Shown here: piece by piece, positions 1 to 61,248 of the stretch
How the letters are laid out: each line of letters opens with the position of its first letter
Position numbering within the stretch: the stretch's first letter is position 1
From: Spirochaetales bacterium
GTDB lineage: Bacteria > Spirochaetota > Spirochaetia > Sphaerochaetales > Sphaerochaetaceae
Direction of reading: 5' to 3'
DNA length: 61,248 bases
Assembly (NCBI GenBank): GCA_017470995.1
Contig: JAFUXI010000013.1
Location: forward strand, 1-61,248
The notes under the pieces: model-generated
Told to the model about the DNA's origin: nothing
The model's database searches: none
The model's input: only the letters and a program-made list of their open reading frames with translations
Program-made: the position numbers and the translations under genes

Positions 1-126
1 ATGAATGCGACAGATGGTGAGATGGAGGAGCTAAGGTTTTTCTCCAAAGACGAAATAGATTTGTCGGAGATTTCTCCTCCCATCAGACATGTTGTTTTTG
101 ATTTCTTAGAAAGAGAAAACCGGTAA
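1..126 (+). CDS. NUDIX hydrolase, C-terminal fragment (5' truncated by window edge)
   Basis: An open frame runs from the first base to the TAA at 124-126 (41 residues visible). The segment contains 'EELRFFSKDEI' followed by 'ISPPIRHVVFDFL'. This is the usual C-terminal tail of NUDIX hydrolases, in which an 'E(L)RFF..DE' strand precedes an 'SPPI' helix. The NUDIX box and substrate determinants lie outside the window, so the substrate cannot be predicted. The ATG at position 1 is probably an internal methionine rather than the true start. The family call rests on this tail motif only. Confidence 0.6.
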   Translation: MNATDGEMEELRFFSKDEIDLSEISPPIRHVVFDFLERENR

Positions 127-132
127 AGGACA

Positions 133-168
133 AACCACTGATAACCATGTCGAGACGGTGGTTCTTTT
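133..168 (+). terminator. weak terminator-like hairpin after the NUDIX gene
   Basis: AACCAC (133-138) can pair with GTGGTT (158-163), followed by CTTTT. The stem is short and the loop long, so this is only a possible transcription terminator. Confidence 0.3.
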
Positions 169-235
169 GCGTGGGTAAAACCTGACAGCAAAATGCCACA
201 AGGTAATCCTAATTCATCTGTTTATTCGTTAACTG

Positions 236-244
236 TGATATAAT
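236..244 (+). promoter_or_regulatory. extended -10 promoter for the MATE-RsbW gene
   Basis: TGATATAAT matches the extended -10 consensus (TG at 236-237, one base, TATAAT at 239-244). No good -35 lies 17 bp upstream, as is common for extended -10 promoters. The predicted start near 251 leaves a leader of about 94 nt before the chosen TTG start at 345. Confidence 0.55.
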
Positions 245-344
245 ACAATGGGTGTCGACGGATGAAACAGCAGGAAGTAAAAATAGCGGGAATGACCCAA
301 GCTCAGGCGGTGGAGATGGCTTGTCTTTCGGGAGGAGCGAAACA

Positions 345-2132
345 TTGAAAGATAAACCGAAAAACATGATTGGTCTCATGTTCGTATCTTCGTCAGTCGT
401 CATGATCCTGACGCAGGTCATCGGATTGGCTGCAATCATAATCGACGGAATAATCACAAGCCGCATGCTGGGCAATGACGCCTATTCCGCTGTCTCTCTC
501 CTCCAACCGTTTGTCAGTATCGTTCTGATGTTTGCGGGCTTCCTGTCTGTAGGAAATCAGGTTGTATGCTCAAAGCTGGTCGGAAAGGGGAATAAGCAAG
601 ATGCAAATTCGGTCTTTTCCCTGTCGATGGAGATTGCCTTTGTCTTCTCTGCCGTTATGGTACTCTTCTGCGTATTCCTGCCAGATATCCTGCTGAATAT
701 ATGCGGCGTATCCATAGAGAAACACCCTGATCTCTATCAGCCAATGATGGACTATCTCAAGGGTTACATGCTTACGATTCCGGCTCTGATGCTGATTCAG
801 GTCATGGGTCAGGTCGTAATAATGGATAACAACAAGGCTCTCTTTACGATTTCGGCTATCGTCCTGTGCGTTATCGACATCGTGGGAGACCTTCTGAATG
901 TATTTGTCTTTGAGTGCGGGACTTTCGGTATGGGCATGGCCACTACCATCTCCTATTATGCTCAGGCTCTTGTTCTGGTATCGCATTTTTTCAGGAAAAA
1001 CGCCTATTTCCATCTGCACCTCAAAAGGCCCTCACTCAAGACTACCCTCGAGATATTTTCCACGGGCGCTCCGGCCTTGGTTACCAGGCTGGCTACTACG
1101 CTTCGGAATCTATATATTTCAAGGCTCAATCTTGCAGTTGCCCTGACGGCAGCCGGAGTGGTTGCCAAAGGCATTCAGGGCGATGTCAGCAACCTGATGT
1201 TCTGTTTCAGCCTTGGCTTGGGAAGGGCGATGTCGAGCCTTAGTTCCCTGCATTACGGAGCAAATGACCGGTCGGGTCTGAAAAGGCTGTTTTGTTCTGC
1301 CATCAGGTCAACATTGATGATATCTATTGCAGTCGGTGCAGCAGTATTCCTGTCAGGTCATCTGATTGTCGGAATCTACACTTCTGATGCCGGGGTAGTG
1401 GAACTTGCCGTATTCGGAATAAGCTGTATGGCAATAGGACTGGTTTTCGATGCCCTTGCAACTGTCTACATGGATTACCTTCAGGGCATAGGAAAGAAGA
1501 AGCTGGTCAATGTTCTGGTTTTCTTCGAGCGGTTTTTCGTCCCTGTCTGTTCTGCATATGTACTTGGTGCAAGATTCGGGAGCAAGGGCGTCCTGGCATC
1601 GCTTGCCCTCAGCAAATTCCTGATGATACTGGTCATTCTGATTTCCGTTTGCATTTACAGGAAGAAGATACTGAAACGGCCGGATGATTTTCTGCTTCTT
1701 GACAAGGACTTCGGGGGGGCCGCAGAAGACAACCTCTATGCTCATATCGAGACTACAAACGATGTCATGAAAGAATGCGGCAGGGTAGAGACCTTCTGCC
1801 TGCAGCATGGTACGGATCTGCGTGTGGCGAAGCACATGGCCCTGGCGCTGGAGGAGTTGGCTGGGAATGTTATTGAGCACGGCAAACGAACGAGAAAAGG
1901 CGATTACGGGATAGATTACAGGATTATGGTTGAGAAAGAGACCATCACCCTTACCATCCGTGATTTGTGCAGGTATTTCAATCCCGTTGCATGGTATGAA
2001 GCACATGGTTCGGGTGTCGGCGAAAAGGGCCTGGGTCTTAGGATCATAACGGCCTTGGCAAAGGACATCCGGTATTTCAATGCCTTCAACAGCAACAACA
2101 TCGTGTTTACGATAGAAAGGAAAAACCAATGA
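345..2132 (+). CDS. MATE-family transporter fused to a C-terminal RsbW/SpoIIAB-like ATPase domain
   Basis: The first roughly 450 residues are very hydrophobic with about 12 predicted membrane segments and MATE-like features (for example 'IIDGIITSRMLGNDAYSAVS'), as expected for a cation-coupled multidrug or metabolite exporter. The last roughly 130 residues form a GHKL ATPase domain of anti-sigma type: N-box 'ALEELAGNVIEHG', G1-like 'IRDLCRYFNP', and G2 'GEKGLGLRII'. I chose the TTG at 345 because GGAGG lies at 331-335. The same frame opens at GTG 252, but that codon falls next to the predicted transcription start and would add 31 Ser/Gly-rich residues. It overlaps the next gene by ATGA, so the two are probably translationally coupled. 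The ATPase domain suggests a link to the STAS/SpoIIE proteins downstream (inference). Confidence 0.85.
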   Translation: MKDKPKNMIGLMFVSSSVVMILTQVIGLAAIIIDGIITSRMLGNDAYSAVSLLQPFVSIVLMFAGFLSVGNQVVCSKLVGKGNKQDANSVFSLSMEIAFVFSAVMVLFCVFLPDILLNICGVSIEKHPDLYQPMMDYLKGYMLTIPALMLIQVMGQVVIMDNNKALFTISAIVLCVIDIVGDLLNVFVFECGTFGMGMATTISYYAQALVLVSHFFRKNAYFHLHLKRPSLKTTLEIFSTGAPALVTRLATTLRNLYISRLNLAVALTAAGVVAKGIQGDVSNLMFCFSLGLGRAMSSLSSLHYGANDRSGLKRLFCSAIRSTLMISIAVGAAVFLSGHLIVGIYTSDAGVVELAVFGISCMAIGLVFDALATVYMDYLQGIGKKKLVNVLVFFERFFVPVCSAYVLGARFGSKGVLASLALSKFLMILVILISVCIYRKKILKRPDDFLLLDKDFGGAAEDNLYAHIETTNDVMKECGRVETFCLQHGTDLRVAKHMALALEELAGNVIEHGKRTRKGDYGIDYRIMVEKETITLTIRDLCRYFNPVAWYEAHGSGVGEKGLGLRIITALAKDIRYFNAFNSNNIVFTIERKNQ

Positions 2133-3394
2133 AGCTAAGCAATCTGCTCTTTTACAAGTCTCCGATGCCGACTTCCTATCTGCCGAAGCGCAAGGCCTGC
2201 GGTCCCATGTTCGATGATCCTGTTGTCAACCGACTGATTGATGCACACCACGACGTCGTCTGTCGGAACGGGTATGAAGAATTGATCATTCCCAGGGAAC
2301 TACACGGGATTGACCTGAGCATCATGTCGGAACATGACAGATATGTGGCTGACACGCTCTGTAGAAACGGATTCCGCTCCTATCTGTGCGGAGGTACACC
2401 CAGAGATCTTGTTCTGCATGATACGGTCAGCGATTTTGATTTTGTCACGGATGCATCGAATGAAGACTTGCGGAGGCTTTTCAGCAACATTGACTTCCAC
2501 AGGATTCCAAGTGGACATGAATTCGGATATATCGATTTCGGGGATGAGGTCGTAGATGTCTGTCCGATGGTGAACATACCCGCAGCATTTCACGGGGAAA
2601 CCCATGTGCCGGAATTCGATGTAACACAACTGTACAGCAAAAACCTTCTGTTTGATGCATATCAGCGTGATTTTAAACTCAACACCCTTTACCTTGATAC
2701 GGATACAGGAGATTTGATCGATTGGTTCGGCGGATTGTATGATCTGAGGGAAGGCATTGTTTCCACACCGATGACACCGCAGGTAGCCATTCGTAACGAT
2801 CCGAGGACTGTTCTCAGGGCCCTCCGGTTCAAGGCGCGGTTCGGATTTGAACTGGCAGAAGATCTGGATGACATGATTCGGACAAATGGAAACGAATTGG
2901 TTGCAAAGGTATTGCCAGGTGCCATGAAATCCAACTTGCCGGGTTTCTTCTCTGCCGGTTATACGTATACAGGAACATGCCTTCTGCTTGAATACGGATT
3001 GTTCGGCGCATTTTTCCCTCTTCTCGGCTCACTTGTCGATTCTCCGACCTATCGGGAATACGCAAAGCGAACTGCATTTGCAGTTGACTGGATATTCGAC
3101 GAGGGTGCCGTCGGTCTGCCGTTGCTTACGATGAGTGCGTTTCTTTGGCCCGTCGTAAAGGAGCTTAAGAAACAGGGGGTTCGGAATGCGGAAGAACAGG
3201 TGCTGGAGTCACAGCAAGAAAGAATCCGTATGACACGGGAAGAAGCCGACTTCCTGTTGAAAGCATTGCATATCGAGGATGCCGGAGACAGTCAGGAGAT
3301 TCTGAAAACAGTGGAGGATGTGTTTGAAAAACCAACCCTGGAGGATGCTTTGGCTGTGCTGCGCATCAATTACTGGAGGCATCCGCCTGTCTGA
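2129..3394 (+). CDS. CCA-adding enzyme / poly(A) polymerase-type nucleotidyltransferase
   Basis: A class II nucleotidyltransferase of the PcnB/CCA family. Near residues 85-110 it has the 'GGTPRDLVL' template-binding motif and 'SDFDFVTDAS', which supplies the paired catalytic aspartates. A neck-like region follows ('IRNDPRTVLRALRFKARFGF'), typical of the RNA-binding part. The 421-residue length fits either CCA-adding enzyme or poly(A) polymerase, and sequence alone does not separate these. The tRNA remnant at 58.9 kb does not encode CCA, so a CCA-adding activity would be needed if that is general here. The start codon overlaps the stop of the MATE-RsbW gene (ATGA at 2129-2132), so it is cotranscribed. 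Confidence 0.8.
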   Translation: MKLSNLLFYKSPMPTSYLPKRKACGPMFDDPVVNRLIDAHHDVVCRNGYEELIIPRELHGIDLSIMSEHDRYVADTLCRNGFRSYLCGGTPRDLVLHDTVSDFDFVTDASNEDLRRLFSNIDFHRIPSGHEFGYIDFGDEVVDVCPMVNIPAAFHGETHVPEFDVTQLYSKNLLFDAYQRDFKLNTLYLDTDTGDLIDWFGGLYDLREGIVSTPMTPQVAIRNDPRTVLRALRFKARFGFELAEDLDDMIRTNGNELVAKVLPGAMKSNLPGFFSAGYTYTGTCLLLEYGLFGAFFPLLGSLVDSPTYREYAKRTAFAVDWIFDEGAVGLPLLTMSAFLWPVVKELKKQGVRNAEEQVLESQQERIRMTREEADFLLKALHIEDAGDSQEILKTVEDVFEKPTLEDALAVLRINYWRHPPV

Positions 3395-3437
3395 GAAATA
3401 CACTCGGTAATCGGCTTGTGTAACTTTAACGTTAAAC

Positions 3438-3466
3438 TTGAAATATATGTCCAACAAATGTATCAT
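3438..3466 (+). promoter_or_regulatory. sigma-70-type promoter for the histidine phosphatase gene
   Basis: TTGAAA at 3438-3443 and TATCAT at 3461-3466 are separated by 17 bp. The predicted start near 3473 would leave a leader of about 12 nt before the ATG at 3485. Confidence 0.55.
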
Positions 3467-3484
3467 CTTCATAGGGATTGAAAG

Positions 3485-4150
3485 ATGAGGCTTCTGTTTA
3501 TAAGGCACGGCGAACCCAATTACGAGCTTGACTGTCTGACCGAAAGGGGCAAGACCCAGGCACAGCTTCTGGCTCAAAGACTCAAGAACGCGAAGATCGA
3601 TGAACTGTGGGTTTCTCCCATGGGCAGGGCCCGTGAGACGGCAGCTCCTGTAGCCGAAATACTGAACAAGCCCCTGAATACCATGGAGTTCATGCATGAA
3701 GTGGACTGGAACAGTACTGACGGACAGCCGCTTTTTGCCGAAGGAAATCCGTGGGATATCATGGACGAGATGGCCAGACTCGGGCTGGATCCAAGCAGGC
3801 CTGACTGGAGAGAACTCTCTTATTTCAAAACAAACAGCATCCTGAATTCCGTTGATTACGTTGAAAAAAACTTCGACCAGTGGCTTGCAGGTTATGGTTA
3901 TATCAGAGAAGGCTATTATTATTGCCATACTGTTGAAGAGCAGGAGCATCGGACTGTGGCAATATTCAGCCATGGCGGTTCATCTTCTGTTGCCATGAGC
4001 CACATGCTCAATCTCTCCTTTGCCCATGTGTGTGCATTCTTCCATATGGAGTTCACGAGCATCTCCATTCTCAGGCTGGAGAAGGGCAAGGGAAACTGCA
4101 CTCTTCCTGCCTTGGAGCGGTTCAACGATGCCGGGCACTTGGTCGTATGA
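3485..4150 (+). CDS. histidine phosphatase (phosphoglycerate mutase-like) superfamily protein
   Basis: The N-terminus reads 'MRLLFIRHGEPNYE', containing the RHG catalytic signature whose histidine is phosphorylated during catalysis. 'ERGKTQAQLLAQRL' and 'VSPMGRARETA' follow, as in cofactor-dependent phosphoglycerate mutase relatives. The second catalytic histidine is in 'AIFSHGGSSSVA'. At 221 residues it is close to the usual family length. There is no signal peptide, so it should be cytoplasmic. The substrate cannot be inferred; phosphoglycerate mutase, alpha-ribazole phosphatase and broad phosphatases share these motifs. It has its own promoter and stands alone. Confidence 0.85.
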   Translation: MRLLFIRHGEPNYELDCLTERGKTQAQLLAQRLKNAKIDELWVSPMGRARETAAPVAEILNKPLNTMEFMHEVDWNSTDGQPLFAEGNPWDIMDEMARLGLDPSRPDWRELSYFKTNSILNSVDYVEKNFDQWLAGYGYIREGYYYCHTVEEQEHRTVAIFSHGGSSSVAMSHMLNLSFAHVCAFFHMEFTSISILRLEKGKGNCTLPALERFNDAGHLVV

Positions 4151-4207
4151 CCCGGGACAACAAAACGCATCGGAACTGTTTTCATGTTTTCTCTTGAAAA
4201 AAGTTGA

Positions 4208-4236
4208 TTGAAATCAAGCCTTCATAATAATATTAA
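4208..4236 (+). promoter_or_regulatory. probable promoter of the HAD-STAS-SpoIIE operon
   Basis: TTGAAA (4208-4213), a 17-bp spacer and TATTAA (4231-4236) precede the 4273 gene. The -10 is a moderate match. A leader of about 30 nt with AGGAAGG before the ATG follows. Confidence 0.45.
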
Positions 4237-4272
4237 ACCCGATATCATTATTGTCTTATCAGGAAGGTCATC

Positions 4273-5355
4273 ATGAAAAAAAGGCTGCTTGTCGTTTTGG
4301 TTCTGGTTCTTGCATTGGGATTTGCCTTTGCAAACGGTTTTTCCGAGGATTACAAGGCTTATGCCGCAAAGGTTGCCAAGGCCGATGAGTCCACGCTGAA
4401 GTCCTGGTACGATGATTCGTATGCACGAAACCAGCTGGTGGATTTCATGAAGGCCATTACCCAAGAGGGCGGACCGGATTATATCCCTGTGGAGAACCGC
4501 ATTGCGGTATTCGATTTCGACGGAACCCTGTTCTGCGAAACCGATCTTGATTACTTTGACCATCTGCTTCTTGCCTACCGCGTCCTGGAGGATCCCCAGT
4601 ACAAGGACCGCGCAAGCGATTTCGAGAAGGAAGTAGCCAACAAGATCGTGACTCTCAGCCAGGAATCATCTCCCGTAGGAGGCCTGGATATCGACCATGG
4701 CGTTGCCGTATCAACTGCATTCAAGGGTTTTACGCCGGAGCAGTTCGATGCCTACATCCAGGAATTCAAGAAGCTTCCGATGCCTCATTACACAGGCATG
4801 AACCGCGGTGACGGATTCTATCAGCCCATGCTCGAGATCATCGAGTACCTCAAGGCCAATGACTTTCTGGTCTATGTAGTCAGCGGAACGGACAGATTCA
4901 TCGTCAGGGGCGCTATCAACAATTCCCCGCTGGAGCTGCCTCCGCGCCAGATCATCGGTTCAGATGAGAGAACGATGGCAACACATCAGGGAGACGAGGA
5001 CGGACTCAAGTACACGTTCCAGAGTGACGACGAGGTCATCACTGCCGGTGAATTCATCATCAAGACCCTGAAGATGAACAAGGTTTCCGTGATTGTTCAG
5101 GAAATCGGACAGCAGCCGGTCCTGTCCTTCGGCAACAGCACCGGAGATGCGGCAATGGCCAATTACGTGATTACCAACAATCCGTACCGCAGCCTTGCGT
5201 TCATGCTCTGCTGTGATGATACCGAGCGCGAGCACGGCAATCTCCAGAAAGCCAACGACATGTATGACCTTTGTGCATCCAGCGGCTGGGTGCCGATCTC
5301 GATGAAGAATGACTGGACCACCATCTACGGTGAGGGTGTGAGATATAACAAGTAA
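4273..5355 (+). CDS. exported HAD-family phosphatase
   Basis: A signal peptide of about 21 residues ('MKKRLLVVLVLVLALGFAFA') with a likely signal peptidase I site after FA; there is no lipobox cysteine. HAD motif I is 'AVFDFDGTLFCE' (nucleophile and acid aspartates). Motif II is probably 'VVSGTDRFI', and the acidic motif IV is 'SFGNSTGDAAM'. A cap insertion lies between motifs I and II. Such exported HAD proteins hydrolyse phosphate monoesters in the periplasm; the substrate is unknown. It is the first gene of a tight run with STAS (9-nt gap) and SpoIIE proteins, so it could be an output or nutrient-scavenging partner of that signalling set (inference). Confidence 0.8.
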   Translation: MKKRLLVVLVLVLALGFAFANGFSEDYKAYAAKVAKADESTLKSWYDDSYARNQLVDFMKAITQEGGPDYIPVENRIAVFDFDGTLFCETDLDYFDHLLLAYRVLEDPQYKDRASDFEKEVANKIVTLSQESSPVGGLDIDHGVAVSTAFKGFTPEQFDAYIQEFKKLPMPHYTGMNRGDGFYQPMLEIIEYLKANDFLVYVVSGTDRFIVRGAINNSPLELPPRQIIGSDERTMATHQGDEDGLKYTFQSDDEVITAGEFIIKTLKMNKVSVIVQEIGQQPVLSFGNSTGDAAMANYVITNNPYRSLAFMLCCDDTEREHGNLQKANDMYDLCASSGWVPISMKNDWTTIYGEGVRYNK

Positions 5356-5364
5356 GGGGAGATT

Positions 5365-5664
5365 ATGCTCAGCATAAATAAAAACATTGATAACGGGAAA
5401 GCCGTTTTCTGCCTTGAAGGAAGACTTGATACCATAACGGCTCCAGAGCTGGAGAAATCTCTGCAGGAGTCCATTGAAGGCGTTAAGAGCCTGACTTTCG
5501 ATTTCGGAAACCTCGAATACATTTCCTCTGCAGGATTGCGCGTGATTCTCGCAGCACAGAAACTCATGACGGGAAAGGGCGAGATGAAGGTCTGCAACCT
5601 GAATGAAACCGTAAAGGAAATCTTCGAAGTCACCGGTTTCAGTGACATACTGACCATAGAGTAA
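5365..5664 (+). CDS. STAS-domain anti-sigma factor antagonist (SpoIIAA/RsbV-like)
   Basis: A 99-residue single STAS domain. The conserved phospho-acceptor segment is 'LEYISSAGLRVIL' around residue 55. Unphosphorylated proteins of this family bind the RsbW-type kinase and release its partner; phosphorylation on the serine prevents this. AGGGGAG precedes the ATG. It is followed 3 nt later by the SpoIIE phosphatase that presumably dephosphorylates it, and then by a protein carrying a further STAS domain and an RsbW-like domain. It is cytoplasmic and matches the family size exactly. Confidence 0.9.
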   Translation: MLSINKNIDNGKAVFCLEGRLDTITAPELEKSLQESIEGVKSLTFDFGNLEYISSAGLRVILAAQKLMTGKGEMKVCNLNETVKEIFEVTGFSDILTIE

Positions 5665-5667
5665 ACA

Positions 5668-7290
5668 ATGAGCATCGGCAGGAAACTCCGCTCCAATATG
5701 GCCTTCAACATCATCGGAGGCATCGTATTGGTCATCACTCTATTTGCCTTCGTTGTGGGAGCCATCGGCTTTGTCAGCTTCACGAATTCCTTCAAGAAGG
5801 AGTACTCGACTACCACATACCATATGGCGGATACCGCAACCTCGCTTGTAAACGGCGACCATCTCTTCGATTATCTGACGGGGTTGGAGATGGAGGAGTA
5901 TCAGAGGACAAAACGATACCTCGAGAATTACTGCAAGAGGATGGCTGTTTCCATCGTATACGTAATCATGGTGGAGCAGAATGGTTTCGACTATTTCTTC
6001 TCCATCTTCAATTGCGTTAACAACGAGGTTGACAACACTTCCTATGTACCATGGGAGCTCGGTCACCGCAGACAGACGACCAATGAGGATTACAGGCAGG
6101 AGTATATCAAACTCTACAACAAGCAGGCACCCTACGGGACAATCTACAGGATCAATACCAAGGACGGAAACAACTGGCACATAACCACACTGGTTCCGAT
6201 CATGGATTCCAATGATGATGTTGCAGGTCTGCTCTGCATCCAGAGGCCAATTAATGAAATCTACAAGGCCAGGATTCCTTATCTCATCACAATTGTCATA
6301 AGCACGATTGTACTGGTGTTTCTTGCATCCGCCTTTGCTGTCTTCTTCATGAAGAAGCAGCTCATCGGTCCCATCAGAAAGGTCTCCTTTGAGGCCACCC
6401 GTTTTGCACAGGAGAACAAGAAGGGTGAGGAACTGGGCGATATCAGCAGTTTCGAGGAGCTGGCGAATCTGGCAAAATCGATAGACACCATGGAAACGGA
6501 CATGGAGAACTACATGGAGAATCTGACTGTCATCACCGCCGAGAAAGAGAGGATAGGTACGGAGCTGGCCCTTGCCAGTGACATCCAGACAGGTTCCATC
6601 CCGAATACATTCCCGGCGTTCCCTGACAGAACCGATTTCGATATCTTTGCCAGCATGGATCCTGCCAAGGAAGTCGGAGGGGATTTCTACAACTTCTTCC
6701 TGGTCGATAATGATCATCTGGCAATGGTTATAGGGGACGTCTCCGGCAAGGGAGTCCCGGCTGCATTGTTCATGATGGTTTCCAACATTCTTACAAGCGT
6801 AAGAACCCAGACCGGAGGAAATCCTGCCCAGATTCTGGAATTCGTGAACGACAAGATCTGCGAAAGCAACAAGCTAGATATGTTCGTTACCATATGGCTG
6901 GGAATCCTGGAGCTCTCCACAGGAAAGCTCATCGCTTCCAATGCCGGTCACGAATACCCGGCGGTAATGCATGCCGGAGGAAACTTCGAGCTCTTCAAGG
7001 ACAAGCACGGCATTGTTGTCGGAGGCATGGATGGTGTCAGATATACGGATTATGAAATACAGCTCTCACCGGGCGACAAGATATTCGTCTATACCGACGG
7101 CGTTCCCGAGGCAACGGATGGGGACAACAATATGTTCGGTGTGGACAGGATGCTTTCTGCATTGAATCTTGAACTTGATGCAGGTCCTGAGAAAGTACTC
7201 GGGAATGTCAGAAGTGCCGTCGACGCTTTCGTTAAAGACGCACAACAGTTCGACGACCTTACCATGCTCTGCATGCAGTATAAAGGTTGA
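5668..7290 (+). CDS. membrane-bound SpoIIE/RsbU-type PP2C serine phosphatase with HAMP domain
   Basis: Order of parts: TM1 at about residues 10-35, an extracytoplasmic sensor of about 170 residues, TM2 at about 207-230, a HAMP domain with a short coiled coil ('AEKERIGTELALASDIQTGS'), then a SpoIIE PP2C domain to residue 540. Metal-binding motifs are visible: 'DPAKEVGGDFYNFF', 'GDVSGKGVPAALFM', 'ASNAGHEYPAV' and 'YTDGVPEATDGDN'. Family members dephosphorylate STAS antagonists in response to an external signal; the sensor ligand is unknown. It lies between two STAS genes, its likely substrates. A paralogue with the same output domain but a different sensor lies at 49.2 kb. Confidence 0.9.
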   Translation: MSIGRKLRSNMAFNIIGGIVLVITLFAFVVGAIGFVSFTNSFKKEYSTTTYHMADTATSLVNGDHLFDYLTGLEMEEYQRTKRYLENYCKRMAVSIVYVIMVEQNGFDYFFSIFNCVNNEVDNTSYVPWELGHRRQTTNEDYRQEYIKLYNKQAPYGTIYRINTKDGNNWHITTLVPIMDSNDDVAGLLCIQRPINEIYKARIPYLITIVISTIVLVFLASAFAVFFMKKQLIGPIRKVSFEATRFAQENKKGEELGDISSFEELANLAKSIDTMETDMENYMENLTVITAEKERIGTELALASDIQTGSIPNTFPAFPDRTDFDIFASMDPAKEVGGDFYNFFLVDNDHLAMVIGDVSGKGVPAALFMMVSNILTSVRTQTGGNPAQILEFVNDKICESNKLDMFVTIWLGILELSTGKLIASNAGHEYPAVMHAGGNFELFKDKHGIVVGGMDGVRYTDYEIQLSPGDKIFVYTDGVPEATDGDNNMFGVDRMLSALNLELDAGPEKVLGNVRSAVDAFVKDAQQFDDLTMLCMQYKG

Positions 7291-7305
7291 AAGGGGGAAT
7301 AGAAA

Positions 7306-8871
7306 ATGAGTGAAAAAGAGAAGATCAGGCTTTCCGGTAGGATTGATTCCAACAATGCTCCTCAGCTTGAGACAGATCTTCTTGCAACCCTTGCAGGCAA
7401 GAACTCGACTGCCATTGAGTTCGATGCCAAGGATCTTGAGTACATTTCCTCGGCAGGACTGCGTGTCCTTCTCAGAATCCGCAAGACATATCCCGACATA
7501 AGCATCGTCAATGTCAGCCAGGAGGTCTATGACATCTTCGATATGACAGGGTTCACCGAGATGATGGATGTCCAGAGAGCTTACAGGGAAGTCTCGATCG
7601 AAGGCTGTGAGGAAATCGGCCGCGGCGCCAACGGAAGAATCTACCGCATAGACCAGGACAATGTCGTAAAGGTCTATAAGAATCCGGATGCTCTTGAAGA
7701 CATCAAGCATGAGCGAGAAGTTGCAAAACTTGCCCTGATTCTGGGTCTTCCGACTGCAATTTCATATGATGTCGTCAAAGTAGGCGATAGTTACGGTTCA
7801 GTCTTCGAGCTGCTCAATGCCAGATCGTTCTCCCAGATTCTTGCATCCGAGCCGGAGAAGATGGACTGGTGTGTCGATGAGTTCGTCAAACTTCTTCGGA
7901 AGGTACATGATACGGAGGTTCCGGAAGGGAAGCTTCCGGACATGAAGGAGACTGCGATTTCCTGGGTTCAGTTCCTGCAGGATTATCTGCCTAACAGGGA
8001 ATGGATGAAACTGATGGATCTCGTACAAGCCGTACCCAAAGACAATCACATGATTCATGGCGACTACCACACGAAGAATGTCGTTCTCCAGGGCGATGAA
8101 GTCCTTATCATTGACATGGACACGCTGGCCGTAGGAAATCCTGTTTTCGAGCTCGCCTCGATGTTCAATGCATTCATAGGATTCTCCGAATATGACCACG
8201 TGCATGTTCTGCACTTCATGGGATTTGACTACGAAACCAGCACTGAGTTCTGGCACAGGGTTCTGAAGGCCTATCTGAATACGACATGCGAGGCCAAGGT
8301 CCGGGAAGTCGAGGACAAGGCCCGCATCATAGGTTATACGCGCCTGATTCGCCGCCATATCCGCCGAGGCGGTCTGGAAACTCCGGAAGGGAAGGCCGAA
8401 ATCTCGTTCTGGAAACAGAAACTCATCAGCCTCATCGATAATACCGATAACCTTACCTTCAGCCTTGATGAGTTTGAGACAGATGCCTCTACGGAGAGGC
8501 TCGCCGATGTCCAGCAGTTCATTTCAGAGAAACTGGAGCGCGCGGACTGCCCGATGAAGGTCTGCATGCAGATTGAAGTGGCTGTCGAGGAAATCTTCGT
8601 GAACATCGCCAGCTATGCATATGCCCCGTTGTCAGGCAAGGCAAAGGTTCGTGTGGAGCTGTCTGACAATCCGTCTTCCGTTTCCATAACCTTCATCGAC
8701 CACGGCGTCCCGTATAATCCTCTGGCAAAAGTCGATCCCGATGTGCACGCAGAGGCTTCAGACAGACCCATAGGCGGACTGGGAATCTATATGACCAAGA
8801 AGATGATGGACGATGTCACATATGAATACAAGGACGGAGAGAACATCCTCACTTTGAAGAAGAACCTATGA
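7306..8871 (+). CDS. STAS - aminoglycoside-phosphotransferase-like kinase - RsbW-like ATPase fusion
   Basis: Three domains in 521 residues. STAS (1-95) has the phospho-acceptor segment 'LEYISSAGLRVLL'. An APH/choline-kinase-like domain (about 100-370) has glycine loop 'IGRGANGRIYRI', lysine strand 'VVKVYKN', catalytic 'MIHGDYHTKNVVL' and metal-binding 'IIDMDTLAVG'. A GHKL anti-sigma-type ATPase (about 390-521) has N-box 'VAVEEIFVNIASYAY', 'FIDHGVPYNPL' and 'GGLGIYMTKKMMD'. It therefore carries a phosphorylatable antagonist, a small-molecule-type kinase and a serine-kinase-like ATPase in one chain. It follows the SpoIIE gene by 15 nt and overlaps the PHP gene by ATGA. The middle domain's substrate is unknown. 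A decayed relative of that kinase lies at 59.2 kb. Confidence 0.85.
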   Translation: MSEKEKIRLSGRIDSNNAPQLETDLLATLAGKNSTAIEFDAKDLEYISSAGLRVLLRIRKTYPDISIVNVSQEVYDIFDMTGFTEMMDVQRAYREVSIEGCEEIGRGANGRIYRIDQDNVVKVYKNPDALEDIKHEREVAKLALILGLPTAISYDVVKVGDSYGSVFELLNARSFSQILASEPEKMDWCVDEFVKLLRKVHDTEVPEGKLPDMKETAISWVQFLQDYLPNREWMKLMDLVQAVPKDNHMIHGDYHTKNVVLQGDEVLIIDMDTLAVGNPVFELASMFNAFIGFSEYDHVHVLHFMGFDYETSTEFWHRVLKAYLNTTCEAKVREVEDKARIIGYTRLIRRHIRRGGLETPEGKAEISFWKQKLISLIDNTDNLTFSLDEFETDASTERLADVQQFISEKLERADCPMKVCMQIEVAVEEIFVNIASYAYAPLSGKAKVRVELSDNPSSVSITFIDHGVPYNPLAKVDPDVHAEASDRPIGGLGIYMTKKMMDDVTYEYKDGENILTLKKNL

Positions 8872-9722
8872 AAATCGATCTGCACATGCACAGCCTTGTC
8901 TCGGACGGTACGGACAGTCCTGCAGAGCTTCTCGCAAAGGTCAGGGAAGCCGGCATCGGGATATTCTCCCTGACCGACCACGATGCAATAAAGGGGTGCA
9001 TGGCGATTATCGGTCTCCTTCAGGAAGGGGATCCCGCGTTCATTCCGGGAGCGGAGTTCTCCTGCAGGGATGAGCTGGGCAAGTATCATATCCTCGGATA
9101 CGGGTACAATGTCAGGACCGGTGCAATGCCAGGGTTCATCGAGTCTTCCCACAATCTGCGCATGCAGAAGCTTGAGGCAAGATTGGACTATATGGAGTCT
9201 GAACTTGGAATCAGCTTCCCAGTCCAGGCGCGTGAGGAACTGTTTTCTCTTGATAATCCCGGAAAGCCGCACATCGCCAAGCTGATGGTCCGTTACGGGT
9301 TTGCCCAAAGCAAGGAGCAGGCCTTTTATGAAATCCTGAATCATTTGCCGGTTCTTACCTCCTATATACGCCCGGAGCAGGCAATCGAGGCCATTATTGC
9401 CGGAGGCGGAGTCCCCGTTCTGGCCCATCCTTCCTATGGTGACGGGGACCAGCTGCTCATGGGTGAGGAGATGGAGCAGAGAATCCGTAGGCTGATGGGC
9501 TTCGGGCTCAGGGGTCTGGAAGCGTTCTATTCGGGCTTCACTCCCCAGCTCAGAGATGAGATTCTTGGCTATGCCGATCGCTATGATCTCTATGTCACTG
9601 CCGGAAGCGACTATCATGGCAGGAACAAGATGATTGTCCTAGGAGATACCGGTCTGGATGAAACCGAAACACGGACCGAAAGGCTGGAAAGCTTTCTGAA
9701 AGATGTTATGCATGAAGGCTGA
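8868..9722 (+). CDS. PHP-domain metal-dependent phosphoesterase (YciV/TrpH-like)
   Basis: The PHP signatures are complete: 'MKIDLHMHSLVSDGTDSP' at the N-terminus, 'FSLTDHDAIKG', 'PGAEFSC', 'VPVLAHPSYG' and 'TAGSDYHG'. These supply the histidines and aspartates of the metal site. Relatives of this 284-residue type act on nucleoside 3',5'-bisphosphates or RNA 5' ends. The exact substrate is inferred from family, not seen. It is the last gene of the 4273-9722 operon and its start overlaps the upstream stop (ATGA). Confidence 0.85.
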   Translation: MKIDLHMHSLVSDGTDSPAELLAKVREAGIGIFSLTDHDAIKGCMAIIGLLQEGDPAFIPGAEFSCRDELGKYHILGYGYNVRTGAMPGFIESSHNLRMQKLEARLDYMESELGISFPVQAREELFSLDNPGKPHIAKLMVRYGFAQSKEQAFYEILNHLPVLTSYIRPEQAIEAIIAGGGVPVLAHPSYGDGDQLLMGEEMEQRIRRLMGFGLRGLEAFYSGFTPQLRDEILGYADRYDLYVTAGSDYHGRNKMIVLGDTGLDETETRTERLESFLKDVMHEG

Positions 9723-9777
9723 TGTGATGGTGTTCACGGAGCCGACGTCCGCTTGGTATCTGAACGACCTTACAATC

Positions 9778-10401
9778 TCAGCTGGCATTGGGTTCGGGCT
9801 CTGGGTCGGATTCCATGTGAATCAGGAACCTTATCTTGTAGATCGCACGTTCCAGGACTTCAAGAAGCGGATAGGTTTTGGGGTCTTCGGGCTGGAGATA
9901 TTCAAGCTCCATGCCGAAATCGCTCATAGTTACAAGAACCTTTCTGTTGAGTTCCAGATCTTCCTTGGAGATTTCTATCTTCCTTTCGTTCCAGCGACAG
10001 TTCCGGAAGGCAGGGCGTCCTTCCTTGTCCTTGGAGACCGCCATCCCGAACAGCCTGCAGACAAGAGGCCTGATGGCATAGCATGAGCAGTGGTAGGAAG
10101 TGTCTTTTCTATAGAGCGGGCAGGAGGAGGGCTCCTTATCCGTGTTGTGGATCATATCCAGGATCTGCTGGTCACGGCCTTCGAACATCAGTCCCAGGGC
10201 CATGTATTCGGCTTCCAGATTGGTGATATTGGGGTAGAAGTGCTCGCAGCAACTTCCGCAGCCTTCGGTGCATCCAATGCAGAATACTTCCTGAAACCGC
10301 TTCTGGGCAGTCTCCAGCTGTGAGAACAGTTCCTGGATTGAAGAAAGCCTTTCTCCAAGCCTTGTTCCGATCAGCAGCCTAAGTATTTGGTCGTATTCCA
10401 T
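9778..10401 (-). CDS. YkgJ-family cysteine-cluster protein (putative Zn/Fe-chelating domain)
   Basis: A 207-residue protein with clustered cysteines: 'CIGCTEGCGSCCEHFYPN', then 'CPLYRKDTSYHCSCYAIRP' and 'VCRLFG' in the centre. This spacing matches the UPF0153/YkgJ cysteine cluster, which is thought to bind zinc or an iron-sulfur cluster. The N-terminal roughly 40 residues are helical and the C-terminus is acidic. It is cytoplasmic, convergent with the PHP gene and divergent from the EAL gene, apparently monocistronic. Biochemical role unknown. Confidence 0.75.
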   Translation of the reverse strand: MEYDQILRLLIGTRLGERLSSIQELFSQLETAQKRFQEVFCIGCTEGCGSCCEHFYPNITNLEAEYMALGLMFEGRDQQILDMIHNTDKEPSSCPLYRKDTSYHCSCYAIRPLVCRLFGMAVSKDKEGRPAFRNCRWNERKIEISKEDLELNRKVLVTMSDFGMELEYLQPEDPKTYPLLEVLERAIYKIRFLIHMESDPEPEPNAS

Positions 10402-10512
10402 ATGATAAATCTCTTGGGGAGACGATATCGCAATCTCGGACCTTTGTATATTATTTCGGGGCTGAAAAAAAGTTTTTCTTCATTTTTCCGAGCTCCGCAA
10501 TTGGGATGAATC

Positions 10513-12294
10513 ATGGCAGAGGCTGCGGATTTCGCAGGGATTGCTGAGAAAGTTATTGTAATTCAGGTCCCGATGAAAGAAAATGGCACTATGTACAGCA
10601 AAGCGGAAGATATGCGCCGGACGGTAGTTGTTGCCGAGGATGAGATTACCAATCTACTGCTTCTGGGAGGAATTCTCAGTATCGAATACAACGTCCTGAC
10701 TGCGGAGAACGGTGTTCAGGCCCTTAAGATCCTCAAGGAAAATGCAGGAAGGATTTCCCTTCTGCTCACGGACCTGATCATGCCGGAAATGAACGGCTTC
10801 GACCTTATCAAAACTGTAAAGACGGATCCTGAGCTGGAGAAGATTCCCATCATAGTTCTCTCTTCCTCAGGGGACGCAAAAACAGAGGTGGATTGCCTTC
10901 GCTACGGAGCGGTGGAGTTTTTGCCCAAGCCCTATGGAATGCCGGCAACCATACTTGCCAGGGTCCAGAGGATAATAGAGCTTTCCGAGGACAAGTCCAT
11001 CATCCAGGCTACGGAGAAGGATCTGCTTACCGGACTGTACACAAACGGTTACTTCCTTGAATATGCACTGCGGCTTGAGGAGCATCATCACGAGAGGGAC
11101 TATGATGCTCTGGTTCTGGATATCGACCGCATAAAGACTCTCGGGGATCTGTACGGCGAGGGAAAGGCCAACAGGGCCCTGCAGCTTGCAGCCAACGAGA
11201 TCATCGGTTATCTGGCTGATGTCCATGGCATAGGAAGCCGTTTCAATCAGAACACCTTCTACTTGCTGTGCGAACATCAGGAAAGCTACGAGTGCCTGAT
11301 TCAAACAATCGAGCGCAGTTTCTCTGCACTTGATACGGATGTGAGACTATCATTGCGGCTCGGCATCCTGCCGCATGTCGGAAGCGAGGATTTCTCCTCG
11401 GATGTAATGGGGCAGTTCATGAAGGCTGCCGTGGCATGCAGTTCCCTGAAGGCCGGAGGTCCGTCCTCCATCGGCTTCTTCGACGAGAAGCTTCAGGAGC
11501 AGAACCGCCTGAAGGAAAGCCTTCTGAAGGAATTCGAACAAGCTCTCGAGCAGCGTCAGTTCCTGGTTTTCTATCAGCCCAAATTCTCGATCGAGGACAA
11601 ACCGAAGCTCAGAAGCGCGGAAGCGTTGGTGAGATGGATTCATCCCGAAAGGGGCATGATAAGTCCCGGAATCTTCATTCCGCTGCTTGAGCAGAACGGT
11701 CTGATCCAGAAGCTCGACAGATATGTTTGGGAAGAGGCTGCAAGACAGGAGGCAGAGTGGAAGGAGCGTTATGGCATTTCCGTTCCAATCTCCGTCAATG
11801 TTTCCAGAATAGATCTTTATGACCCGCATCTGGTGCAGACGTTCCGTTCCATCGTGGACAGATTCAAGCTGGATTTCGGTGAGTATCTGCTGGAAATCAC
11901 CGAAAGCGCCTATTCAAGCGATATGACGCAGATGCTGGATGTCATCGGCCGTTTGAAGGACGAGGGCTTCAGAATCGAGATGGATGATTTCGGTTCCGGC
12001 TATTCGTCGCTTATCAGACTCACTGATATGCCTATAGATGTGATAAAGCTTGACATGTCTTTCATCCGCGGCCTGGAGAAGGATTCCAGAAAGCGTGATC
12101 TTGTGGAGCTTATCATAGCAATGGCAAAGAAGCTCGGAGCAATCGTTGTTGCCGAAGGAGTTGAACTCGAAGAGCAGTTCAACATACTCAAGAACTTCGG
12201 CTGCGATGTGGCTCAGGGTTATTATTTCTCAAAACCGGTTCCCGCGGATGAGTTCGGGAAATTCATTGAACAGAAATGCAGGCAGGAGGATTGA
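10513..12294 (+). CDS. response regulator with degenerate GGDEF and intact EAL domain (c-di-GMP phosphodiesterase)
   Basis: A receiver domain (about residues 35-155) has the phospho-acceptor in 'LLLTDLIMPEMNGF' and the lysine in 'FLPKPYG'. A GGDEF-like domain follows in which the signature is replaced by 'GSRFNQNTF', so it is unlikely to make c-di-GMP. An EAL domain (about 335-590) keeps 'AEALVRWIHP', 'LEITESAYSS', 'EMDDFGSGYSSL', 'IKLDMSFI' and 'VVAEGVELEEQ', so it should hydrolyse c-di-GMP. The start is uncertain: ATG 10513 lacks a clear SD and in-frame ATGs at 10573, 10591 and 10612 are possible because the receiver begins after residue 30. Two bases separate its stop from an HPt gene. Confidence 0.85.
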   Translation: MAEAADFAGIAEKVIVIQVPMKENGTMYSKAEDMRRTVVVAEDEITNLLLLGGILSIEYNVLTAENGVQALKILKENAGRISLLLTDLIMPEMNGFDLIKTVKTDPELEKIPIIVLSSSGDAKTEVDCLRYGAVEFLPKPYGMPATILARVQRIIELSEDKSIIQATEKDLLTGLYTNGYFLEYALRLEEHHHERDYDALVLDIDRIKTLGDLYGEGKANRALQLAANEIIGYLADVHGIGSRFNQNTFYLLCEHQESYECLIQTIERSFSALDTDVRLSLRLGILPHVGSEDFSSDVMGQFMKAAVACSSLKAGGPSSIGFFDEKLQEQNRLKESLLKEFEQALEQRQFLVFYQPKFSIEDKPKLRSAEALVRWIHPERGMISPGIFIPLLEQNGLIQKLDRYVWEEAARQEAEWKERYGISVPISVNVSRIDLYDPHLVQTFRSIVDRFKLDFGEYLLEITESAYSSDMTQMLDVIGRLKDEGFRIEMDDFGSGYSSLIRLTDMPIDVIKLDMSFIRGLEKDSRKRDLVELIIAMAKKLGAIVVAEGVELEEQFNILKNFGCDVAQGYYFSKPVPADEFGKFIEQKCRQED

Positions 12295-12296
12295 GC

Positions 12297-12641
12297 ATGC
12301 TGACTATTGATACATTGAAGGCTTTCGGTGCCAATACGGATGAGGGAATGGGGCGCTGTCTGAACAACGAGGCTTTCTATCTCAAACTGGTGAAGATGAT
12401 TCCCCAGGACAAGAACTTCTCCCGCCTGTATGACTGCATCGGTTCCAACGACCTTGAAGGCGCATTCGAGGCCGCCCATGCGCTCAAGGGTGCCTTGGGC
12501 AATCTCTCACTTACTCCGATTTACAACAAGGCCGTGGAACTGACGGAGTATCTGCGTAACCGCACGCAGATGGATTATGCTCCGCTGGTATCGGAGATCA
12601 AGGCTCTGCATTCAAAGCTTATCGAGCTCTGCTCCGATTGA
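12297..12641 (+). CDS. stand-alone HPt (histidine phosphotransfer) protein
   Basis: The ATG at 12297 is preceded by GGAGGA at 12285-12290, giving 114 residues. The helical core contains 'AAHALKGALGNLSL', whose histidine is the expected phosphotransfer residue (H-x-L-K-G). It directly follows the receiver-EAL gene, so it probably shuttles phosphate between a hybrid sensor kinase and that receiver. The large hybrid kinase at 43.8 kb lacks its own HPt domain and is one candidate donor (inference). Confidence 0.85.
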   Translation: MLTIDTLKAFGANTDEGMGRCLNNEAFYLKLVKMIPQDKNFSRLYDCIGSNDLEGAFEAAHALKGALGNLSLTPIYNKAVELTEYLRNRTQMDYAPLVSEIKALHSKLIELCSD

Positions 12642-12650
12642 TCGGGTCTG

Positions 12651-13547
12651 TCAGTTTCTGGACAAGAGGGATTTCAGATAACGGCCCCATCTGATTAAGA
12701 AAGGCGTTTTTATTTCTTTTTTTGCAGCTTTTGCGGCATCGTTTTCGGTTGCCTTTTCGTTCAGGCGCTTCATCTCGTCCCACTTTCTGACCAGCCACAT
12801 ATACATGTCGGCCTCGGTCTGGCCCGGGAATTCCACAAGCAGATGCTCATTCTCGATGGCCTCCGCAATCTTTAGGTAGACGTTCTGATACCAGTCGATT
12901 GCTCCCTGCTCGAAGGTCAGTTCCTCTTTTTGATTCTGGTTCATGAAGTATTTATGCACCAGGATATGATTGACCATCTCGGGGTAGGAGCCGGGTGCGG
13001 TAAAAACTATTCTGTCCATCGGAAGGTATGTGGGATTGAACTGCTCGATGAAGCGCTGTCGTTCATAGGCGACGACGCGGTGCTTTATCTCATTAAGGGT
13101 AATCCCTTCTTCAAGCTGGATCTTGGAAGTAAGCTCGACGACCTCGGCATCGATGAACTCGATACCCTTGGAACGGGCGACGGAGACGCGATGGTTTCCG
13201 TCCCGCACGAAGTACCACTGACCGAGCTTGTAGACTGATATCGGGGGAAGTATCACATCATCTAGGTTTGCAGCATCCACGCTCTCCCATCTTCTCTGAA
13301 GGCTGATGTTCTTGGGATAGAAGGCCGAGGAGAAATCATGGTAGCGGTTTTCGGAGCCTATGATATTGCGTACCGGGATGGTCTGCATGCCCTTGTAGGC
13401 TTCTGATTCCGGCTTTATGAGTTTGGTGACTTCATAGAAGGACAGCAAGTCGGGATTGCTCCACCTGAAAGTGGAGAAGATGTTCTGGAACACAGCATGC
13501 CTGTGAGCTTTGACAAAGTCATGTGATGTAGCCATTCTATCTGCCAT
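12651..13547 (-). CDS. ParB-like-domain protein of unknown function
   Basis: Contains the ParB/Srx-type motif 'YFVRDGNHRVSVARSKG' around residue 140, preceded by 'LPPISVYKLGQ' and followed by 'FIDAEVVEL'. This is the nucleotide-binding fold of the ParB N-terminal domain. There is no obvious helix-turn-helix and the C-terminal third is charged ('RKWDEMKRLNEKA'), so a DNA-segregation role is not supported. I placed the start at 13547, where GGGAG precedes ATG by 6 nt; an upstream ATG at 13586 would overlap the previous gene much further. It overlaps the metallophosphoesterase gene by 11 nt, suggesting coupled translation. Confidence 0.6.
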   Translation of the reverse strand: MADRMATSHDFVKAHRHAVFQNIFSTFRWSNPDLLSFYEVTKLIKPESEAYKGMQTIPVRNIIGSENRYHDFSSAFYPKNISLQRRWESVDAANLDDVILPPISVYKLGQWYFVRDGNHRVSVARSKGIEFIDAEVVELTSKIQLEEGITLNEIKHRVVAYERQRFIEQFNPTYLPMDRIVFTAPGSYPEMVNHILVHKYFMNQNQKEELTFEQGAIDWYQNVYLKIAEAIENEHLLVEFPGQTEADMYMWLVRKWDEMKRLNEKATENDAAKAAKKEIKTPFLIRWGRYLKSLLSRN

Positions 13548-14238
13548 TGTCTTCTCCCGTGTCCATGCATCCCAGATTCTCATCATCGATCTGGTAGCAT
13601 CCGAATATGTTCACCACCTTTGTTCCCTTGTACTGTGTTACCCGCTGTGCATTGCGGTCATCCAGATGGATGTGTCCGTGAACAAGGTATTTGGGTCTGT
13701 AGCGCTCCATGAAGCTCAGAAAGCATTCAAAGCCCTTGTGGCAGAGATCCTCTCCGTCTCCGATTCCCAGAGGTGGGGCATGGGTGACCAGAATATCCAG
13801 ATAACGCCCGTAGCGGCGCTTGTTCCACAACAGATATGGTATGAGGCGGCGTATGCGGCGTCTCATCTGAGCTTCCGTGTATTGGCTTTCGCCCTCATTG
13901 TAGCGCATGGAGCCGCCGAGTCCTGCAATCAGAAGGCCTGTCCGCTTGTCCCTGATGCACTTGCCGTCCAGCAGAAAGCCGTAGAAAGCCTTGTTGTAGT
14001 CGTTCTCAAGCTTCCTGTAGTTTTTGACGTCCTTGTCCATATCCTGCCTGAATGTAGTCAGGTTGTGGTTTCCGTAGACATAATAGACATCTCGCTTGAG
14101 CATGGTCGAAAGATAGTCATGGCTCTGTACCGGCATGTCCCCGCAGGACAGGATCAGGTCCGTTCCATTGAAGATTTCCTTTACTTGGGAAGAGAAGGCG
14201 AGGCTTTCGGTCGTGTCGGATACGCAGAGTATTTTCAT
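13537..14238 (-). CDS. calcineurin-like metallophosphoesterase
   Basis: Metal-site motifs are visible in order: 'MKILCVSDTTES' (a variant of the usual DxH motif, here with T instead of H), 'LILSCGDMP', 'VYYVYGNHNL', 'ILVTHAPPLG' and 'LVHGHIHLDD'. The GD, GNH and GH-H motifs are those of the calcineurin-like phosphoesterase family. At 233 residues it is a minimal single-domain enzyme. The Thr at the normally histidine position may alter metal 1. Substrate unknown. It is the first gene of a two-gene unit with the ParB-like gene. Confidence 0.8.
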   Translation of the reverse strand: MKILCVSDTTESLAFSSQVKEIFNGTDLILSCGDMPVQSHDYLSTMLKRDVYYVYGNHNLTTFRQDMDKDVKNYRKLENDYNKAFYGFLLDGKCIRDKRTGLLIAGLGGSMRYNEGESQYTEAQMRRRIRRLIPYLLWNKRRYGRYLDILVTHAPPLGIGDGEDLCHKGFECFLSFMERYRPKYLVHGHIHLDDRNAQRVTQYKGTKVVNIFGCYQIDDENLGCMDTGEDNGR

Positions 14239-14336
14239 GCTTCGATGCCCTTTGCAGTGACAATTTAACTGTCTCTGCCTCTTTTTTCAATATGCGTTTT
14301 ACTTTATCATTTGAAACAGACTAAGGCAGGTAAGGC

Positions 14337-15362
14337 ATGGCAGAGGAAATCAGGATCACCATAGACGAGTTCAGGGATGTGCTGTATCAGAAGCTCATCA
14401 AGCACGGGGCATTGCAGGAAGAGGCAAAAAAGACTTCGGAAATCTTTGCACTCAATGCAGCCGACGGGGTAATTTCACACAGCATACTTCGCGTCTGGCG
14501 CCTGTTGTCACATTACGACAACGGTCTGGTTGTTCCCGGCAGGATGCCCGTGTTTGTTTCCGGCACCGGAGCTGTCGCCCGTTATGACGGCAACGGAACA
14601 AGCGGAGTCCTTTCGGCATCGTTCTGTATGGAGAAGGCCTGCGAGCTTGCAGACAGATTCGGCATAGGGATGGTCGCGCTCAGAAATGCCAACCACTGGA
14701 TGCGCGGAGGCTATTACGGCCACCTTGCAGCCGATAAAGGCAAGGTCGCCATCTGCTGGACAAATACCAGGGCCAATCTTCCCAGCTGGGGAAGCAAGGT
14801 CAGCAACATAGGAAACAACCCGTTCGTGATGGCTGTTCCGGGCAAGGACGGCAAGCACCTGGTGCTGGACAGTGCCATGTCTCAGTTCTCAAACGGAAAG
14901 CTTGAGGTCATGCGAAGGGCCGGAAAACTTCTGCCCGTAGACGGCGGCTATGACCAGGAGGGCAACCTCACAAGGGTTCCCGGCGATATCGAGAAGACCC
15001 GCAGGTCTATTCCCATGGGTTTCTGGAAGGGCTCAAGCATGTCGATTCTGCTCGATGCCTGTGCCGCGATACTGTCGGACGGCCTGAACACCGCTTCAAT
15101 CGAACGCAAGATGCAGAAGGACGGTACGGATGAAGCCTTCCTCTGCCAGATCTTCATCGCCATTGCTCCCGAAGCCCTGGGAGAGAGCAGGCTGGAGGAA
15201 ATCGAGGCTTCAATCCTCGACAGCGTCCACAATGCCCAGCCCGTGAAGGAGGGATCTCCGAGCAGATGCCCCGGAGAGCGTGTCTTCAGGGACCGCGAAG
15301 CAGCTTTCAGGGATGGAATTCTTGTCCCCGCAGAGTCCTGGAAGCAGATTCTGGAGCTCTAG
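14337..15362 (+). CDS. dlgD: 3-dehydro-L-gulonate 2-dehydrogenase-like oxidoreductase (YiaK/DlgD, Ldh/MDH type 2 family)
   Basis: 341 residues of the type-2 malate/L-lactate dehydrogenase family. Segments remembered from E. coli YiaK are strongly matched: 'VALRNANHWMRGGYYG', 'ICWTNTRANLPSWG', 'LPVDGGYDQEGNLTR' and 'IPMGFWKGSSMSI'. YiaK-type enzymes use NAD(P)H to reduce 2,3-diketo-L-gulonate. The catalytic-histidine region ('NANHWMRGG') is intact. The other genes of an ascorbate/diketogulonate pathway are not next to it; it sits alone between a metallophosphoesterase and pckA. It ends in TAG, which shows that TAG is a normal stop here. The substrate is inferred from similarity. Confidence 0.8.
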   Translation: MAEEIRITIDEFRDVLYQKLIKHGALQEEAKKTSEIFALNAADGVISHSILRVWRLLSHYDNGLVVPGRMPVFVSGTGAVARYDGNGTSGVLSASFCMEKACELADRFGIGMVALRNANHWMRGGYYGHLAADKGKVAICWTNTRANLPSWGSKVSNIGNNPFVMAVPGKDGKHLVLDSAMSQFSNGKLEVMRRAGKLLPVDGGYDQEGNLTRVPGDIEKTRRSIPMGFWKGSSMSILLDACAAILSDGLNTASIERKMQKDGTDEAFLCQIFIAIAPEALGESRLEEIEASILDSVHNAQPVKEGSPSRCPGERVFRDREAAFRDGILVPAESWKQILEL

Positions 15363-15421
15363 ATTAATCGTCAGTGAACAAATAGATATGTCTCTCTGAA
15401 GTTTTTTGAAGAAATAACTAA

Positions 15422-15427
15422 TATAAT
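15422..15427 (+). promoter_or_regulatory. possible -10 element upstream of pckA
   Basis: A perfect TATAAT, but without a convincing -35 at 16-18 bp. A second candidate, TATATT, lies at 15452-15457. The promoter lies in this AT-rich segment, but which hexamer is used is uncertain. Confidence 0.35.
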
Positions 15428-15462
15428 AGTGAAGTTTTTCCGCTTTTCCATTATATTACAAT

Positions 15463-15496
15463 CGGAAGACAATCGGGTTCCCGAGAAAGGCTTCCG
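15463..15496 (+). promoter_or_regulatory. structured pckA leader hairpin
   Basis: CGGAAG (15463-15468) pairs with CTTCCG (15491-15496), and inside it CGGG/CCCG (15474-15483) forms a second stem. The structure ends about 30 nt before the pckA start, upstream of its AAGGAG ribosome-binding site. It could stabilise the mRNA or carry regulation; no known riboswitch is recognised. Confidence 0.35.
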
Positions 15497-15526
15497 CTAA
15501 GTGGAATCTGTAATAAGGAGATAAAA

Positions 15527-17128
<1,602 letters not shown>

Positions 17129-17149
17129 TAGCTCTGACGTTTGAATCGG

Positions 17150-17178
17150 CCTCCGTGGAAACACGGAGGTCTTTTTTT
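17150..17178 (+). terminator. rho-independent terminator of pckA
   Basis: CCTCCGTG (17150-17157), GAAA loop, CACGGAGG (17162-17169), then a T-rich tail to 17178. Confidence 0.9.
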
Positions 17179-17180
17179 CA

Positions 17181-17267
17181 AAAGTTAGTACATAGGACTC
17201 TGCAGATGCTTTCTGTACTAACTTGTTAGTATGAATGAACCCATGATGTCATTCTGTACTAACTTTT
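17181..17267. repeat. two overlapping 41-nt-period inverted-repeat units between pckA and eno
   Basis: GTTAGTA at 17184-17190 and 17225-17231, and TTCTGTACTAACTT at 17211-17224 and 17252-17265, recur with the same 41-nt offset, while the sequence between the arms differs. AAAAGTTAGTACA (17180-17192) is an exact reverse complement of TGTACTAACTTTT (17255-17267), so the left arm can pair with either right arm. The element lies between the two convergent terminators. Confidence 0.75.
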
Positions 17268-17271
17268 CCCT

Positions 17272-17300
17272 AAAAAAAAAGAGGTCTCCGTGCGGAGACC
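17272..17300 (-). terminator. rho-independent terminator of eno
   Basis: On the minus strand GGTCTCC (17300-17294) pairs with GGAGACC (17289-17283) around a 4-nt loop, followed by a run of nine T (17280-17272). Confidence 0.9.
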
Positions 17301-17324
17301 CCTTCTGTAAAAGGCGGGTTCTGA

Positions 17325-18620
<1,296 letters not shown>

Positions 18621-18686
18621 TCAGAAATCTCCTTAAATGAAATTGAAATATCAATGTCTATATAATCTATATTACGCCCCAAAAAG

Positions 18687-19106
18687 TCAATCTGAGTCGG
18701 CATGAAATGAAGCCGAGAAGATTGAGTCCAGTTCCGGCAGTACATGCTTCAGGTTTATGACGGTTCCGTCCTTCATGTAGCAGTGCTTTGAGGTCGCAGT
18801 TGCAGCAAGAAGCCCGGTGGTGCGGTTGGTTATCTCATAGGAGATTTCCTGAACCACGCCGCTGTAGCGAGAGATCTTAACGTTGATATCAACAATGTCT
18901 CCAAAACGCACAGGGTGCTTGTAATTTATGGTAATACCTGCAACCGGGGATACTATGCCAAGCTCTTCAACCTTGGCATAACCGAACCCCAACTGATCCA
19001 TGAACTCGATGCGGGCTTCCTCCATCCAGCGGATATAATTCGAATGATGGATGATTCCCATCTTGTCCGTTTCGTAGTAGTTTGCCTTTCTTGTGTATGT
19101 GAACAT
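18687..19106 (-). CDS. hot-dog-fold acyl-CoA thioesterase (YbgC/4HBT family)
   Basis: 139 residues with the 4HBT signature region 'YYETDKMGIIHHSNYIRWME', in which the aspartate and histidine are typical catalytic positions. 'FGDIVDINVKISRYSG' and 'ISYEITNRTTGLLAATATS' match the remaining hot-dog strands. It is predicted to hydrolyse acyl-CoA or acyl-ACP thioesters in the cytoplasm; chain specificity is unknown. GGAGG precedes the start. It follows the permease gene by 18 nt, so the two form an operon. Confidence 0.85.
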   Translation of the reverse strand: MFTYTRKANYYETDKMGIIHHSNYIRWMEEARIEFMDQLGFGYAKVEELGIVSPVAGITINYKHPVRFGDIVDINVKISRYSGVVQEISYEITNRTTGLLAATATSKHCYMKDGTVINLKHVLPELDSIFSASFHADSD

Positions 19107-19124
19107 TTTCCGATCCTCCGTCGG

Positions 19125-20303
19125 TCAAAGAACTTTGAGAACCGATCCCACCGTGGCCAGCAGGGAACCGATGACGACTATTATCTGGAAAGGAAGCTTT
19201 CCGAACAAACCGCAGATGGGGGATTCCAGGTTCTTCTCCTTGCGCGATCTGTTGTAGGCCAGGATTATGCCTATCCCGGTAAGAACCTGGATTATTCCCG
19301 CCAGCCTGGTGAATCCGACGAAACTCTGGATTCCTATGAGAGCCAGAATCAGGGAGGGCACCGAGGCGATGACCCAGCTTGGTCTGAGGCCGATCTTGGT
19401 CTGCTCATGGACGATGTCTCTAAGGTTCAGCGTGTTTGCCCAAAGAGAGGTGGAAAGTGCAAGCAGGGAAAAGAGATAGCCTACAATCGAGACCCAGCCT
19501 CCGAGGTGGGCGGAAAGGTCTACGAGGGCACCGTTCTGCGTAATGGAACTGCCTGCTCCGAGCAGTGTCATGAAGGTCACCAGAAGCAGCAGGAAGACGT
19601 TGAAACCTGTTCCTGCGATGATGGATGCGCGGATTTTCTTGACATCGCCCTGAAGTCCCTTGACCGTCTGGGGGACGCTCATGACTGCAGAGAGGGAGAA
19701 CGAAACGCCTCCGTAGAGAGCAAGAAGGTTCTGGGATGCGACCAAGGTGGAGGGCAGGGCGCTCATCGGAGAGCTCAGCGTCGCCACGAAAAGGATGCCG
19801 ATTACAATGGCCATGGCCGAAACAGCAATCTTCTCGCAGATTCCGACCGCCTTCATTCCGATGAAGACCACGCTTGCGGCAAGTACGTAGTAGACCAGCA
19901 TGGCTACTCTGGTGTTCCAGCAGAACCATGTGGTGAACACCGCGGCGCTTCCTGCGATGAAGCCGCTGACGTTAAGCAGGACGGACAGTCCCAGCATCGC
20001 AAAGGCAAATGCAGTGAAGATCTTCTTGAGCTTGCCCTTGAAGAGCTCGACCTCGAAGCACTTTATGAACTGCTTCCCGCCGTTGTTCAGCGAGAGCTCT
20101 GCAATCATCAGGTGCATGACAAGATTTATCGCATAGGCGATTGCCACAATAAGCAGGATGTCCAGCCAGGATGTCCTGGATGCGATGTACGGTACGGCCA
20201 GAATTCCGCTTCCGACACCGTGGCCTACTATGATGCTTGTGGCCTCGAAGAAGGTGAGTTTTGATTCGCTCTCGATTGCTACTGCGTTTTCATTGGTTTC
20301 CAT
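19125..20303 (-). CDS. amino-acid permease (aromatic/HAAAP-like APC superfamily transporter)
   Basis: A protein of about 392 residues with roughly 11 hydrophobic helices. The first helix carries 'IIVGHGVGSGILAVPYIAS', the unwound G-x-G substrate/ion-binding segment of APC-fold amino-acid transporters. Overall layout and length resemble the tyrosine/tryptophan permease (HAAAP) group, but I cannot assign the substrate. The chosen ATG at 20303 lacks a clear SD; the frame extends to TTG 20339, which also lacks one, so the N-terminus is uncertain. First gene of an operon with the thioesterase. Confidence 0.75.
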   Translation of the reverse strand: METNENAVAIESESKLTFFEATSIIVGHGVGSGILAVPYIASRTSWLDILLIVAIAYAINLVMHLMIAELSLNNGGKQFIKCFEVELFKGKLKKIFTAFAFAMLGLSVLLNVSGFIAGSAAVFTTWFCWNTRVAMLVYYVLAASVVFIGMKAVGICEKIAVSAMAIVIGILFVATLSSPMSALPSTLVASQNLLALYGGVSFSLSAVMSVPQTVKGLQGDVKKIRASIIAGTGFNVFLLLLVTFMTLLGAGSSITQNGALVDLSAHLGGWVSIVGYLFSLLALSTSLWANTLNLRDIVHEQTKIGLRPSWVIASVPSLILALIGIQSFVGFTRLAGIIQVLTGIGIILAYNRSRKEKNLESPICGLFGKLPFQIIVVIGSLLATVGSVLKVL

Positions 20304-20407
20304 GGCTTTTAGGCTAAACCATTTGGCTTGTCGTGGCAACAGTAGTAGCCGGCAGGAATGTGAACGAACTTAAATGGTATTAATATTGCGTATCGCGCAC
20401 GAAACAT

Positions 20408-20415
20408 TGTAATAT
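20408..20415 (+). promoter_or_regulatory. -10 region placing the RDD transcript start at its GTG codon
   Basis: TG directly followed by TAATAT (20410-20415). Counting about 7 nt downstream gives a start at 20422, the first base of the GTG start codon. There is no SD-like sequence before the GTG. Confidence 0.35.
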
Positions 20416-20421
20416 ATACGG

Positions 20422-21207
20422 GTGATTTATGATCTTCAGAAAGGGAGCCTTCTAAAGAGGGCTTCTGCGTTTCTTCTAGACGCAATTCTTCTCGTCATCA
20501 TCGCCGTGGGCTTTGCCTTTGCCCTTTCGGCAATTCTGGATTACAGCAAATACAGCGACATATATTCAAACGGCATCGAGCGTTATTCGGAGCAGTACGG
20601 AGTGGACTTCGAGCGTATTGTCTCACAGGCCGATTTCGAGGCTCTGACGGATGCGGAAAGACAGAACTACGAGGCTGCCATCAATGCAATGAACGAGGAT
20701 GAGGACATACTCAATGCGCTCAATGCCATCGTCAAGTTGATTGTCACGCTCACGTCGGTATCGGTTTTTCTGGCGTATGCGGTCATGGAGTTCGTGCTGC
20801 CTTTGATCTTCAAGAACGGACAGACCGTGGGCAAGAAGGTCTTCGGTCTGGGTGTGATGCGCACCAACGGGGTGAAAATCAGCGTGAGGGCCCTCTTCGT
20901 GAGGACTTTCCTGGGCAAGTATGTCGTGGAGACGATGGTGCCGGTGCTGGTGGCCATGATGATCATATTCAACGCCATCGGCGTTATGCCAAGCCCCGGG
21001 TTGTTCGGGCCTATCATCGTACTTGCGCTGCTGATTGCGCAGATTGTCCTGGTCTCGGCCACGAAGACCAATTCCATGCTACATGACATGATCGCCGACT
21101 GCGTGGTGGTGGATCTGGCAAGCCAGATGATCTTCGACAGCGACCAGGCCAGGGTGGATTATATTACGAAGAAGGATGCCGAGGAGGCAGCCAGAAGTCC
21201 ATATTGA
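20422..21207 (+). CDS. RDD-family membrane protein
   Basis: 261 residues. 'LLKRASAFLLDAILLVI' at the N-terminus provides the R and D of the RDD signature in TM1. 'NGQTVGKKVFGLGVMRTNG' is the conserved loop after TM2. Four to five hydrophobic segments are visible, with a charged loop at about residues 50-95. RDD proteins are poorly understood; some are proposed Na+/H+ antiporters. The domain starts almost at residue 1, so the GTG at 20422 must be close to the real start although no ribosome-binding site is visible. It precedes the ABC transporter operon by 31 nt and may be cotranscribed with it. Confidence 0.8.
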   Translation: MIYDLQKGSLLKRASAFLLDAILLVIIAVGFAFALSAILDYSKYSDIYSNGIERYSEQYGVDFERIVSQADFEALTDAERQNYEAAINAMNEDEDILNALNAIVKLIVTLTSVSVFLAYAVMEFVLPLIFKNGQTVGKKVFGLGVMRTNGVKISVRALFVRTFLGKYVVETMVPVLVAMMIIFNAIGVMPSPGLFGPIIVLALLIAQIVLVSATKTNSMLHDMIADCVVVDLASQMIFDSDQARVDYITKKDAEEAARSPY

Positions 21208-21238
21208 AAACGGGAATCTAAAACAAAAGGATAAGGGT

Positions 21239-22360
21239 ATGAAAGTAGAGTTACAGAATCTGACAAAGCAATTCATGAGCAGACACAAGGCGGGAGAAGT
21301 TGTCACCGCAGTGAACAATTTCACCTTCACCATTCCGGACGGCAAACTGGTCGGTCTTCTCGGACCCTCGGGCTGCGGAAAGAGCACCACGCTCTACATG
21401 ATTTGCGGTCTGCAGAAGCCTACAAGCGGTAAGATCTTCTTCGGTGAGGACGATGTCACTCAGCTTCCGCCGGAGAACAGGGGAGTCGGCCTGGTCTTCC
21501 AGAACTATGCCCTATATCCTCACATGACGGTAAAACAGAACATCCTGTTCCCGCTTCAGAACCTCAAGGGAGCCGACAAGCTGACCAAGGAGCAGATGCT
21601 CGAGCGTGCCTACGAATGTGCGAAGATCGTTCAGATCGATGAACTGATGGACCGCAAGCCCAGCGAGCTTTCCGGCGGACAGCAGCAGAGAGTCGCTATT
21701 GCCAGAGCTCTTGTAAAGATGCCCAGGGTCCTCCTTCTGGACGAGCCGCTCTCGAACCTGGATGCAAGACTCAGACTCCAGACCAGAGAGGAAATCAAGA
21801 GAATCCAGAAGGAGACGAAGATCACGACGGTCTTCGTCACTCATGACCAGGAAGAGGCAATGAGCATTTCCGACATGATCGTCGTCATGAAGCTCGGCAT
21901 CGTCCAGCAGATCGGAAAGCCCCAGGATGTCTACAACAGCCCGGCCAACCTGTTTGTCGCAAAGTTCCTCGGAACACCTCCCATCAACGTGTTCGGCGGT
22001 GAAGTGAAGGGCGGCAAGCTCTGCATCGGAGGCGAGGAAGTCCTGGATGTCGCAGGTGTTTCGGATTGCAAGGTCTACGTGGGAATCAGGCCGGAAGGCT
22101 TCATCCTCAGGGAAGACGGCCCGTTCACATGCAAGCTCCAGAACGTAGAGGTCATGGGACGCGATGTCAGCATCGTTGCCACCAACAACGCCTCGGAGAA
22201 CCCGATCATCCGTGCAATCATCGATGCAGACAACCTCGTTGATACAAATGCCGAGAACGTCCGCTTCGCACTCAAGCCCAACAAGGTCTTCCTCTTCGAC
22301 AAAGAGACGGAAGAGAGAATCTATCTCGATGGTCAGAAGCCGACCGAAATACCCAGGTAA
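21239..22360 (+). CDS. ABC transporter ATP-binding protein (UgpC/MalK/MsmK class)
   Basis: 373 residues. Walker A 'GPSGCGKST', Q-loop 'VFQNYALYPHMTV', signature 'ELSGGQQQRVAIARAL', Walker B 'RVLLLDEPLSNLDA' and H-loop 'FVTHDQEEAM' are all intact. A C-terminal OB/TOBE region ('VGIRPEGFILRE') follows, typical of the CUT1 carbohydrate importers, where one ATPase can serve several permeases. The start is set at 21239, after an AAGG-rich SD. It is followed by two permeases and a binding protein, forming a complete importer. Confidence 0.93.
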   Translation: MKVELQNLTKQFMSRHKAGEVVTAVNNFTFTIPDGKLVGLLGPSGCGKSTTLYMICGLQKPTSGKIFFGEDDVTQLPPENRGVGLVFQNYALYPHMTVKQNILFPLQNLKGADKLTKEQMLERAYECAKIVQIDELMDRKPSELSGGQQQRVAIARALVKMPRVLLLDEPLSNLDARLRLQTREEIKRIQKETKITTVFVTHDQEEAMSISDMIVVMKLGIVQQIGKPQDVYNSPANLFVAKFLGTPPINVFGGEVKGGKLCIGGEEVLDVAGVSDCKVYVGIRPEGFILREDGPFTCKLQNVEVMGRDVSIVATNNASENPIIRAIIDADNLVDTNAENVRFALKPNKVFLFDKETEERIYLDGQKPTEIPR

Positions 22361-22369
22361 GGAGCGCTC

Positions 22370-23329
22370 ATGGCAAACAACAGCATGGTTGAAAGCAGGC
22401 ACCCCTGGAAAGCCTGGATCTATCTGGCCCCGGCCATTGCGCTGCTATTGGTCTTTACGGTCTGGCCCATCATCAACACGGTGAGAATGGCCTTCCTGGA
22501 GAACTACAGCGGCCTCAAGTCCGTCGGAGGCACAACATTCAAGTTCGGTTTGGGAAACTTCGTCAAGGTTCTTCAGTACAAGAGATTCATCCAGTGCATG
22601 AAGAACACCGTCCTGATCTGTTTCCTCACGGTCCCCATCTCCACGATGCTGGCGCTTCTGATCTCGGTTGCCCTTAACTCCATCAAGGGTCTTCAGAAGT
22701 TCCTCCAGACGGTCTTCTTCCTGCCGTACGTTACCAACTCCATCGCAATCGGAATGGTCTTCGCAGCGATGTTCAACATCGTAGGAAGCTTCTACGGCAC
22801 CGAGAACGAGCTGATTGTAACGGCCGGAATCATCAACAACATCATCCAGTTCTTCGGCGGCAAGCCGGTCAACTGGATCAACTATGGATCCACATACGCC
22901 GCGAACATCACCGTCATGGTCATCTACATCGTATGGAATGCGCTGCCGTTCAAGATCCTCATCCTCCTCGGAGGACTTCAGAGCGTGAACAAGCAGTATT
23001 ACGATGCCGCCAAGGTCGACGGAACTTCCAGACGCAGGATCTTCGCCCGCATCACGGTTCCTCTTCTGTCGCCGATGATCGCATATGTAGTCATCACAGG
23101 CTTCATCGGAGGCTTCAAGGAATACACGAGCATCGTAGGTATCTTCGGCGAATCCATGGGTCCTGCCGATGACAAGGGAAGGCTCAACACGATGGTCGGA
23201 TTCATCTATGATTCGCTTTCCACCAACAGCCAGGGTAGGGCTAGTGCCGCAGCCCTGATACTGTTCGGCATCATTCTTATCGTTACTCTCATCCAGCTCT
23301 ACGTGAGCAAGAAGAGAGTCCATTATTGA
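22370..23329 (+). CDS. carbohydrate ABC transporter permease (MalF/UgpA-like)
   Basis: 319 residues with six membrane segments, the first at about residues 15-38 after a short cytoplasmic N-terminus. The EAA coupling loop is visible as 'YYDAAKVDGTSRRRIFARI'. An extended periplasmic segment lies between TM3 and TM4 ('ENELIVTAGIINNIIQFF'). It pairs with the following MalG-like permease and the ATPase 10 nt upstream. CUT1 systems take up oligosaccharides, glycerol-phosphate or similar compounds; the substrate cannot be read from the sequence. Confidence 0.92.
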   Translation: MANNSMVESRHPWKAWIYLAPAIALLLVFTVWPIINTVRMAFLENYSGLKSVGGTTFKFGLGNFVKVLQYKRFIQCMKNTVLICFLTVPISTMLALLISVALNSIKGLQKFLQTVFFLPYVTNSIAIGMVFAAMFNIVGSFYGTENELIVTAGIINNIIQFFGGKPVNWINYGSTYAANITVMVIYIVWNALPFKILILLGGLQSVNKQYYDAAKVDGTSRRRIFARITVPLLSPMIAYVVITGFIGGFKEYTSIVGIFGESMGPADDKGRLNTMVGFIYDSLSTNSQGRASAAALILFGIILIVTLIQLYVSKKRVHY

Positions 23330-23339
23330 GGAGGTCGGC

Positions 23340-24230
23340 ATGGCAGAACGCATTGAGATAATGCATGAGAAGAACATGCAGAAAGAGACCTCCAAGCAGC
23401 TGATCCTGGGATATGTGTTCAAGGTTCTGGTTTACCTGTTCCTGATCCTGATGGGCGTGATAGTGCTCTTCCCGTTCTACTGGATGATAATCTCGTCCCT
23501 CAAGACCCTGACGGAGTACCGCCTGAGCGTGCCCACGTTCTTCCCGACCAAGATCATGTTCAGCAACTATGCGGATGCCTTCACGACGGCCAGTCTGGGC
23601 AGGTTGTTTCTGAACACGCTGTATGTCGGAATCGTATCCACGATCCTGTCGCTCATCATTACCATCCTCTCGGCCTTCGCCTTCGCAAGACTGGAGTTCA
23701 AGGGCAAGAACATCCTCTTTGCCGGACTTCTGGCCACGATGATGATTCCCGGCGAGCTCTTCACGATCACCAACTACAGCACGGTCACCAACCTCGGATG
23801 GATCAACACCTACACGGTATTGATCGTTCCGTTTTTGGTCAGCGTCTTCTACATCTACCTGCTCAGGCAGAACTTCCTGCAGATCCCGAACGAGCTGTAT
23901 CTGGCCGCAAAGGTTGACGGCACCAGCGATTTCAAGTACCTGTGCAAGGTCATGATCCCGCTTTCGCTGCCGACACTGATTTCGATAACCATCCTGAAGA
24001 TGATGGGTGCATGGAACTCCTACATCTGGCCGCGACTGGTTGCCAACGATGCAGCGCACAGAATGGTAACCAACGGCTTGAGAAATGCCTTCAAGGATAC
24101 CACCGGAGACGTCAACTACCCCGTGCAGATGGCAGCCGTAGCTCTTGTCTCGGCTCCGCTGTTCCTGGTGTTCATCTTCCTGCGCAAGTACATCATGAAG
24201 GGAGTTTCCCGCTCCGGTATCAAGGGATGA
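23340..24230 (+). CDS. carbohydrate ABC transporter permease (MalG/UgpE-like)
   Basis: 296 residues and six membrane segments, starting with 'VLVYLFLILMGVIVLFPFYW' and the family-typical 'MIISSLKTLTE' after TM1. The EAA loop is 'YLAAKVDGTSDFKYLCKV'. GAGGAGG precedes the ATG. It is the second permease of the importer. A small GGCC/GGCC hairpin lies in the 77-nt gap before the binding-protein gene, which may adjust relative expression. Confidence 0.92.
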   Translation: MAERIEIMHEKNMQKETSKQLILGYVFKVLVYLFLILMGVIVLFPFYWMIISSLKTLTEYRLSVPTFFPTKIMFSNYADAFTTASLGRLFLNTLYVGIVSTILSLIITILSAFAFARLEFKGKNILFAGLLATMMIPGELFTITNYSTVTNLGWINTYTVLIVPFLVSVFYIYLLRQNFLQIPNELYLAAKVDGTSDFKYLCKVMIPLSLPTLISITILKMMGAWNSYIWPRLVANDAAHRMVTNGLRNAFKDTTGDVNYPVQMAAVALVSAPLFLVFIFLRKYIMKGVSRSGIKG

Positions 24231-24307
24231 TTTGATTTGGATTCTGGGCCAGCGATGGCCTGTAGAATAGATTTGAAACACTTTTCGAAGTAAGAAAGGA
24301 GAAAAAC

Positions 24308-25717
24308 ATGAAGAAAACACTTCTAGTTGCAATGCTTCTCATCGGAGCGTTGATGATGGTTTTCGCCAATGGTGAAGAAGAAAGCACCACGACAGCTTCA
24401 GCCGGAGCATTCCAGGTCCCGGCCGGAGGATATGACGGAAGCGATGTCACGATCACCTTCTACCACACCATGGGTACGAACCTGAACACCGTTCTCGATG
24501 ATTACATCGCAGAGTTCAACAAGCTCTATCCGAACATCCACGTCCAGTGGACACAGGTCGGTTCATACGATGACGTCAGAGACCAGATCAGTACTGAAAT
24601 CGTTGTAGGAAGCCAGCCGAACCTCGCTTACTGCTATCCCGACCACGTTGCTCTCTATAATCTGGCCGGCGCAGTCGCAACTCTGGACAACCTCATCGAC
24701 AGCACGATCGTTCAGAACAGGGCAGACGGAAGCACCGAGATCCTCGGACTTACTGCAGAGCAGAAGGCCGACTTCATCGAAGGCTACTACAACGAAGGAA
24801 AGCAGTTCGGAGACGGTCTGATGTACACAATGCCTCTCTCGAAGTCCACAGAGGTCCTGTACTACAACAAGACCTTCTTCGATGAGCACGGAATCAAGGT
24901 TCCCACAACATGGGCAGAGATGGAGCAGGTCTGCGCACAGATCAAGGCCATCGACCCGAATTCAATCCCCCTCGGATATGACTCGGAGTCCAACTGGTTC
25001 ATCACCATGTGCGAGCAGTACAACAGCCCGTACACAAGCGCAACAGCACCTCACTATCTGTTCGACAACGCTCAGAACCAGGAGTTCGTGAAGATGTTCA
25101 GAGACTGGTACCAGAAGGGTTATCTCACAACACAGAAGCTCTACGGTGCATACACATCCGGTCTGTTCACCTCCACAACAGGTGTCACAAGCTACATGTC
25201 AATCGGTTCATCCGCAGGTGCAACATATCAGAGACCCGCAAAGGGTGCTGACGGAACATATCCGTTTGAAGTCGGTATTGCAACAATCCCGCAGGTTTCC
25301 GAGAGCAACAAGAAGGTCATCTCCCAGGGTCCCAGCCTCTGCATCTTTGCAAAGTCCAACCCTCAGGAAGTCGTGGCCACATGGCTGTTCGTCAAGTACC
25401 TGACCACCACGGTCGAGTTCCAGGCTGAGTTCGCAATGGCTTCCGGTTATGTACCGGTTCTCAAGTCCGTTGCAAAGAACGAGGTCTACGCAGACTTCCT
25501 TGCTAGCGCTGACGGCGGAGACTTCGTCACGGCTCTTTCCGCAAAGGTCTGTCTCGATCAGGAGAGCGCTTACTACACATCACCTGCATTCAACGGCTCC
25601 TCAACAGCCCGCGACCAGGTCGGTGCCCTCATTGCAAAGTGCCTCACCCTCACGGACGATGCTGCAATCGCCAGAGCATTCCAGGATGCTATCGACGAGT
25701 GTGAGTACAACAACTAA
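24308..25717 (+). CDS. extracellular solute-binding protein of the carbohydrate ABC importer
   Basis: 469 residues with a signal peptide ending 'LIGALMMVFA'; no lipobox cysteine follows, so it is predicted to be free in the periplasm. The mature part matches family 1 binding proteins: 'ITFYHTMGTNLNTVLDDYI', 'EFNKLYPNIHVQWTQVGSYD', 'PLSKSTEVLYYNKTFFDEHG' and 'PTTWAEMEQVCAQI'. AAAGGAG precedes the start. Codon use looks biased toward high expression, as expected of a binding protein. Its specificity sets that of the importer and is unknown. Confidence 0.92.
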   Translation: MKKTLLVAMLLIGALMMVFANGEEESTTTASAGAFQVPAGGYDGSDVTITFYHTMGTNLNTVLDDYIAEFNKLYPNIHVQWTQVGSYDDVRDQISTEIVVGSQPNLAYCYPDHVALYNLAGAVATLDNLIDSTIVQNRADGSTEILGLTAEQKADFIEGYYNEGKQFGDGLMYTMPLSKSTEVLYYNKTFFDEHGIKVPTTWAEMEQVCAQIKAIDPNSIPLGYDSESNWFITMCEQYNSPYTSATAPHYLFDNAQNQEFVKMFRDWYQKGYLTTQKLYGAYTSGLFTSTTGVTSYMSIGSSAGATYQRPAKGADGTYPFEVGIATIPQVSESNKKVISQGPSLCIFAKSNPQEVVATWLFVKYLTTTVEFQAEFAMASGYVPVLKSVAKNEVYADFLASADGGDFVTALSAKVCLDQESAYYTSPAFNGSSTARDQVGALIAKCLTLTDDAAIARAFQDAIDECEYNN

Positions 25718-25731
25718 ATCCAAGGTCTGAA

Positions 25732-27015
25732 ATGCGGAAATTCATCGTTGCAACTGCAGTTCTTCTTTTCGGAGTCTGTCTCCTCTTTGCCGACGGCAGG
25801 GACTTTGCCTCAGAGGTAAAGCTCAACATGCATTCGGAGACGGTCAAGCAGGCCGTCACCGTCCACAGCTTCGTTGACGGAGACACAACCCACTTCGATG
25901 TTCCTACGACCATCGTTGACTCAGGTGTCCTGAAGGCAAGATACCTTGCCATAAACACCCCTGAGTCAACGGGCAAGATAGAGGAGTGGGGGAAGAAGGC
26001 TTCCAACTATACCAGGGAAAGACTCTCGAAGGCCACGTCCATCATCATCGAGTCGGACAACAGCCGGTGGAACCTCGATTCCACGGGAGGAAGATATCTG
26101 GTGTGGGTCTGGTACCGGACCAGCGAAAACGAAGACTACCGCAACCTCAACATCGAACTTCTGCAGAACGGACTCGGGATTGCATCATCTACAGCAAACA
26201 ACCGCTACGGGAACGTGGCCATGGCCGCCCTCAACTATGCCAAGGAGCAGAAGCTGAATGTCTACTCCGGGCAGAAGGATCCGGACTTCTATTACGGCGA
26301 TGCAGTGGAGCTCACACTTAAGGAGCTGCGCTGCAACGTAGAGAAGTACAACGGAATCAAGGTGGCTTTCGAAGGCGTGATCACACTCAATGACGGAGCA
26401 AGCATCTACATTGAGGACTATGATCCCGATACCGGTCTTTATTACGGAATCAGTGTCTTCTATGGCTATAATCTTCCGGGAAAAGGGCTTGATATTCTGT
26501 CTGTAGGCAACCGTTCCAGGATAGTAGGTACTGTTCAGTTCTACGAGACCGGGGGAGTGTATCAGGTTGCGGGACTTGCCTACAAGCAGATGAAGCCCAA
26601 GGATCCGGGCAATATCCAGAAGATAAGCGACGGCCATAGCGGCTCCTATACCGTTACCGACCCGGCGACATTTCTGGACGGCAAGGTCATTGTGGAAGAT
26701 GGTGAAGGAAAAAGGGAATTCGATTATGCCTATCTTGCATTGTCAACGACAATCGAGATGCACGATCTGAAAGTCAGGAACATCCATACTACGGATGATC
26801 CTGCAAGTTCGTCCTACGGTGCCATGACAATGGTCTGTGAAGCGGACGGAAGGGAAATCACGGTCAGGACCGGTGTCCTGACAGATTCCGCAAGGAACAT
26901 GATTACCGCCGATGCCTATCTGGGCAAGGTGATTGATGTCCGCGGGATAGTGGATTTCTACGACGGCTCATACCAGATCAAGGTCCTGGCGGCAAAGGAC
27001 ATCATTATCAAATAA
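25732..27015 (+). CDS. exported thermonuclease-like (SNase) protein with C-terminal OB-like regions
   Basis: A signal peptide ('LLFGVCLLFA') is followed by an SNase-type domain at about residues 40-190. The active-site pieces are recognisable: 'SFVDGDTTHF', 'ARYLAINTPES' (Arg and Glu) and 'STGGRYLVWVW' (second Arg). After it come two regions resembling OB-fold nucleic-acid-binding modules, 'NGIKVAFEGVIT...' (about 210-295) and one at the C-terminus ending 'IDVRGIVDFYDGSYQIKVLA'. The protein probably degrades or binds extracellular nucleic acid. It begins 14 nt after the binding-protein gene and 14 nt before an OB-repeat gene, so it is likely in the importer operon. Confidence 0.75.
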   Translation: MRKFIVATAVLLFGVCLLFADGRDFASEVKLNMHSETVKQAVTVHSFVDGDTTHFDVPTTIVDSGVLKARYLAINTPESTGKIEEWGKKASNYTRERLSKATSIIIESDNSRWNLDSTGGRYLVWVWYRTSENEDYRNLNIELLQNGLGIASSTANNRYGNVAMAALNYAKEQKLNVYSGQKDPDFYYGDAVELTLKELRCNVEKYNGIKVAFEGVITLNDGASIYIEDYDPDTGLYYGISVFYGYNLPGKGLDILSVGNRSRIVGTVQFYETGGVYQVAGLAYKQMKPKDPGNIQKISDGHSGSYTVTDPATFLDGKVIVEDGEGKREFDYAYLALSTTIEMHDLKVRNIHTTDDPASSSYGAMTMVCEADGREITVRTGVLTDSARNMITADAYLGKVIDVRGIVDFYDGSYQIKVLAAKDIIIK

Positions 27016-27029
27016 TAAGGAAGAGAAAA

Positions 27030-28385
27030 ATGAAGAAATCAGCAATTATTCTTTCAGTTGTTGCTCTCATGTTCCTCGTTGCAACCCCTGTTATGGCAAT
27101 GGGTCTTGCAGAGGATGCCAAGGAAGCCGGATATGTTCTTCCGGGTCAGGAGGCTGCAGCAGCGCCCGAAGAGAACCTCCTCGAGAACGCAGCAGACTAC
27201 ATCAAGGCTCTCTATGACAAGAGCACAAAGTCCAACCCGGCTCCCAGAACAACAGCGGACTTCGAGGTCTATGACCAGATCTCAATCAAGAACCAGCTCT
27301 TCACAATCGAGTGGTCGACAGACACCGAGTATGTAAAGGCAGTTGCAAAAGACAATCACGTTGTCCTGATCGACATCGATGAGGGTGCTCCGCAGGAGAC
27401 CGTCTACAACCTGATTGCAGTCGTCACAGATGCCGCAACCGGCGAGAAGGTTACCCTTGAGATGCCCAAGACTCTCCCGCAGGGTTCGAACGATCCCGCT
27501 CCGGAAGAGATTGTCCTCGCTTCCTATCTGCTTGCCGACGGTGAGTACCTGCCCAAGGAAGTCAGACTCACCGGTACAGTCACGGCCATTCCCACAGTCT
27601 ACAGCGAGCAGTACGGCAACATCACAGTCAACATCCAGGTCGGTGCACTTGCAGATAACCTGATTCAGTGCTACAGACTCTCCGGAGACGGATGTGCCGA
27701 CATCAAGGAAGGCGATGTCATTACGGTTCAGGGAAAGATCAAGAACTACAAGGGAACAATCGAGTTCGACAAGCCGACTTTGGTTGGTTTCGGCGCCATC
27801 CCGGATCAGAGCGCAACGCTTGAGGCTGCTTTCGCACTTGCTGACGGCGAGGCAATGAAGGGAACCCAGGTTCTCTGCGGCGTAATCGAGTCAATTCCCA
27901 CAGCTTACAGCGAGCAGTACGGCAACATCACGGTCAACCTTGCCGTCGAAGACAAGATTGTCCAGGCCTACAGACTTGCAGGCGGTGCAGATCTTGCAGT
28001 AGGTGATGCAATCACAGTCATCGGTACAATCAAGAACTACAAGGGCACAATCGAGTTCGACAAGGCCTGCCGCTATGTCCCTGCACAGTACTACGGATCA
28101 GTCAAGACCCTGCTCAAGGCCTATGAGCTTGAGGACGGCAAGGCACTCGAGGGTGCAAGACAGGTCACCGGAACAATCGTCGAGATCCCGACAGCCTACA
28201 GCGAGCAGTACGGCAACATCACCGTCAACATTGTCTGCGGCGGTCTTGAGGATCTCAAGATCCAGTGCTACCGCCTCACAGGTGGTGCAGACCTTGCAGT
28301 CGGCGACACGATCACAGTCTCCGGTATCATCAAGAACTACAAGGGCACAATCGAGTTCGACAAGAACTGCACTTACACCAAGTAA
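27030..28385 (+). CDS. exported protein with three tandem OB-like repeats
   Basis: A signal peptide ('LVATPVMAMG') and an N-terminal region of about 150 residues precede three repeats of about 95 residues (about 160-260, 261-355, 356-451). Each contains 'YSEQYGNITVN', a 'QCYRL'-like strand, 'GD.ITV.G.IKNYKGTIEFDK'. The repeats are also near-identical in DNA (for example around 27600, 27905 and 28199), which suggests recent duplication or homogenisation. The fold resembles OB modules seen in exported proteins of gut bacteria; a ligand is not known. Following the nuclease by 14 nt, it may bind nucleic acid or its breakdown products (inference). Its last codons recur at 40.1 and 43.6 kb. Confidence 0.8.
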   Translation: MKKSAIILSVVALMFLVATPVMAMGLAEDAKEAGYVLPGQEAAAAPEENLLENAADYIKALYDKSTKSNPAPRTTADFEVYDQISIKNQLFTIEWSTDTEYVKAVAKDNHVVLIDIDEGAPQETVYNLIAVVTDAATGEKVTLEMPKTLPQGSNDPAPEEIVLASYLLADGEYLPKEVRLTGTVTAIPTVYSEQYGNITVNIQVGALADNLIQCYRLSGDGCADIKEGDVITVQGKIKNYKGTIEFDKPTLVGFGAIPDQSATLEAAFALADGEAMKGTQVLCGVIESIPTAYSEQYGNITVNLAVEDKIVQAYRLAGGADLAVGDAITVIGTIKNYKGTIEFDKACRYVPAQYYGSVKTLLKAYELEDGKALEGARQVTGTIVEIPTAYSEQYGNITVNIVCGGLEDLKIQCYRLTGGADLAVGDTITVSGIIKNYKGTIEFDKNCTYTK

Positions 28386-28386
28386 G
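28321..28386 (+). repeat. 3'-end repeat, copy A (in the intact OB-repeat gene)
   Basis: The last 66 nt of the OB-repeat gene (ending DKNCTYTK-stop, plus one G) match 43612-43677 at 61 of 66 positions. The terminal 28 nt (28359-28386) also match 40091-40118 with one difference, at 28373. Confidence 0.9.
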
Positions 28387-28406
28387 TCCGATTCCCCTTG
28401 AAACCG

Positions 28407-28433
28407 GCTCCCCGACATCGGGGAGCTTTTTTT
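28407..28433 (+). terminator. rho-independent terminator of the ABC-nuclease-OB operon
   Basis: GCTCCCC (28407-28413), 6-nt loop, GGGGAGC (28420-28426), then seven T. Confidence 0.9.
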
Positions 28434-28450
28434 GTATTGTCTATCCGTTC

Positions 28451-28467
28451 TTCAATCTTCGTTCAAT
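28451..28467 (+). promoter_or_regulatory. TTCAAT-N5-TTCAAT direct-repeat box upstream of the first beta-helix lipoprotein
   Basis: TTCAAT at 28451-28456 and 28462-28467, 11 bp apart, at a distance where an activator would replace a -35. The same arrangement occurs at 32010-32026. OmpR/PhoB-family regulators bind half-sites with this spacing. Confidence 0.6.
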
Positions 28468-28517
28468 GTTACTCCCTGATTATTGCATCAAAAGAGAAAA
28501 ACAGGAGTAGATAGAAG

Positions 28518-29939
28518 ATGAAAAGAAAAACCTTATCAATCATAGTGGCAGTCCTTGTCTGCATTGTTTTCCTGGCATCATGCGCATCATGCGAATCGGA
28601 TTCCGCCGGTACTACAGCCACAGGCACTGACACAAGCACAAGTTCGGGTTCAAACCCCGGAACGGGATCAGGTTCGTCGCACAAACCCGGCAGCTCCTCG
28701 GGTCACGGATCGGGACCAGGTTCAGGCTCAAGCTCAAGCTCCGTATCCTATTCCGGAGCGGTTGAGATCACAGAATCCGCCACTCAGTCGAATCAGACCT
28801 ATGCATCTACGACATCCGATGAATCGGCTCTTCTCATAAGCACATCCGAAGATGTCACAATAACAAATCCCACGGTCACGAAGACCGGAAACTCCGACGG
28901 CGGAGACAACTGCAACTTCTACGGCCTGAATGCCGCGGTTCTGGTCAAAGGGGGAAGTACCACCACAATCACGGGCGGAAGCATCACCAGCAGTGCCAGC
29001 GGGGCAAACGGCGTGTTCTCATATGGCGGGAACGGCGGCTCAAACGGGGCATCGGGAGATGGAACCACCGTCATAATCTCGGATACGACAATCACAACCA
29101 CCGGAAGCGGATCCGGCGGAATAATGACCACGGGTGGCGGCGTGACATATGCCTACAATCTGACAGTAGAGACCAGCGGAGGCTCCAGCGCCCCGATCAG
29201 GACTGACCGCGGCGGCGGAACAGTCTATGTGGACGGCGGAACATACACATCAAACGGGCTTGGATCTCCGGCAATCTATTCGACGGCGGACATCACCGTG
29301 GAGAATGCAACTCTGATCTCGAATCTTTCGGAAGGAGTATGCATCGAGGGCAAGAATTCGATTACCCTGGTAAACTGCAATCTCACCGCCACAAATACGA
29401 AGTGCAACGGAAACGCCAAGTTTCTCGATACCATCATGATCTACCAGTCGATGTCGGGGGATGCCGACAGCGGGACATCAACGTTCTCGATGACCGGAGG
29501 CACCTTGACCAGCAACAAAGGTCATGTGTTCCATGTGACCAACACTACTGCCGTGATAAGCCTCGACGGTGTTACGATAGTGAACAACGATTCGGATGGC
29601 ATTCTCCTTTCTGTCTGCGACGACGGATGGAGCGGAGGTTCTAACATTGCGACCTTAAATGCTACCGACCAGACCCTCGAGGGTACGATCCTCGTAGGAA
29701 GCGATTCAAAGCTCACATTGAATCTTGCCGGCAGCAGTACCTTCACAGGAACCCTCAGCGGTGTGATCAACAATGCATCGGGCTCATCGGTATCCAGCTC
29801 AATCGGTACGGTCAATGTTTCGATAGAAGCGGGAAGCACATGGAATCTGACGGCTGATACCTACATAAGCAGCCTTACAAACAACGGCACCGTCAACACC
29901 GGAAGCTATACCCTCTACGTGAACGGCGTGGCCTACTGA
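28518..29939 (+). CDS. surface lipoprotein with beta-helix-like repeats
   Basis: A lipoprotein signal peptide ends in 'CIVFLASCASCES' (lipobox LASC). It is followed by a Ser/Gly/Pro-rich linker at about residues 35-80, probably a spacer from the membrane. The rest consists of short Thr/Ser/Asn-rich turns such as 'ITGGSITSSASG', 'YVDGGTYTSNGLG' and 'ENATLISNLSEG', the pattern of a right-handed parallel beta-helix. No catalytic residues are recognisable, so an adhesin or polysaccharide-binding role is more likely than an enzyme (inference). It precedes the OmpR-type two-component genes and shares its upstream box with the second beta-helix gene at 32.1 kb. Confidence 0.7.
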   Translation: MKRKTLSIIVAVLVCIVFLASCASCESDSAGTTATGTDTSTSSGSNPGTGSGSSHKPGSSSGHGSGPGSGSSSSSVSYSGAVEITESATQSNQTYASTTSDESALLISTSEDVTITNPTVTKTGNSDGGDNCNFYGLNAAVLVKGGSTTTITGGSITSSASGANGVFSYGGNGGSNGASGDGTTVIISDTTITTTGSGSGGIMTTGGGVTYAYNLTVETSGGSSAPIRTDRGGGTVYVDGGTYTSNGLGSPAIYSTADITVENATLISNLSEGVCIEGKNSITLVNCNLTATNTKCNGNAKFLDTIMIYQSMSGDADSGTSTFSMTGGTLTSNKGHVFHVTNTTAVISLDGVTIVNNDSDGILLSVCDDGWSGGSNIATLNATDQTLEGTILVGSDSKLTLNLAGSSTFTGTLSGVINNASGSSVSSSIGTVNVSIEAGSTWNLTADTYISSLTNNGTVNTGSYTLYVNGVAY

Positions 29940-29996
29940 ACCGAAGCGGGTTTCCTGTCTTGAAACAACCCTGTCGATGGATATATGGTGAAGCAT

Positions 29997-30686
29997 ATGA
30001 GAGTTCTTTTGGCAGAAGACGAGAAGAGGATGGCGGCGGCGCTTGTCGCTATCCTCAGACAGGAAAAGTATGATGTTGATCACGTGGCGGACGGGGAGTC
30101 TGCACTCATTGCCCTGGAAAGCAATGCCTATGACATGGCAGTCCTCGATGTGATGATGCCGGCGATGAACGGTTTTGATGTGGCACGCAATGCCAGAAAC
30201 CGCGGAGTGGGGATTCCCATCCTGATGTTGACTGCCAAAAGCCAGGTGGATGATAAGGTCATGGGCCTTGACAGCGGGGCGGATGACTATCTGACTAAAC
30301 CGTTCGAGACAAAGGAGCTTCTTGCCAGGCTGCGGGCCCTCGGGCGCAGAAAGAGCGGAGCGGATGTCCAGGACGGGAATCTGCACTTCGGAGACCTCTC
30401 CCTGAACGTCGCAGAAGCGACACTCTCCTGCGAAACCACCGGGCAGAGTATCAGGGTAGGCGAAAAGGAACTGAGGATCCTTGAGTACATGTTCGGGAAC
30501 CGGAACCAGATAATAACGAGGGAGCAGCTTGCCGTGAAGATCTGGGGCTTCGAGAGCGAAGCGGAATACAACAACGTTGAAGTATATATGTCATTCACCC
30601 GAAAAAAGCTGGCTTTTGTCGGCTCAAAGGTCGAGATAAAGGCTGTCAGGGGACTGGGATACGAACTGAGGGAAAGGAATGTTTAG
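29997..30686 (+). CDS. OmpR-family response regulator
   Basis: 229 residues. The receiver domain has acidic pocket 'LLAEDEKRM', phospho-acceptor 'DMAVLDVMMPAMNGFD', conserved Thr in 'ILMLTAKSQ' and Lys in 'YLTKPFETKELLAR'. A C-terminal winged helix follows ('GEKELRILEYMF', 'EQLAVKIWGF', 'VEIKAVRGLGYEL'). The ATG at 29997 has GGTGA in SD position; an in-frame ATG at 29985 would add four residues. It overlaps the kinase gene by 8 nt. Its likely targets are the two TTCAAT boxes flanking the locus (inference). Confidence 0.93.
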   Translation: MRVLLAEDEKRMAAALVAILRQEKYDVDHVADGESALIALESNAYDMAVLDVMMPAMNGFDVARNARNRGVGIPILMLTAKSQVDDKVMGLDSGADDYLTKPFETKELLARLRALGRRKSGADVQDGNLHFGDLSLNVAEATLSCETTGQSIRVGEKELRILEYMFGNRNQIITREQLAVKIWGFESEAEYNNVEVYMSFTRKKLAFVGSKVEIKAVRGLGYELRERNV

Positions 30687-31989
30687 GAAAACCAGAAGAA
30701 AGATAATCCTGGCTATAATGGGATCCCTGGTCCTTCTTTTCGCAATCACGTTGTCCGTGATCCTGTTTGCCAGCTACCGTGAAGTCAATCGGAACAACGC
30801 GGAGAAGCTGGAACGCTATATGGATCTGTACCGGCTCGGACAGGACGAGATGATGGAACCGGCATCGGGGAAAAACTCGGACAGGAGCGAGGGCCAGACC
30901 AGGTTGGAGAACAACGGTGAAACCACGCGGGAAACCCTGCCTGATTCACCGCCATGGTCCAAGAACAGTACACCGCCTCCGGAAGAGAGGTCCGATTACC
31001 AGCTGTCTACATTCTATGCAGTGGCTTTCTCCAAAGACGGAGAGATCCTCAGAATCGATGACGATGAAAAAGGCCTCTATTCGGAAGAGGATCTTGCTGA
31101 AATCGCCCGTGGTATTCTTGATAACGGTACCGGGTCAGGAAAAACGGGCAGTCTTCTTTTCCGTGTGAGCAGCAGACCGGGTTATACACTGGTGGCTTTC
31201 CTGGATATAACCATAACTGAGAGCAACCTGGGAATTCTGTTGCGCAATGTCCTCATAGCCGGTGGTATTGCCTTTGTCCTTCTGTTCTTCGTCGCCCTGT
31301 TTATTTCGAAGAGAATTGTCAGGCCGCTTGAGGAGAACGACCGCAAGCAGAAGCAGTTCATCTCGGATGCAAGTCATGAACTCAAGACACCGATATCGGT
31401 TATCGGCGCCAATGCGGAGATGCTGTCACGTGAGACCGGAAAGAGCGAGTGGCTCGACAATATCCTTTACGAGAACGAGCGGATGGGAACACTGGTTAAA
31501 CAGCTTCTGGATCTTTCCAGAGCGGAAAGCTCCGAGCTTCCCAAGGAAGACATCGACCTTTCCCGCATTGTTTCCGGTGAAATCCTGGTTTTCGAGAGCC
31601 TTGCGTTCGATCAGGGCAAAACCTTGCAGAGCAAGGTCGAAGAGGACATCATGATTTCCGGGAACCGTTCACAGATCCAGCAGCTTGTTTCCATTCTTCT
31701 TGACAATGCCATGAGGCATTCTTCGGGCGCTGATATAAGCATAAGCCTCAGGCGTCAGTCCCACTCGGCCGTTCTGAGCGTGGAAAACGACGGTGAGAGC
31801 ATTCCGGAAGAAAAGCTGAAGCATCTTTTTGACAGGTTCTTCCGCATTGACGAGGCCCGCAACAGCGAGGACAATCACTACGGGCTCGGTCTCTCCATTG
31901 CCAAGGCTGTTGCAGAAAGGCACAAGGGAAACATCTGGGTTTCATGTCAGGGCGGAAAGGTCCGCTTTACCGTCTCTCTTCCTCTGTAA
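30679..31989 (+). CDS. sensor histidine kinase
   Basis: 436 residues. TM1 at about 9-30, an extracytoplasmic region of about 155 residues whose first half is Pro/Ser/Glu-rich and disordered-looking, TM2 at about 190-212, and then HisKA with 'FISDASHELKTPISVIGAN' (phospho-His). The HATPase domain has 'LLDNAMRHSSG' (N-box), 'VENDGESIPEE' (G1) and 'NHYGLGLSIAKAVAERH' (G2). There is no obvious HAMP domain. It is encoded with the OmpR-type regulator and probably senses an envelope or surface signal tied to the beta-helix proteins (inference). Confidence 0.93.
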   Translation: MFRKTRRKIILAIMGSLVLLFAITLSVILFASYREVNRNNAEKLERYMDLYRLGQDEMMEPASGKNSDRSEGQTRLENNGETTRETLPDSPPWSKNSTPPPEERSDYQLSTFYAVAFSKDGEILRIDDDEKGLYSEEDLAEIARGILDNGTGSGKTGSLLFRVSSRPGYTLVAFLDITITESNLGILLRNVLIAGGIAFVLLFFVALFISKRIVRPLEENDRKQKQFISDASHELKTPISVIGANAEMLSRETGKSEWLDNILYENERMGTLVKQLLDLSRAESSELPKEDIDLSRIVSGEILVFESLAFDQGKTLQSKVEEDIMISGNRSQIQQLVSILLDNAMRHSSGADISISLRRQSHSAVLSVENDGESIPEEKLKHLFDRFFRIDEARNSEDNHYGLGLSIAKAVAERHKGNIWVSCQGGKVRFTVSLPL

Positions 31990-32009
31990 AAACGAAAAAA
32001 GAATTTTTC

Positions 32010-32026
32010 TTCAATGTTGTTTCAAT
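32010..32026 (+). promoter_or_regulatory. TTCAAT-N5-TTCAAT direct-repeat box upstream of the second beta-helix lipoprotein
   Basis: TTCAAT at 32010-32015 and 32021-32026, 11 bp apart, preceded by TTTC where the 28451 copy has GTTC. It begins 21 nt after the kinase stop codon, so the following gene can be transcribed separately. Confidence 0.6.
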
Positions 32027-32076
32027 CTACCGGCATGAAAATGCAGTCAGAAAACAAAAGAGAACAGGAGAACAAC

Positions 32077-33864
32077 ATGAAAAGAAGAACATCAATGATT
32101 ATAAGTCTGTTTCTCGCAGCGATCCTGCTTGTCTTTGCATGCACCTCATGCAACCAGGATATGAGCGCTTCGGATTCCACGTCCCAGACATCGGGCGGAA
32201 CCAAGAACAGCACGACATACAGCGGATCTGTCAATCTTGTTACGGAGGGTTCGGCCCTTTATCCCGATACATACGAGGAATCGGACTATACATCATGGCA
32301 GAGCTATGATTTCGGAACCGAATACGTTTTCAATGTCGAGACAGGCGAATGGGACGGAACATCACCTGCAGATGCAGGAGTTGCAACTGTCAAGCTGAAA
32401 GACGAGAGCCTGAAAGTCACAAATAAAGCAGATTCTGCACTGAATATACGGCTTACAGGCACCAATTTCGCATTTAAGGTGGTAATCGAAGGTAACAGTC
32501 AGCCGGTGAAGGTCACCCTGGACAACCTCAGCCTGACAAGCGACGAGAGGGCAATCAACGTCAAGGCATCGGAAGTCACCTATATGGTCCTGGAAGGGGA
32601 CAGCAGCCTTGAGACGAACATCAACAGCTATGACAAGAATGTCCTGAAATCCGCATCGAATCTGATTTTCGACGGAACCGGAAGCCTTTCTGTAACCGCG
32701 AACTCCAAGAACGGGATTGTCAGCGACCACGTGGTCTGCATCCTGGACGGCGACATTACCGTTACGGTTGCCGAATCGACCGTCTATACGGATGACAACG
32801 ACACGGAAGACGATACCACGGACGACACTCTTGTTGCAGACAAGGGTACAGCCATCAAACCGCTTCTGGGTTTTGTGATGCTTGACGGAAACCTCACGAT
32901 TTACGGCAACAACTCGACCAAGGGCTATGAGAGCAAGGGAATCAAAGTAGACGGCTTCGAGTCCGATACACTGGATGACGAATCCGATGCCGCAGGAATG
33001 GGTTGGATTGTCATTGACGGCGGAACAATCACGGTCAGGACGCAGGGAAAGGCCATCAGCGCAGGCTGGAAGCAGAGCGAGGACGATCTTCCCGAATCCA
33101 CGGCCAATTATCCGGTTCCCAATGTCTACATAAATGGCGGAACATTCGAGATCACAACATATGCAACCCCAAGGGATGACACGAGTACATTGGAGGGGGT
33201 GAGCCCGGAGGGAATCGAGGCCAAGAACAACATGTACATCACAGGCGGGACATTTGTCATCAACACAACCGATGACTGCCTGAACGCCAGCAATTCCATC
33301 TATATCAGCGGCGGTCTGATCTACGCCTATGCGTCCAACAACGATGCCGTCGATGCAGGTGCCGACGAGAACCAAGGTGCGTTCTACATTTCCGGCGGTG
33401 TACTGATTGCCATGGGTGCAGGCCAGCCGGAGTCCGGACTCGACTGCAACAGCAATTCCCGCTTCCAGTACACCGGAGGCCTGATAATAGCCATGGGCGG
33501 CGGTCAGAACAACGTTCCGCAGGCTTCCGGCACAACTGCATACACTTCAAGTATCGGCAGTGTTTCGGCAGGAACCAGATACGCCCTTATCCAGGACGGA
33601 AAGGTTGTCCTCGCATTCAGGGTCCCCACCGGATACAGATACGGAAGCAGCGTCCTTCTGGGTTCCGGAGAGCTTTCAACCGGCACAGCAACTCTGATAA
33701 GCGGAGCAACGGTGGATGCGGAGAACACTTTCAACAGCATGCTCTACTACGGAACCGTATCCGTGAGCGGAGGAACTTCGACATCGGTCACAGTCTCCAA
33801 CACGTCTGCAGGTGGTCAGGGAGGTCCCGGAGGACAGGGAGGTCCCGGAGGAAGACCGTTCTGA
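32077..33864 (+). CDS. Cthe_2159-like carbohydrate-binding beta-helix lipoprotein
   Basis: 595 residues from ATG 32077 (AGGAG at 32066-32070). The lipobox is 'ILLVFACTSCNQ' (FAC or TSC). The mature protein contains 'VKVTLDNLSLTSDERAINVK', 'LEGDSSLETNINSY', 'GTGSLSVTANSKNGIVSD' and later 'YINGGTFEITTYA', 'TDDCLNASNSIYISGG' and 'NNDAVDAGADENQGAFYISG'. These are the characteristic turns of the Cthe_2159 family, whose founding member is a calcium-containing beta-helix that binds cellulose and acidic plant polysaccharides. It ends in a Gly/Pro-rich tail (GGPGG repeats). Probably displayed on the surface and controlled by the adjacent two-component system. Confidence 0.75.
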   Translation: MKRRTSMIISLFLAAILLVFACTSCNQDMSASDSTSQTSGGTKNSTTYSGSVNLVTEGSALYPDTYEESDYTSWQSYDFGTEYVFNVETGEWDGTSPADAGVATVKLKDESLKVTNKADSALNIRLTGTNFAFKVVIEGNSQPVKVTLDNLSLTSDERAINVKASEVTYMVLEGDSSLETNINSYDKNVLKSASNLIFDGTGSLSVTANSKNGIVSDHVVCILDGDITVTVAESTVYTDDNDTEDDTTDDTLVADKGTAIKPLLGFVMLDGNLTIYGNNSTKGYESKGIKVDGFESDTLDDESDAAGMGWIVIDGGTITVRTQGKAISAGWKQSEDDLPESTANYPVPNVYINGGTFEITTYATPRDDTSTLEGVSPEGIEAKNNMYITGGTFVINTTDDCLNASNSIYISGGLIYAYASNNDAVDAGADENQGAFYISGGVLIAMGAGQPESGLDCNSNSRFQYTGGLIIAMGGGQNNVPQASGTTAYTSSIGSVSAGTRYALIQDGKVVLAFRVPTGYRYGSSVLLGSGELSTGTATLISGATVDAENTFNSMLYYGTVSVSGGTSTSVTVSNTSAGGQGGPGGQGGPGGRPF

Positions 33865-33899
33865 GAAAAAGTAGAATTGGGTTTTGAAATAGATGTGGG

Positions 33900-33928
33900 G
33901 CCATCCGGAAACGGGTGGCTTCATTTTT
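33900..33928 (+). terminator. probable terminator after the Cthe_2159-like gene
   Basis: GCCATCC (33900-33906) pairs with GGGTGGC (33913-33919, one G-T pair), followed by TTCATTTTT. The U-tract is interrupted. Confidence 0.55.
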
Positions 33929-33975
33929 GGCTCTTCACGTTTTCTTCGGAGATTGAGTTCTGACCTCGAGGAGTA

Positions 33976-34029
33976 TTGACCAAAACCTTATGGTTAGAGT
34001 AATCTAATCATCAGTTAGATTTATCTAAC
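33976..34029 (+). promoter_or_regulatory. promoter with two tandem palindromic operators upstream of the RND/MMPL operon
   Basis: TTGACC (33976-33981), 18-bp spacer, TAATCT (34000-34005). Two 16-bp palindromes overlie the -10 and start region: GTTAGAGTAATCTAAT (33993-34008, imperfect) and GTTAGATTTATCTAAC (34014-34029, perfect 7-bp arms). They are exactly 21 bp apart, two helical turns, as for cooperative repressor dimers. A TetR-type repressor is a reasonable guess; none is encoded adjacent. Confidence 0.65.
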
Positions 34030-34058
34030 CAGCGGTTTGGGGTGGAAAAGAGGCATTG

Positions 34059-36416
34059 GTGAAAACCACTAAGATCAACAATTGGTTCGAGTCTTTCGGC
34101 CGGTTCCAGATAAGACACAGGGTGGCGTTCCTTGTAGTCCTTGCCGTGTTCACGATAATCGGCTGTCTTGGACTTCCAAGACTGAAGCTCTCAAACGGAG
34201 AGGAGGACTGGTTCGACAACTGGGACCAGGTGAAGATGAACCAGGACCATTTCGAGAGCATCTTCGGCTCCACGGATTCCCTTCTGGCGTTCATAAGGGC
34301 GGACGATGTCTTTGACCCCGAGGTCCTGGATGCGATAGACAGGCTGGGGGATGAGATTCTGCAGAACGTCCCCTATGTTGAGAGCGTGACGTCCCTGATG
34401 AGCCTCTCCGTCCCGATCGGAACGGAGGAGGGCTTTGAGGTCTTCAACCCGTTTGAGGACGGCATACCGGAGGATCCTGCGGAGATAGAGCGAATCAGGG
34501 ACTTCATCCTGTCCAGAGAGTCGCTTGTCAATGTGCTTGTAAGCGGCGACTGCACCGAGACATGGGTGATCTTCAATCTCGAGCAGTATTCCGAGAGCCT
34601 TGACGAGGCTATGAACAAGATTGCGCCTCCGGCCATGGAGATCTTCAACTCCGAGCGATTCAAATCAGACAAGTACGAAATTCTCCCTTCCGGGTTGAGT
34701 TACACGGAGTACGAAGAGGAGCAGGTCACGCTGCAGCAGTGTGTCTCTAGAATCGCCATCGGCTTCTGTGTGATGGTGCTTTTCCTCATCTTCTTCGTCA
34801 GATCCTTCAAGGGTGTGGTTGTTCCTGCCCTTGCAACCGTCTTTGCCTTGTGTACCACTTTGGGCTATTCAGCGTGGATGAACATAGAGGGCAACATGAT
34901 CATGGTCATTGTGACATTGCTTCTAGCAATGGCCCTGTCTGTAGGCTATTCAATCCATTTCATCAACGCCTTCAAGCTCCATTTCAGAAGAACCGGAGAG
35001 AGGAGGGCGTCCATAGTGCTCGCCATCAGAGACAGCGGCTGGGCCCTCCTGTTCACGGTAATAACCACCATGGCCGGAATGCTTAGCTTCCTTGCCGGTG
35101 GTATAAAGCCCATGAGATGGGTCGGAGGAATCACCGCGGCTGCAGTGTTTTCCGTCTATCTCTACACGATGGTGCTGCTTCCGATTCTTTCAAGCTTCGG
35201 GAAAGACAGGACCCCTGACCCCCAATATGTGTCCACCGAAGGTTCGACCCGCGCGGATCTGAGGATCGAGGCTTTCGGTGCAGGCATCCTGAACAGGAAA
35301 TGGGTGATTCTGATAGTCGGAATGCTCCTTTTGGTGGCCATGGTGCCTGGAATCTTCAACATCAAGGTCAACATGGACTATTCGGACATGATGGGTGAGC
35401 GGACCCCTTACATGAAGAGGCTGCTTGAGATAACCAGAAGCAAGCTGGGAAGCCAGTACAGCTATGAGGTCCTGATCGAGTATCCGGAGGAGGATGCCAT
35501 AAAGAATCCCGAGGTTCTGAAGAACATGGATGAGCTTGCAGAGCGTATAGGGACGCTTTCGATGACAAAGGTCAGCAATGGAAAGCCCAGGGTCAGCTCC
35601 GTGACAAAGATCATCAAGGAGATGAACAGGACCCTCAATGAGGACGATCCCGCATACTATGCCATTCCGGATGACCAGGACATGGTTTCCCAGATACTGT
35701 TCCTTTACGAGATATCCGGAGGAACCGATGTCTATCAGTATGTGAGCGAGGATTTCAGCGCCGCTTATCTGCATGTGGAGCTCTGCGGCTATGATGCAGA
35801 GGAGTGTGTGCAGAACGTCGCAATGGTTGAGAAATGGGTTTCGGAGATGTTCCCCGGAACCGAGACCGCAGGTGTGGTCGGAGAGGTGATGCAGTATGCT
35901 GCGATGAACGGCAAACTTGTTCGAGGATCCCTCAGGTCGATCGGAACATCGTTTTTGGTGATATTCGTCCTGCTTGTCCTGGCTTTCGGCTCCGTCAGAA
36001 CAGGAGTAATTGCAATGATTCCGAACATAGCGCCCGTGATGCTGATCGGCGGAATAATGGGCTACTGCAACATTGTCCTTGATATGGTCACGGCCCTGAT
36101 CATGCCCATGATCCTGGGTATAGCGGTGGATGACACGATTCACTTTACGAACCACATCAAGGTCCATTATGAGGAGTTCGGAGAATACAGAAAGGCGATT
36201 CTGGAGTCGTATCGTGAGATAGGAAAGACCATGGCCATGACCACGATAATCCTCTGCGCCATGTTCTTCATATTCGTGTTCAGCACAATGAATGCGCTTT
36301 GCAGAATCGGCTATCTGTCGGTTGTGGGCCTTGCCGGAGCCCTGGTAGCAGACTATACGCTCACGCCGATTCTGATTCTGGTGACAAAACCGTTCGGCAA
36401 GGAGGTAAAGAGATGA
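34059..36416 (+). CDS. RND-superfamily (MMPL/HpnN-like) exporter
   Basis: 785 residues, two repeats of a membrane segment, a large periplasmic loop and five membrane helices. Helix blocks include 'VVPALATVFALCTTLGYSAW', 'LLLAMALSVGYSIHFINAF' in the first half and 'MPMILGIAVDDTIHFTNHI' in the second, the latter carrying the usual intramembrane acidic residues. This single-chain layout fits the MMPL/HpnN group that moves lipids or hydrophobic molecules across the inner membrane. GTG 34059 has AGAGG at a 5-nt distance; TTG 34056 is less likely. It overlaps the next gene by ATGA and is controlled by the tandem operators upstream. Confidence 0.85.
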   Translation: MKTTKINNWFESFGRFQIRHRVAFLVVLAVFTIIGCLGLPRLKLSNGEEDWFDNWDQVKMNQDHFESIFGSTDSLLAFIRADDVFDPEVLDAIDRLGDEILQNVPYVESVTSLMSLSVPIGTEEGFEVFNPFEDGIPEDPAEIERIRDFILSRESLVNVLVSGDCTETWVIFNLEQYSESLDEAMNKIAPPAMEIFNSERFKSDKYEILPSGLSYTEYEEEQVTLQQCVSRIAIGFCVMVLFLIFFVRSFKGVVVPALATVFALCTTLGYSAWMNIEGNMIMVIVTLLLAMALSVGYSIHFINAFKLHFRRTGERRASIVLAIRDSGWALLFTVITTMAGMLSFLAGGIKPMRWVGGITAAAVFSVYLYTMVLLPILSSFGKDRTPDPQYVSTEGSTRADLRIEAFGAGILNRKWVILIVGMLLLVAMVPGIFNIKVNMDYSDMMGERTPYMKRLLEITRSKLGSQYSYEVLIEYPEEDAIKNPEVLKNMDELAERIGTLSMTKVSNGKPRVSSVTKIIKEMNRTLNEDDPAYYAIPDDQDMVSQILFLYEISGGTDVYQYVSEDFSAAYLHVELCGYDAEECVQNVAMVEKWVSEMFPGTETAGVVGEVMQYAAMNGKLVRGSLRSIGTSFLVIFVLLVLAFGSVRTGVIAMIPNIAPVMLIGGIMGYCNIVLDMVTALIMPMILGIAVDDTIHFTNHIKVHYEEFGEYRKAILESYREIGKTMAMTTIILCAMFFIFVFSTMNALCRIGYLSVVGLAGALVADYTLTPILILVTKPFGKEVKR

Positions 36417-37222
36417 AAACCCGAAAACTTGTTGTCTTGGCAACTTTCATGACCATGTTCGTGACCATAGCGGTCCATGCTCAGGACCTTACGGGGTTGG
36501 ATATCATAAGAAAAACCCACGAGGTTCCTGAACCGACTTCGTCTTCCGTGACAGCCACATTGGTCATTCACAGCAAGAAGGGAAATGAGAAGACCCGTCA
36601 GGTCATCATGAAGAGCAAGGACTACGGCGATGTCACGAAAGAGGTGATTGTGTTCATTTCTCCCAAAGATGTTGCAGGAGTAGGCTATCTTATGTTCGAT
36701 TATCCGGAAGCCGCAGACGGGTCAAAGAAGGACGGCGACAACTGGCTCTACATGCCTGCAATGAAGAAGACCAAGCGCATCGCCTCCAGCGGAACCGAGG
36801 CGGAGGGCAGCTTCATGGGCACCGACTTCACCTATGAGGACATGGGAGAGCGTGCAATCTCAAAAGACAATTACACTCTGCTCGGGACCGAGTCGGTCGA
36901 CGGGGTCTCCTGCTACAAGGTCAAGTGCGAGAGCATCTCGAGGTCGGAGAGCGATCCGGACAGGATAGTATATCTGGGAGTAGATGATTATCTTCTTTAC
37001 AAGTGTGAGTTCTATGACAGGCATGGGAATCTTCACAGGGTTCTGACCTGCAGCGACATAGAGTACATCGACGGTTATGCCTGCACGAAGGTCATGAAGA
37101 TGGAGAACGTGCAGTCAGGCACATGGTCCAGGATTACCATGTCCGATGTCGTCTACAACACAGATGCGATAGACGACAACATCTTCACGGTCACAGCGCT
37201 TGAGCAGGGGAGAATCAGATGA
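36413..37222 (+). CDS. LolA-like outer-membrane lipoprotein-sorting protein
   Basis: 269 residues with a cleavable signal ('MFVTIAVHAQ'). The mature part has the half-barrel pattern of LolA-like proteins that accompany RND exporters: 'KTRQVIMKSKDYGDVTKEVI', 'DNWLYMPAMKKTKRIASS', 'GSFMGTDFTYEDM' and 'YKCEFYDRHGNL'. Such proteins probably carry a lipid through the periplasm. The start has GGAGG at 36401-36405 and overlaps the exporter stop (ATGA); its own stop overlaps the barrel gene in the same way. Confidence 0.85.
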   Translation: MKTRKLVVLATFMTMFVTIAVHAQDLTGLDIIRKTHEVPEPTSSSVTATLVIHSKKGNEKTRQVIMKSKDYGDVTKEVIVFISPKDVAGVGYLMFDYPEAADGSKKDGDNWLYMPAMKKTKRIASSGTEAEGSFMGTDFTYEDMGERAISKDNYTLLGTESVDGVSCYKVKCESISRSESDPDRIVYLGVDDYLLYKCEFYDRHGNLHRVLTCSDIEYIDGYACTKVMKMENVQSGTWSRITMSDVVYNTDAIDDNIFTVTALEQGRIR

Positions 37223-38337
37223 AAAGAATCCTTGTGGTTTTCTGCCTCTCGGTTGCGGTGCTGCCATGTGTTTTCGCGGATGTGGATTTCTCAGGTGAAT
37301 CGTCGTTCTCTGCGACAGTGTCGGTACCGCCGTCAGAGGATGTGGGGAAGTTCACCGGCGCGTCCGTCTCCCAGACTTTCGAGCTCGATGCCTACGGGGA
37401 CACTACAGCTTTCTACCTGAACGCGGGCTTTGTCTACGATGCGATAGAGAGCTCCCTTAAGCCCTTTGTCTCGGAGGTCTATGCTGACCTTTTCCTTGGC
37501 AAGGCCGCCTTCAGGTTCGGTCGCCAGAAGGCCACATGGGGAAACGCCGAGATCAGTTCGGCGGTTGACGTCATAACCCCATCTGACATGTCGGCTCCGC
37601 TTGAGATGGAAAAGACCGCCATCAATGCCCTGAAGGTCTCGTATGACGCCTTCCCGTTCGCGTTTGACGCCTACTGGATCCCAATCTTCTCACCTGCGGT
37701 TCTGCCGGAGGCGATGACTGCCATGTATGAAGCCTACGGCATAGAAGTCATGAAACCCGAGCTTAAGCTTGAGAACAGCGAGGTGGGGGTTAAGGCCTCG
37801 GCCTATACGTCGGCGGGGGATTTCTCGTTGTATGGGTATTATGGGTGGGAGGACATGCCTGTGGTCTCTGGGACGTATCCCGATCTGTACTGCGAGTATG
37901 AACGGCTTGTCATGGCCGGAGCGTCTGCAGCGGTCCCGGTTGGGGATGTGACCCTGAAGGCGGAGGCAGCGTGGTATCCCAAGCGGGACAAGGTCGTCTC
38001 TGCCATGGCCGGCCTTGAATGGCTGCGCGACAATCTGACGGTTGTCGGCGAGCTTTACGGAGAGTGGGACAAGGAGTCCGAGGAGATCTCCGGTCAGGCC
38101 GGGGCAAGTGTCAGCTATGACCTGTTTGACGGGGATCTGGAGCTTTCTGTGGCCGGGATTCTGGAGCTGAGGGAGCTTGATGGGGCTGTCATGGCAGGTG
38201 TGACCTACAGCTTCTCGGACGAACTGAAGGTTGCATGCGGTGCGGTCTTTGTGTTCGAGGGTCCGGATGATGTGGGTACATATGGTGCCTTCAAGGACCT
38301 GAGCTGCGTCAGACTCGAGGCAACGTACAGTTTCTGA
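37219..38337 (+). CDS. outer-membrane beta-barrel protein
   Basis: 372 residues. A signal peptide ('VAVLPCVFA') is followed by alternating hydrophobic/polar strands rich in Tyr, Phe and Gly ('TTAFYLNAGFVYDAI', 'AAFRFGRQKATWGNAEISS', 'DFSLYGYYGWEDM') and a C-terminal aromatic residue ('LEATYSF'), the pattern of an outer-membrane barrel with a terminal Phe recognised by the BAM machinery. It resembles the barrel proteins that travel with RND plus LolA-like pairs. Function as exit channel or lipid acceptor is inferred from neighbours. Confidence 0.75.
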   Translation: MKRILVVFCLSVAVLPCVFADVDFSGESSFSATVSVPPSEDVGKFTGASVSQTFELDAYGDTTAFYLNAGFVYDAIESSLKPFVSEVYADLFLGKAAFRFGRQKATWGNAEISSAVDVITPSDMSAPLEMEKTAINALKVSYDAFPFAFDAYWIPIFSPAVLPEAMTAMYEAYGIEVMKPELKLENSEVGVKASAYTSAGDFSLYGYYGWEDMPVVSGTYPDLYCEYERLVMAGASAAVPVGDVTLKAEAAWYPKRDKVVSAMAGLEWLRDNLTVVGELYGEWDKESEEISGQAGASVSYDLFDGDLELSVAGILELRELDGAVMAGVTYSFSDELKVACGAVFVFEGPDDVGTYGAFKDLSCVRLEATYSF

Positions 38338-38350
38338 TCTGGAGGTTATG

Positions 38351-39142
38351 ATGGTTACCGATTACAAGAACTGGGTGCCCAAGGGCATGGTTTTGAGTTT
38401 CTTCGCCATATTTGCTGCTTTTCTTCTGCTGTTTTTCGTCTTCGGTTGCACGACGGTTCTCAAGGCTGGAACCGTCAAGACGGTACTGTTCTGGGTCTTC
38501 CTTGCCCTTGCTTTGGTCTTCTGTGTAGTTGCCTTCTGGATTCTCTGGCTGTACAGGGTTTTCTCCTACAAGGGCAAGAGGCAGCTTTCAAGGCAGGTCG
38601 TCGAGGCGGTGGCAAAGTATGTCAGCATCCCGGATGGTGGGATAGCCTTGGATGTGGGTTGCGGAAGCGGAGCACTTACGATCGCCTGCGCCAAGAGGAA
38701 CCCCAAGGCCTCTGTGGTTGGGATAGACAGGTGGGGCAAGGAATACGCCTCCTACAACAAGGCCCTCTGCGAGCGCAATGCCCAGGCGGAGGGGGTTTCC
38801 AACGTCAGCTTCAGACAGGGGAATGCGGTAAAGCTGGATTTCGCGGATGAGACCTTCGATGCCGTGACCAGCAACTATGTCTACCACAACGTGCCGGTCA
38901 AAGACAGGCAGGCTCTGCTTCTGGAGACTCTCAGGACCCTGAAGAAGGGTGGGGTGTTCGCCCTCCACGACATCATGACGGTCCAAAGATATGGGGACAT
39001 GGAGGCCTTTGCCGCGTCGCTCAGAAGATCCGGTTATCACGATGTCCGCGTGATAAACATAACGGGCGGCATCTTCAAGTCCGATCTGGAGGCGACGCTT
39101 CTGGATCTCGGCGGTTCAAGGCTCCTTGTGGGAAGGAAATGA
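38351..39142 (+). CDS. membrane-anchored class I SAM-dependent methyltransferase
   Basis: 263 residues; ATG 38351 has GGAGG at 38341-38345 (ATG 38348 is too close). Two N-terminal membrane helices (about residues 14-35 and 45-70) are followed by a Rossmann methyltransferase domain: motif I 'ALDVGCGSGALTIA', 'VVGIDRW', motif II 'VTSNYVYHNVP' and post-motif 'LKKGGVFALHDI'. The anchoring suggests a membrane-resident or lipid substrate. It follows the barrel gene by 13 nt in the exporter operon, so it may modify the exported molecule (inference). Confidence 0.8.
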   Translation: MVTDYKNWVPKGMVLSFFAIFAAFLLLFFVFGCTTVLKAGTVKTVLFWVFLALALVFCVVAFWILWLYRVFSYKGKRQLSRQVVEAVAKYVSIPDGGIALDVGCGSGALTIACAKRNPKASVVGIDRWGKEYASYNKALCERNAQAEGVSNVSFRQGNAVKLDFADETFDAVTSNYVYHNVPVKDRQALLLETLRTLKKGGVFALHDIMTVQRYGDMEAFAASLRRSGYHDVRVINITGGIFKSDLEATLLDLGGSRLLVGRK

Positions 39143-39146
39143 GAAG

Positions 39147-39977
39147 ATGAAGTACCATATCGAGAAGAACACCGTCCAGGAGACGCTCATCATCCCCCTT
39201 TTCGGCAGGCTTGTGTGCTCCGAGCACTTTCCGGAGCTTTTCTCCGACCCGTCGGCCAAGAGGATATGCGATTCGCTTGACTATGACTTTGCCGAGAAGC
39301 GGAGGAAGATGGAGTCCACGGCAGGCCTTTTCGGGGCCTTGGAGGTGGCTCAGCGCCAGTATGATCTGTGCTGCGAGGTGGGTTCCTATCTGAAAGGTCA
39401 TCCCAAAGCTGCGGTCGTCAATCTCGGATGCGGACTGGATGACACTTTTTGCAAGTGTGACAATGGCCTGTGCAAGGGGTATAACATCGATTTCCCGGAT
39501 GTTATCAAGATCAGGGGCGATCTTCTTCCTCACGGTGACCGTGAACTCAACCTGGCATGCAATCTGAACGATTTCAGCTGGATGGACAAGATCGATGCCT
39601 CCGAGGGTGCCGTCTTCTTCGCCGCCGGCGTGTTCTACTACTTCAGGACCGACGAGGTGAGAAACCTTTTCTGCGCCATGGCCGAGCATTTCCCCGGTGC
39701 GGTTCTGGTCTTCGACTCCTGCAATGAACGCGGAGCCAAGCTGATGCGCAAGACCTGGCTGAAGGAGGCGGGCATTACGGATGTCTCCGCCTTCTTCTCG
39801 TTGGAGGACGAAAAGGAGCTATCCGGTTGGAGCAGCCGTTTTGGGTGCGTCTCGGCAAGAAGCTATATGCGTGGCTACAGGGACATCTACAAGGTTGTCA
39901 GGCCTGTCCACAAGCTGATGATCCGTTTCTGCGACGGTCTTGTGAAGATGAAGATAGTGCGCATCGAATTCAGGTGA
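39147..39977 (+). CDS. SAM-dependent methyltransferase, leucine-carboxyl/O-methyltransferase (LCMT) family
   Basis: 276 residues. The N-terminus 'QETLIIPLFGRLVCSEHFPE' with 'FSDPSAKRICDSLDYDF', and then 'AVVNLGCGLDDTFC', 'YNIDFPDVI' and 'FFAAGVFYYFRTDEVRN', fit the LCMT/TcmP-like group, which methylates carboxyl or hydroxyl groups of small molecules and of protein C-termini. It starts 4 nt after the previous stop and is the last gene before a terminator. Two different methyltransferases at the end of an exporter operon point to a methylated cargo, though this is inference. Confidence 0.75.
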   Translation: MKYHIEKNTVQETLIIPLFGRLVCSEHFPELFSDPSAKRICDSLDYDFAEKRRKMESTAGLFGALEVAQRQYDLCCEVGSYLKGHPKAAVVNLGCGLDDTFCKCDNGLCKGYNIDFPDVIKIRGDLLPHGDRELNLACNLNDFSWMDKIDASEGAVFFAAGVFYYFRTDEVRNLFCAMAEHFPGAVLVFDSCNERGAKLMRKTWLKEAGITDVSAFFSLEDEKELSGWSSRFGCVSARSYMRGYRDIYKVVRPVHKLMIRFCDGLVKMKIVRIEFR

Positions 39978-39998
39978 GCATAATTAGCAGACCCAAAC

Positions 39999-40030
39999 GG
40001 GGCCGCTTCCGTATGGGGGCGGCCTCTTTT
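39999..40030 (+). terminator. rho-independent terminator of the exporter operon
   Basis: GGCCGC (40001-40006) pairs with GCGGCC (40019-40024), with two more outer pairs, followed by TCTTTTCTT. Confidence 0.75.
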
Positions 40031-40090
40031 CTTGGATGGTTTCTGGACCTGAAATCAGATATAGTAAAAGCTATGGACGAGATTGTCAGG

Positions 40091-40118
40091 GACAAGAACT
40101 GCACATACACCAAGTAAG
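40091..40118 (+). repeat. 3'-end repeat, copy B (left boundary of the 40-43.7 kb cassette)
   Basis: 28 nt identical to 43650-43677 and with one mismatch to 28359-28386. It encodes DKNCTYTK-stop, but the upstream sequence is unrelated to the OB-repeat gene, so this is a fragment. A terminator follows, as at the other two copies. Confidence 0.9.
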
Positions 40119-40135
40119 CATTATTGATGTCTTTT

Positions 40136-40166
40136 CGGCTCCCATTTTTTGGAAGCCGTTTTTTTT
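40136..40166 (+). terminator. terminator following repeat copy B
   Basis: CGGCT (40136-40140) pairs with AGCCG (40154-40158), with further pairs inside, followed by eight T. It is related in sequence (GGCTCC...GGAAGCC) to the terminators after copies A and C. Confidence 0.8.
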
Positions 40167-40273
40167 AGGCTCTGGATGAGTCGTGTATACATAAAACTGG
40201 ATTATAATGATAAAAAAGTAGGCACAATATACTTTTTTTCTTAAAAAAGCTGTTTTTAGTATACAATAGGAGT

Positions 40274-41164
40274 ATGGATAAGAAAGAGATAATCAAAATA
40301 CTGAGGGATACGTCTTTGGATCTTGAGAAGATTCTTGCCTTGCCTGAATCCGATTCTGATGAGATTCTGCAGGTCAAGACAATGCGCGGCAAGACTTGCT
40401 TTTTTTCCTATTCCAAAAATACAGGTAAGCAGAAGTACATAAGGAAGGCCGATAAGGAACGGCTGACCAGTTTGGCAACAAGATACTATGAGTCTAAACT
40501 GAAAGTTGCGGCTCAGAAAGAGAAGAAGCAGATTGACAGATGCCTGGAGACTCTCTCAAGGGAACCGGAGGCCACAGATATAACCAAGGTTTCAGAGAAA
40601 ATCCCTGAGGAAATCAAGAAGAATGTCATGCTTTCAGAGCTCACAGATGAGGGCTATGCCAGGAAGTGGCAGCTGGGGAACAATGTCGTCAGGAAGTACA
40701 GGTCACACAAGGAAGACGATTATCACAAGTTCAAGACCCTCAGGGGTGATTATGTCGGCTCCAAGAGCGAGCTGATAATCGCGGACAGGCTGTTCGTGAG
40801 AGGAATCCCCTACCATTACGAGATTGCGTTCACACCTGAGGCCGAGGTTGACGCGTCAAGGCCCGTCTATGACCAGTTCGGGTTCATCGCAGGTTATGAG
40901 GTGATAGGTTTTAGCCCGTTTGACCAGGACACACTGCATCCTGACTTTTATGTGCTGAACAAAAGGACAAGGAAGGCTTATTTCTGGGAGCATCTTGGAA
41001 AGATGGATGACCCTGAGTACTGCTTGAGGAACTTCAACAGGTTCATGAGGATCCTTGATGCGGGTTATGTCATCGGAGAGGACCTCATTGTCACTCATGA
41101 GGACAAGAAGCATCCATTGATGACAGAGAGCATTGACAGAATAATAAAGAGGTATTTGAGCTAG
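40274..41164 (+). CDS. predicted PD-(D/E)XK-like nuclease of unknown function
   Basis: 296 residues. The N-terminal half is charged and helical ('KEKKQIDRCLETLSRE', coiled-coil-like). The C-terminal half has the pattern 'GSKSELIIADRLFVRGIPYH' (Glu on a helix), 'DTLHPDFYVLNKR' (Asp after a strand) and 'KAYFWEHLGKMDDPEY' (E-x-H), which is the order of acidic residues in PD-(D/E)XK nucleases. The target is unknown; no methyltransferase or defence partner is adjacent. SD-like AGGAG ends only 1 nt before the ATG, an unusually short spacing. It ends in TAG. It lies inside the repeat-bounded cassette and looks more AT-rich at its 5' end than the neighbours. Confidence 0.6.
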   Translation: MDKKEIIKILRDTSLDLEKILALPESDSDEILQVKTMRGKTCFFSYSKNTGKQKYIRKADKERLTSLATRYYESKLKVAAQKEKKQIDRCLETLSREPEATDITKVSEKIPEEIKKNVMLSELTDEGYARKWQLGNNVVRKYRSHKEDDYHKFKTLRGDYVGSKSELIIADRLFVRGIPYHYEIAFTPEAEVDASRPVYDQFGFIAGYEVIGFSPFDQDTLHPDFYVLNKRTRKAYFWEHLGKMDDPEYCLRNFNRFMRILDAGYVIGEDLIVTHEDKKHPLMTESIDRIIKRYLS

Positions 41165-41169
41165 TGGGA

Positions 41170-42267
41170 CTAGATGGCGTTTAGGTTCTCATCTAGCCAG
41201 GTGGAATTCTTTGTCAGTTTTGCAGTGAAGACCCGGGCAGTGTCCTTGCTGCCATGGCTTTGATGGAACTTGAATAATGTCGTGTCATCATCTTGAGAGC
41301 CAAGAATCTCGATCTTTCCCTTTGTGTGGCTCATCACATATCTGACACTCTTTCCCATGCCGTTCTGCTTTGATTTAGCCGCATCAGTTAGCCTCACACC
41401 TTCCAGGATCGGCACCTGGAAGCGTTCTCTGACTCCTGTGACGGGTCTGCATTGGAAGATATAATAGGGGACTATCCCGGTCTTTGTGAGATTTCTGAGA
41501 AGATCACTGAGAACTTCAGGATTGTCGTTGACACCACGGAGAAGGACAGTTTGGTTTCTTACCTGTATGCCTATGTCAAGGAAGGCCTTGATGGCCGCGA
41601 TTGACTGCTCTGTGAACTCTCTCGGGTGGTTGAACTGTGTGATAAGGTAGATTTGCTTATGGCTTCTGTATTTCCTGAAGATGGAGATCAGATTACCATC
41701 TATTCGCTGAGGGAACACCACCGGGACACGTGAGCCGAACCTTATGAGGTCCAGATTGTCCAGTTTGCTGAATTCATAGAGGTAGCGCTCTATTATTCTG
41801 TCCGGCATCATCAGGGAGTCTCCTCCCGATATGAGGATGTTTGTGATCTCCTCGTGGGATCTGACGTAGTCCACTGCCTTGTCCAGCTGGCTTGAGAGCT
41901 CGTCTTCCGTGAGTCCGACCATTCTTTTCCTGAAGCAGTGGCGGCAGTACATGGCGCATACGTTTGTGGAAAGGATAAGGGCCGTCTGCCTGTACTTGTG
42001 TTGCAGACCCTTTTGCATGGTGTTCTTTTTCTCTCCGCTCGTGTCGAAAGAACCTGAAATGCGCAGCTCATCCACAGAAGGGATGCACATCCTGGCTATG
42101 GGATCATTCTCATCTGTTTTATCTATCAATCCCAGATAATAGGGTGTAATTCTCATTGGAAACTGGTCCGTGACCTTCCTCAGGTCCCTGGTATTTGTGA
42201 GCCAGCCGAAATCCATGAGTTGTGATATGTCGCAGATATCCTCTGAAATCAACTTTCCCCGATTCAT
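41170..42267 (-). CDS. KamA-family radical SAM protein (lysine 2,3-aminomutase-like)
   Basis: 365 residues from ATG 42267 (AAGGAGG just upstream; the frame opens further at 42294). The radical-SAM cluster motif is 'STNVCAMYCRHCFRKRMVG' (CxxxCxxC). 'FPMRITPYYLGLID', 'DENDPIARMCIPSVDEL' and 'LISGGDSLMMPD' are typical of lysine 2,3-aminomutase and EpmB relatives. Length is nearer EpmB (about 340) than KamA (about 420), and the C-terminus is divergent, so substrate (free lysine, EF-P lysine precursor or another amino acid) is open. It is divergently transcribed from a MarR regulator, with palindromes between them. Confidence 0.75.
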   Translation of the reverse strand: MNRGKLISEDICDISQLMDFGWLTNTRDLRKVTDQFPMRITPYYLGLIDKTDENDPIARMCIPSVDELRISGSFDTSGEKKNTMQKGLQHKYRQTALILSTNVCAMYCRHCFRKRMVGLTEDELSSQLDKAVDYVRSHEEITNILISGGDSLMMPDRIIERYLYEFSKLDNLDLIRFGSRVPVVFPQRIDGNLISIFRKYRSHKQIYLITQFNHPREFTEQSIAAIKAFLDIGIQVRNQTVLLRGVNDNPEVLSDLLRNLTKTGIVPYYIFQCRPVTGVRERFQVPILEGVRLTDAAKSKQNGMGKSVRYVMSHTKGKIEILGSQDDDTTLFKFHQSHGSKDTARVFTAKLTKNSTWLDENLNAI

Positions 42268-42314
42268 ATGACCTCCTTGTAATTTGAACTGCAATTACAC
42301 TTTAAGCATAAACT

Positions 42315-42336
42315 ATTGATATTTGTCAATAATTGA
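42315..42336. promoter_or_regulatory. overlapping palindromes, candidate MarR operator
   Basis: ATTGATATTTGTCAAT (42315-42330, arms ATTGA/TCAAT) overlaps TCAATAATTGA (42326-42336). They sit between the divergent KamA-family and MarR genes, in the position expected for a regulator that controls itself and its neighbour. Confidence 0.5.
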
Positions 42337-42404
42337 TTAACATTAATAATTGACATGCCGCACATAGAGATAATATGCTAAGTGTTGATAAGACCGAGGT
42401 GAAT

Positions 42405-42848
42405 ATGGCTTTGATGGAATCCGATGCAGGGAATATGGATTTTTTTTCGCTTCTTCCGCTGGTTTACAGTCTTGTCCTGACCGGCTCCAGAATAAAGGAC
42501 CATGACATCACTAGAATGCAGATGATCCTGCTTCTGGCTCTTTCAAGGCGTGAGCGTCTGCTTATGAGCAGGGTGGCCCAGTTCATGTCCAGTTCTCGCG
42601 AGCAGGCCACAAGAGCAGTTGACCATCTTGTTAATGCAGGTTATGTGGAGCGTCTGCCTGATTCCTCCAACAGGACTCATGTGTTCATACACCTCACATT
42701 CAAGGGAACCGAGTTGCTGGATCGGTGTCACAGGAAGTATTGTGACCGCATAAGTGAAGTGCTGGCGGGCAAGCTCTCCGTGGATGAGGTTGATTCCCTT
42801 AAAGGACATATGGCCGAGGTCATACGCATATTGGATAAGGTTGTATAG
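42405..42848 (+). CDS. MarR-family transcriptional regulator
   Basis: 147 residues from ATG 42405, which has GAGGTG at SD distance; an in-frame ATG at 42375 would add ten residues. The winged helix is visible as 'RMQMILLLALSRRERLLMSR', 'SREQATRAVDHLVNAGYVER' (recognition helix) and 'NRTHVFIHLTFKG' (wing), with a C-terminal dimerisation helix. It is cytoplasmic. It probably controls the divergent KamA-family gene and once controlled the MFS gene, now broken, that faces it. Confidence 0.85.
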   Translation: MALMESDAGNMDFFSLLPLVYSLVLTGSRIKDHDITRMQMILLLALSRRERLLMSRVAQFMSSSREQATRAVDHLVNAGYVERLPDSSNRTHVFIHLTFKGTELLDRCHRKYCDRISEVLAGKLSVDEVDSLKGHMAEVIRILDKVV

Positions 42849-42896
42849 TTTAATGATTCCGATCCGCAATCAGCTGAAGGCATTCCTCAGGCCAAC

Positions 42897-43612
42897 TCAT
42901 TTCTGAAGAGCAGGGTAGTCCTTTCTGTCAAAGCCGGACATGATGGAGATGATGATGAGTTCAGCCAGGCCTATCCCTATTATTGTCAGCCTTGCCGCGC
43001 GGGATCCGGATCTGTCATAGAGCATTCCGACAAGAAGCTGGATGCCCGAGCCTGCAATGCCGCAGGCCACGTTCTGGACTGATATTATCCTGCCACGGTG
43101 TGATGCGGGGATTCTTCTGGTAAGGAACGGAGAGGACGCAAGTGTGTTGAAAATCTCTCCGAACGTGAAGACGGTGATGGCCACAAAGCAGAGCCACGGC
43201 CTTTTGATGAACAGAAGAACAACACGGTTTTTGAAGATGAATGCAATGGCCGATGCCTTGGAGTCCAGGTCCGCCACATAGTCTGATTGGACATCCTCAT
43301 CCTTCTTCCTGTGGACATCCTTGATCCTGAAGAATATCAGGACCGTGCTCAGCGCTATGGCTATGCCGTTGATCAGGAACGCCAGGTTCAGGTGGTTGTT
43401 GAACAAGAATCCTGCAAGTGTCGGGGACAGCACCAGGCCGAGGTTGGCGCCGAGGTAGTTAAAAGAATATGCCCTCTCTCTGTCCTTGGAGGTTGAGAAA
43501 TCAGCCACCAAGGCATCATAACTCGGCCATTCGATGGTCTGAAACAGAGAGGCCAGAGCGAAAATCACTATAGATATTATTGTAAGGGGGACTATTGCAC
43601 AGTAAATGAAGC
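42897..43612 (-). pseudogene. MFS transporter remnant (N-terminus replaced, internal deletion)
   Basis: Closely related to the intact 415-residue MFS gene at 54018-55265 (shared 'SLFQTIEWPSYDALVADFST', 'VADLDSKASA', 'FVAITVFTFGEIFNTL'). Two defects are visible. First, similarity starts only at 'FIYCAIVP', about residue 92 of the intact protein; before it the frame reads antisense through OB-gene repeat copy C. Second, about 82 residues are missing in frame between 'VVLLFI' and 'FVAITVF', where the intact protein has LLFI twice, so a deletion between short repeats is likely. About five membrane helices are lost. The frame stays open to 43682 but transport function is improbable. Confidence 0.85.
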
Positions 43613-43677
43613 CGGAAACATCAAGAACTACAAGGGAACTATCGAGTTCGACAAGAACTGCACATACACCAAGTAAG
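43612..43677 (+). repeat. 3'-end repeat, copy C (right boundary of the cassette)
   Basis: 66 nt matching the last 66 nt of the OB-repeat gene (28321-28386) at 61 positions, and still encoding GNIKNYKGTIEF-DKNCTYTK-stop in frame. On its left, sequence switches abruptly to the antisense MFS fragment at 43612. Its terminal 28 nt are identical to copy B. Confidence 0.9.
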
Positions 43678-43696
43678 AACAACCCGGCGGTTTTTT

Positions 43697-43726
43697 GGCT
43701 CCTCTTTCAAGGGGAGCCGTTTTTTT
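43697..43726 (+). terminator. terminator following repeat copy C
   Basis: GGCTCC (43697-43702) pairs with GGAGCC (43713-43718), followed by seven T. It corresponds in position to the terminator after copy A. Confidence 0.85.
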
Positions 43727-43785
43727 GCGATTGACCGTCAGAATGAACAATGACATGATTTAATCTGAAAACGGAGGAATTGATA

Positions 43786-46700
43786 ATGAAGCAGAGCCGT
43801 ACGGCAACCATTACCATCATTGGAAGTCTGATTCTGGTTTTTGTTTTGGTCATCGGCACGGTGCTGACGGCGCAGACTGCGAGCAGGGATACCCAGCAGG
43901 CGGTAAGGAGTGTCAGCAGACTGTATCTTGACGAACTGGCCGGTCGCCGCGAGCAGGTCGTTGAGGGGAATCTCCAGGGAAAGATCGATGTTATCCGCAT
44001 TGCCATTGACCTGATGTCGGAAGATGATCTGCGTGATGAACAGCATATGAGGGCTTACCAGTCAAAGATGAAGCAGCTGTACAAATTGGACAAATTTGCT
44101 TTCGTGGATACCGACGGTCTGATTTATACTTCTCGCGGAACCGAGAACAACATCGGAGACTATGATTTCGATTACAGGGTTATTTCGGAACCCGAAATAT
44201 CAATATTCAATATAGAAGCACCTGAGAAGCAGGTCATCATCGCAGTACCCGTGGATCTGAAACTTCCGTTCAACGGGAAGACGCTCAGAGTCTGCTTCAT
44301 GGCAATAGATATGTCGGAAATGCTGTCCGGAGTTTCCATGGAGGCTCAGGAGAATTCCGCGACATTCTGCAATATCTATACAAGCGACGGTATTGCTCTG
44401 AGCAATACGGTTCTGGGAGGTCTTGCGGTAGAGGACAACCTTCTTGATGCACTCGGGCATGCCGATCTGGACAAGGGATACAGTTACGCCCAGATTCTCG
44501 GTGATTTCCGCGAAGGTCGGGCAGGGGTTCTCTCTTTCACATACAACGGAATACAGGAAACACTGGCCTATGTCCCGATTACGGGTACCGACTGGCTGCT
44601 GACCTACCTCATCAGGGAGAGCGTCATAGCAGATGAAATAGGCACTATTTCCAACAGCATAGTCCTGAGAGGCATGGGCTTATCCGTCATCACCATCATG
44701 GTTCTCCTGGTCATGTTCCTGCTGATAATAGCCCAGACACGGAAAAGCGCACGCCTTGTCCTGGAAAAGGAAACGGCAGAAGCTGAAAACCGGATAAAGC
44801 AGGAGGAGCTGGAACGCAGGCTGGCCCTGCAGGATGAACTGCTGGCACAGAGAAAACTCCAGGAAGAGCAGACCAAGATGATTACCGCGCTGGCATCGGA
44901 CTACTGGAGTGTCTATTACATAGAGCTGGATACGGATGAAGGTGTGTGTTATCAGTCCCATTCCGATGTGGACAACGGCTTCAGGGTAGGCGAGAGATTC
45001 AGATATCTTTCCTCCGTCACGGCATATGCCAACGAGAACGTGATGGATGAGTACAGGGACGCGTTCCTGAGTTTCGTACAGCCGGACAACGTTAAGGCGT
45101 TGCTGACCGAGAGGAGGATCATATCATACAGGTACATGGTCCACCGCCACGGGAAGGACACCTATGAGGAGGTGCGCTTCGCTGGCGTTCGCCACCCCGA
45201 AGACAGGGATGACCATCTTGTCCATGCAGTAGGTGCCTGTTTCGTCGATGTGGATGCCGAGACCCGAAAGAACATGGCGCAGAACCTTGCCCTGAAGCAG
45301 GCTCTGGATGCTGCAGAATCTGCAAACAAAGCCAAAACCGTATTCCTGTCCAACATGAGCCATGAGATACGTACTCCCATGAACGCCATAATAGGATTGG
45401 ACAACATAGCACTCAACGATCCGAACATTTCGGAGCAGACCCGCGAATATCTGAAGAAGATAGGGATATCGGCCCATCATCTTCTGAGCATCATCAACGA
45501 TATCCTTGATCTGTCCAGGATTGAGTCGGGGCGCATGGTAATAAGAAGCGAGGAATTCCCGTTCTTCAAGATGCTGGAGCAGGTGAATACCATCATCAAC
45601 GGGCAGTGCAGGGAAAAGGGTCTGAAGTACGAATGCCGGACTACGGGAAGGATAGACGATTACTATATCGGGGATGACATGAAAATCCGCCAGGTGCTGA
45701 TCAACATCCTGGGCAACGCAGTGAAGTTCACGCCGGAAGGCGGAAATATCCTTTTCATGATAGAGGATATTGCCAGAATGGATGACAAGGCAACACTGCG
45801 CTTCACGATCCGGGATACCGGAATCGGAATGAGCAGGGAATATCTCCCGCATATATTCGAGGCTTTCAGCCAGGAGGATGCGTCTTCCACGAACCGTTAC
45901 GGCAGTACCGGCATGGGAATGCCCATAACCAAGAACATAGTGGAGCTCATGAACGGAAAGATCGAGGTGGACAGCGAGAAGGGAGTCGGAACTACGTTCA
46001 CTGTGACCCTTACCCTGACGCAGTCACAGCATGCCGGATATGATTCCGATGGAAACGAGATTCGGCCTCAGGAAATGAATGTGCTTGTCATAGACAATGA
46101 CCGCATTGCCTGCGAACATGCCAGGATAGTCCTCGGACAGGTGGGCGTCAGCTGTGAGACTGTGCTCAGCGGCAGGGATGCCGTGGAGATCGTCAGGATG
46201 CGCCATGCACGGATGGAGGACTTCAACCTGATTCTGGTGGACTGGAAGATGCCTGATATGGACGGAATTGAGACCACAAGGCAAATCCGCGCCATTGTCG
46301 GGGACGGAACACCCATAATAATACTGACTTCCTACAGCTGGGATGACATCATAGACGAGGCAAGGGCGGCGGGTGTTGATTCATTTGTATCAAAACCGCT
46401 TTTTGCAGGCAATGTGATGGAGGAATTCCGCGAGGCGTTCAAGAAAAAGAACGGCAGACTTATGGAGGAAACTACGGATCTTGCCGGAAGACGTGTCCTG
46501 CTTGCCGAGGATGTTCTCGTAAATGCGGAAATCATGATGATGGTCCTGGGCATGCGGGAGATGGAAGTTGATCATGCTGAAAACGGCCGTAAAGCAGTGG
46601 ACATGTTCGGCAGCCATGAGAGCGGATACTATTCGGCCATTCTCATGGATATGCGCATGCCGGAGATGGACGGACTGACGGCTACTGAAACCATCCGCAG

Positions 46701-46869
46701 CATGGACAGACCTGATGCGAAGACCATCCCGATCATTACACTTACCGCAAATGCCTTCGACGAGGATGTACAGCGGAGCATGCAGGCGGGAATGAATGCA
46801 CATCTGAGCAAGCCGGTTGAGCCTGCCCGTCTGTTTGAGACTCTGGAAAACCTGATCGGAAAGAGCTGA
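43786..46869 (+). CDS. hybrid sensor histidine kinase with two receiver domains
   Basis: 1027 residues from ATG 43786 (GGAGG at 43773-43777; TTG 43780 is too close). Order: TM1 about 8-28, extracytoplasmic sensor about 30-280, TM2 about 288-312, coiled coil about 315-360, a PAS-like region about 365-490, HisKA with 'FLSNMSHEIRTPMNAIIGL' (phospho-His), HATPase with 'NILGNAVKFTPEGG', 'IRDTGIGMSRE' and 'GSTGMGMPI', then two receivers with 'NLILVDWKMPDMDGI' and 'AILMDMRMPEMDGL'. No HPt domain is present in the chain; the stand-alone HPt at 12.3 kb is a candidate partner. It follows the repeat-bounded cassette and converges on the patatin gene. Confidence 0.93.
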   Translation: MKQSRTATITIIGSLILVFVLVIGTVLTAQTASRDTQQAVRSVSRLYLDELAGRREQVVEGNLQGKIDVIRIAIDLMSEDDLRDEQHMRAYQSKMKQLYKLDKFAFVDTDGLIYTSRGTENNIGDYDFDYRVISEPEISIFNIEAPEKQVIIAVPVDLKLPFNGKTLRVCFMAIDMSEMLSGVSMEAQENSATFCNIYTSDGIALSNTVLGGLAVEDNLLDALGHADLDKGYSYAQILGDFREGRAGVLSFTYNGIQETLAYVPITGTDWLLTYLIRESVIADEIGTISNSIVLRGMGLSVITIMVLLVMFLLIIAQTRKSARLVLEKETAEAENRIKQEELERRLALQDELLAQRKLQEEQTKMITALASDYWSVYYIELDTDEGVCYQSHSDVDNGFRVGERFRYLSSVTAYANENVMDEYRDAFLSFVQPDNVKALLTERRIISYRYMVHRHGKDTYEEVRFAGVRHPEDRDDHLVHAVGACFVDVDAETRKNMAQNLALKQALDAAESANKAKTVFLSNMSHEIRTPMNAIIGLDNIALNDPNISEQTREYLKKIGISAHHLLSIINDILDLSRIESGRMVIRSEEFPFFKMLEQVNTIINGQCREKGLKYECRTTGRIDDYYIGDDMKIRQVLINILGNAVKFTPEGGNILFMIEDIARMDDKATLRFTIRDTGIGMSREYLPHIFEAFSQEDASSTNRYGSTGMGMPITKNIVELMNGKIEVDSEKGVGTTFTVTLTLTQSQHAGYDSDGNEIRPQEMNVLVIDNDRIACEHARIVLGQVGVSCETVLSGRDAVEIVRMRHARMEDFNLILVDWKMPDMDGIETTRQIRAIVGDGTPIIILTSYSWDDIIDEARAAGVDSFVSKPLFAGNVMEEFREAFKKKNGRLMEETTDLAGRRVLLAEDVLVNAEIMMMVLGMREMEVDHAENGRKAVDMFGSHESGYYSAILMDMRMPEMDGLTATETIRSMDRPDAKTIPIITLTANAFDEDVQRSMQAGMNAHLSKPVEPARLFETLENLIGKS

Positions 46870-46872
46870 GGA

Positions 46873-49023
46873 TCAGGTCAGCTCAAGATAAAGTGCAAGC
46901 TGCAGGTCTTTGTTGAAGCCTGCTCCTATGACAATGTCTCCCACCGGGGTTTCCATTCCGAATCCTGCATTGATACCCAGATCCCAGTGTTCGTTGCACG
47001 ATGAAAACGGAATCATGGATTCGAAAGGCATAGGAGTAGAGAACTGATACTTTCGGTTTGATCTTACTCCTCCCCGGATTCCCATGCTGAGGAACCTGGT
47101 TATGAAGCCGTTTCCGAGTTCTATCTGAAATCTGATACCGCCGGTGATGAAGTCCGTATACATGGTTCCTGCCGGATAACCGGGGACTCCGCTCCAGCCT
47201 CCGTATTGTTCAAAGGTGCTTCTCATGCTGAGGTCCCCTCTGGAAGATACGGCTGTGAAATCAAGCCCTAGAGATGTGTTTTCGGACAGCTTCAGCTTCT
47301 GTCTTGCGGCAAAAGCCAACTTGTACTCGATTTCCTCGGTGAAGCTGTTCCAACCCACGGATCCCAGAAAATCATAGCGCCCTCCTTTTTGTCCGAAGAA
47401 GCCGTTGCGGTAGCCCGGGTAGAAAACAGCCTCCAGATGGACGGATGAAGTGAGGGCGGGCTTGTCTATCTCGTTGGTTTCCGAAAAGGGAACGGCCCAG
47501 GTCCATTCGGTCTGTCCGTACAGCTGAATGCTGTGGCTTTGCTCATTTGTGAGCATGAATCCCAGATCGGTGGATACCAGCCTCTCGATATCGTTACGAA
47601 GAAGATATGCATCCGGCATGGATTTGTCCGTGGTACTCGAGAGGACGCCTATGGAGGCATTGCCACGCATGGTGAAGAAAAAACGCTCTCCGGAATCCCC
47701 GGTAAGGCGAAGCAGAACCAAAGCCGATATATCAGAAGTTCTGTTGATGCTGATTTTTATCCTGTTGTCCAGACTTATACGGCTGCCGCCGAGATCCTTG
47801 ATGAATGCCCTGAGGCTCAGGGTCGGAAGAAGGGTATGGGTCGTTTTGTTTTTCTCTTCCCACTCGTCATCTGTCTTTTTGAAGGAGAATCCATATCCGC
47901 CGGATCCGTAGAGGCCGATGGAAACCCTGGTTCTTCCCATGAGATCTTCATGAAGTGCCTCCCGACTGGCTCTGTAGGTTTTCTTGGCCTGCTCCGGGAA
48001 TTTCAGATGATATTCGCTTTTTCTGTCAGAATCCTTGTATTCCTTCTGTTCTTCGGTAAAAAGTGATGCGATCTCGGCGAATTTGGCCTGCTGCTGCTCG
48101 ATTTCGAGATAGCTCTGATTGAGAATTCCCTCTATATCACTGAATCCCAATACGGTGAACATCGTTTCATCGGGAGAGAACCAGTAGTCGACTTCGTCAA
48201 GCTCGCCCTTTGAGACATTGGAAAGGACTACGTTGAGTGTTCCTGCTGCTGTACCGGAGAGGGAAGTGTAATGGTCGAAACTGGAGGGGATATTGTCATA
48301 ACCGTTGAGCGTGACGCAGATGATGATGTCAAAGCCTTCAGCCAGAGCACGGTGAACGATATAGTTGCTGACCACGCCCCCGTCCATATAGACCTGTCCG
48401 TCTTCTGTGATTACCGGTTCGAATGCCAGCGGAATGCTCATGCTTGATCTCATGGCGGTAAGAAGCGAACCGTTGCGGAAAATTACTTCTTCTCCCGTAA
48501 TCATGTCGGTTGCATTGCACTCGTACGGAACAACAAGGTCCTTGTCGAAATCAATATCCTTCGGAACATTTCCTATGTATTTCACGAGGAAATTCATGAT
48601 CATGTAGTCATCTATCAGTCCCGTTGTTCCCCCGATACCCTGTGAAAGGGATAGGGAGAGCACATTGTTGCTGGAGTAATCAAAGGCATTGAGAACTTCA
48701 TTGTATCCGGATGTCAGGATTGTGGTGAACATGGACATCAGATCCTGTCCGGTTACGATTTCGGTCATTTCCTTCGGCGAATAACCGGCACAATACAGGC
48801 CTCCTACCAGTGCTCCCATACTGGTGCCGAATACCTTGTCGATAGGGATTCCGTAACGTTCCAATTCCCCGATGATCGGGATGTGGGCAACTCCCTTTGC
48901 TCCGCCTCCGGAGAGTACCAGTGCGACGGAAGGTCGCTCGGTTTCGTCTTTTGCCTTCACCTTGGCAGGAAGGATTGAGATGGCAGCAAGAATCAGCAAT
49001 ACGGCAATAACGGTTTTCTTCAT
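46873..49023 (-). CDS. patatin-like phospholipase fused to a C-terminal outer-membrane barrel
   Basis: 716 residues. Signal peptide ('LILAAISILPAKVKA'), then a patatin domain at about 30-310 with oxyanion loop 'LVLSGGGAKGVAHIP', nucleophile 'VFGTSMGALVGGLY' (G-x-S-x-G) and catalytic aspartate 'VYMDGGVVSNY' (D-G-G). A charged linker follows ('LFTEEQKEYKDSDRKSEYH', about 320-375), then a barrel-like C-terminus of beta strands to residue 716, ending 'LQLALYLELT'. The layout resembles type Vd (PlpD-like) proteins, but I do not see a clear POTRA domain in the short linker. It is probably a surface or periplasmic lipase. It converges on the hybrid kinase with a 3-nt gap. Confidence 0.85.
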   Translation of the reverse strand: MKKTVIAVLLILAAISILPAKVKAKDETERPSVALVLSGGGAKGVAHIPIIGELERYGIPIDKVFGTSMGALVGGLYCAGYSPKEMTEIVTGQDLMSMFTTILTSGYNEVLNAFDYSSNNVLSLSLSQGIGGTTGLIDDYMIMNFLVKYIGNVPKDIDFDKDLVVPYECNATDMITGEEVIFRNGSLLTAMRSSMSIPLAFEPVITEDGQVYMDGGVVSNYIVHRALAEGFDIIICVTLNGYDNIPSSFDHYTSLSGTAAGTLNVVLSNVSKGELDEVDYWFSPDETMFTVLGFSDIEGILNQSYLEIEQQQAKFAEIASLFTEEQKEYKDSDRKSEYHLKFPEQAKKTYRASREALHEDLMGRTRVSIGLYGSGGYGFSFKKTDDEWEEKNKTTHTLLPTLSLRAFIKDLGGSRISLDNRIKISINRTSDISALVLLRLTGDSGERFFFTMRGNASIGVLSSTTDKSMPDAYLLRNDIERLVSTDLGFMLTNEQSHSIQLYGQTEWTWAVPFSETNEIDKPALTSSVHLEAVFYPGYRNGFFGQKGGRYDFLGSVGWNSFTEEIEYKLAFAARQKLKLSENTSLGLDFTAVSSRGDLSMRSTFEQYGGWSGVPGYPAGTMYTDFITGGIRFQIELGNGFITRFLSMGIRGGVRSNRKYQFSTPMPFESMIPFSSCNEHWDLGINAGFGMETPVGDIVIGAGFNKDLQLALYLELT

Positions 49024-49054
49024 TGTGGCTCCAGGTTTCTTTGAAATTGATTAG

Positions 49055-49083
49055 AGTATAATGAATTGCCGATACATTTCCAA
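49055..49083 (-). promoter_or_regulatory. promoter of the patatin-barrel gene
   Basis: On the minus strand TTGGAA (49083-49078), a 17-bp spacer and TATACT (49060-49055). The predicted start near 49048 gives a leader of about 25 nt. Confidence 0.6.
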
Positions 49084-49179
49084 TATGCCGATACCGTTTT
49101 ACTTAACAGGAATATGTGTTGGGGAAAGGTTATACAAAACTGCCCATTATTGACTGAGATGCTTTGCAAAGGACTTGTA

Positions 49180-49188
49180 TGATATGCT
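49180..49188 (+). promoter_or_regulatory. possible extended -10 of the SpoIIE gene at 49.2 kb
   Basis: TGATATGCT fits an extended -10 (TG, one base, TATGCT at 49183-49188), with a predicted start near 49195. No convincing -35 at the standard distance; TTGACT occurs at 49150-49155 but too far. Confidence 0.35.
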
Positions 49189-49226
49189 ATTCTTTCTGCA
49201 TCTGATATAAGGCAGGTCGGTCTTCC

Positions 49227-51395
49227 ATGAGAAAATTCCTAGGGTTTGTAATAGGCGGAATACAGCAGAAGATTTTCAACGTCTTCCTTTTTACACTTCT
49301 GTTCGTAAGTATTGCTTTTTTTTCCGTAATAGCTTTTCAGACAAATTCTCTCAGTAATCTTGTTGCTGATGCCAATGAAAAGCAGAACAATGCCGTTCAG
49401 GAAATATCCACAAACCTGATGAACACCATCATAGAGGAAAGCCTTCAGAAGAATACCGGCCTGGAAGCTTACATTGCCGGGGATCTTTTCTCGAGTCTCA
49501 AGACAAAGGTTTCGCTTCTCGGAGAGTTCCTGCAGTATGTTGCCGAAAACCCGATGGCTTATACCGATATGCTCATCAATCCGCCCACTGCTGCGAACAA
49601 CGGGGTCCTCAGTGCACAGGTCCTCTATGAGGAGCGCGTCGACCCGGAGGATACCTGGATAACCGATCAGGTAGGCTTGTACGGCAATGTATCCAGCCTG
49701 ATGTTCTCCCTTTACGGAACCGGAGGCGTGAACTCCATGTTTCTCGGAACTCCGGAGGGAGTGACCATCATAGTCGACGAGGCCTCCGGAATGAAGTTGG
49801 ATTCCTCCGGAAAGCCGATAACCGCACCGGTAACGCAGAGACCCTGGTACAAGGGAGCCATTGCAGCACAGGGAATCTACTTCTCGGATGTGGAAGTCGA
49901 CCTGTTCACCGGCAATATCGGAATAGTCTGCTCAATGCCGGTATATGTCAAAGGCAAGCTCGTAGCTGTAGTAGGCGCGGATCTTTTCATCAATTCGATG
50001 GCCGACTACATTGAGAACAATGCACAGGAAGGCATTTTCTCCTGCATCATTAATTCCGAGGGACATGTGGTTTTCGCACCGAAGACCCAGGATATCTTCT
50101 CCGTATCAGCCACAGATGTGGATCTTCGGAAGTCGGAGGATGCAGGTCTTGCCTCTTTTGTCACCGATGCAATCAACGGAAAAAAAGAAATACAAGTCGT
50201 CACCATCGGCGGAACGGACTATTACATGATTGCATCCAACATCAACGAGGTTAACTGGACGCTTATCTCGGTTGTTGACAAAGCCCTGACGCTGGCCCCT
50301 GCGACCATGATGATCGGAGAATTCGATCAGATTTCTGCCGAGGCTTCTGCCGCGTTTGAAGCCGGTCTGAGGAAATCCAGAACGACGCTGTTTGTCATCA
50401 TGGGTGTTTTCTTCATCCTGGGAACCACTTCCGCACTTATCCTTGCTTCCCGCATCGTCAAGCCGCTGGGGAAAATGACAAAGAAGATTGCGGACATGCA
50501 GAACGGCAATTTCGATTTCGAGATAGAGAGCATCTACAGAACCAAGGATGAGGTCGAGGTCCTTGCGGAGGCATTTGCCGATCTTTCGGTCAGGACAAAG
50601 AACTATATCAACGAAATCACCACCATTACCGCAGAGAAGGAAAGAATCGGTGCTGAACTCAATGTCGCGGCAAAGATTCAGGCGGACATGCTTCCAAGGA
50701 TCTTCCCGCCGTATCCCAACAGCGAGTCCTTCGACCTTTTTGCCAGCATGCTTCCGGCCAAGGAAGTCGGAGGAGACTTCTATGACTTCTTCATGATAGA
50801 CAATGATCATCTTGCACTGGTCATGGCGGATGTTTCCGGCAAGGGGGTTCCCGCAGCACTGTTCATGGTCATTGCCAAAACAATGATCAAGGATAGGGCA
50901 ATTCAGGGCGGAACACCTGCGGAGATTCTCAACGATGTCAATACACAGCTCTGTGAGGGAAACGAAGCAAGTCTGTTCGTAACTGTCTGGCTGGCCATAA
51001 TCAACCTGAAGACAGGTGAGGGAATGGCTGCAAATGCCGGCCACGAGCATCCCGCTCTCAGACCCAAGGACGGTGAATTCCATCTGGTCGAGTATAAGCA
51101 TTCTCCTGCCGTTGCAATGATGGAAGGTATGAAATTCAGGGAGCATCCGTTCCATCTCAACCCCGGGGACACGATTTTCGTCTACACGGACGGAGTCCCT
51201 GAGTCGACGGATAAGGGAAACAGGTTGTTCGGAAACGACAGGATGCTCGATGCCCTCAACAGACACGATGAATCCGATCCGAGGACAATACTCGATGATG
51301 TTTCCGCAGGAATCAGCGAGTTCATCGGAGATGCCGAGCAGTTCGATGATACGACTATGCTCTGCTTCCGGTACAAAGGCCCGAAACAGGACTGA
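49227..51395 (+). CDS. membrane-bound SpoIIE-type PP2C phosphatase with dCache-like sensor and HAMP
   Basis: 722 residues. TM1 about 15-40, a large extracytoplasmic region about 45-375 with Cache features ('QRPWYKGAIAAQGIYFSDVE', 'GKLVAVVGADLFINS'), TM2 about 388-410, HAMP ('SRIVKPLGKMTKKIADMQNG'), a short coiled coil, and a PP2C domain with 'LPAKEVGGDFYDFF', 'ADVSGKGVPAALFM', 'AANAGHEHPAL' and 'YTDGVPESTDKGN'. The output domain is closely related to the phosphatase at 5.7 kb. Cache domains usually bind small extracellular metabolites. It has no adjacent STAS gene, so it could feed the 5.3-8.9 kb antagonists (inference). Its stop abuts the convergent LysR gene with no gap. Confidence 0.92.
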   Translation: MRKFLGFVIGGIQQKIFNVFLFTLLFVSIAFFSVIAFQTNSLSNLVADANEKQNNAVQEISTNLMNTIIEESLQKNTGLEAYIAGDLFSSLKTKVSLLGEFLQYVAENPMAYTDMLINPPTAANNGVLSAQVLYEERVDPEDTWITDQVGLYGNVSSLMFSLYGTGGVNSMFLGTPEGVTIIVDEASGMKLDSSGKPITAPVTQRPWYKGAIAAQGIYFSDVEVDLFTGNIGIVCSMPVYVKGKLVAVVGADLFINSMADYIENNAQEGIFSCIINSEGHVVFAPKTQDIFSVSATDVDLRKSEDAGLASFVTDAINGKKEIQVVTIGGTDYYMIASNINEVNWTLISVVDKALTLAPATMMIGEFDQISAEASAAFEAGLRKSRTTLFVIMGVFFILGTTSALILASRIVKPLGKMTKKIADMQNGNFDFEIESIYRTKDEVEVLAEAFADLSVRTKNYINEITTITAEKERIGAELNVAAKIQADMLPRIFPPYPNSESFDLFASMLPAKEVGGDFYDFFMIDNDHLALVMADVSGKGVPAALFMVIAKTMIKDRAIQGGTPAEILNDVNTQLCEGNEASLFVTVWLAIINLKTGEGMAANAGHEHPALRPKDGEFHLVEYKHSPAVAMMEGMKFREHPFHLNPGDTIFVYTDGVPESTDKGNRLFGNDRMLDALNRHDESDPRTILDDVSAGISEFIGDAEQFDDTTMLCFRYKGPKQD

Positions 51396-52271
51396 TTACA
51401 GGGATTTCTTTACGAAGTCTATGAAAGTCTCATCTGCCAGCGGAAGGGGTTTGCCCTTCAGCCATACGAACAGGTACTCTACATAACGTCCCGAATTGAC
51501 GATCTCCTTTGCGACAATCTGCCGGTTCAGGACGTATGATGTCTTGGGAAACAGACTTATGCCTACATTGCAGCCTGCAAGGGCTGCGACATCCAGATAG
51601 TTGTCCATCCTGCAGACGATTCTGGGTTCGCAGCCGATTTCCGCAAACCATTTGTAGATCATGTCATTCATTGCCTCGCGGCTGGGCACAATCAGCGGCT
51701 GGTTTTTCAGAAGGGAAAGATCCAGGGTATCTCCCGGAAGCGCAGACAGGGGGTTGTCCTTGCTCATGAATGCCGTCATCTTCTCCTGGCCGACCTTGAA
51801 GCTGTTCAGCAGCGTCTGGTCGCAGGGAGCCGTGATGACTGCAAGGTTTATCAGGCCGCTTCTTAGCCGCTCTATGAGCTCATCGCTGTTTCCGTCCATG
51901 ATCCTGAATTTGATATCGGGGTATTTGCCTATAAATGACTCTATCCATTTGGATGCGATGTCCGGAGCAGAACCCTCGACAAGACCTATGGAGATAGTGC
52001 CGTTCATTTTCTTTCCCATAAGCCTGACTTCATCGGAGGCTTTGTCAGAGAGGCTCAGGATTTCCTTCGCACGTCTGTAGAGAAGCTTGCCGGAATCCGT
52101 CAGCTGCAGATGACGCTTTCCCCTGATGAACAGAACCGTATCCAGTTCCTGCTCCAGTGCCTTTATCTGGCTGCTCAGAGGCGGCTGGCTTATGTTGAGT
52201 TTGTCCGCTGCCTTGGTTATGTTCAGCTCTTCCGCAACCGCTACGAAATACCTCAGGACCCTGAGTTCCAT
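51396..52271 (-). CDS. LysR-family transcriptional regulator
   Basis: 291 residues from ATG 52271 (GAGGAGG upstream; the frame also opens at 52289). The N-terminal helix-turn-helix 'AEELNITKAADKLNISQPPL' and 'SSQIKALEQELDTVLFIRGK' are classical LysR. The C-terminal effector-binding domain begins near residue 90 ('GTISIGLVEGSAPDIAS') and includes 'QPLIVPSREAMNDM'. The ligand is unknown. It is divergent from pyrG with 109 nt between the starts, so it may bind in that region and regulate itself or pyrG (inference). Confidence 0.9.
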   Translation of the reverse strand: MELRVLRYFVAVAEELNITKAADKLNISQPPLSSQIKALEQELDTVLFIRGKRHLQLTDSGKLLYRRAKEILSLSDKASDEVRLMGKKMNGTISIGLVEGSAPDIASKWIESFIGKYPDIKFRIMDGNSDELIERLRSGLINLAVITAPCDQTLLNSFKVGQEKMTAFMSKDNPLSALPGDTLDLSLLKNQPLIVPSREAMNDMIYKWFAEIGCEPRIVCRMDNYLDVAALAGCNVGISLFPKTSYVLNRQIVAKEIVNSGRYVEYLFVWLKGKPLPLADETFIDFVKKSL

Positions 52272-52325
52272 ATCGCCTCCTCTAACCATACTTAAAACGT
52301 ATGATAACTATAATATTATATGTAT

Positions 52326-52354
52326 TTGTTTGTTTATTTGCAAATCTGTATAAT
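52326..52354 (+). promoter_or_regulatory. pyrG promoter
   Basis: TTGTTT (52326-52331), 17-bp spacer, TATAAT (52349-52354). Bases 6-9 after the -10 are C, C, C, G, so initiation is predicted at a run of cytidines. Confidence 0.65.
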
Positions 52355-52359
52355 GTAAT

Positions 52360-52377
52360 CCCGAGTTAATCGGGGGA
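52360..52377 (+). promoter_or_regulatory. pyrG leader hairpin that can mask the ribosome-binding site
   Basis: CCCGA (52360-52364), loop GTTAA, TCGGG (52370-52374). The 3' arm overlaps the SD GGGGGA (52372-52377), 4 nt or so before the ATG at 52381. The 5' arm consists of the very bases at which transcription should begin, so start-site choice decides whether the hairpin forms. Confidence 0.55.
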
Positions 52378-52380
52378 AAT

Positions 52381-53976
52381 ATGACCAAATACATCTTCGT
52401 GACAGGCGGTGTCGTTTCCGGACTCGGAAAAGGAATAACCGCAGCAAGCATCGGAAGACTGCTCAAGGCCCGCGGGCTGAAGGTCGCATCTCAGAAACTA
52501 GATCCGTATATCAACGTCGACCCGGGAACAATGAGCCCCTACCAGCATGGAGAGGTCTATGTCACTGAAGACGGGGCAGAGACTGACTTGGATCTGGGAC
52601 ACTACGAAAGGTTCATAGACGAGGATCTCAACAAGTTCTCGAACCTGACCACAGGCAAGGTCTATTCCAACGTAATCAACCGTGAACGCCAAGGCGGATA
52701 CTTAGGCTCAACTGTTCAAACAATACCCCACATAACCAATGAGATTAAAAATTTTATCTATAACGTCGGAAAAGAAACCAATGCAGATGTAGTAATCACT
52801 GAGATCGGTGGAACCATCGGAGACATCGAGGGTCAGCCCTTCATAGAGGCCATCAGACAGGTCGGCCTGGAGGTCGGACGCGAGAACGCCATCTATGTAC
52901 ACGTGACGCTGGTGCCGTACCTGAAAGCCAGCGGCGAGCATAAATCCAAGCCCACCCAGCACAGCGTCAAGGAGCTTCAGGGCATGGGTATCAACCCCAA
53001 CATCATCATACTGAGGGTGGACGAGAAGATAACCGACCAAAGCATCTTCTCCAAGATAGCCCACTTCTGCAACGTGAAGGACGACTGCGTCATCGAGAAC
53101 CTGACGCTTCCAAGCCTCTACGAGGCGCCTCTGATGCTTGAAAGCTCCAATCTCTCCGCCATCGTATGCAGGGAGCTTCAGATCGATGCCCCCGAGCCCG
53201 ACCTTTCCGAGTGGCAGGACCTGGTAAAGCGCATCAGACATCAGAGCAGGACGGTCCGTATTGCCCTGGTGGGAAAGTATGTCCAACTTCATGATGCCTA
53301 TCTCTCGGTTGTGGAGGCTCTGCATCATGCAGGCTATGCCTTGGATTGCAAGGTGGAGATCGAATGGATAGATTCCGAGACCATCACGAAGGAGAACGTA
53401 GGGGAGAAGTTCTCCGGCGTCACCGGAATCATCGTGCCGGGAGGCTTCGGAAACCGGGGCATTGAAGGAATGGTCCTCAGCGCCGAATATGCACGGACAC
53501 ACCATGTGCCGTATTTCGGGATCTGTCTGGGCATGCAGACTGCCGTCATCGAATATGCACGTGATGTTGCAGCCCTTAAGCGGGCCAATTCACGCGAGTT
53601 CGATTCCGATACCCCGTATCCGGTAATCGACTTCATGCCCGGTCAGTATGACGAGATAGACAAGGGCGGAACTCTGCGTCTCGGAAAGTATCCGTGCATT
53701 CTCAGTGAGGGGACTGTCATCCGTAGGCTTTACAAGAAAGAGGAAATCAGCGAGCGTCATCGCCACAGATATGAAGTGAATAATGATTTCCGCGATGACC
53801 TGCAGAAATCCGGGCTTTGCCTTTCGGGTCTTTCTCCGGACGGAAGGCTCGTAGAGACCGTCGAGATTCCGGGCGAGGAGTTCTTTGTCGGCGTGCAGTT
53901 CCATCCCGAGTTCAAGAGCCGTCCGAACAGGCCGCATCCGCTCTTTCTGGGTTTCGTAAAGGCTTCGATGGGCTGA
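52381..53976 (+). CDS. pyrG: CTP synthase
   Basis: 531 residues. The synthetase domain starts '[19 protein letters not shown]' (P-loop-like) and includes '[19 protein letters not shown]' and '[14 protein letters not shown]'. The class I glutamine amidotransferase domain from about residue 300 has the oxyanion region '[14 protein letters not shown]', nucleophile '[10 protein letters not shown]' (Cys) and the His/Glu pair in '[13 protein letters not shown]'. It makes CTP from UTP, ATP and glutamine. Preceded by a leader hairpin overlapping its SD, it is probably regulated by pyrimidine supply. Confidence 0.97.
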
Positions 53977-54017
53977 AAACAGAAGAAAAAACAGCGTTGA
54001 GCTCTTTCTCTGCCATT

Positions 54018-55265
54018 TTATTGAGCATTCCTGCTCTGCAAGCCGGGATAATCCTTTCTGTCAAAGGCGGCCATGACAGCGACTATCAGAATCTCTGCAA
54101 CGCCTATCCCGATTACGGTCGTCCACGCAGTCGGAGAACCGGCTTTGTCATAAATCCATCCCACGGCAAGCTGGATTGCGGAACTGCTCAGGCCGCATAC
54201 TACATTCATGACCGCTATTATCCTGCCTCTGTGCGAAGCGGGGATTCGTCTGGTCAGGAAAGGCGAGGAGGAGAGTGTGTTGAATATTTCTCCGAACGTG
54301 AAGACCGTAATTGCCACGAAGCACATGATCGGCTGCCTTATGAAGAGCAGGAACAGAAGGTAGCCTGCCAGAATCAGGCCTTCTCCGATGAGCATCTTCC
54401 CGCTTTCCCTGATTTTTCTGAAAAGCCTTGTAATCAGAGCCGTGCATGTCACGACCACTATGCAGTTCGTGCTGGACATTGATCCGAAAAGCACCGATCC
54501 CCGCTCTGCATAGGTTATTCCCATATCCAGAGGCATCAGGTAACTGTACATGGAATAGACGCCGTTCGACAGTGCCGCAGCTATGATGAACAGCAGTACC
54601 ACACGGCTGTGGCCAATATAGGACAAGGCCGATACCTTCGAGTCCAGGTCGGCCTCGTAGCCGGAAGCAGGACTGTCGTCCGTTTCCCTGTGAACATCCC
54701 TGATTCTGAAAAATATCAGGATCGTGCTCAGTGCAATCGAGATTCCGTTGATCAGGAAAGCCAGATTCAGGTGATTCTCGAACAGAAATCCTGCAAGGGT
54801 GGGAGACAGGACCAGCCCGAGGTTGGTTCCCAGATAGCTCAGAGAATATGCCCGTTCACGGTCTTTGGAAGTTGAGAAGTCGGCAACCAAGGCATCGTAG
54901 CTTGGCCATTCGATGGTCTGAAACAGCGATGCAACCGCAAAAATAGCAATTGAAGTGATTGTAACGGGCACGATTGCACAATAGATGAAGCTTGCAATCG
55001 ATACAAGGTCGCATACGACTATGATGTTCTTCTTGTTCAGCTTGTCGGCAAGCTTTCCGCCTATGAGCGAGACAGGAAGATTGACAAGGCTGAAGATGAC
55101 CATACAGGCTGCGATAACCGTGGCATTCAGGCCCAGCTTTCGGTTGAGAATCAGCGTGAACATTGGCCAGATCATGGCGCCCATATTGGTCATGATCCTT
55201 CCTATGAACAGTATGTAGAGTTCTTTCCTGAGACCTTTGTACTGGCTGAACAATCCCACCTTCAT
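54018..55265 (-). CDS. MFS transporter
   Basis: 415 residues with about 12 hydrophobic helices. The loop after TM2 reads 'SLIGGKLADKLNKKNIIVVC', a variant of the MFS G-x-x-x-D-x-x-x-R/K motif. A charged central loop ('RIRDVHRETDDSPASGYEAD') separates the two halves. Substrate cannot be assigned. It is the intact relative of the pseudogene at 42.9 kb, which makes the latter's deletions easy to define. No SD is obvious before its ATG. It is convergent with pyrG and apparently monocistronic. Confidence 0.85.
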   Translation of the reverse strand: MKVGLFSQYKGLRKELYILFIGRIMTNMGAMIWPMFTLILNRKLGLNATVIAACMVIFSLVNLPVSLIGGKLADKLNKKNIIVVCDLVSIASFIYCAIVPVTITSIAIFAVASLFQTIEWPSYDALVADFSTSKDRERAYSLSYLGTNLGLVLSPTLAGFLFENHLNLAFLINGISIALSTILIFFRIRDVHRETDDSPASGYEADLDSKVSALSYIGHSRVVLLFIIAAALSNGVYSMYSYLMPLDMGITYAERGSVLFGSMSSTNCIVVVTCTALITRLFRKIRESGKMLIGEGLILAGYLLFLLFIRQPIMCFVAITVFTFGEIFNTLSSSPFLTRRIPASHRGRIIAVMNVVCGLSSSAIQLAVGWIYDKAGSPTAWTTVIGIGVAEILIVAVMAAFDRKDYPGLQSRNAQ

Positions 55266-55317
55266 GCTGGCAACTATATATCAAAACAGAGGTGCATTGC
55301 AAAGCGGACCATATGTG

Positions 55318-57789
55318 TTATTGCTGACAGTATTCGGATTCACTTTTTTCACGCAGTGAATAGTCTTTGTCCTCATCCAGGATCTGGATCATGATTCTTG
55401 CAAACCGGGGATCGAACTGGGTCCTGATTCCCATTTCCAATTCCCTTCGGACCTTCTTCTGCGGCAGGACATCGCGGTAGCTGCGTCTGCTTGTCATTGC
55501 ATCGTAGGCATCGGCAACGGCAATGATCCTGGCTTCCTCGGGTATGTCGGTACCCGCCAGGCCATCGGGATAGCCTTTGCCGTCATAGCGCTCATGATGC
55601 CATCTGGCGCCTATGGTGAGTTTGGGTCTTTCCTTGATGCTCTCAAGAATCTCGTTGCCTATGATGGGGTGCTTTCTGATCATGGCCTGCTCTTCATCGG
55701 TAAGCTCAGTGGGTTTGTTGATAACCATATCAGGCACTCCGATCTTCCCGACATCGTGCAGTAGTCCCATCATGTAGATTTCGTTCTGCTGTTCCTTGGA
55801 GTATCCGGATCGGGCAGCAATCATCTTCGAATACTCTGCGACGCGTGAGGAATGGCCGTTGGTGTAGTTGTCCTTTGCATCTATGGCGGTAGCAAGCGCC
55901 TTGACGACCTGGATATTCATCTGCTCGACTTTCTTTCCGTAGATCTGCTCGTTCTTGTATCCGACGTAGTAGAAGAAAGAAATCAGACAGAAGGTAATCA
56001 GCGATACCATTATGTTGACTGCAAGGCCGGAGTAGGAATCCTCGAACAGTTCCGAGTTTCCTATCAGGATGACTGCATACCACTGGTTCATGACCGGTGC
56101 GATGAAGAGTGTGCATTTCTCATCATCTACCATTGCGGTTGTTCTTCCGCTTCCCGTACTCAGTATGATGTCCAGCAGTTCCTGGCCGTAGATATCGGTT
56201 ATGTTCCTGCCGTCGTAGGAATCGTCCTTGTGGGCAACTACGAAGCCATCCGAATTGACAACCATTCCATAGCCTTTTCCTGCAATCTCCACCGCCTGGG
56301 TGACGTCCTTGATGTGATTGACGATTACATCGAGGGCAACCACATTCATTGCAGTGTTGGAGCCTTCAGAGATGCTCCTTGCAATGGTTGTGACCACGGA
56401 ACCGGTCTGTACATCCAGATAGGGCGAAACAATCACGACTTCACCGTCTGCAAACACTGCAGCCTGATACCACTCCCTGACTGTAGGATCATATCCTTCG
56501 GGCGGTACCCAGCCCAGACCGTCCAGATATTCACCGTTGATGTAGGCATAGAGTCCGGTGAAGTTCTCATCGAACTGGGAGGTCTGGCGTGCAGTCTGGT
56601 CCATGAGGTACCAGCGGATTTCCTGTGTGGGTCTGCCGTTGGTTTCCATGAGGTCTACGCTGTCGGATGCGACGCGCAGCGTTGCTACCGCCTTGGTCAG
56701 GTAGTTCTCGAGCTCCGTGGCCGTTGTCTTTACCTCTTCATCGCCATCCTCATAGACGCTTACGACCGATGTCCTGTAAAGGACTACACCGTTGTAGATC
56801 ACGGCAAAAACCATCAGAACCAGCGTAACGATGATGATGAATGCAAAATAATGTTGCCCATGCGCCCCTTTGAAGTTCTTTCGGACTTTCTCCATGATTT
56901 TGTGATAACGGGTTGTCAGCACATGGAACATAACCAGGAACAGAACGATCAGTATTGCAGACAATGCAAGCAGGACTGTGATGAGATTGTCCTCGGTTCG
57001 GAAGAATCCGGTGCCGGAAGACATTGAATTCTTAATTCCGTAGGCCGTGAAGAAACCTGCTGCACAGATTCCCACCGTGAAGAGGGAAACAGCTGCCTGA
57101 ACCAGAGCCTGGAATCTCAACTCGATTGCGCTCTTGGTGTCCATAACCGATTCTTCAGTTCCGAAGCTCCTGCCTGCGGCATGGGCAAGGAATATGCAGA
57201 TCAGGGAACCTGCAATCGAGAGATAGTTGTACGGATTTACAACCGGGCTGCTCCAGTCGAAGCATGATGCTGTCCACATTCCATATTGGATGAACAGGAA
57301 AACCAGAACCAGCGTGGAGAAATAGGGGAAAGAGCGGAACTTTTCCCGGTTGGTCACATAGTACATGATTTCCTGCAGGCAGAAGACCATGGTGAGGGTG
57401 GTGATTCCTACTTCCCAGAGATTGTTCAGAACACCGCCGAAGCTTATGTAGAGAACAAACTGAGGGACGTTTGTTATAAAGGGCAGAAGGATTACCGGAT
57501 GGAAATACTTTCTGGACTCCCGATTTCTCAGGAAGAACACTGTGACAAGCAGGACCAGATATCCGATGTTCCACCCGAGGTAGGCCATGAACATCGATAT
57601 ATCAGGGTAGTCGTGCATTACCAGCTCATATACCGTCCAATAGTATTCGCTGAAGAAGTTTGCAAGGAAGAAAACGGTGAGATACTTATACCAGCTCTTC
57701 GGGGACTCGATGTATTTGAACGCACAGATGAGAAGACCGACGATTGTGCAGAGCAGAGACGCTATACTCTCAACGCTTTCAAACGACAT
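55318..57789 (-). CDS. membrane sensor with Cache-like domain and HD-GYP phosphodiesterase output
   Basis: 823 residues. The N-terminus has about seven membrane helices (about 1-220), then two or three more between 230 and 330. A periplasmic dCache-like domain spans about 340-590 ('GYDPTVREWYQAAVFADGEV', 'VSPYLDVQTGSVV'), followed by a final membrane helix near 600. The C-terminal HD-GYP domain has 'NYTNGHSSRVAEYSKMIA', 'MGLLHDVGKIGVPD', 'RKHPIIGNEIL' and 'HHERYDGKGYPDGLAG', all intact, so c-di-GMP hydrolysis is expected. The unusual feature is the multi-helix N-terminal module in front of the Cache sensor. Confidence 0.9.
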   Translation of the reverse strand: MSFESVESIASLLCTIVGLLICAFKYIESPKSWYKYLTVFFLANFFSEYYWTVYELVMHDYPDISMFMAYLGWNIGYLVLLVTVFFLRNRESRKYFHPVILLPFITNVPQFVLYISFGGVLNNLWEVGITTLTMVFCLQEIMYYVTNREKFRSFPYFSTLVLVFLFIQYGMWTASCFDWSSPVVNPYNYLSIAGSLICIFLAHAAGRSFGTEESVMDTKSAIELRFQALVQAAVSLFTVGICAAGFFTAYGIKNSMSSGTGFFRTEDNLITVLLALSAILIVLFLVMFHVLTTRYHKIMEKVRKNFKGAHGQHYFAFIIIVTLVLMVFAVIYNGVVLYRTSVVSVYEDGDEEVKTTATELENYLTKAVATLRVASDSVDLMETNGRPTQEIRWYLMDQTARQTSQFDENFTGLYAYINGEYLDGLGWVPPEGYDPTVREWYQAAVFADGEVVIVSPYLDVQTGSVVTTIARSISEGSNTAMNVVALDVIVNHIKDVTQAVEIAGKGYGMVVNSDGFVVAHKDDSYDGRNITDIYGQELLDIILSTGSGRTTAMVDDEKCTLFIAPVMNQWYAVILIGNSELFEDSYSGLAVNIMVSLITFCLISFFYYVGYKNEQIYGKKVEQMNIQVVKALATAIDAKDNYTNGHSSRVAEYSKMIAARSGYSKEQQNEIYMMGLLHDVGKIGVPDMVINKPTELTDEEQAMIRKHPIIGNEILESIKERPKLTIGARWHHERYDGKGYPDGLAGTDIPEEARIIAVADAYDAMTSRRSYRDVLPQKKVRRELEMGIRTQFDPRFARIMIQILDEDKDYSLREKSESEYCQQ

Positions 57790-57948
57790 ATGCCTTAACC
57801 CTTGTTTAACCCGTGCAAAGTATAAAGCATATGAATACGGTTTCCAATAGCTTTCGTCCGATGATGTTTTCCATTACTATGAAAATAAAAATATATCTTT
57901 ACTTCACAGCCTCAAATACCGCAATAATAAAACAACGGAGGAGAGCCA

Positions 57949-58743
57949 ATGAGAAAAGTTCTTTCTATTCTGCTCATATTATTCATGATCTTTGCATTCG
58001 TTGCCTGTGATTCCGAAGTGGAAAAAACACCTGAAGGCCCATCTGGCGGTCAAAGCGAACCTGTGCAGACAAATTATACAGTCGGTGCTGTAGGACCTGC
58101 AGGCGGATATATTTTCTATGACAAGGGCAATGATGAAGGTGGCTGGAGATATCTTGAGGCTGCTCCTGCAGACCTGAGAGTCATCAACGGTGTTCCGACA
58201 GTTGATGCGACATCGGATATATATAAAAACGCCGCACCAGAAGACCAGTATGTCATTTTCGGTTATTACAGAACCACTCCCACAGGCGATGATGTGTTCC
58301 TCAACGGAACAACAACCTATAATGCTGAAAACTGTACGAAAACCGCAGTCGGAACAGGTAAGGCCAATACGCAGCTCATGATTACTGTTATGGGTGCTAC
58401 TGCATATGTGCATCCATCATACGCTAGCGCTGATAAGAAAGAAATCAAATCTGCAGAGTATGCAGCGAAACTGGTTGATCAGCTGACATACACCGTCAAC
58501 GACAAGACGTTCGACGACTGGTTCATTCCGAGTTTTGGCGAAGTGCAGCTGATTTATCAGAACCTTTACCTGAACAGCCTGGGCGGGTTCGGGGCATTTG
58601 GATATGCTTCCTCCAGTGAGAACGACAAAGAATATCAGGCCCATGGAACACAAACGATGCTTATATGGTCATTCTCTAATAACGATTGGGATGTCGTATT
58701 CAGGGGCAATGCTGCTAGGGTTCGCCCTGTCAGGGCTTTCTGA
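57949..58743 (+). CDS. lipoprotein with Fib_succ/DUF1566-like domain
   Basis: 264 residues. Lipoprotein signal 'LILFMIFAFVACDSE' (lipobox VAC). The mature protein begins 'YTVGAVGPAGGYIFYDKGND' and 'GGWRYLEAAPADL', and later has 'FDDWFIPSFGEVQLIYQNL' and a C-terminal 'GNAARVRPVRAF'. These are hallmarks of the DUF1566/Lcl-like domain found on many surface lipoproteins of spirochaetes and gut bacteria. The domain may bind glycans or matrix, which is inference. GGAGGAGA precedes the ATG and a strong terminator follows. Confidence 0.8.
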   Translation: MRKVLSILLILFMIFAFVACDSEVEKTPEGPSGGQSEPVQTNYTVGAVGPAGGYIFYDKGNDEGGWRYLEAAPADLRVINGVPTVDATSDIYKNAAPEDQYVIFGYYRTTPTGDDVFLNGTTTYNAENCTKTAVGTGKANTQLMITVMGATAYVHPSYASADKKEIKSAEYAAKLVDQLTYTVNDKTFDDWFIPSFGEVQLIYQNLYLNSLGGFGAFGYASSSENDKEYQAHGTQTMLIWSFSNNDWDVVFRGNAARVRPVRAF

Positions 58744-58767
58744 TTACAATCACATCTATACACCAAC

Positions 58768-58793
58768 GGGGCCGCGGTTGCGGCCCCTTTTTT
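58768..58793 (+). terminator. rho-independent terminator of the lipoprotein gene
   Basis: GGGGCCGC (58768-58775), GGTT loop, GCGGCCCC (58780-58787), then TTTTTT. Confidence 0.92.
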
Positions 58794-58861
58794 CTCCGGA
58801 TTCCCAAGCATTATTGAGTTGGATGTGGTTTGTTTACTATTTGAGGGATCAGTTTGGATGA

Positions 58862-58895
58862 AAAAAACGGACTCCGTTGAAAGAGTCCGTTTTTT
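58862..58895. terminator. bidirectional terminator next to the tRNA remnant
   Basis: AAAAACGGACTC (58863-58874) and GAGTCCGTTTTT (58883-58894) form a perfect 12-bp inverted repeat with A/T tails on both strands. It begins right at the 3' end of the tRNA remnant and would terminate its transcript on the minus strand. Confidence 0.85.
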
Positions 58896-58956
58896 GGAGC
58901 TGATCGGGATCGAACCGACTACCTATTGAATGCCATTCAATCGCTCTAGCCAGGTG
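58895..58956 (-). pseudogene. tRNA-Ala(GGC) remnant lacking a functional 5' acceptor strand
   Basis: On the minus strand the 3' part of a tRNA is clear: T-arm GTCGG-TTCGATC-CCGAT, 3' acceptor CAGCTCC plus discriminator A, anticodon arm ATTGA-ATGGCAT-TCAAT with anticodon GGC (58934-58932), and a D-loop with GG and the GAGC strand. The 5' side fails: bases where GGAGCTG should be do not pair with CAGCTCC, and the D-stem has a G-G mismatch. Similarity to a normal tRNA-Ala begins at about tRNA position 12. CCA is not encoded. It is best read as the 3' copy left at one end of an integrated element. Confidence 0.7.
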
Positions 58957-58966
58957 ACCTAATGAG

Positions 58967-59080
58967 CACTATATTTAGTGTCCATATGTTCCATTAGAGT
59001 TCTACCAAACACTATTTAGTCCATATTTTTCCGTATTTTCCACACGATTTTCCAATTTGATGTTACCAGTTTGTTACCAG
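58967..59080. repeat. clustered short repeats beside the tRNA remnant, possible integrase-binding region
   Basis: TGTTACCAG occurs at 59061-59069 and 59072-59080, 11 bp apart. CACTAT-TTAGT-CCATAT occurs with small insertions near 58968-58987 and 59010-59026. CACTATATTTAGTG (from 58968) is itself a palindrome. No gene is seen in 58744-59221 apart from the terminators and tRNA remnant. Short direct repeats beside a tRNA 3' copy resemble the arm sites of tyrosine integrases. Confidence 0.5.
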
Positions 59081-59221
59081 CTAACGACTTTTTGACCCAT
59101 TGTTTTTTTCCTTGAAAAACCACTTTTTTTATGAATTGAGGAGAGACGACTTTATATTATAAGTGTGCGGAACACAAAGAATTATATGTGGATATATGGA
59201 GAATATAATGGATACGCTAAC

Positions 59222-60151
59222 ATGAGCGAAGAGAAGGAATATCGATACATCTCCCTTGATGGCTGCAAGATGATCGGGCAGGGGAAGCATGGACGTGTCT
59301 ATCGCCTGAACGATGAGCAGATCGTGAAGATCTACTATGACGACACGGCACTCGAGTAGATCGAGATTGAGCACAAGAACGGAAAGACGGCATTTGTCCG
59401 TGGTGTTCCGTCCTGCATCACCTTCAACACTGTCAGAACCGACCAGGGCTATGGCATAATCTTCGAGCGTGCCAACGGAATACCGCTGGGTTCCTATATC
59501 GATGAACATCCAGCTGAGCTTGAGGAGCGTGCCTCCCAGTTCGCCGACCTTGCCATCGCTCTGCATACTGCAAAGACGAAGCCGTCTGAGTTCGACTCTG
59601 CCAAGACCTTCTACATTGACAGCTACAGTATGACTGCGGAAAAGTACTTCTCGGAAAGCGAGAAGAACAAGCTGATCCGCATCATCGAGGCCATCCCTGA
59701 CAGGGACACTTTCATTCATAACGATCTGCATACTCAGAATGTCATGATAAACGACAGGAAGGAGCTGATGCTGATAGACATGGCGGAGATAACCTGCGGC
59801 CATCCCATCTTCGATCTGGGTTGCACCTACATGACCATGGTCTTCTCTCCAAAGCTGAACGGCAAGCTTGGTAAAAGCATAACAGGACTCTCCGGAAAGG
59901 ACTCGAAGAGGGTATGGGACCAGATGCTCAGCAGGTATCTCAAGACAAAGGACAGGAAGAGAATCGCTTCTGTGGAACGTCTTTGCAAATATATGAGAAA
60001 CCTTCGTCTTGCAACGCTGATCTCCAGGACAAGCGTATTCCCGGCAATCGCCTTCAGAGTCTGTGCGATGTGGACCAAGTTCTTTGTGATCGCCCACGCT
60101 GAGAACTACATGAAGGCATTTGAGGAAATCGACAGCGTCTTTCATCCGTGA
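59222..60151 (+). pseudogene. APH-like kinase gene interrupted by an in-frame TAG
   Basis: One reading frame runs from about 59222 to the TGA at 60149-60151 with a single TAG at 59357-59359. Before it lies the glycine loop 'MIGQGKHGRVYRL' and 'QIVKIYYDD'; after it 'IIFERANGIPLGSYI', catalytic 'TFIHNDLHTQNVMI' and metal-binding 'LMLIDMAEITCGHP'. Together they make a complete kinase resembling the middle domain of the fusion at 7.3 kb ('ALEDIKHE' there, 'ALE-stop-IEIEH' here). TAG is an ordinary stop in this genome (genes ending at 15362 and 41164), so recoding is unlikely. The C-terminal part from ATG 59630 could be translated but lacks the ATP loop. Confidence 0.8.
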
Positions 60152-60254
60152 GCTCAATCCTGTCTGCGTTTTCTCTATGTCATAAAAAGGTGTCATCAAT
60201 CTGGCTGTAGAAAAAACCGAAAAGTTGTATAATGGTGGAAGTTAGGAGTTGTCT

Positions 60255-61106
60255 ATGGGGAGTAGAGAGAGAATAACAGGTGCTCTTCTGGAGTTGTTGA
60301 AGACCAGAAGACTCAAGAATATAACGATTGATGATATATCCAAGCTTGCAGGCACTGATAGTTCAGAGTTCCATGAGCTTTTCTCAAACAAGGAAAGTAT
60401 CATCAGAGAGCATGTGAAGATTCTCCTAGGTCCTTGGGAAGAGGCGGTGAACCGCTCTGGACTAGGTGTAAAGTCAAATTCATTGAAAATCCTTGTTGAG
60501 CACATGAAAGCCAACAAGGATTTCTACAGTCTTCTGAAGAAGAGGGGTCTGTATCACATTGTCTCTGAGGAGATTTACAGGGTCTGCGGCAAAGCTCCGA
60601 AATATATGATGATAACAATTGCAATGGCATTGAGTGCAACAGCTGCATTGAGTGCCGCGCCAATGGGCAATGTGCAGGAGCAGTCAATCGTTCTGGTCTC
60701 TGTGGTCGATGAGGTTGTTCCCCAGTATGACATCGAGAATGAGGAGACCAAGGTTCGCGGACAATCCATTGTCTACAGTACAGACAGCATAGCAAAAAGT
60801 GATGTCAGCACATCGTTCAACATCATACAGAGCAATGACAGCAACTGCAGAGGTGAGACAGCAATCGTTGTCTCGGCGACTGAACTAACAGCCCAGATTG
60901 ATGGCAAGACCTATACTACAGAGGGGGTTGATATAGTAATGGACGGCATTTCGTTCGGTTCTTCTGCAGACATTACACATTCCTATGACGGCATAGTCAT
61001 GGCTGGATACAATGTGGGCTCTTTCACTGTCAACTGGAAGACCAACGAGAACCTGGTGGATGCTGTCTACCAGGCAAACATCACGCTGTCTTACATTGCT
61101 CTCTGA
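60255..61106 (+). CDS. chimeric protein: TetR-type DNA-binding N-terminus joined to a secreted-protein sequence
   Basis: 283 residues; ATG 60255 has AGGAG at 60244-60248. Residues 1-50 are a TetR helix-turn-helix ('ALLELLKTRRLKNITIDDI', 'FHELFSNKESIIREHVKIL'), continuing with TetR-like helices to about residue 112. Then, in frame, 'YMMITIAMALSATAALSAAP' appears: a typical signal peptide with an Ala-x-Ala cleavage region, followed by a Ser/Thr-rich, beta-strand protein ('SIVLVSVVDEVVPQYDIENE', 'NVGSFTVNWKTNENLVDAVY'). A signal peptide in the middle of a cytoplasmic regulator makes no sense as a designed fusion; it is best explained by a deletion joining two genes. ATG 60606 could still start the secreted half, without a visible SD. 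Confidence 0.7.
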   Translation: MGSRERITGALLELLKTRRLKNITIDDISKLAGTDSSEFHELFSNKESIIREHVKILLGPWEEAVNRSGLGVKSNSLKILVEHMKANKDFYSLLKKRGLYHIVSEEIYRVCGKAPKYMMITIAMALSATAALSAAPMGNVQEQSIVLVSVVDEVVPQYDIENEETKVRGQSIVYSTDSIAKSDVSTSFNIIQSNDSNCRGETAIVVSATELTAQIDGKTYTTEGVDIVMDGISFGSSADITHSYDGIVMAGYNVGSFTVNWKTNENLVDAVYQANITLSYIAL

Positions 61107-61138
61107 AAGACTCTCCTGTAAAGTAATTTGTCCGTTTT

Positions 61139-61248
61139 TCATGCAGCCTCCTTTGGGATGATGTTGAAGAACCTCAGTATCATGATTCTGTCAGGGAACT
61201 CCTTGCAGAGCATCTGAGCAGGGGTTCTGCCGTTGAGGATCTTTCTGG
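61139..61248 (-). mobile_element. C-terminal end of a DDE transposase (runs off the window)
   Basis: The minus strand is open from the window edge to TGA at 61141-61139 and reads 'RKILNGRTPAQMLCKEF' then 'RFFNIIPKEAA'. The 'LNGRTPAQML' block is characteristic of the C-terminal end of integrase-core transposases, most like IS30-type. Only 36 residues are visible, so family and completeness are open. No terminal inverted repeat could be defined because the other end lies outside. Confidence 0.6.

Follow-up and report, generated by a model that had tools for sequence, protein, structure and literature searches.

The question raised by this locus is whether a CTP synthase gene could be controlled by its own product through the choice of the transcription start. 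The window, i.e., the whole stretch of 61,248 nucleotides analysed here, belongs to a Spirochaetales genome (G000, estimated to be 81% complete) and contains pyrG at 52381–53976 of the forward strand. The gene encodes a glutamine-hydrolysing CTP synthase of 531 aa, which exceeds the cut-offs of the NF003792 and TIGR00337 models, contains the Pfam CTP_synth_N and GATase domains, and represents the sole PF06418 match in the genome. Its ATG is located at 52381, and the leader is very short, about 20 nt. An earlier sequence-only reading had proposed that this leader is built like that of Escherichia coli pyrC, with transcripts that start at cytidines masking their own Shine–Dalgarno (SD) sequence. 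If this is true, a pyrC-type start switch acts on CTP synthase itself and represents a protein-free loop of product feedback, which needs few bases and has recently arisen on the very enzyme whose product is sensed. Start-site switching on pyrG is not described among the literature matches listed (titles and abstract openings); where the terms for both co-occur, pyrG is present only in a gene list and switching only in the title of a reference.

Re-reading of positions 52280–52400 demonstrated that all the elements of the leader had been placed correctly. The probable -10 box of pyrG is TATAAT (52349–52354, forward strand, like all the leader features below), and the bases past it are G T A A T C C C G A. 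Positions 6, 7, and 8 past the -10 box are therefore cytidines (52360–52362) and position 9 is a guanosine (52363); with E. coli pyrC as a yardstick, all four are candidate starts. The sequences CCCGA (52360–52364) and TCGGG (52370–52374) are mutually reverse-complementary across a gap of 5 nt; RNA folding predicts their pairing as the 5' and 3' arms of a hairpin, as was suggested for C-started RNA. The 3' arm overlaps GGGGGA (52372–52377), which, judging by its position, is the SD. The -35 region appears to be weak: the candidate TTGTTT (52326–52331), located 17 nt 5' of the -10 box, matches the consensus in 3 of 6 positions; it was read by eye and is absent from the promoter scan list.

The region upstream of the -10 box recurs elsewhere, as revealed by a DNA search of 11 genomes of the genus. 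The 29-bp element TATGRTRRCYATAATATTATATGTATTTG (52300–52328, forward strand) was found at 11 sites in eight of these genomes, all without mismatch although three were allowed, while the reversed control gave 0 sites. TATAAT lies 20 nt beyond the element at all 11 sites. Since the query contained no -10 box, this supports the choice of the -10 in the sequence-only reading, which had missed both the upstream element common to pyrG and asnB and the operon context in relatives. Among 101 genomes of the family, the exact 19-bp core with TATAAT at a distance of 19–21 nt was detected at 14 sites in 11 genomes of three genera (control, 0); the spacing is 20 nt at 12 of them and 21 nt at both g11 sites. 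According to the sequences of the downstream genes, the element precedes asnB at ten of the 14 sites (eight in the genus, plus G062 and G121 in g11) and pyrG at three (G000, G005, and G008).

As a separate observation, in two genera the elements with TATAAT 20–21 nt beyond (L123–L130 and L162–L164) are situated before asnB, whereas in the third a transporter-like gene is nearby; a divergent lysR mostly lies alongside. The site of the third genus, the fourteenth (G054; L164, C48), lies beside a gene that by eye resembles a dicarboxylate/amino-acid symporter and might be a further member of the regulon. A second, near version of the element is located beside lysR in G054.

LysR-type regulators usually bind between about -61 and -33. 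With C52361 taken as +1, the 29-bp element occupies approximately this interval and can be considered a putative LysR binding site. A gene of a LysR-type regulator (51396–52289, reverse strand; Pfam HTH_1 and LysR_substrate) indeed diverges from pyrG. Its longest frame begins at 52289; however, the start at 52271 (MELR...) is likelier, since in the close relatives G005 and G003 a stop interrupts the beginning of the match, between the two positions, and relatives start at MELR. A candidate promoter of lysR (52315–52343, reverse strand; TTGCAA, 17 nt, TATAAT), known only as a match of the consensus scan, overlaps the element. The divergent lysR, the position of the conserved element at a fixed distance from the -10 box, the weak -35, and the nitrogen-assimilation genes involved are all features shared with LysR-type promoters such as those of GltC and similar regulators. 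In contrast to the named regulators, the window's protein falls below the cut-off of the best 25 of 55 NCBIfam models; these include AlsR, CidR, and GltC, and thus it is not filed as any of them.

The regulator and the element occur together. The lysR product was matched at 71–100% identity in 16 of the 101 family genomes, and the 17th match has an identity of 33%. Ten of the 11 exact-core genomes have a full lysR match, and in the eleventh, G002, lysR is cut by the contig end. The remaining six lysR genomes (G017, G019, G028, G034, G043, and G047) carry ATATGTATTTG, a near version that is likewise followed by TATAAT, within the lysR–pyrG stretch. Neither the element nor a lysR match was found in G001, G004, and G006 of the genus. 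The element lies upstream of asnB in eight of the 11 genus genomes, and in five of these eight, one a fragment at a contig end, lysR adjoins this copy. In G000, G005, and G008, the only genus genomes where pyrG is directly behind the element, lysR adjoins the pyrG copy instead. On contig C33 of the window's genome, a separate copy accompanies asnB, within a cluster that by eye resembles glutamate synthase and glutamine synthetase genes.

In 12 lysR–pyrG stretches from relatives, lysR is divergent from a gene run whose last member is pyrG (the order in G007 was taken from separate data). The largest run, that of G043, comprises genes of glutamate dehydrogenase, asparagine synthase, glutamine synthetase III, a glmS-like protein, NAD synthase, and CTP synthase (Pfam). 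The other runs are shorter, down to asnB and pyrG, with genes named by their sequence ends; glmS and nadE of G054 were identified with NCBIfam, and no asnB was recognised in the G054 run. All the enzymes of these operons fix, transfer, or use the nitrogen of ammonia or glutamine. This conservation makes a LysR control layer common to pyrG and asnB very probable, and the upstream element shared with asnB points to the LysR-type regulator as the main input to the pyrG promoter. If so, pyrG would share its regulon with nitrogen genes and not with the pyrimidine pathway. No description of such an element, or of a LysR regulon of amide-transfer genes, was found among the literature matches listed, and the conserved element provides a clear lead to such a regulon.

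As for the leader itself, E. coli K-12 pyrC (NC_000913) is the natural object of comparison. There, TATCCT is followed by T T G T G T C C G G, that is, T6 C7 C8 G9, and the window matches it exactly at positions 7–9; the parallel between the start positions drawn earlier is thus correct. Both are pyrimidine genes. As in pyrC/pyrD-type switching of E. coli and Salmonella, the window has pyrimidines at positions 7 and 8 and a purine at position 9, and its C-started RNA is predicted to pair with the SD more strongly than the G-started RNA. At high CTP, the starts of pyrC shift and its SD is blocked (PMC4491880). Bacterial transcripts most often start at position 7, and the levels of initiating NTPs affect the choice of the start (PMC5730371). 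The differences are that the window's feature is on CTP synthase and that its leader of about 20 nt has a 5-nt loop, compared with the 15-nt loop of pyrC; moreover, pyrG is behind a LysR-type element, whereas pyrC is also under PurR (PMC6245113).

The predicted hairpin of pyrG has 5 bp in RNA started at C6, 4 bp from C7, and 3 pairs from C8. The energy cost of opening the SD was chosen as the measure of masking, since the probability of the whole SD being unpaired does not exceed 0.021 in any RNA tried and is undiscriminating. When 15 nt of coding sequence were included, this cost was 8.3 kcal/mol for RNA started at C52360, 5.6 at C52361, 2.6 at C52362, and 1.55 at G52363; the values for pyrC were 6.25 (C7), 3.68 (C8), and 3.26 kcal/mol (G9). 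When the coding part of the fold was set to 6, 15, 18, 30, 45, 60, and 90 nt, the difference between C7 and G9 was about 4.2, 4.0, 3.5, 2.0, 0.7, 2.6, and 1.9 kcal/mol for pyrG and about 5.2, 3.0, 3.0, 4.7, 1.9, 3.5, and 2.6 kcal/mol for pyrC. The contrast of pyrG exceeds that of pyrC at two of these lengths (15 and 18 nt) and falls short of it at the other five. At 45 nt, where only 0.7 kcal/mol is left, the G9-started RNA pairs the SD with the coding sequence. The start-dependent masking proposed for pyrG is therefore upheld in its sign, C7 being predicted to be costlier at all seven fold lengths, but only partly in its size (0.7–4.2 versus 1.9–5.2 kcal/mol in pyrC). The predicted dependence on the start has the same order of magnitude as that of pyrC, is mostly smaller, and shrinks in some longer folds.

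This shrinkage is one of the reasons to consider that the hairpin might be a coincidence. In that case, pyrG would have a plain promoter governed by the LysR element and starting mainly at G52363 or C52362, and the complementarity of the C-run and the G-run would be a by-product of a G-rich SD near a C-rich start; this is a serious possibility, although its chances are below even. C-runs just upstream of the likely start recur in the regulon, namely, before asnB of G007, G002, and G009, as would be expected of such a by-product. A helix of at least 5 Watson–Crick pairs from positions 6–8 appeared in 0.81% of 200,000 spacer shuffles in which the SD was fixed, a frequency to be weighed with the fact that the leader was singled out by a reader seeking any oddity in the window. 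Less easily attributed to coincidence is the joint occurrence of this helix with C7 Y8 R9, found in 0.11% of the same 200,000 shuffles, as well as its location on CTP synthase at the exact positions of pyrC.

The background of the genome was estimated using 287 kb, comprising the window and 20 other stretches of the same genome, with 208 gene starts picked by a script. A -10-like hexamer was present 18–45 nt upstream of 48 of them; two of these 48 have C7 Y8 R9, and only pyrG has the helix, counting Watson–Crick pairs only. A GGGGG run is located upstream of six of the 208 starts. When 43 promoter-like starts (-10 at 22–45 nt) were ranked by energy using 18 nt of coding sequence, pyrG was the first, with 3.50 kcal/mol between starts 7 and 9; the next value was 1.94 and the median 0.01 kcal/mol. 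A looser count with G–U pairs allowed gave a helix of at least 5 pairs in eight of 39 promoter-like starts (201 gene starts) and both features in none. It was superseded, as its start picker missed the case of pyrG, and the successor recovered the pyrG start. The start-dependent masking of the SD of pyrG is thus unusual within its genome, which speaks against a by-product. No similar hairpin was seen by eye in the leader of the pyr operon of this genome, and Rfam gave 0 matches at E up to 1 in positions 52000–52700 of the window.

Conservation of the hairpin was assessed in relatives, whose leaders the sequence-only reading had expected to be informative about CCCGA and TCGGG. The G005 leader is identical to that of G000 from the -10 box to the ATG. 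Four-fold sites differ between the two at 22 of 248 (8.9%); at this rate, 26 bases would stay unchanged with a probability of ~0.09, and the identity of the leaders was therefore rejected as a sign of selection. G008, with 42 of 74 four-fold sites different, is the only informative ortholog. Its sequence past TATAAT reads TGATTCCGATTGAATGCGGGGAAGGACATG, and the start region TTCCGA and the GGGG are similar to those of the window. A CCG/CGG pairing survives there in a shifted register, but opening the SD costs about 3.2 kcal/mol whichever of positions 6–13 is the start. No dependence on start 7 versus 9 was observed in G008 (difference of at most 0.2 kcal/mol at seven fold lengths). This G-run without start dependence is again what a plain LysR-element promoter would be expected to have. 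Of 12 promoters of the regulon that were scored (G005 pyrG was left out as identical and G054 because of its unclear target gene), a change of more than 1.5 kcal/mol from start 7 to start 9 was found in G000 pyrG only.

A wider survey included 170 pyrG loci, 90 from the 104 genomes with a pyrG match and 80 further loci, of which 168 were usable and 165 distinct. A -10-like hexamer in the appropriate range was found in 23 of the distinct leaders, and the hairpin feature was found in that of G000/G005 only. Conservation of the hairpin across pyrG leaders of the spirochaete group and clostridia was therefore rejected (1 of 165 distinct leaders). The hairpin is not conserved beyond the sister species G005, and in this respect it differs from that of pyrC, as does the switching, which in the window is a prediction. 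Confinement to one narrow lineage again fits the reading of the hairpin as a by-product. Separately, the L219 (G039) pyrG leader has TATAAT and C7 C8 G9 but no hairpin between the start and the SD.

Two further explanations retain the hairpin as functional. The stem at the 5' terminus might hold translation low or shield the 5' end from decay without any sensing of CTP. According to the folds, a 5-bp stem at the extreme 5' end could serve both purposes if C52360 were a main start. This seems improbable, as both the position and the purine rules disfavour starting with a C at position 6 (PMC5730371). Still less probable is the reiterative addition of C at the CCC start under high CTP, with the extra Cs pairing with the rest of the GGGGG of the SD. 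Two added 5' Cs are predicted to produce a 7-bp helix over all five Gs, with a fold energy of -15.0 versus -8.9 kcal/mol. Slippage at starts is common in Streptococcus agalactiae, is enriched at nucleotide genes, and is suggested to modulate the translation of thyA, the start of which lies in its SD (PMC4448216). However, the material available from this source contains no gene with C slippage, 67% of the slipped bases being A, and G008 has only CC.

For pyrG of the Bacillus type, a reiterative mechanism has been described in which attenuation is prevented by Gs added at the start (Meng et al. 2004, as cited in PMC4448216). The similarity consists in a CTP-responsive leader proposed on the same gene. 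In contrast to that system, the window has no G-run at the start, and no terminator-like site was found by the scan between the -10 box and the ATG.

Returning to the start switch, we prefer it to coincidence since the latter would have to fall on CTP synthase itself, although on the present evidence the two are about as likely. A pyrC-type CTP brake on the pyrG leader, behind a likely promoter that carries the putative LysR element, is thus put forward tentatively, with less than even confidence. It starts from direct observations, namely, the element at its fixed distance from the -10 box, its place before asnB elsewhere, the order C6 C7 C8 G9, and the complementarity. The case for the leader layer comes from its geometry, its predicted energies, and its suitability for this gene; geometrically, it is a good candidate, restricted to a single narrow lineage. 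In the proposed mechanism, the neighbouring LysR-type regulator would bind the 29-bp element and answer to ammonia or glutamine status. RNA polymerase would use both C7 and G9 as starts, and high CTP would favour C7. RNA started at C7 would fold over the SD, while that started at G9 would stay more open. The hairpin, of 4 bp from C7 or 5 bp from C6, would limit translation, and plentiful CTP would thereby lower the amount of CTP synthase. Against such a brake, the rule that a G just downstream favours a start (PMC5730371) indicates C8, from which only 3 pairs are formed. Also weighing against it are the lack of start dependence in G008, the small contrast of pyrG in some folds, the helices at eight of 39 starts when G–U pairs were allowed, and the pyr operon leader.

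As for the history of the locus, pyrG is elsewhere the last gene of the operon divergent from lysR, and it was probably in the lineage of G000, G005, and G008 that it became a neighbour of the LysR promoter. The brake would then have arisen in, or been kept only in, the G000/G005 branch, and comparison of G000 and G005 with G008 would allow its origin to be studied. The broadest form of this proposal is slightly less likely: that pyrG left a nitrogen operon and acquired, in recent times, a control point of about 80 bp with two inputs. LysR would report ammonia or glutamine on the substrate side, and the choice between C and G starts would report the product, CTP, possibly strengthened by slipped Cs covering the whole GGGGG.

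In the course of the leader survey, another pyrG leader motif was found: purines followed by CAAAGGCG, together with a pyrimidine-rich complement and a stem resembling a terminator, 66–179 bp upstream of the gene. It is present at 11 of the 167 pyrG loci scanned (L014, L037, L039, L050, L052, L054, L066, L083, L087, L089, and L098), after five of 16 raw matches were deemed spurious by eye. No Rfam match was obtained for the nine of these 11 leaders that were searched. The motif looks like a clostridial pyrG attenuator; a single genome of the class to which the window belongs has it as well (L014). In addition, the pyrG of the window is closer to the pyrG of MAGs labelled Clostridia (best identities of 75–83%) than to that of many genomes of its own family (52–67%). 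This likeness suggests a transfer of the gene, perhaps together with the asnB operon.
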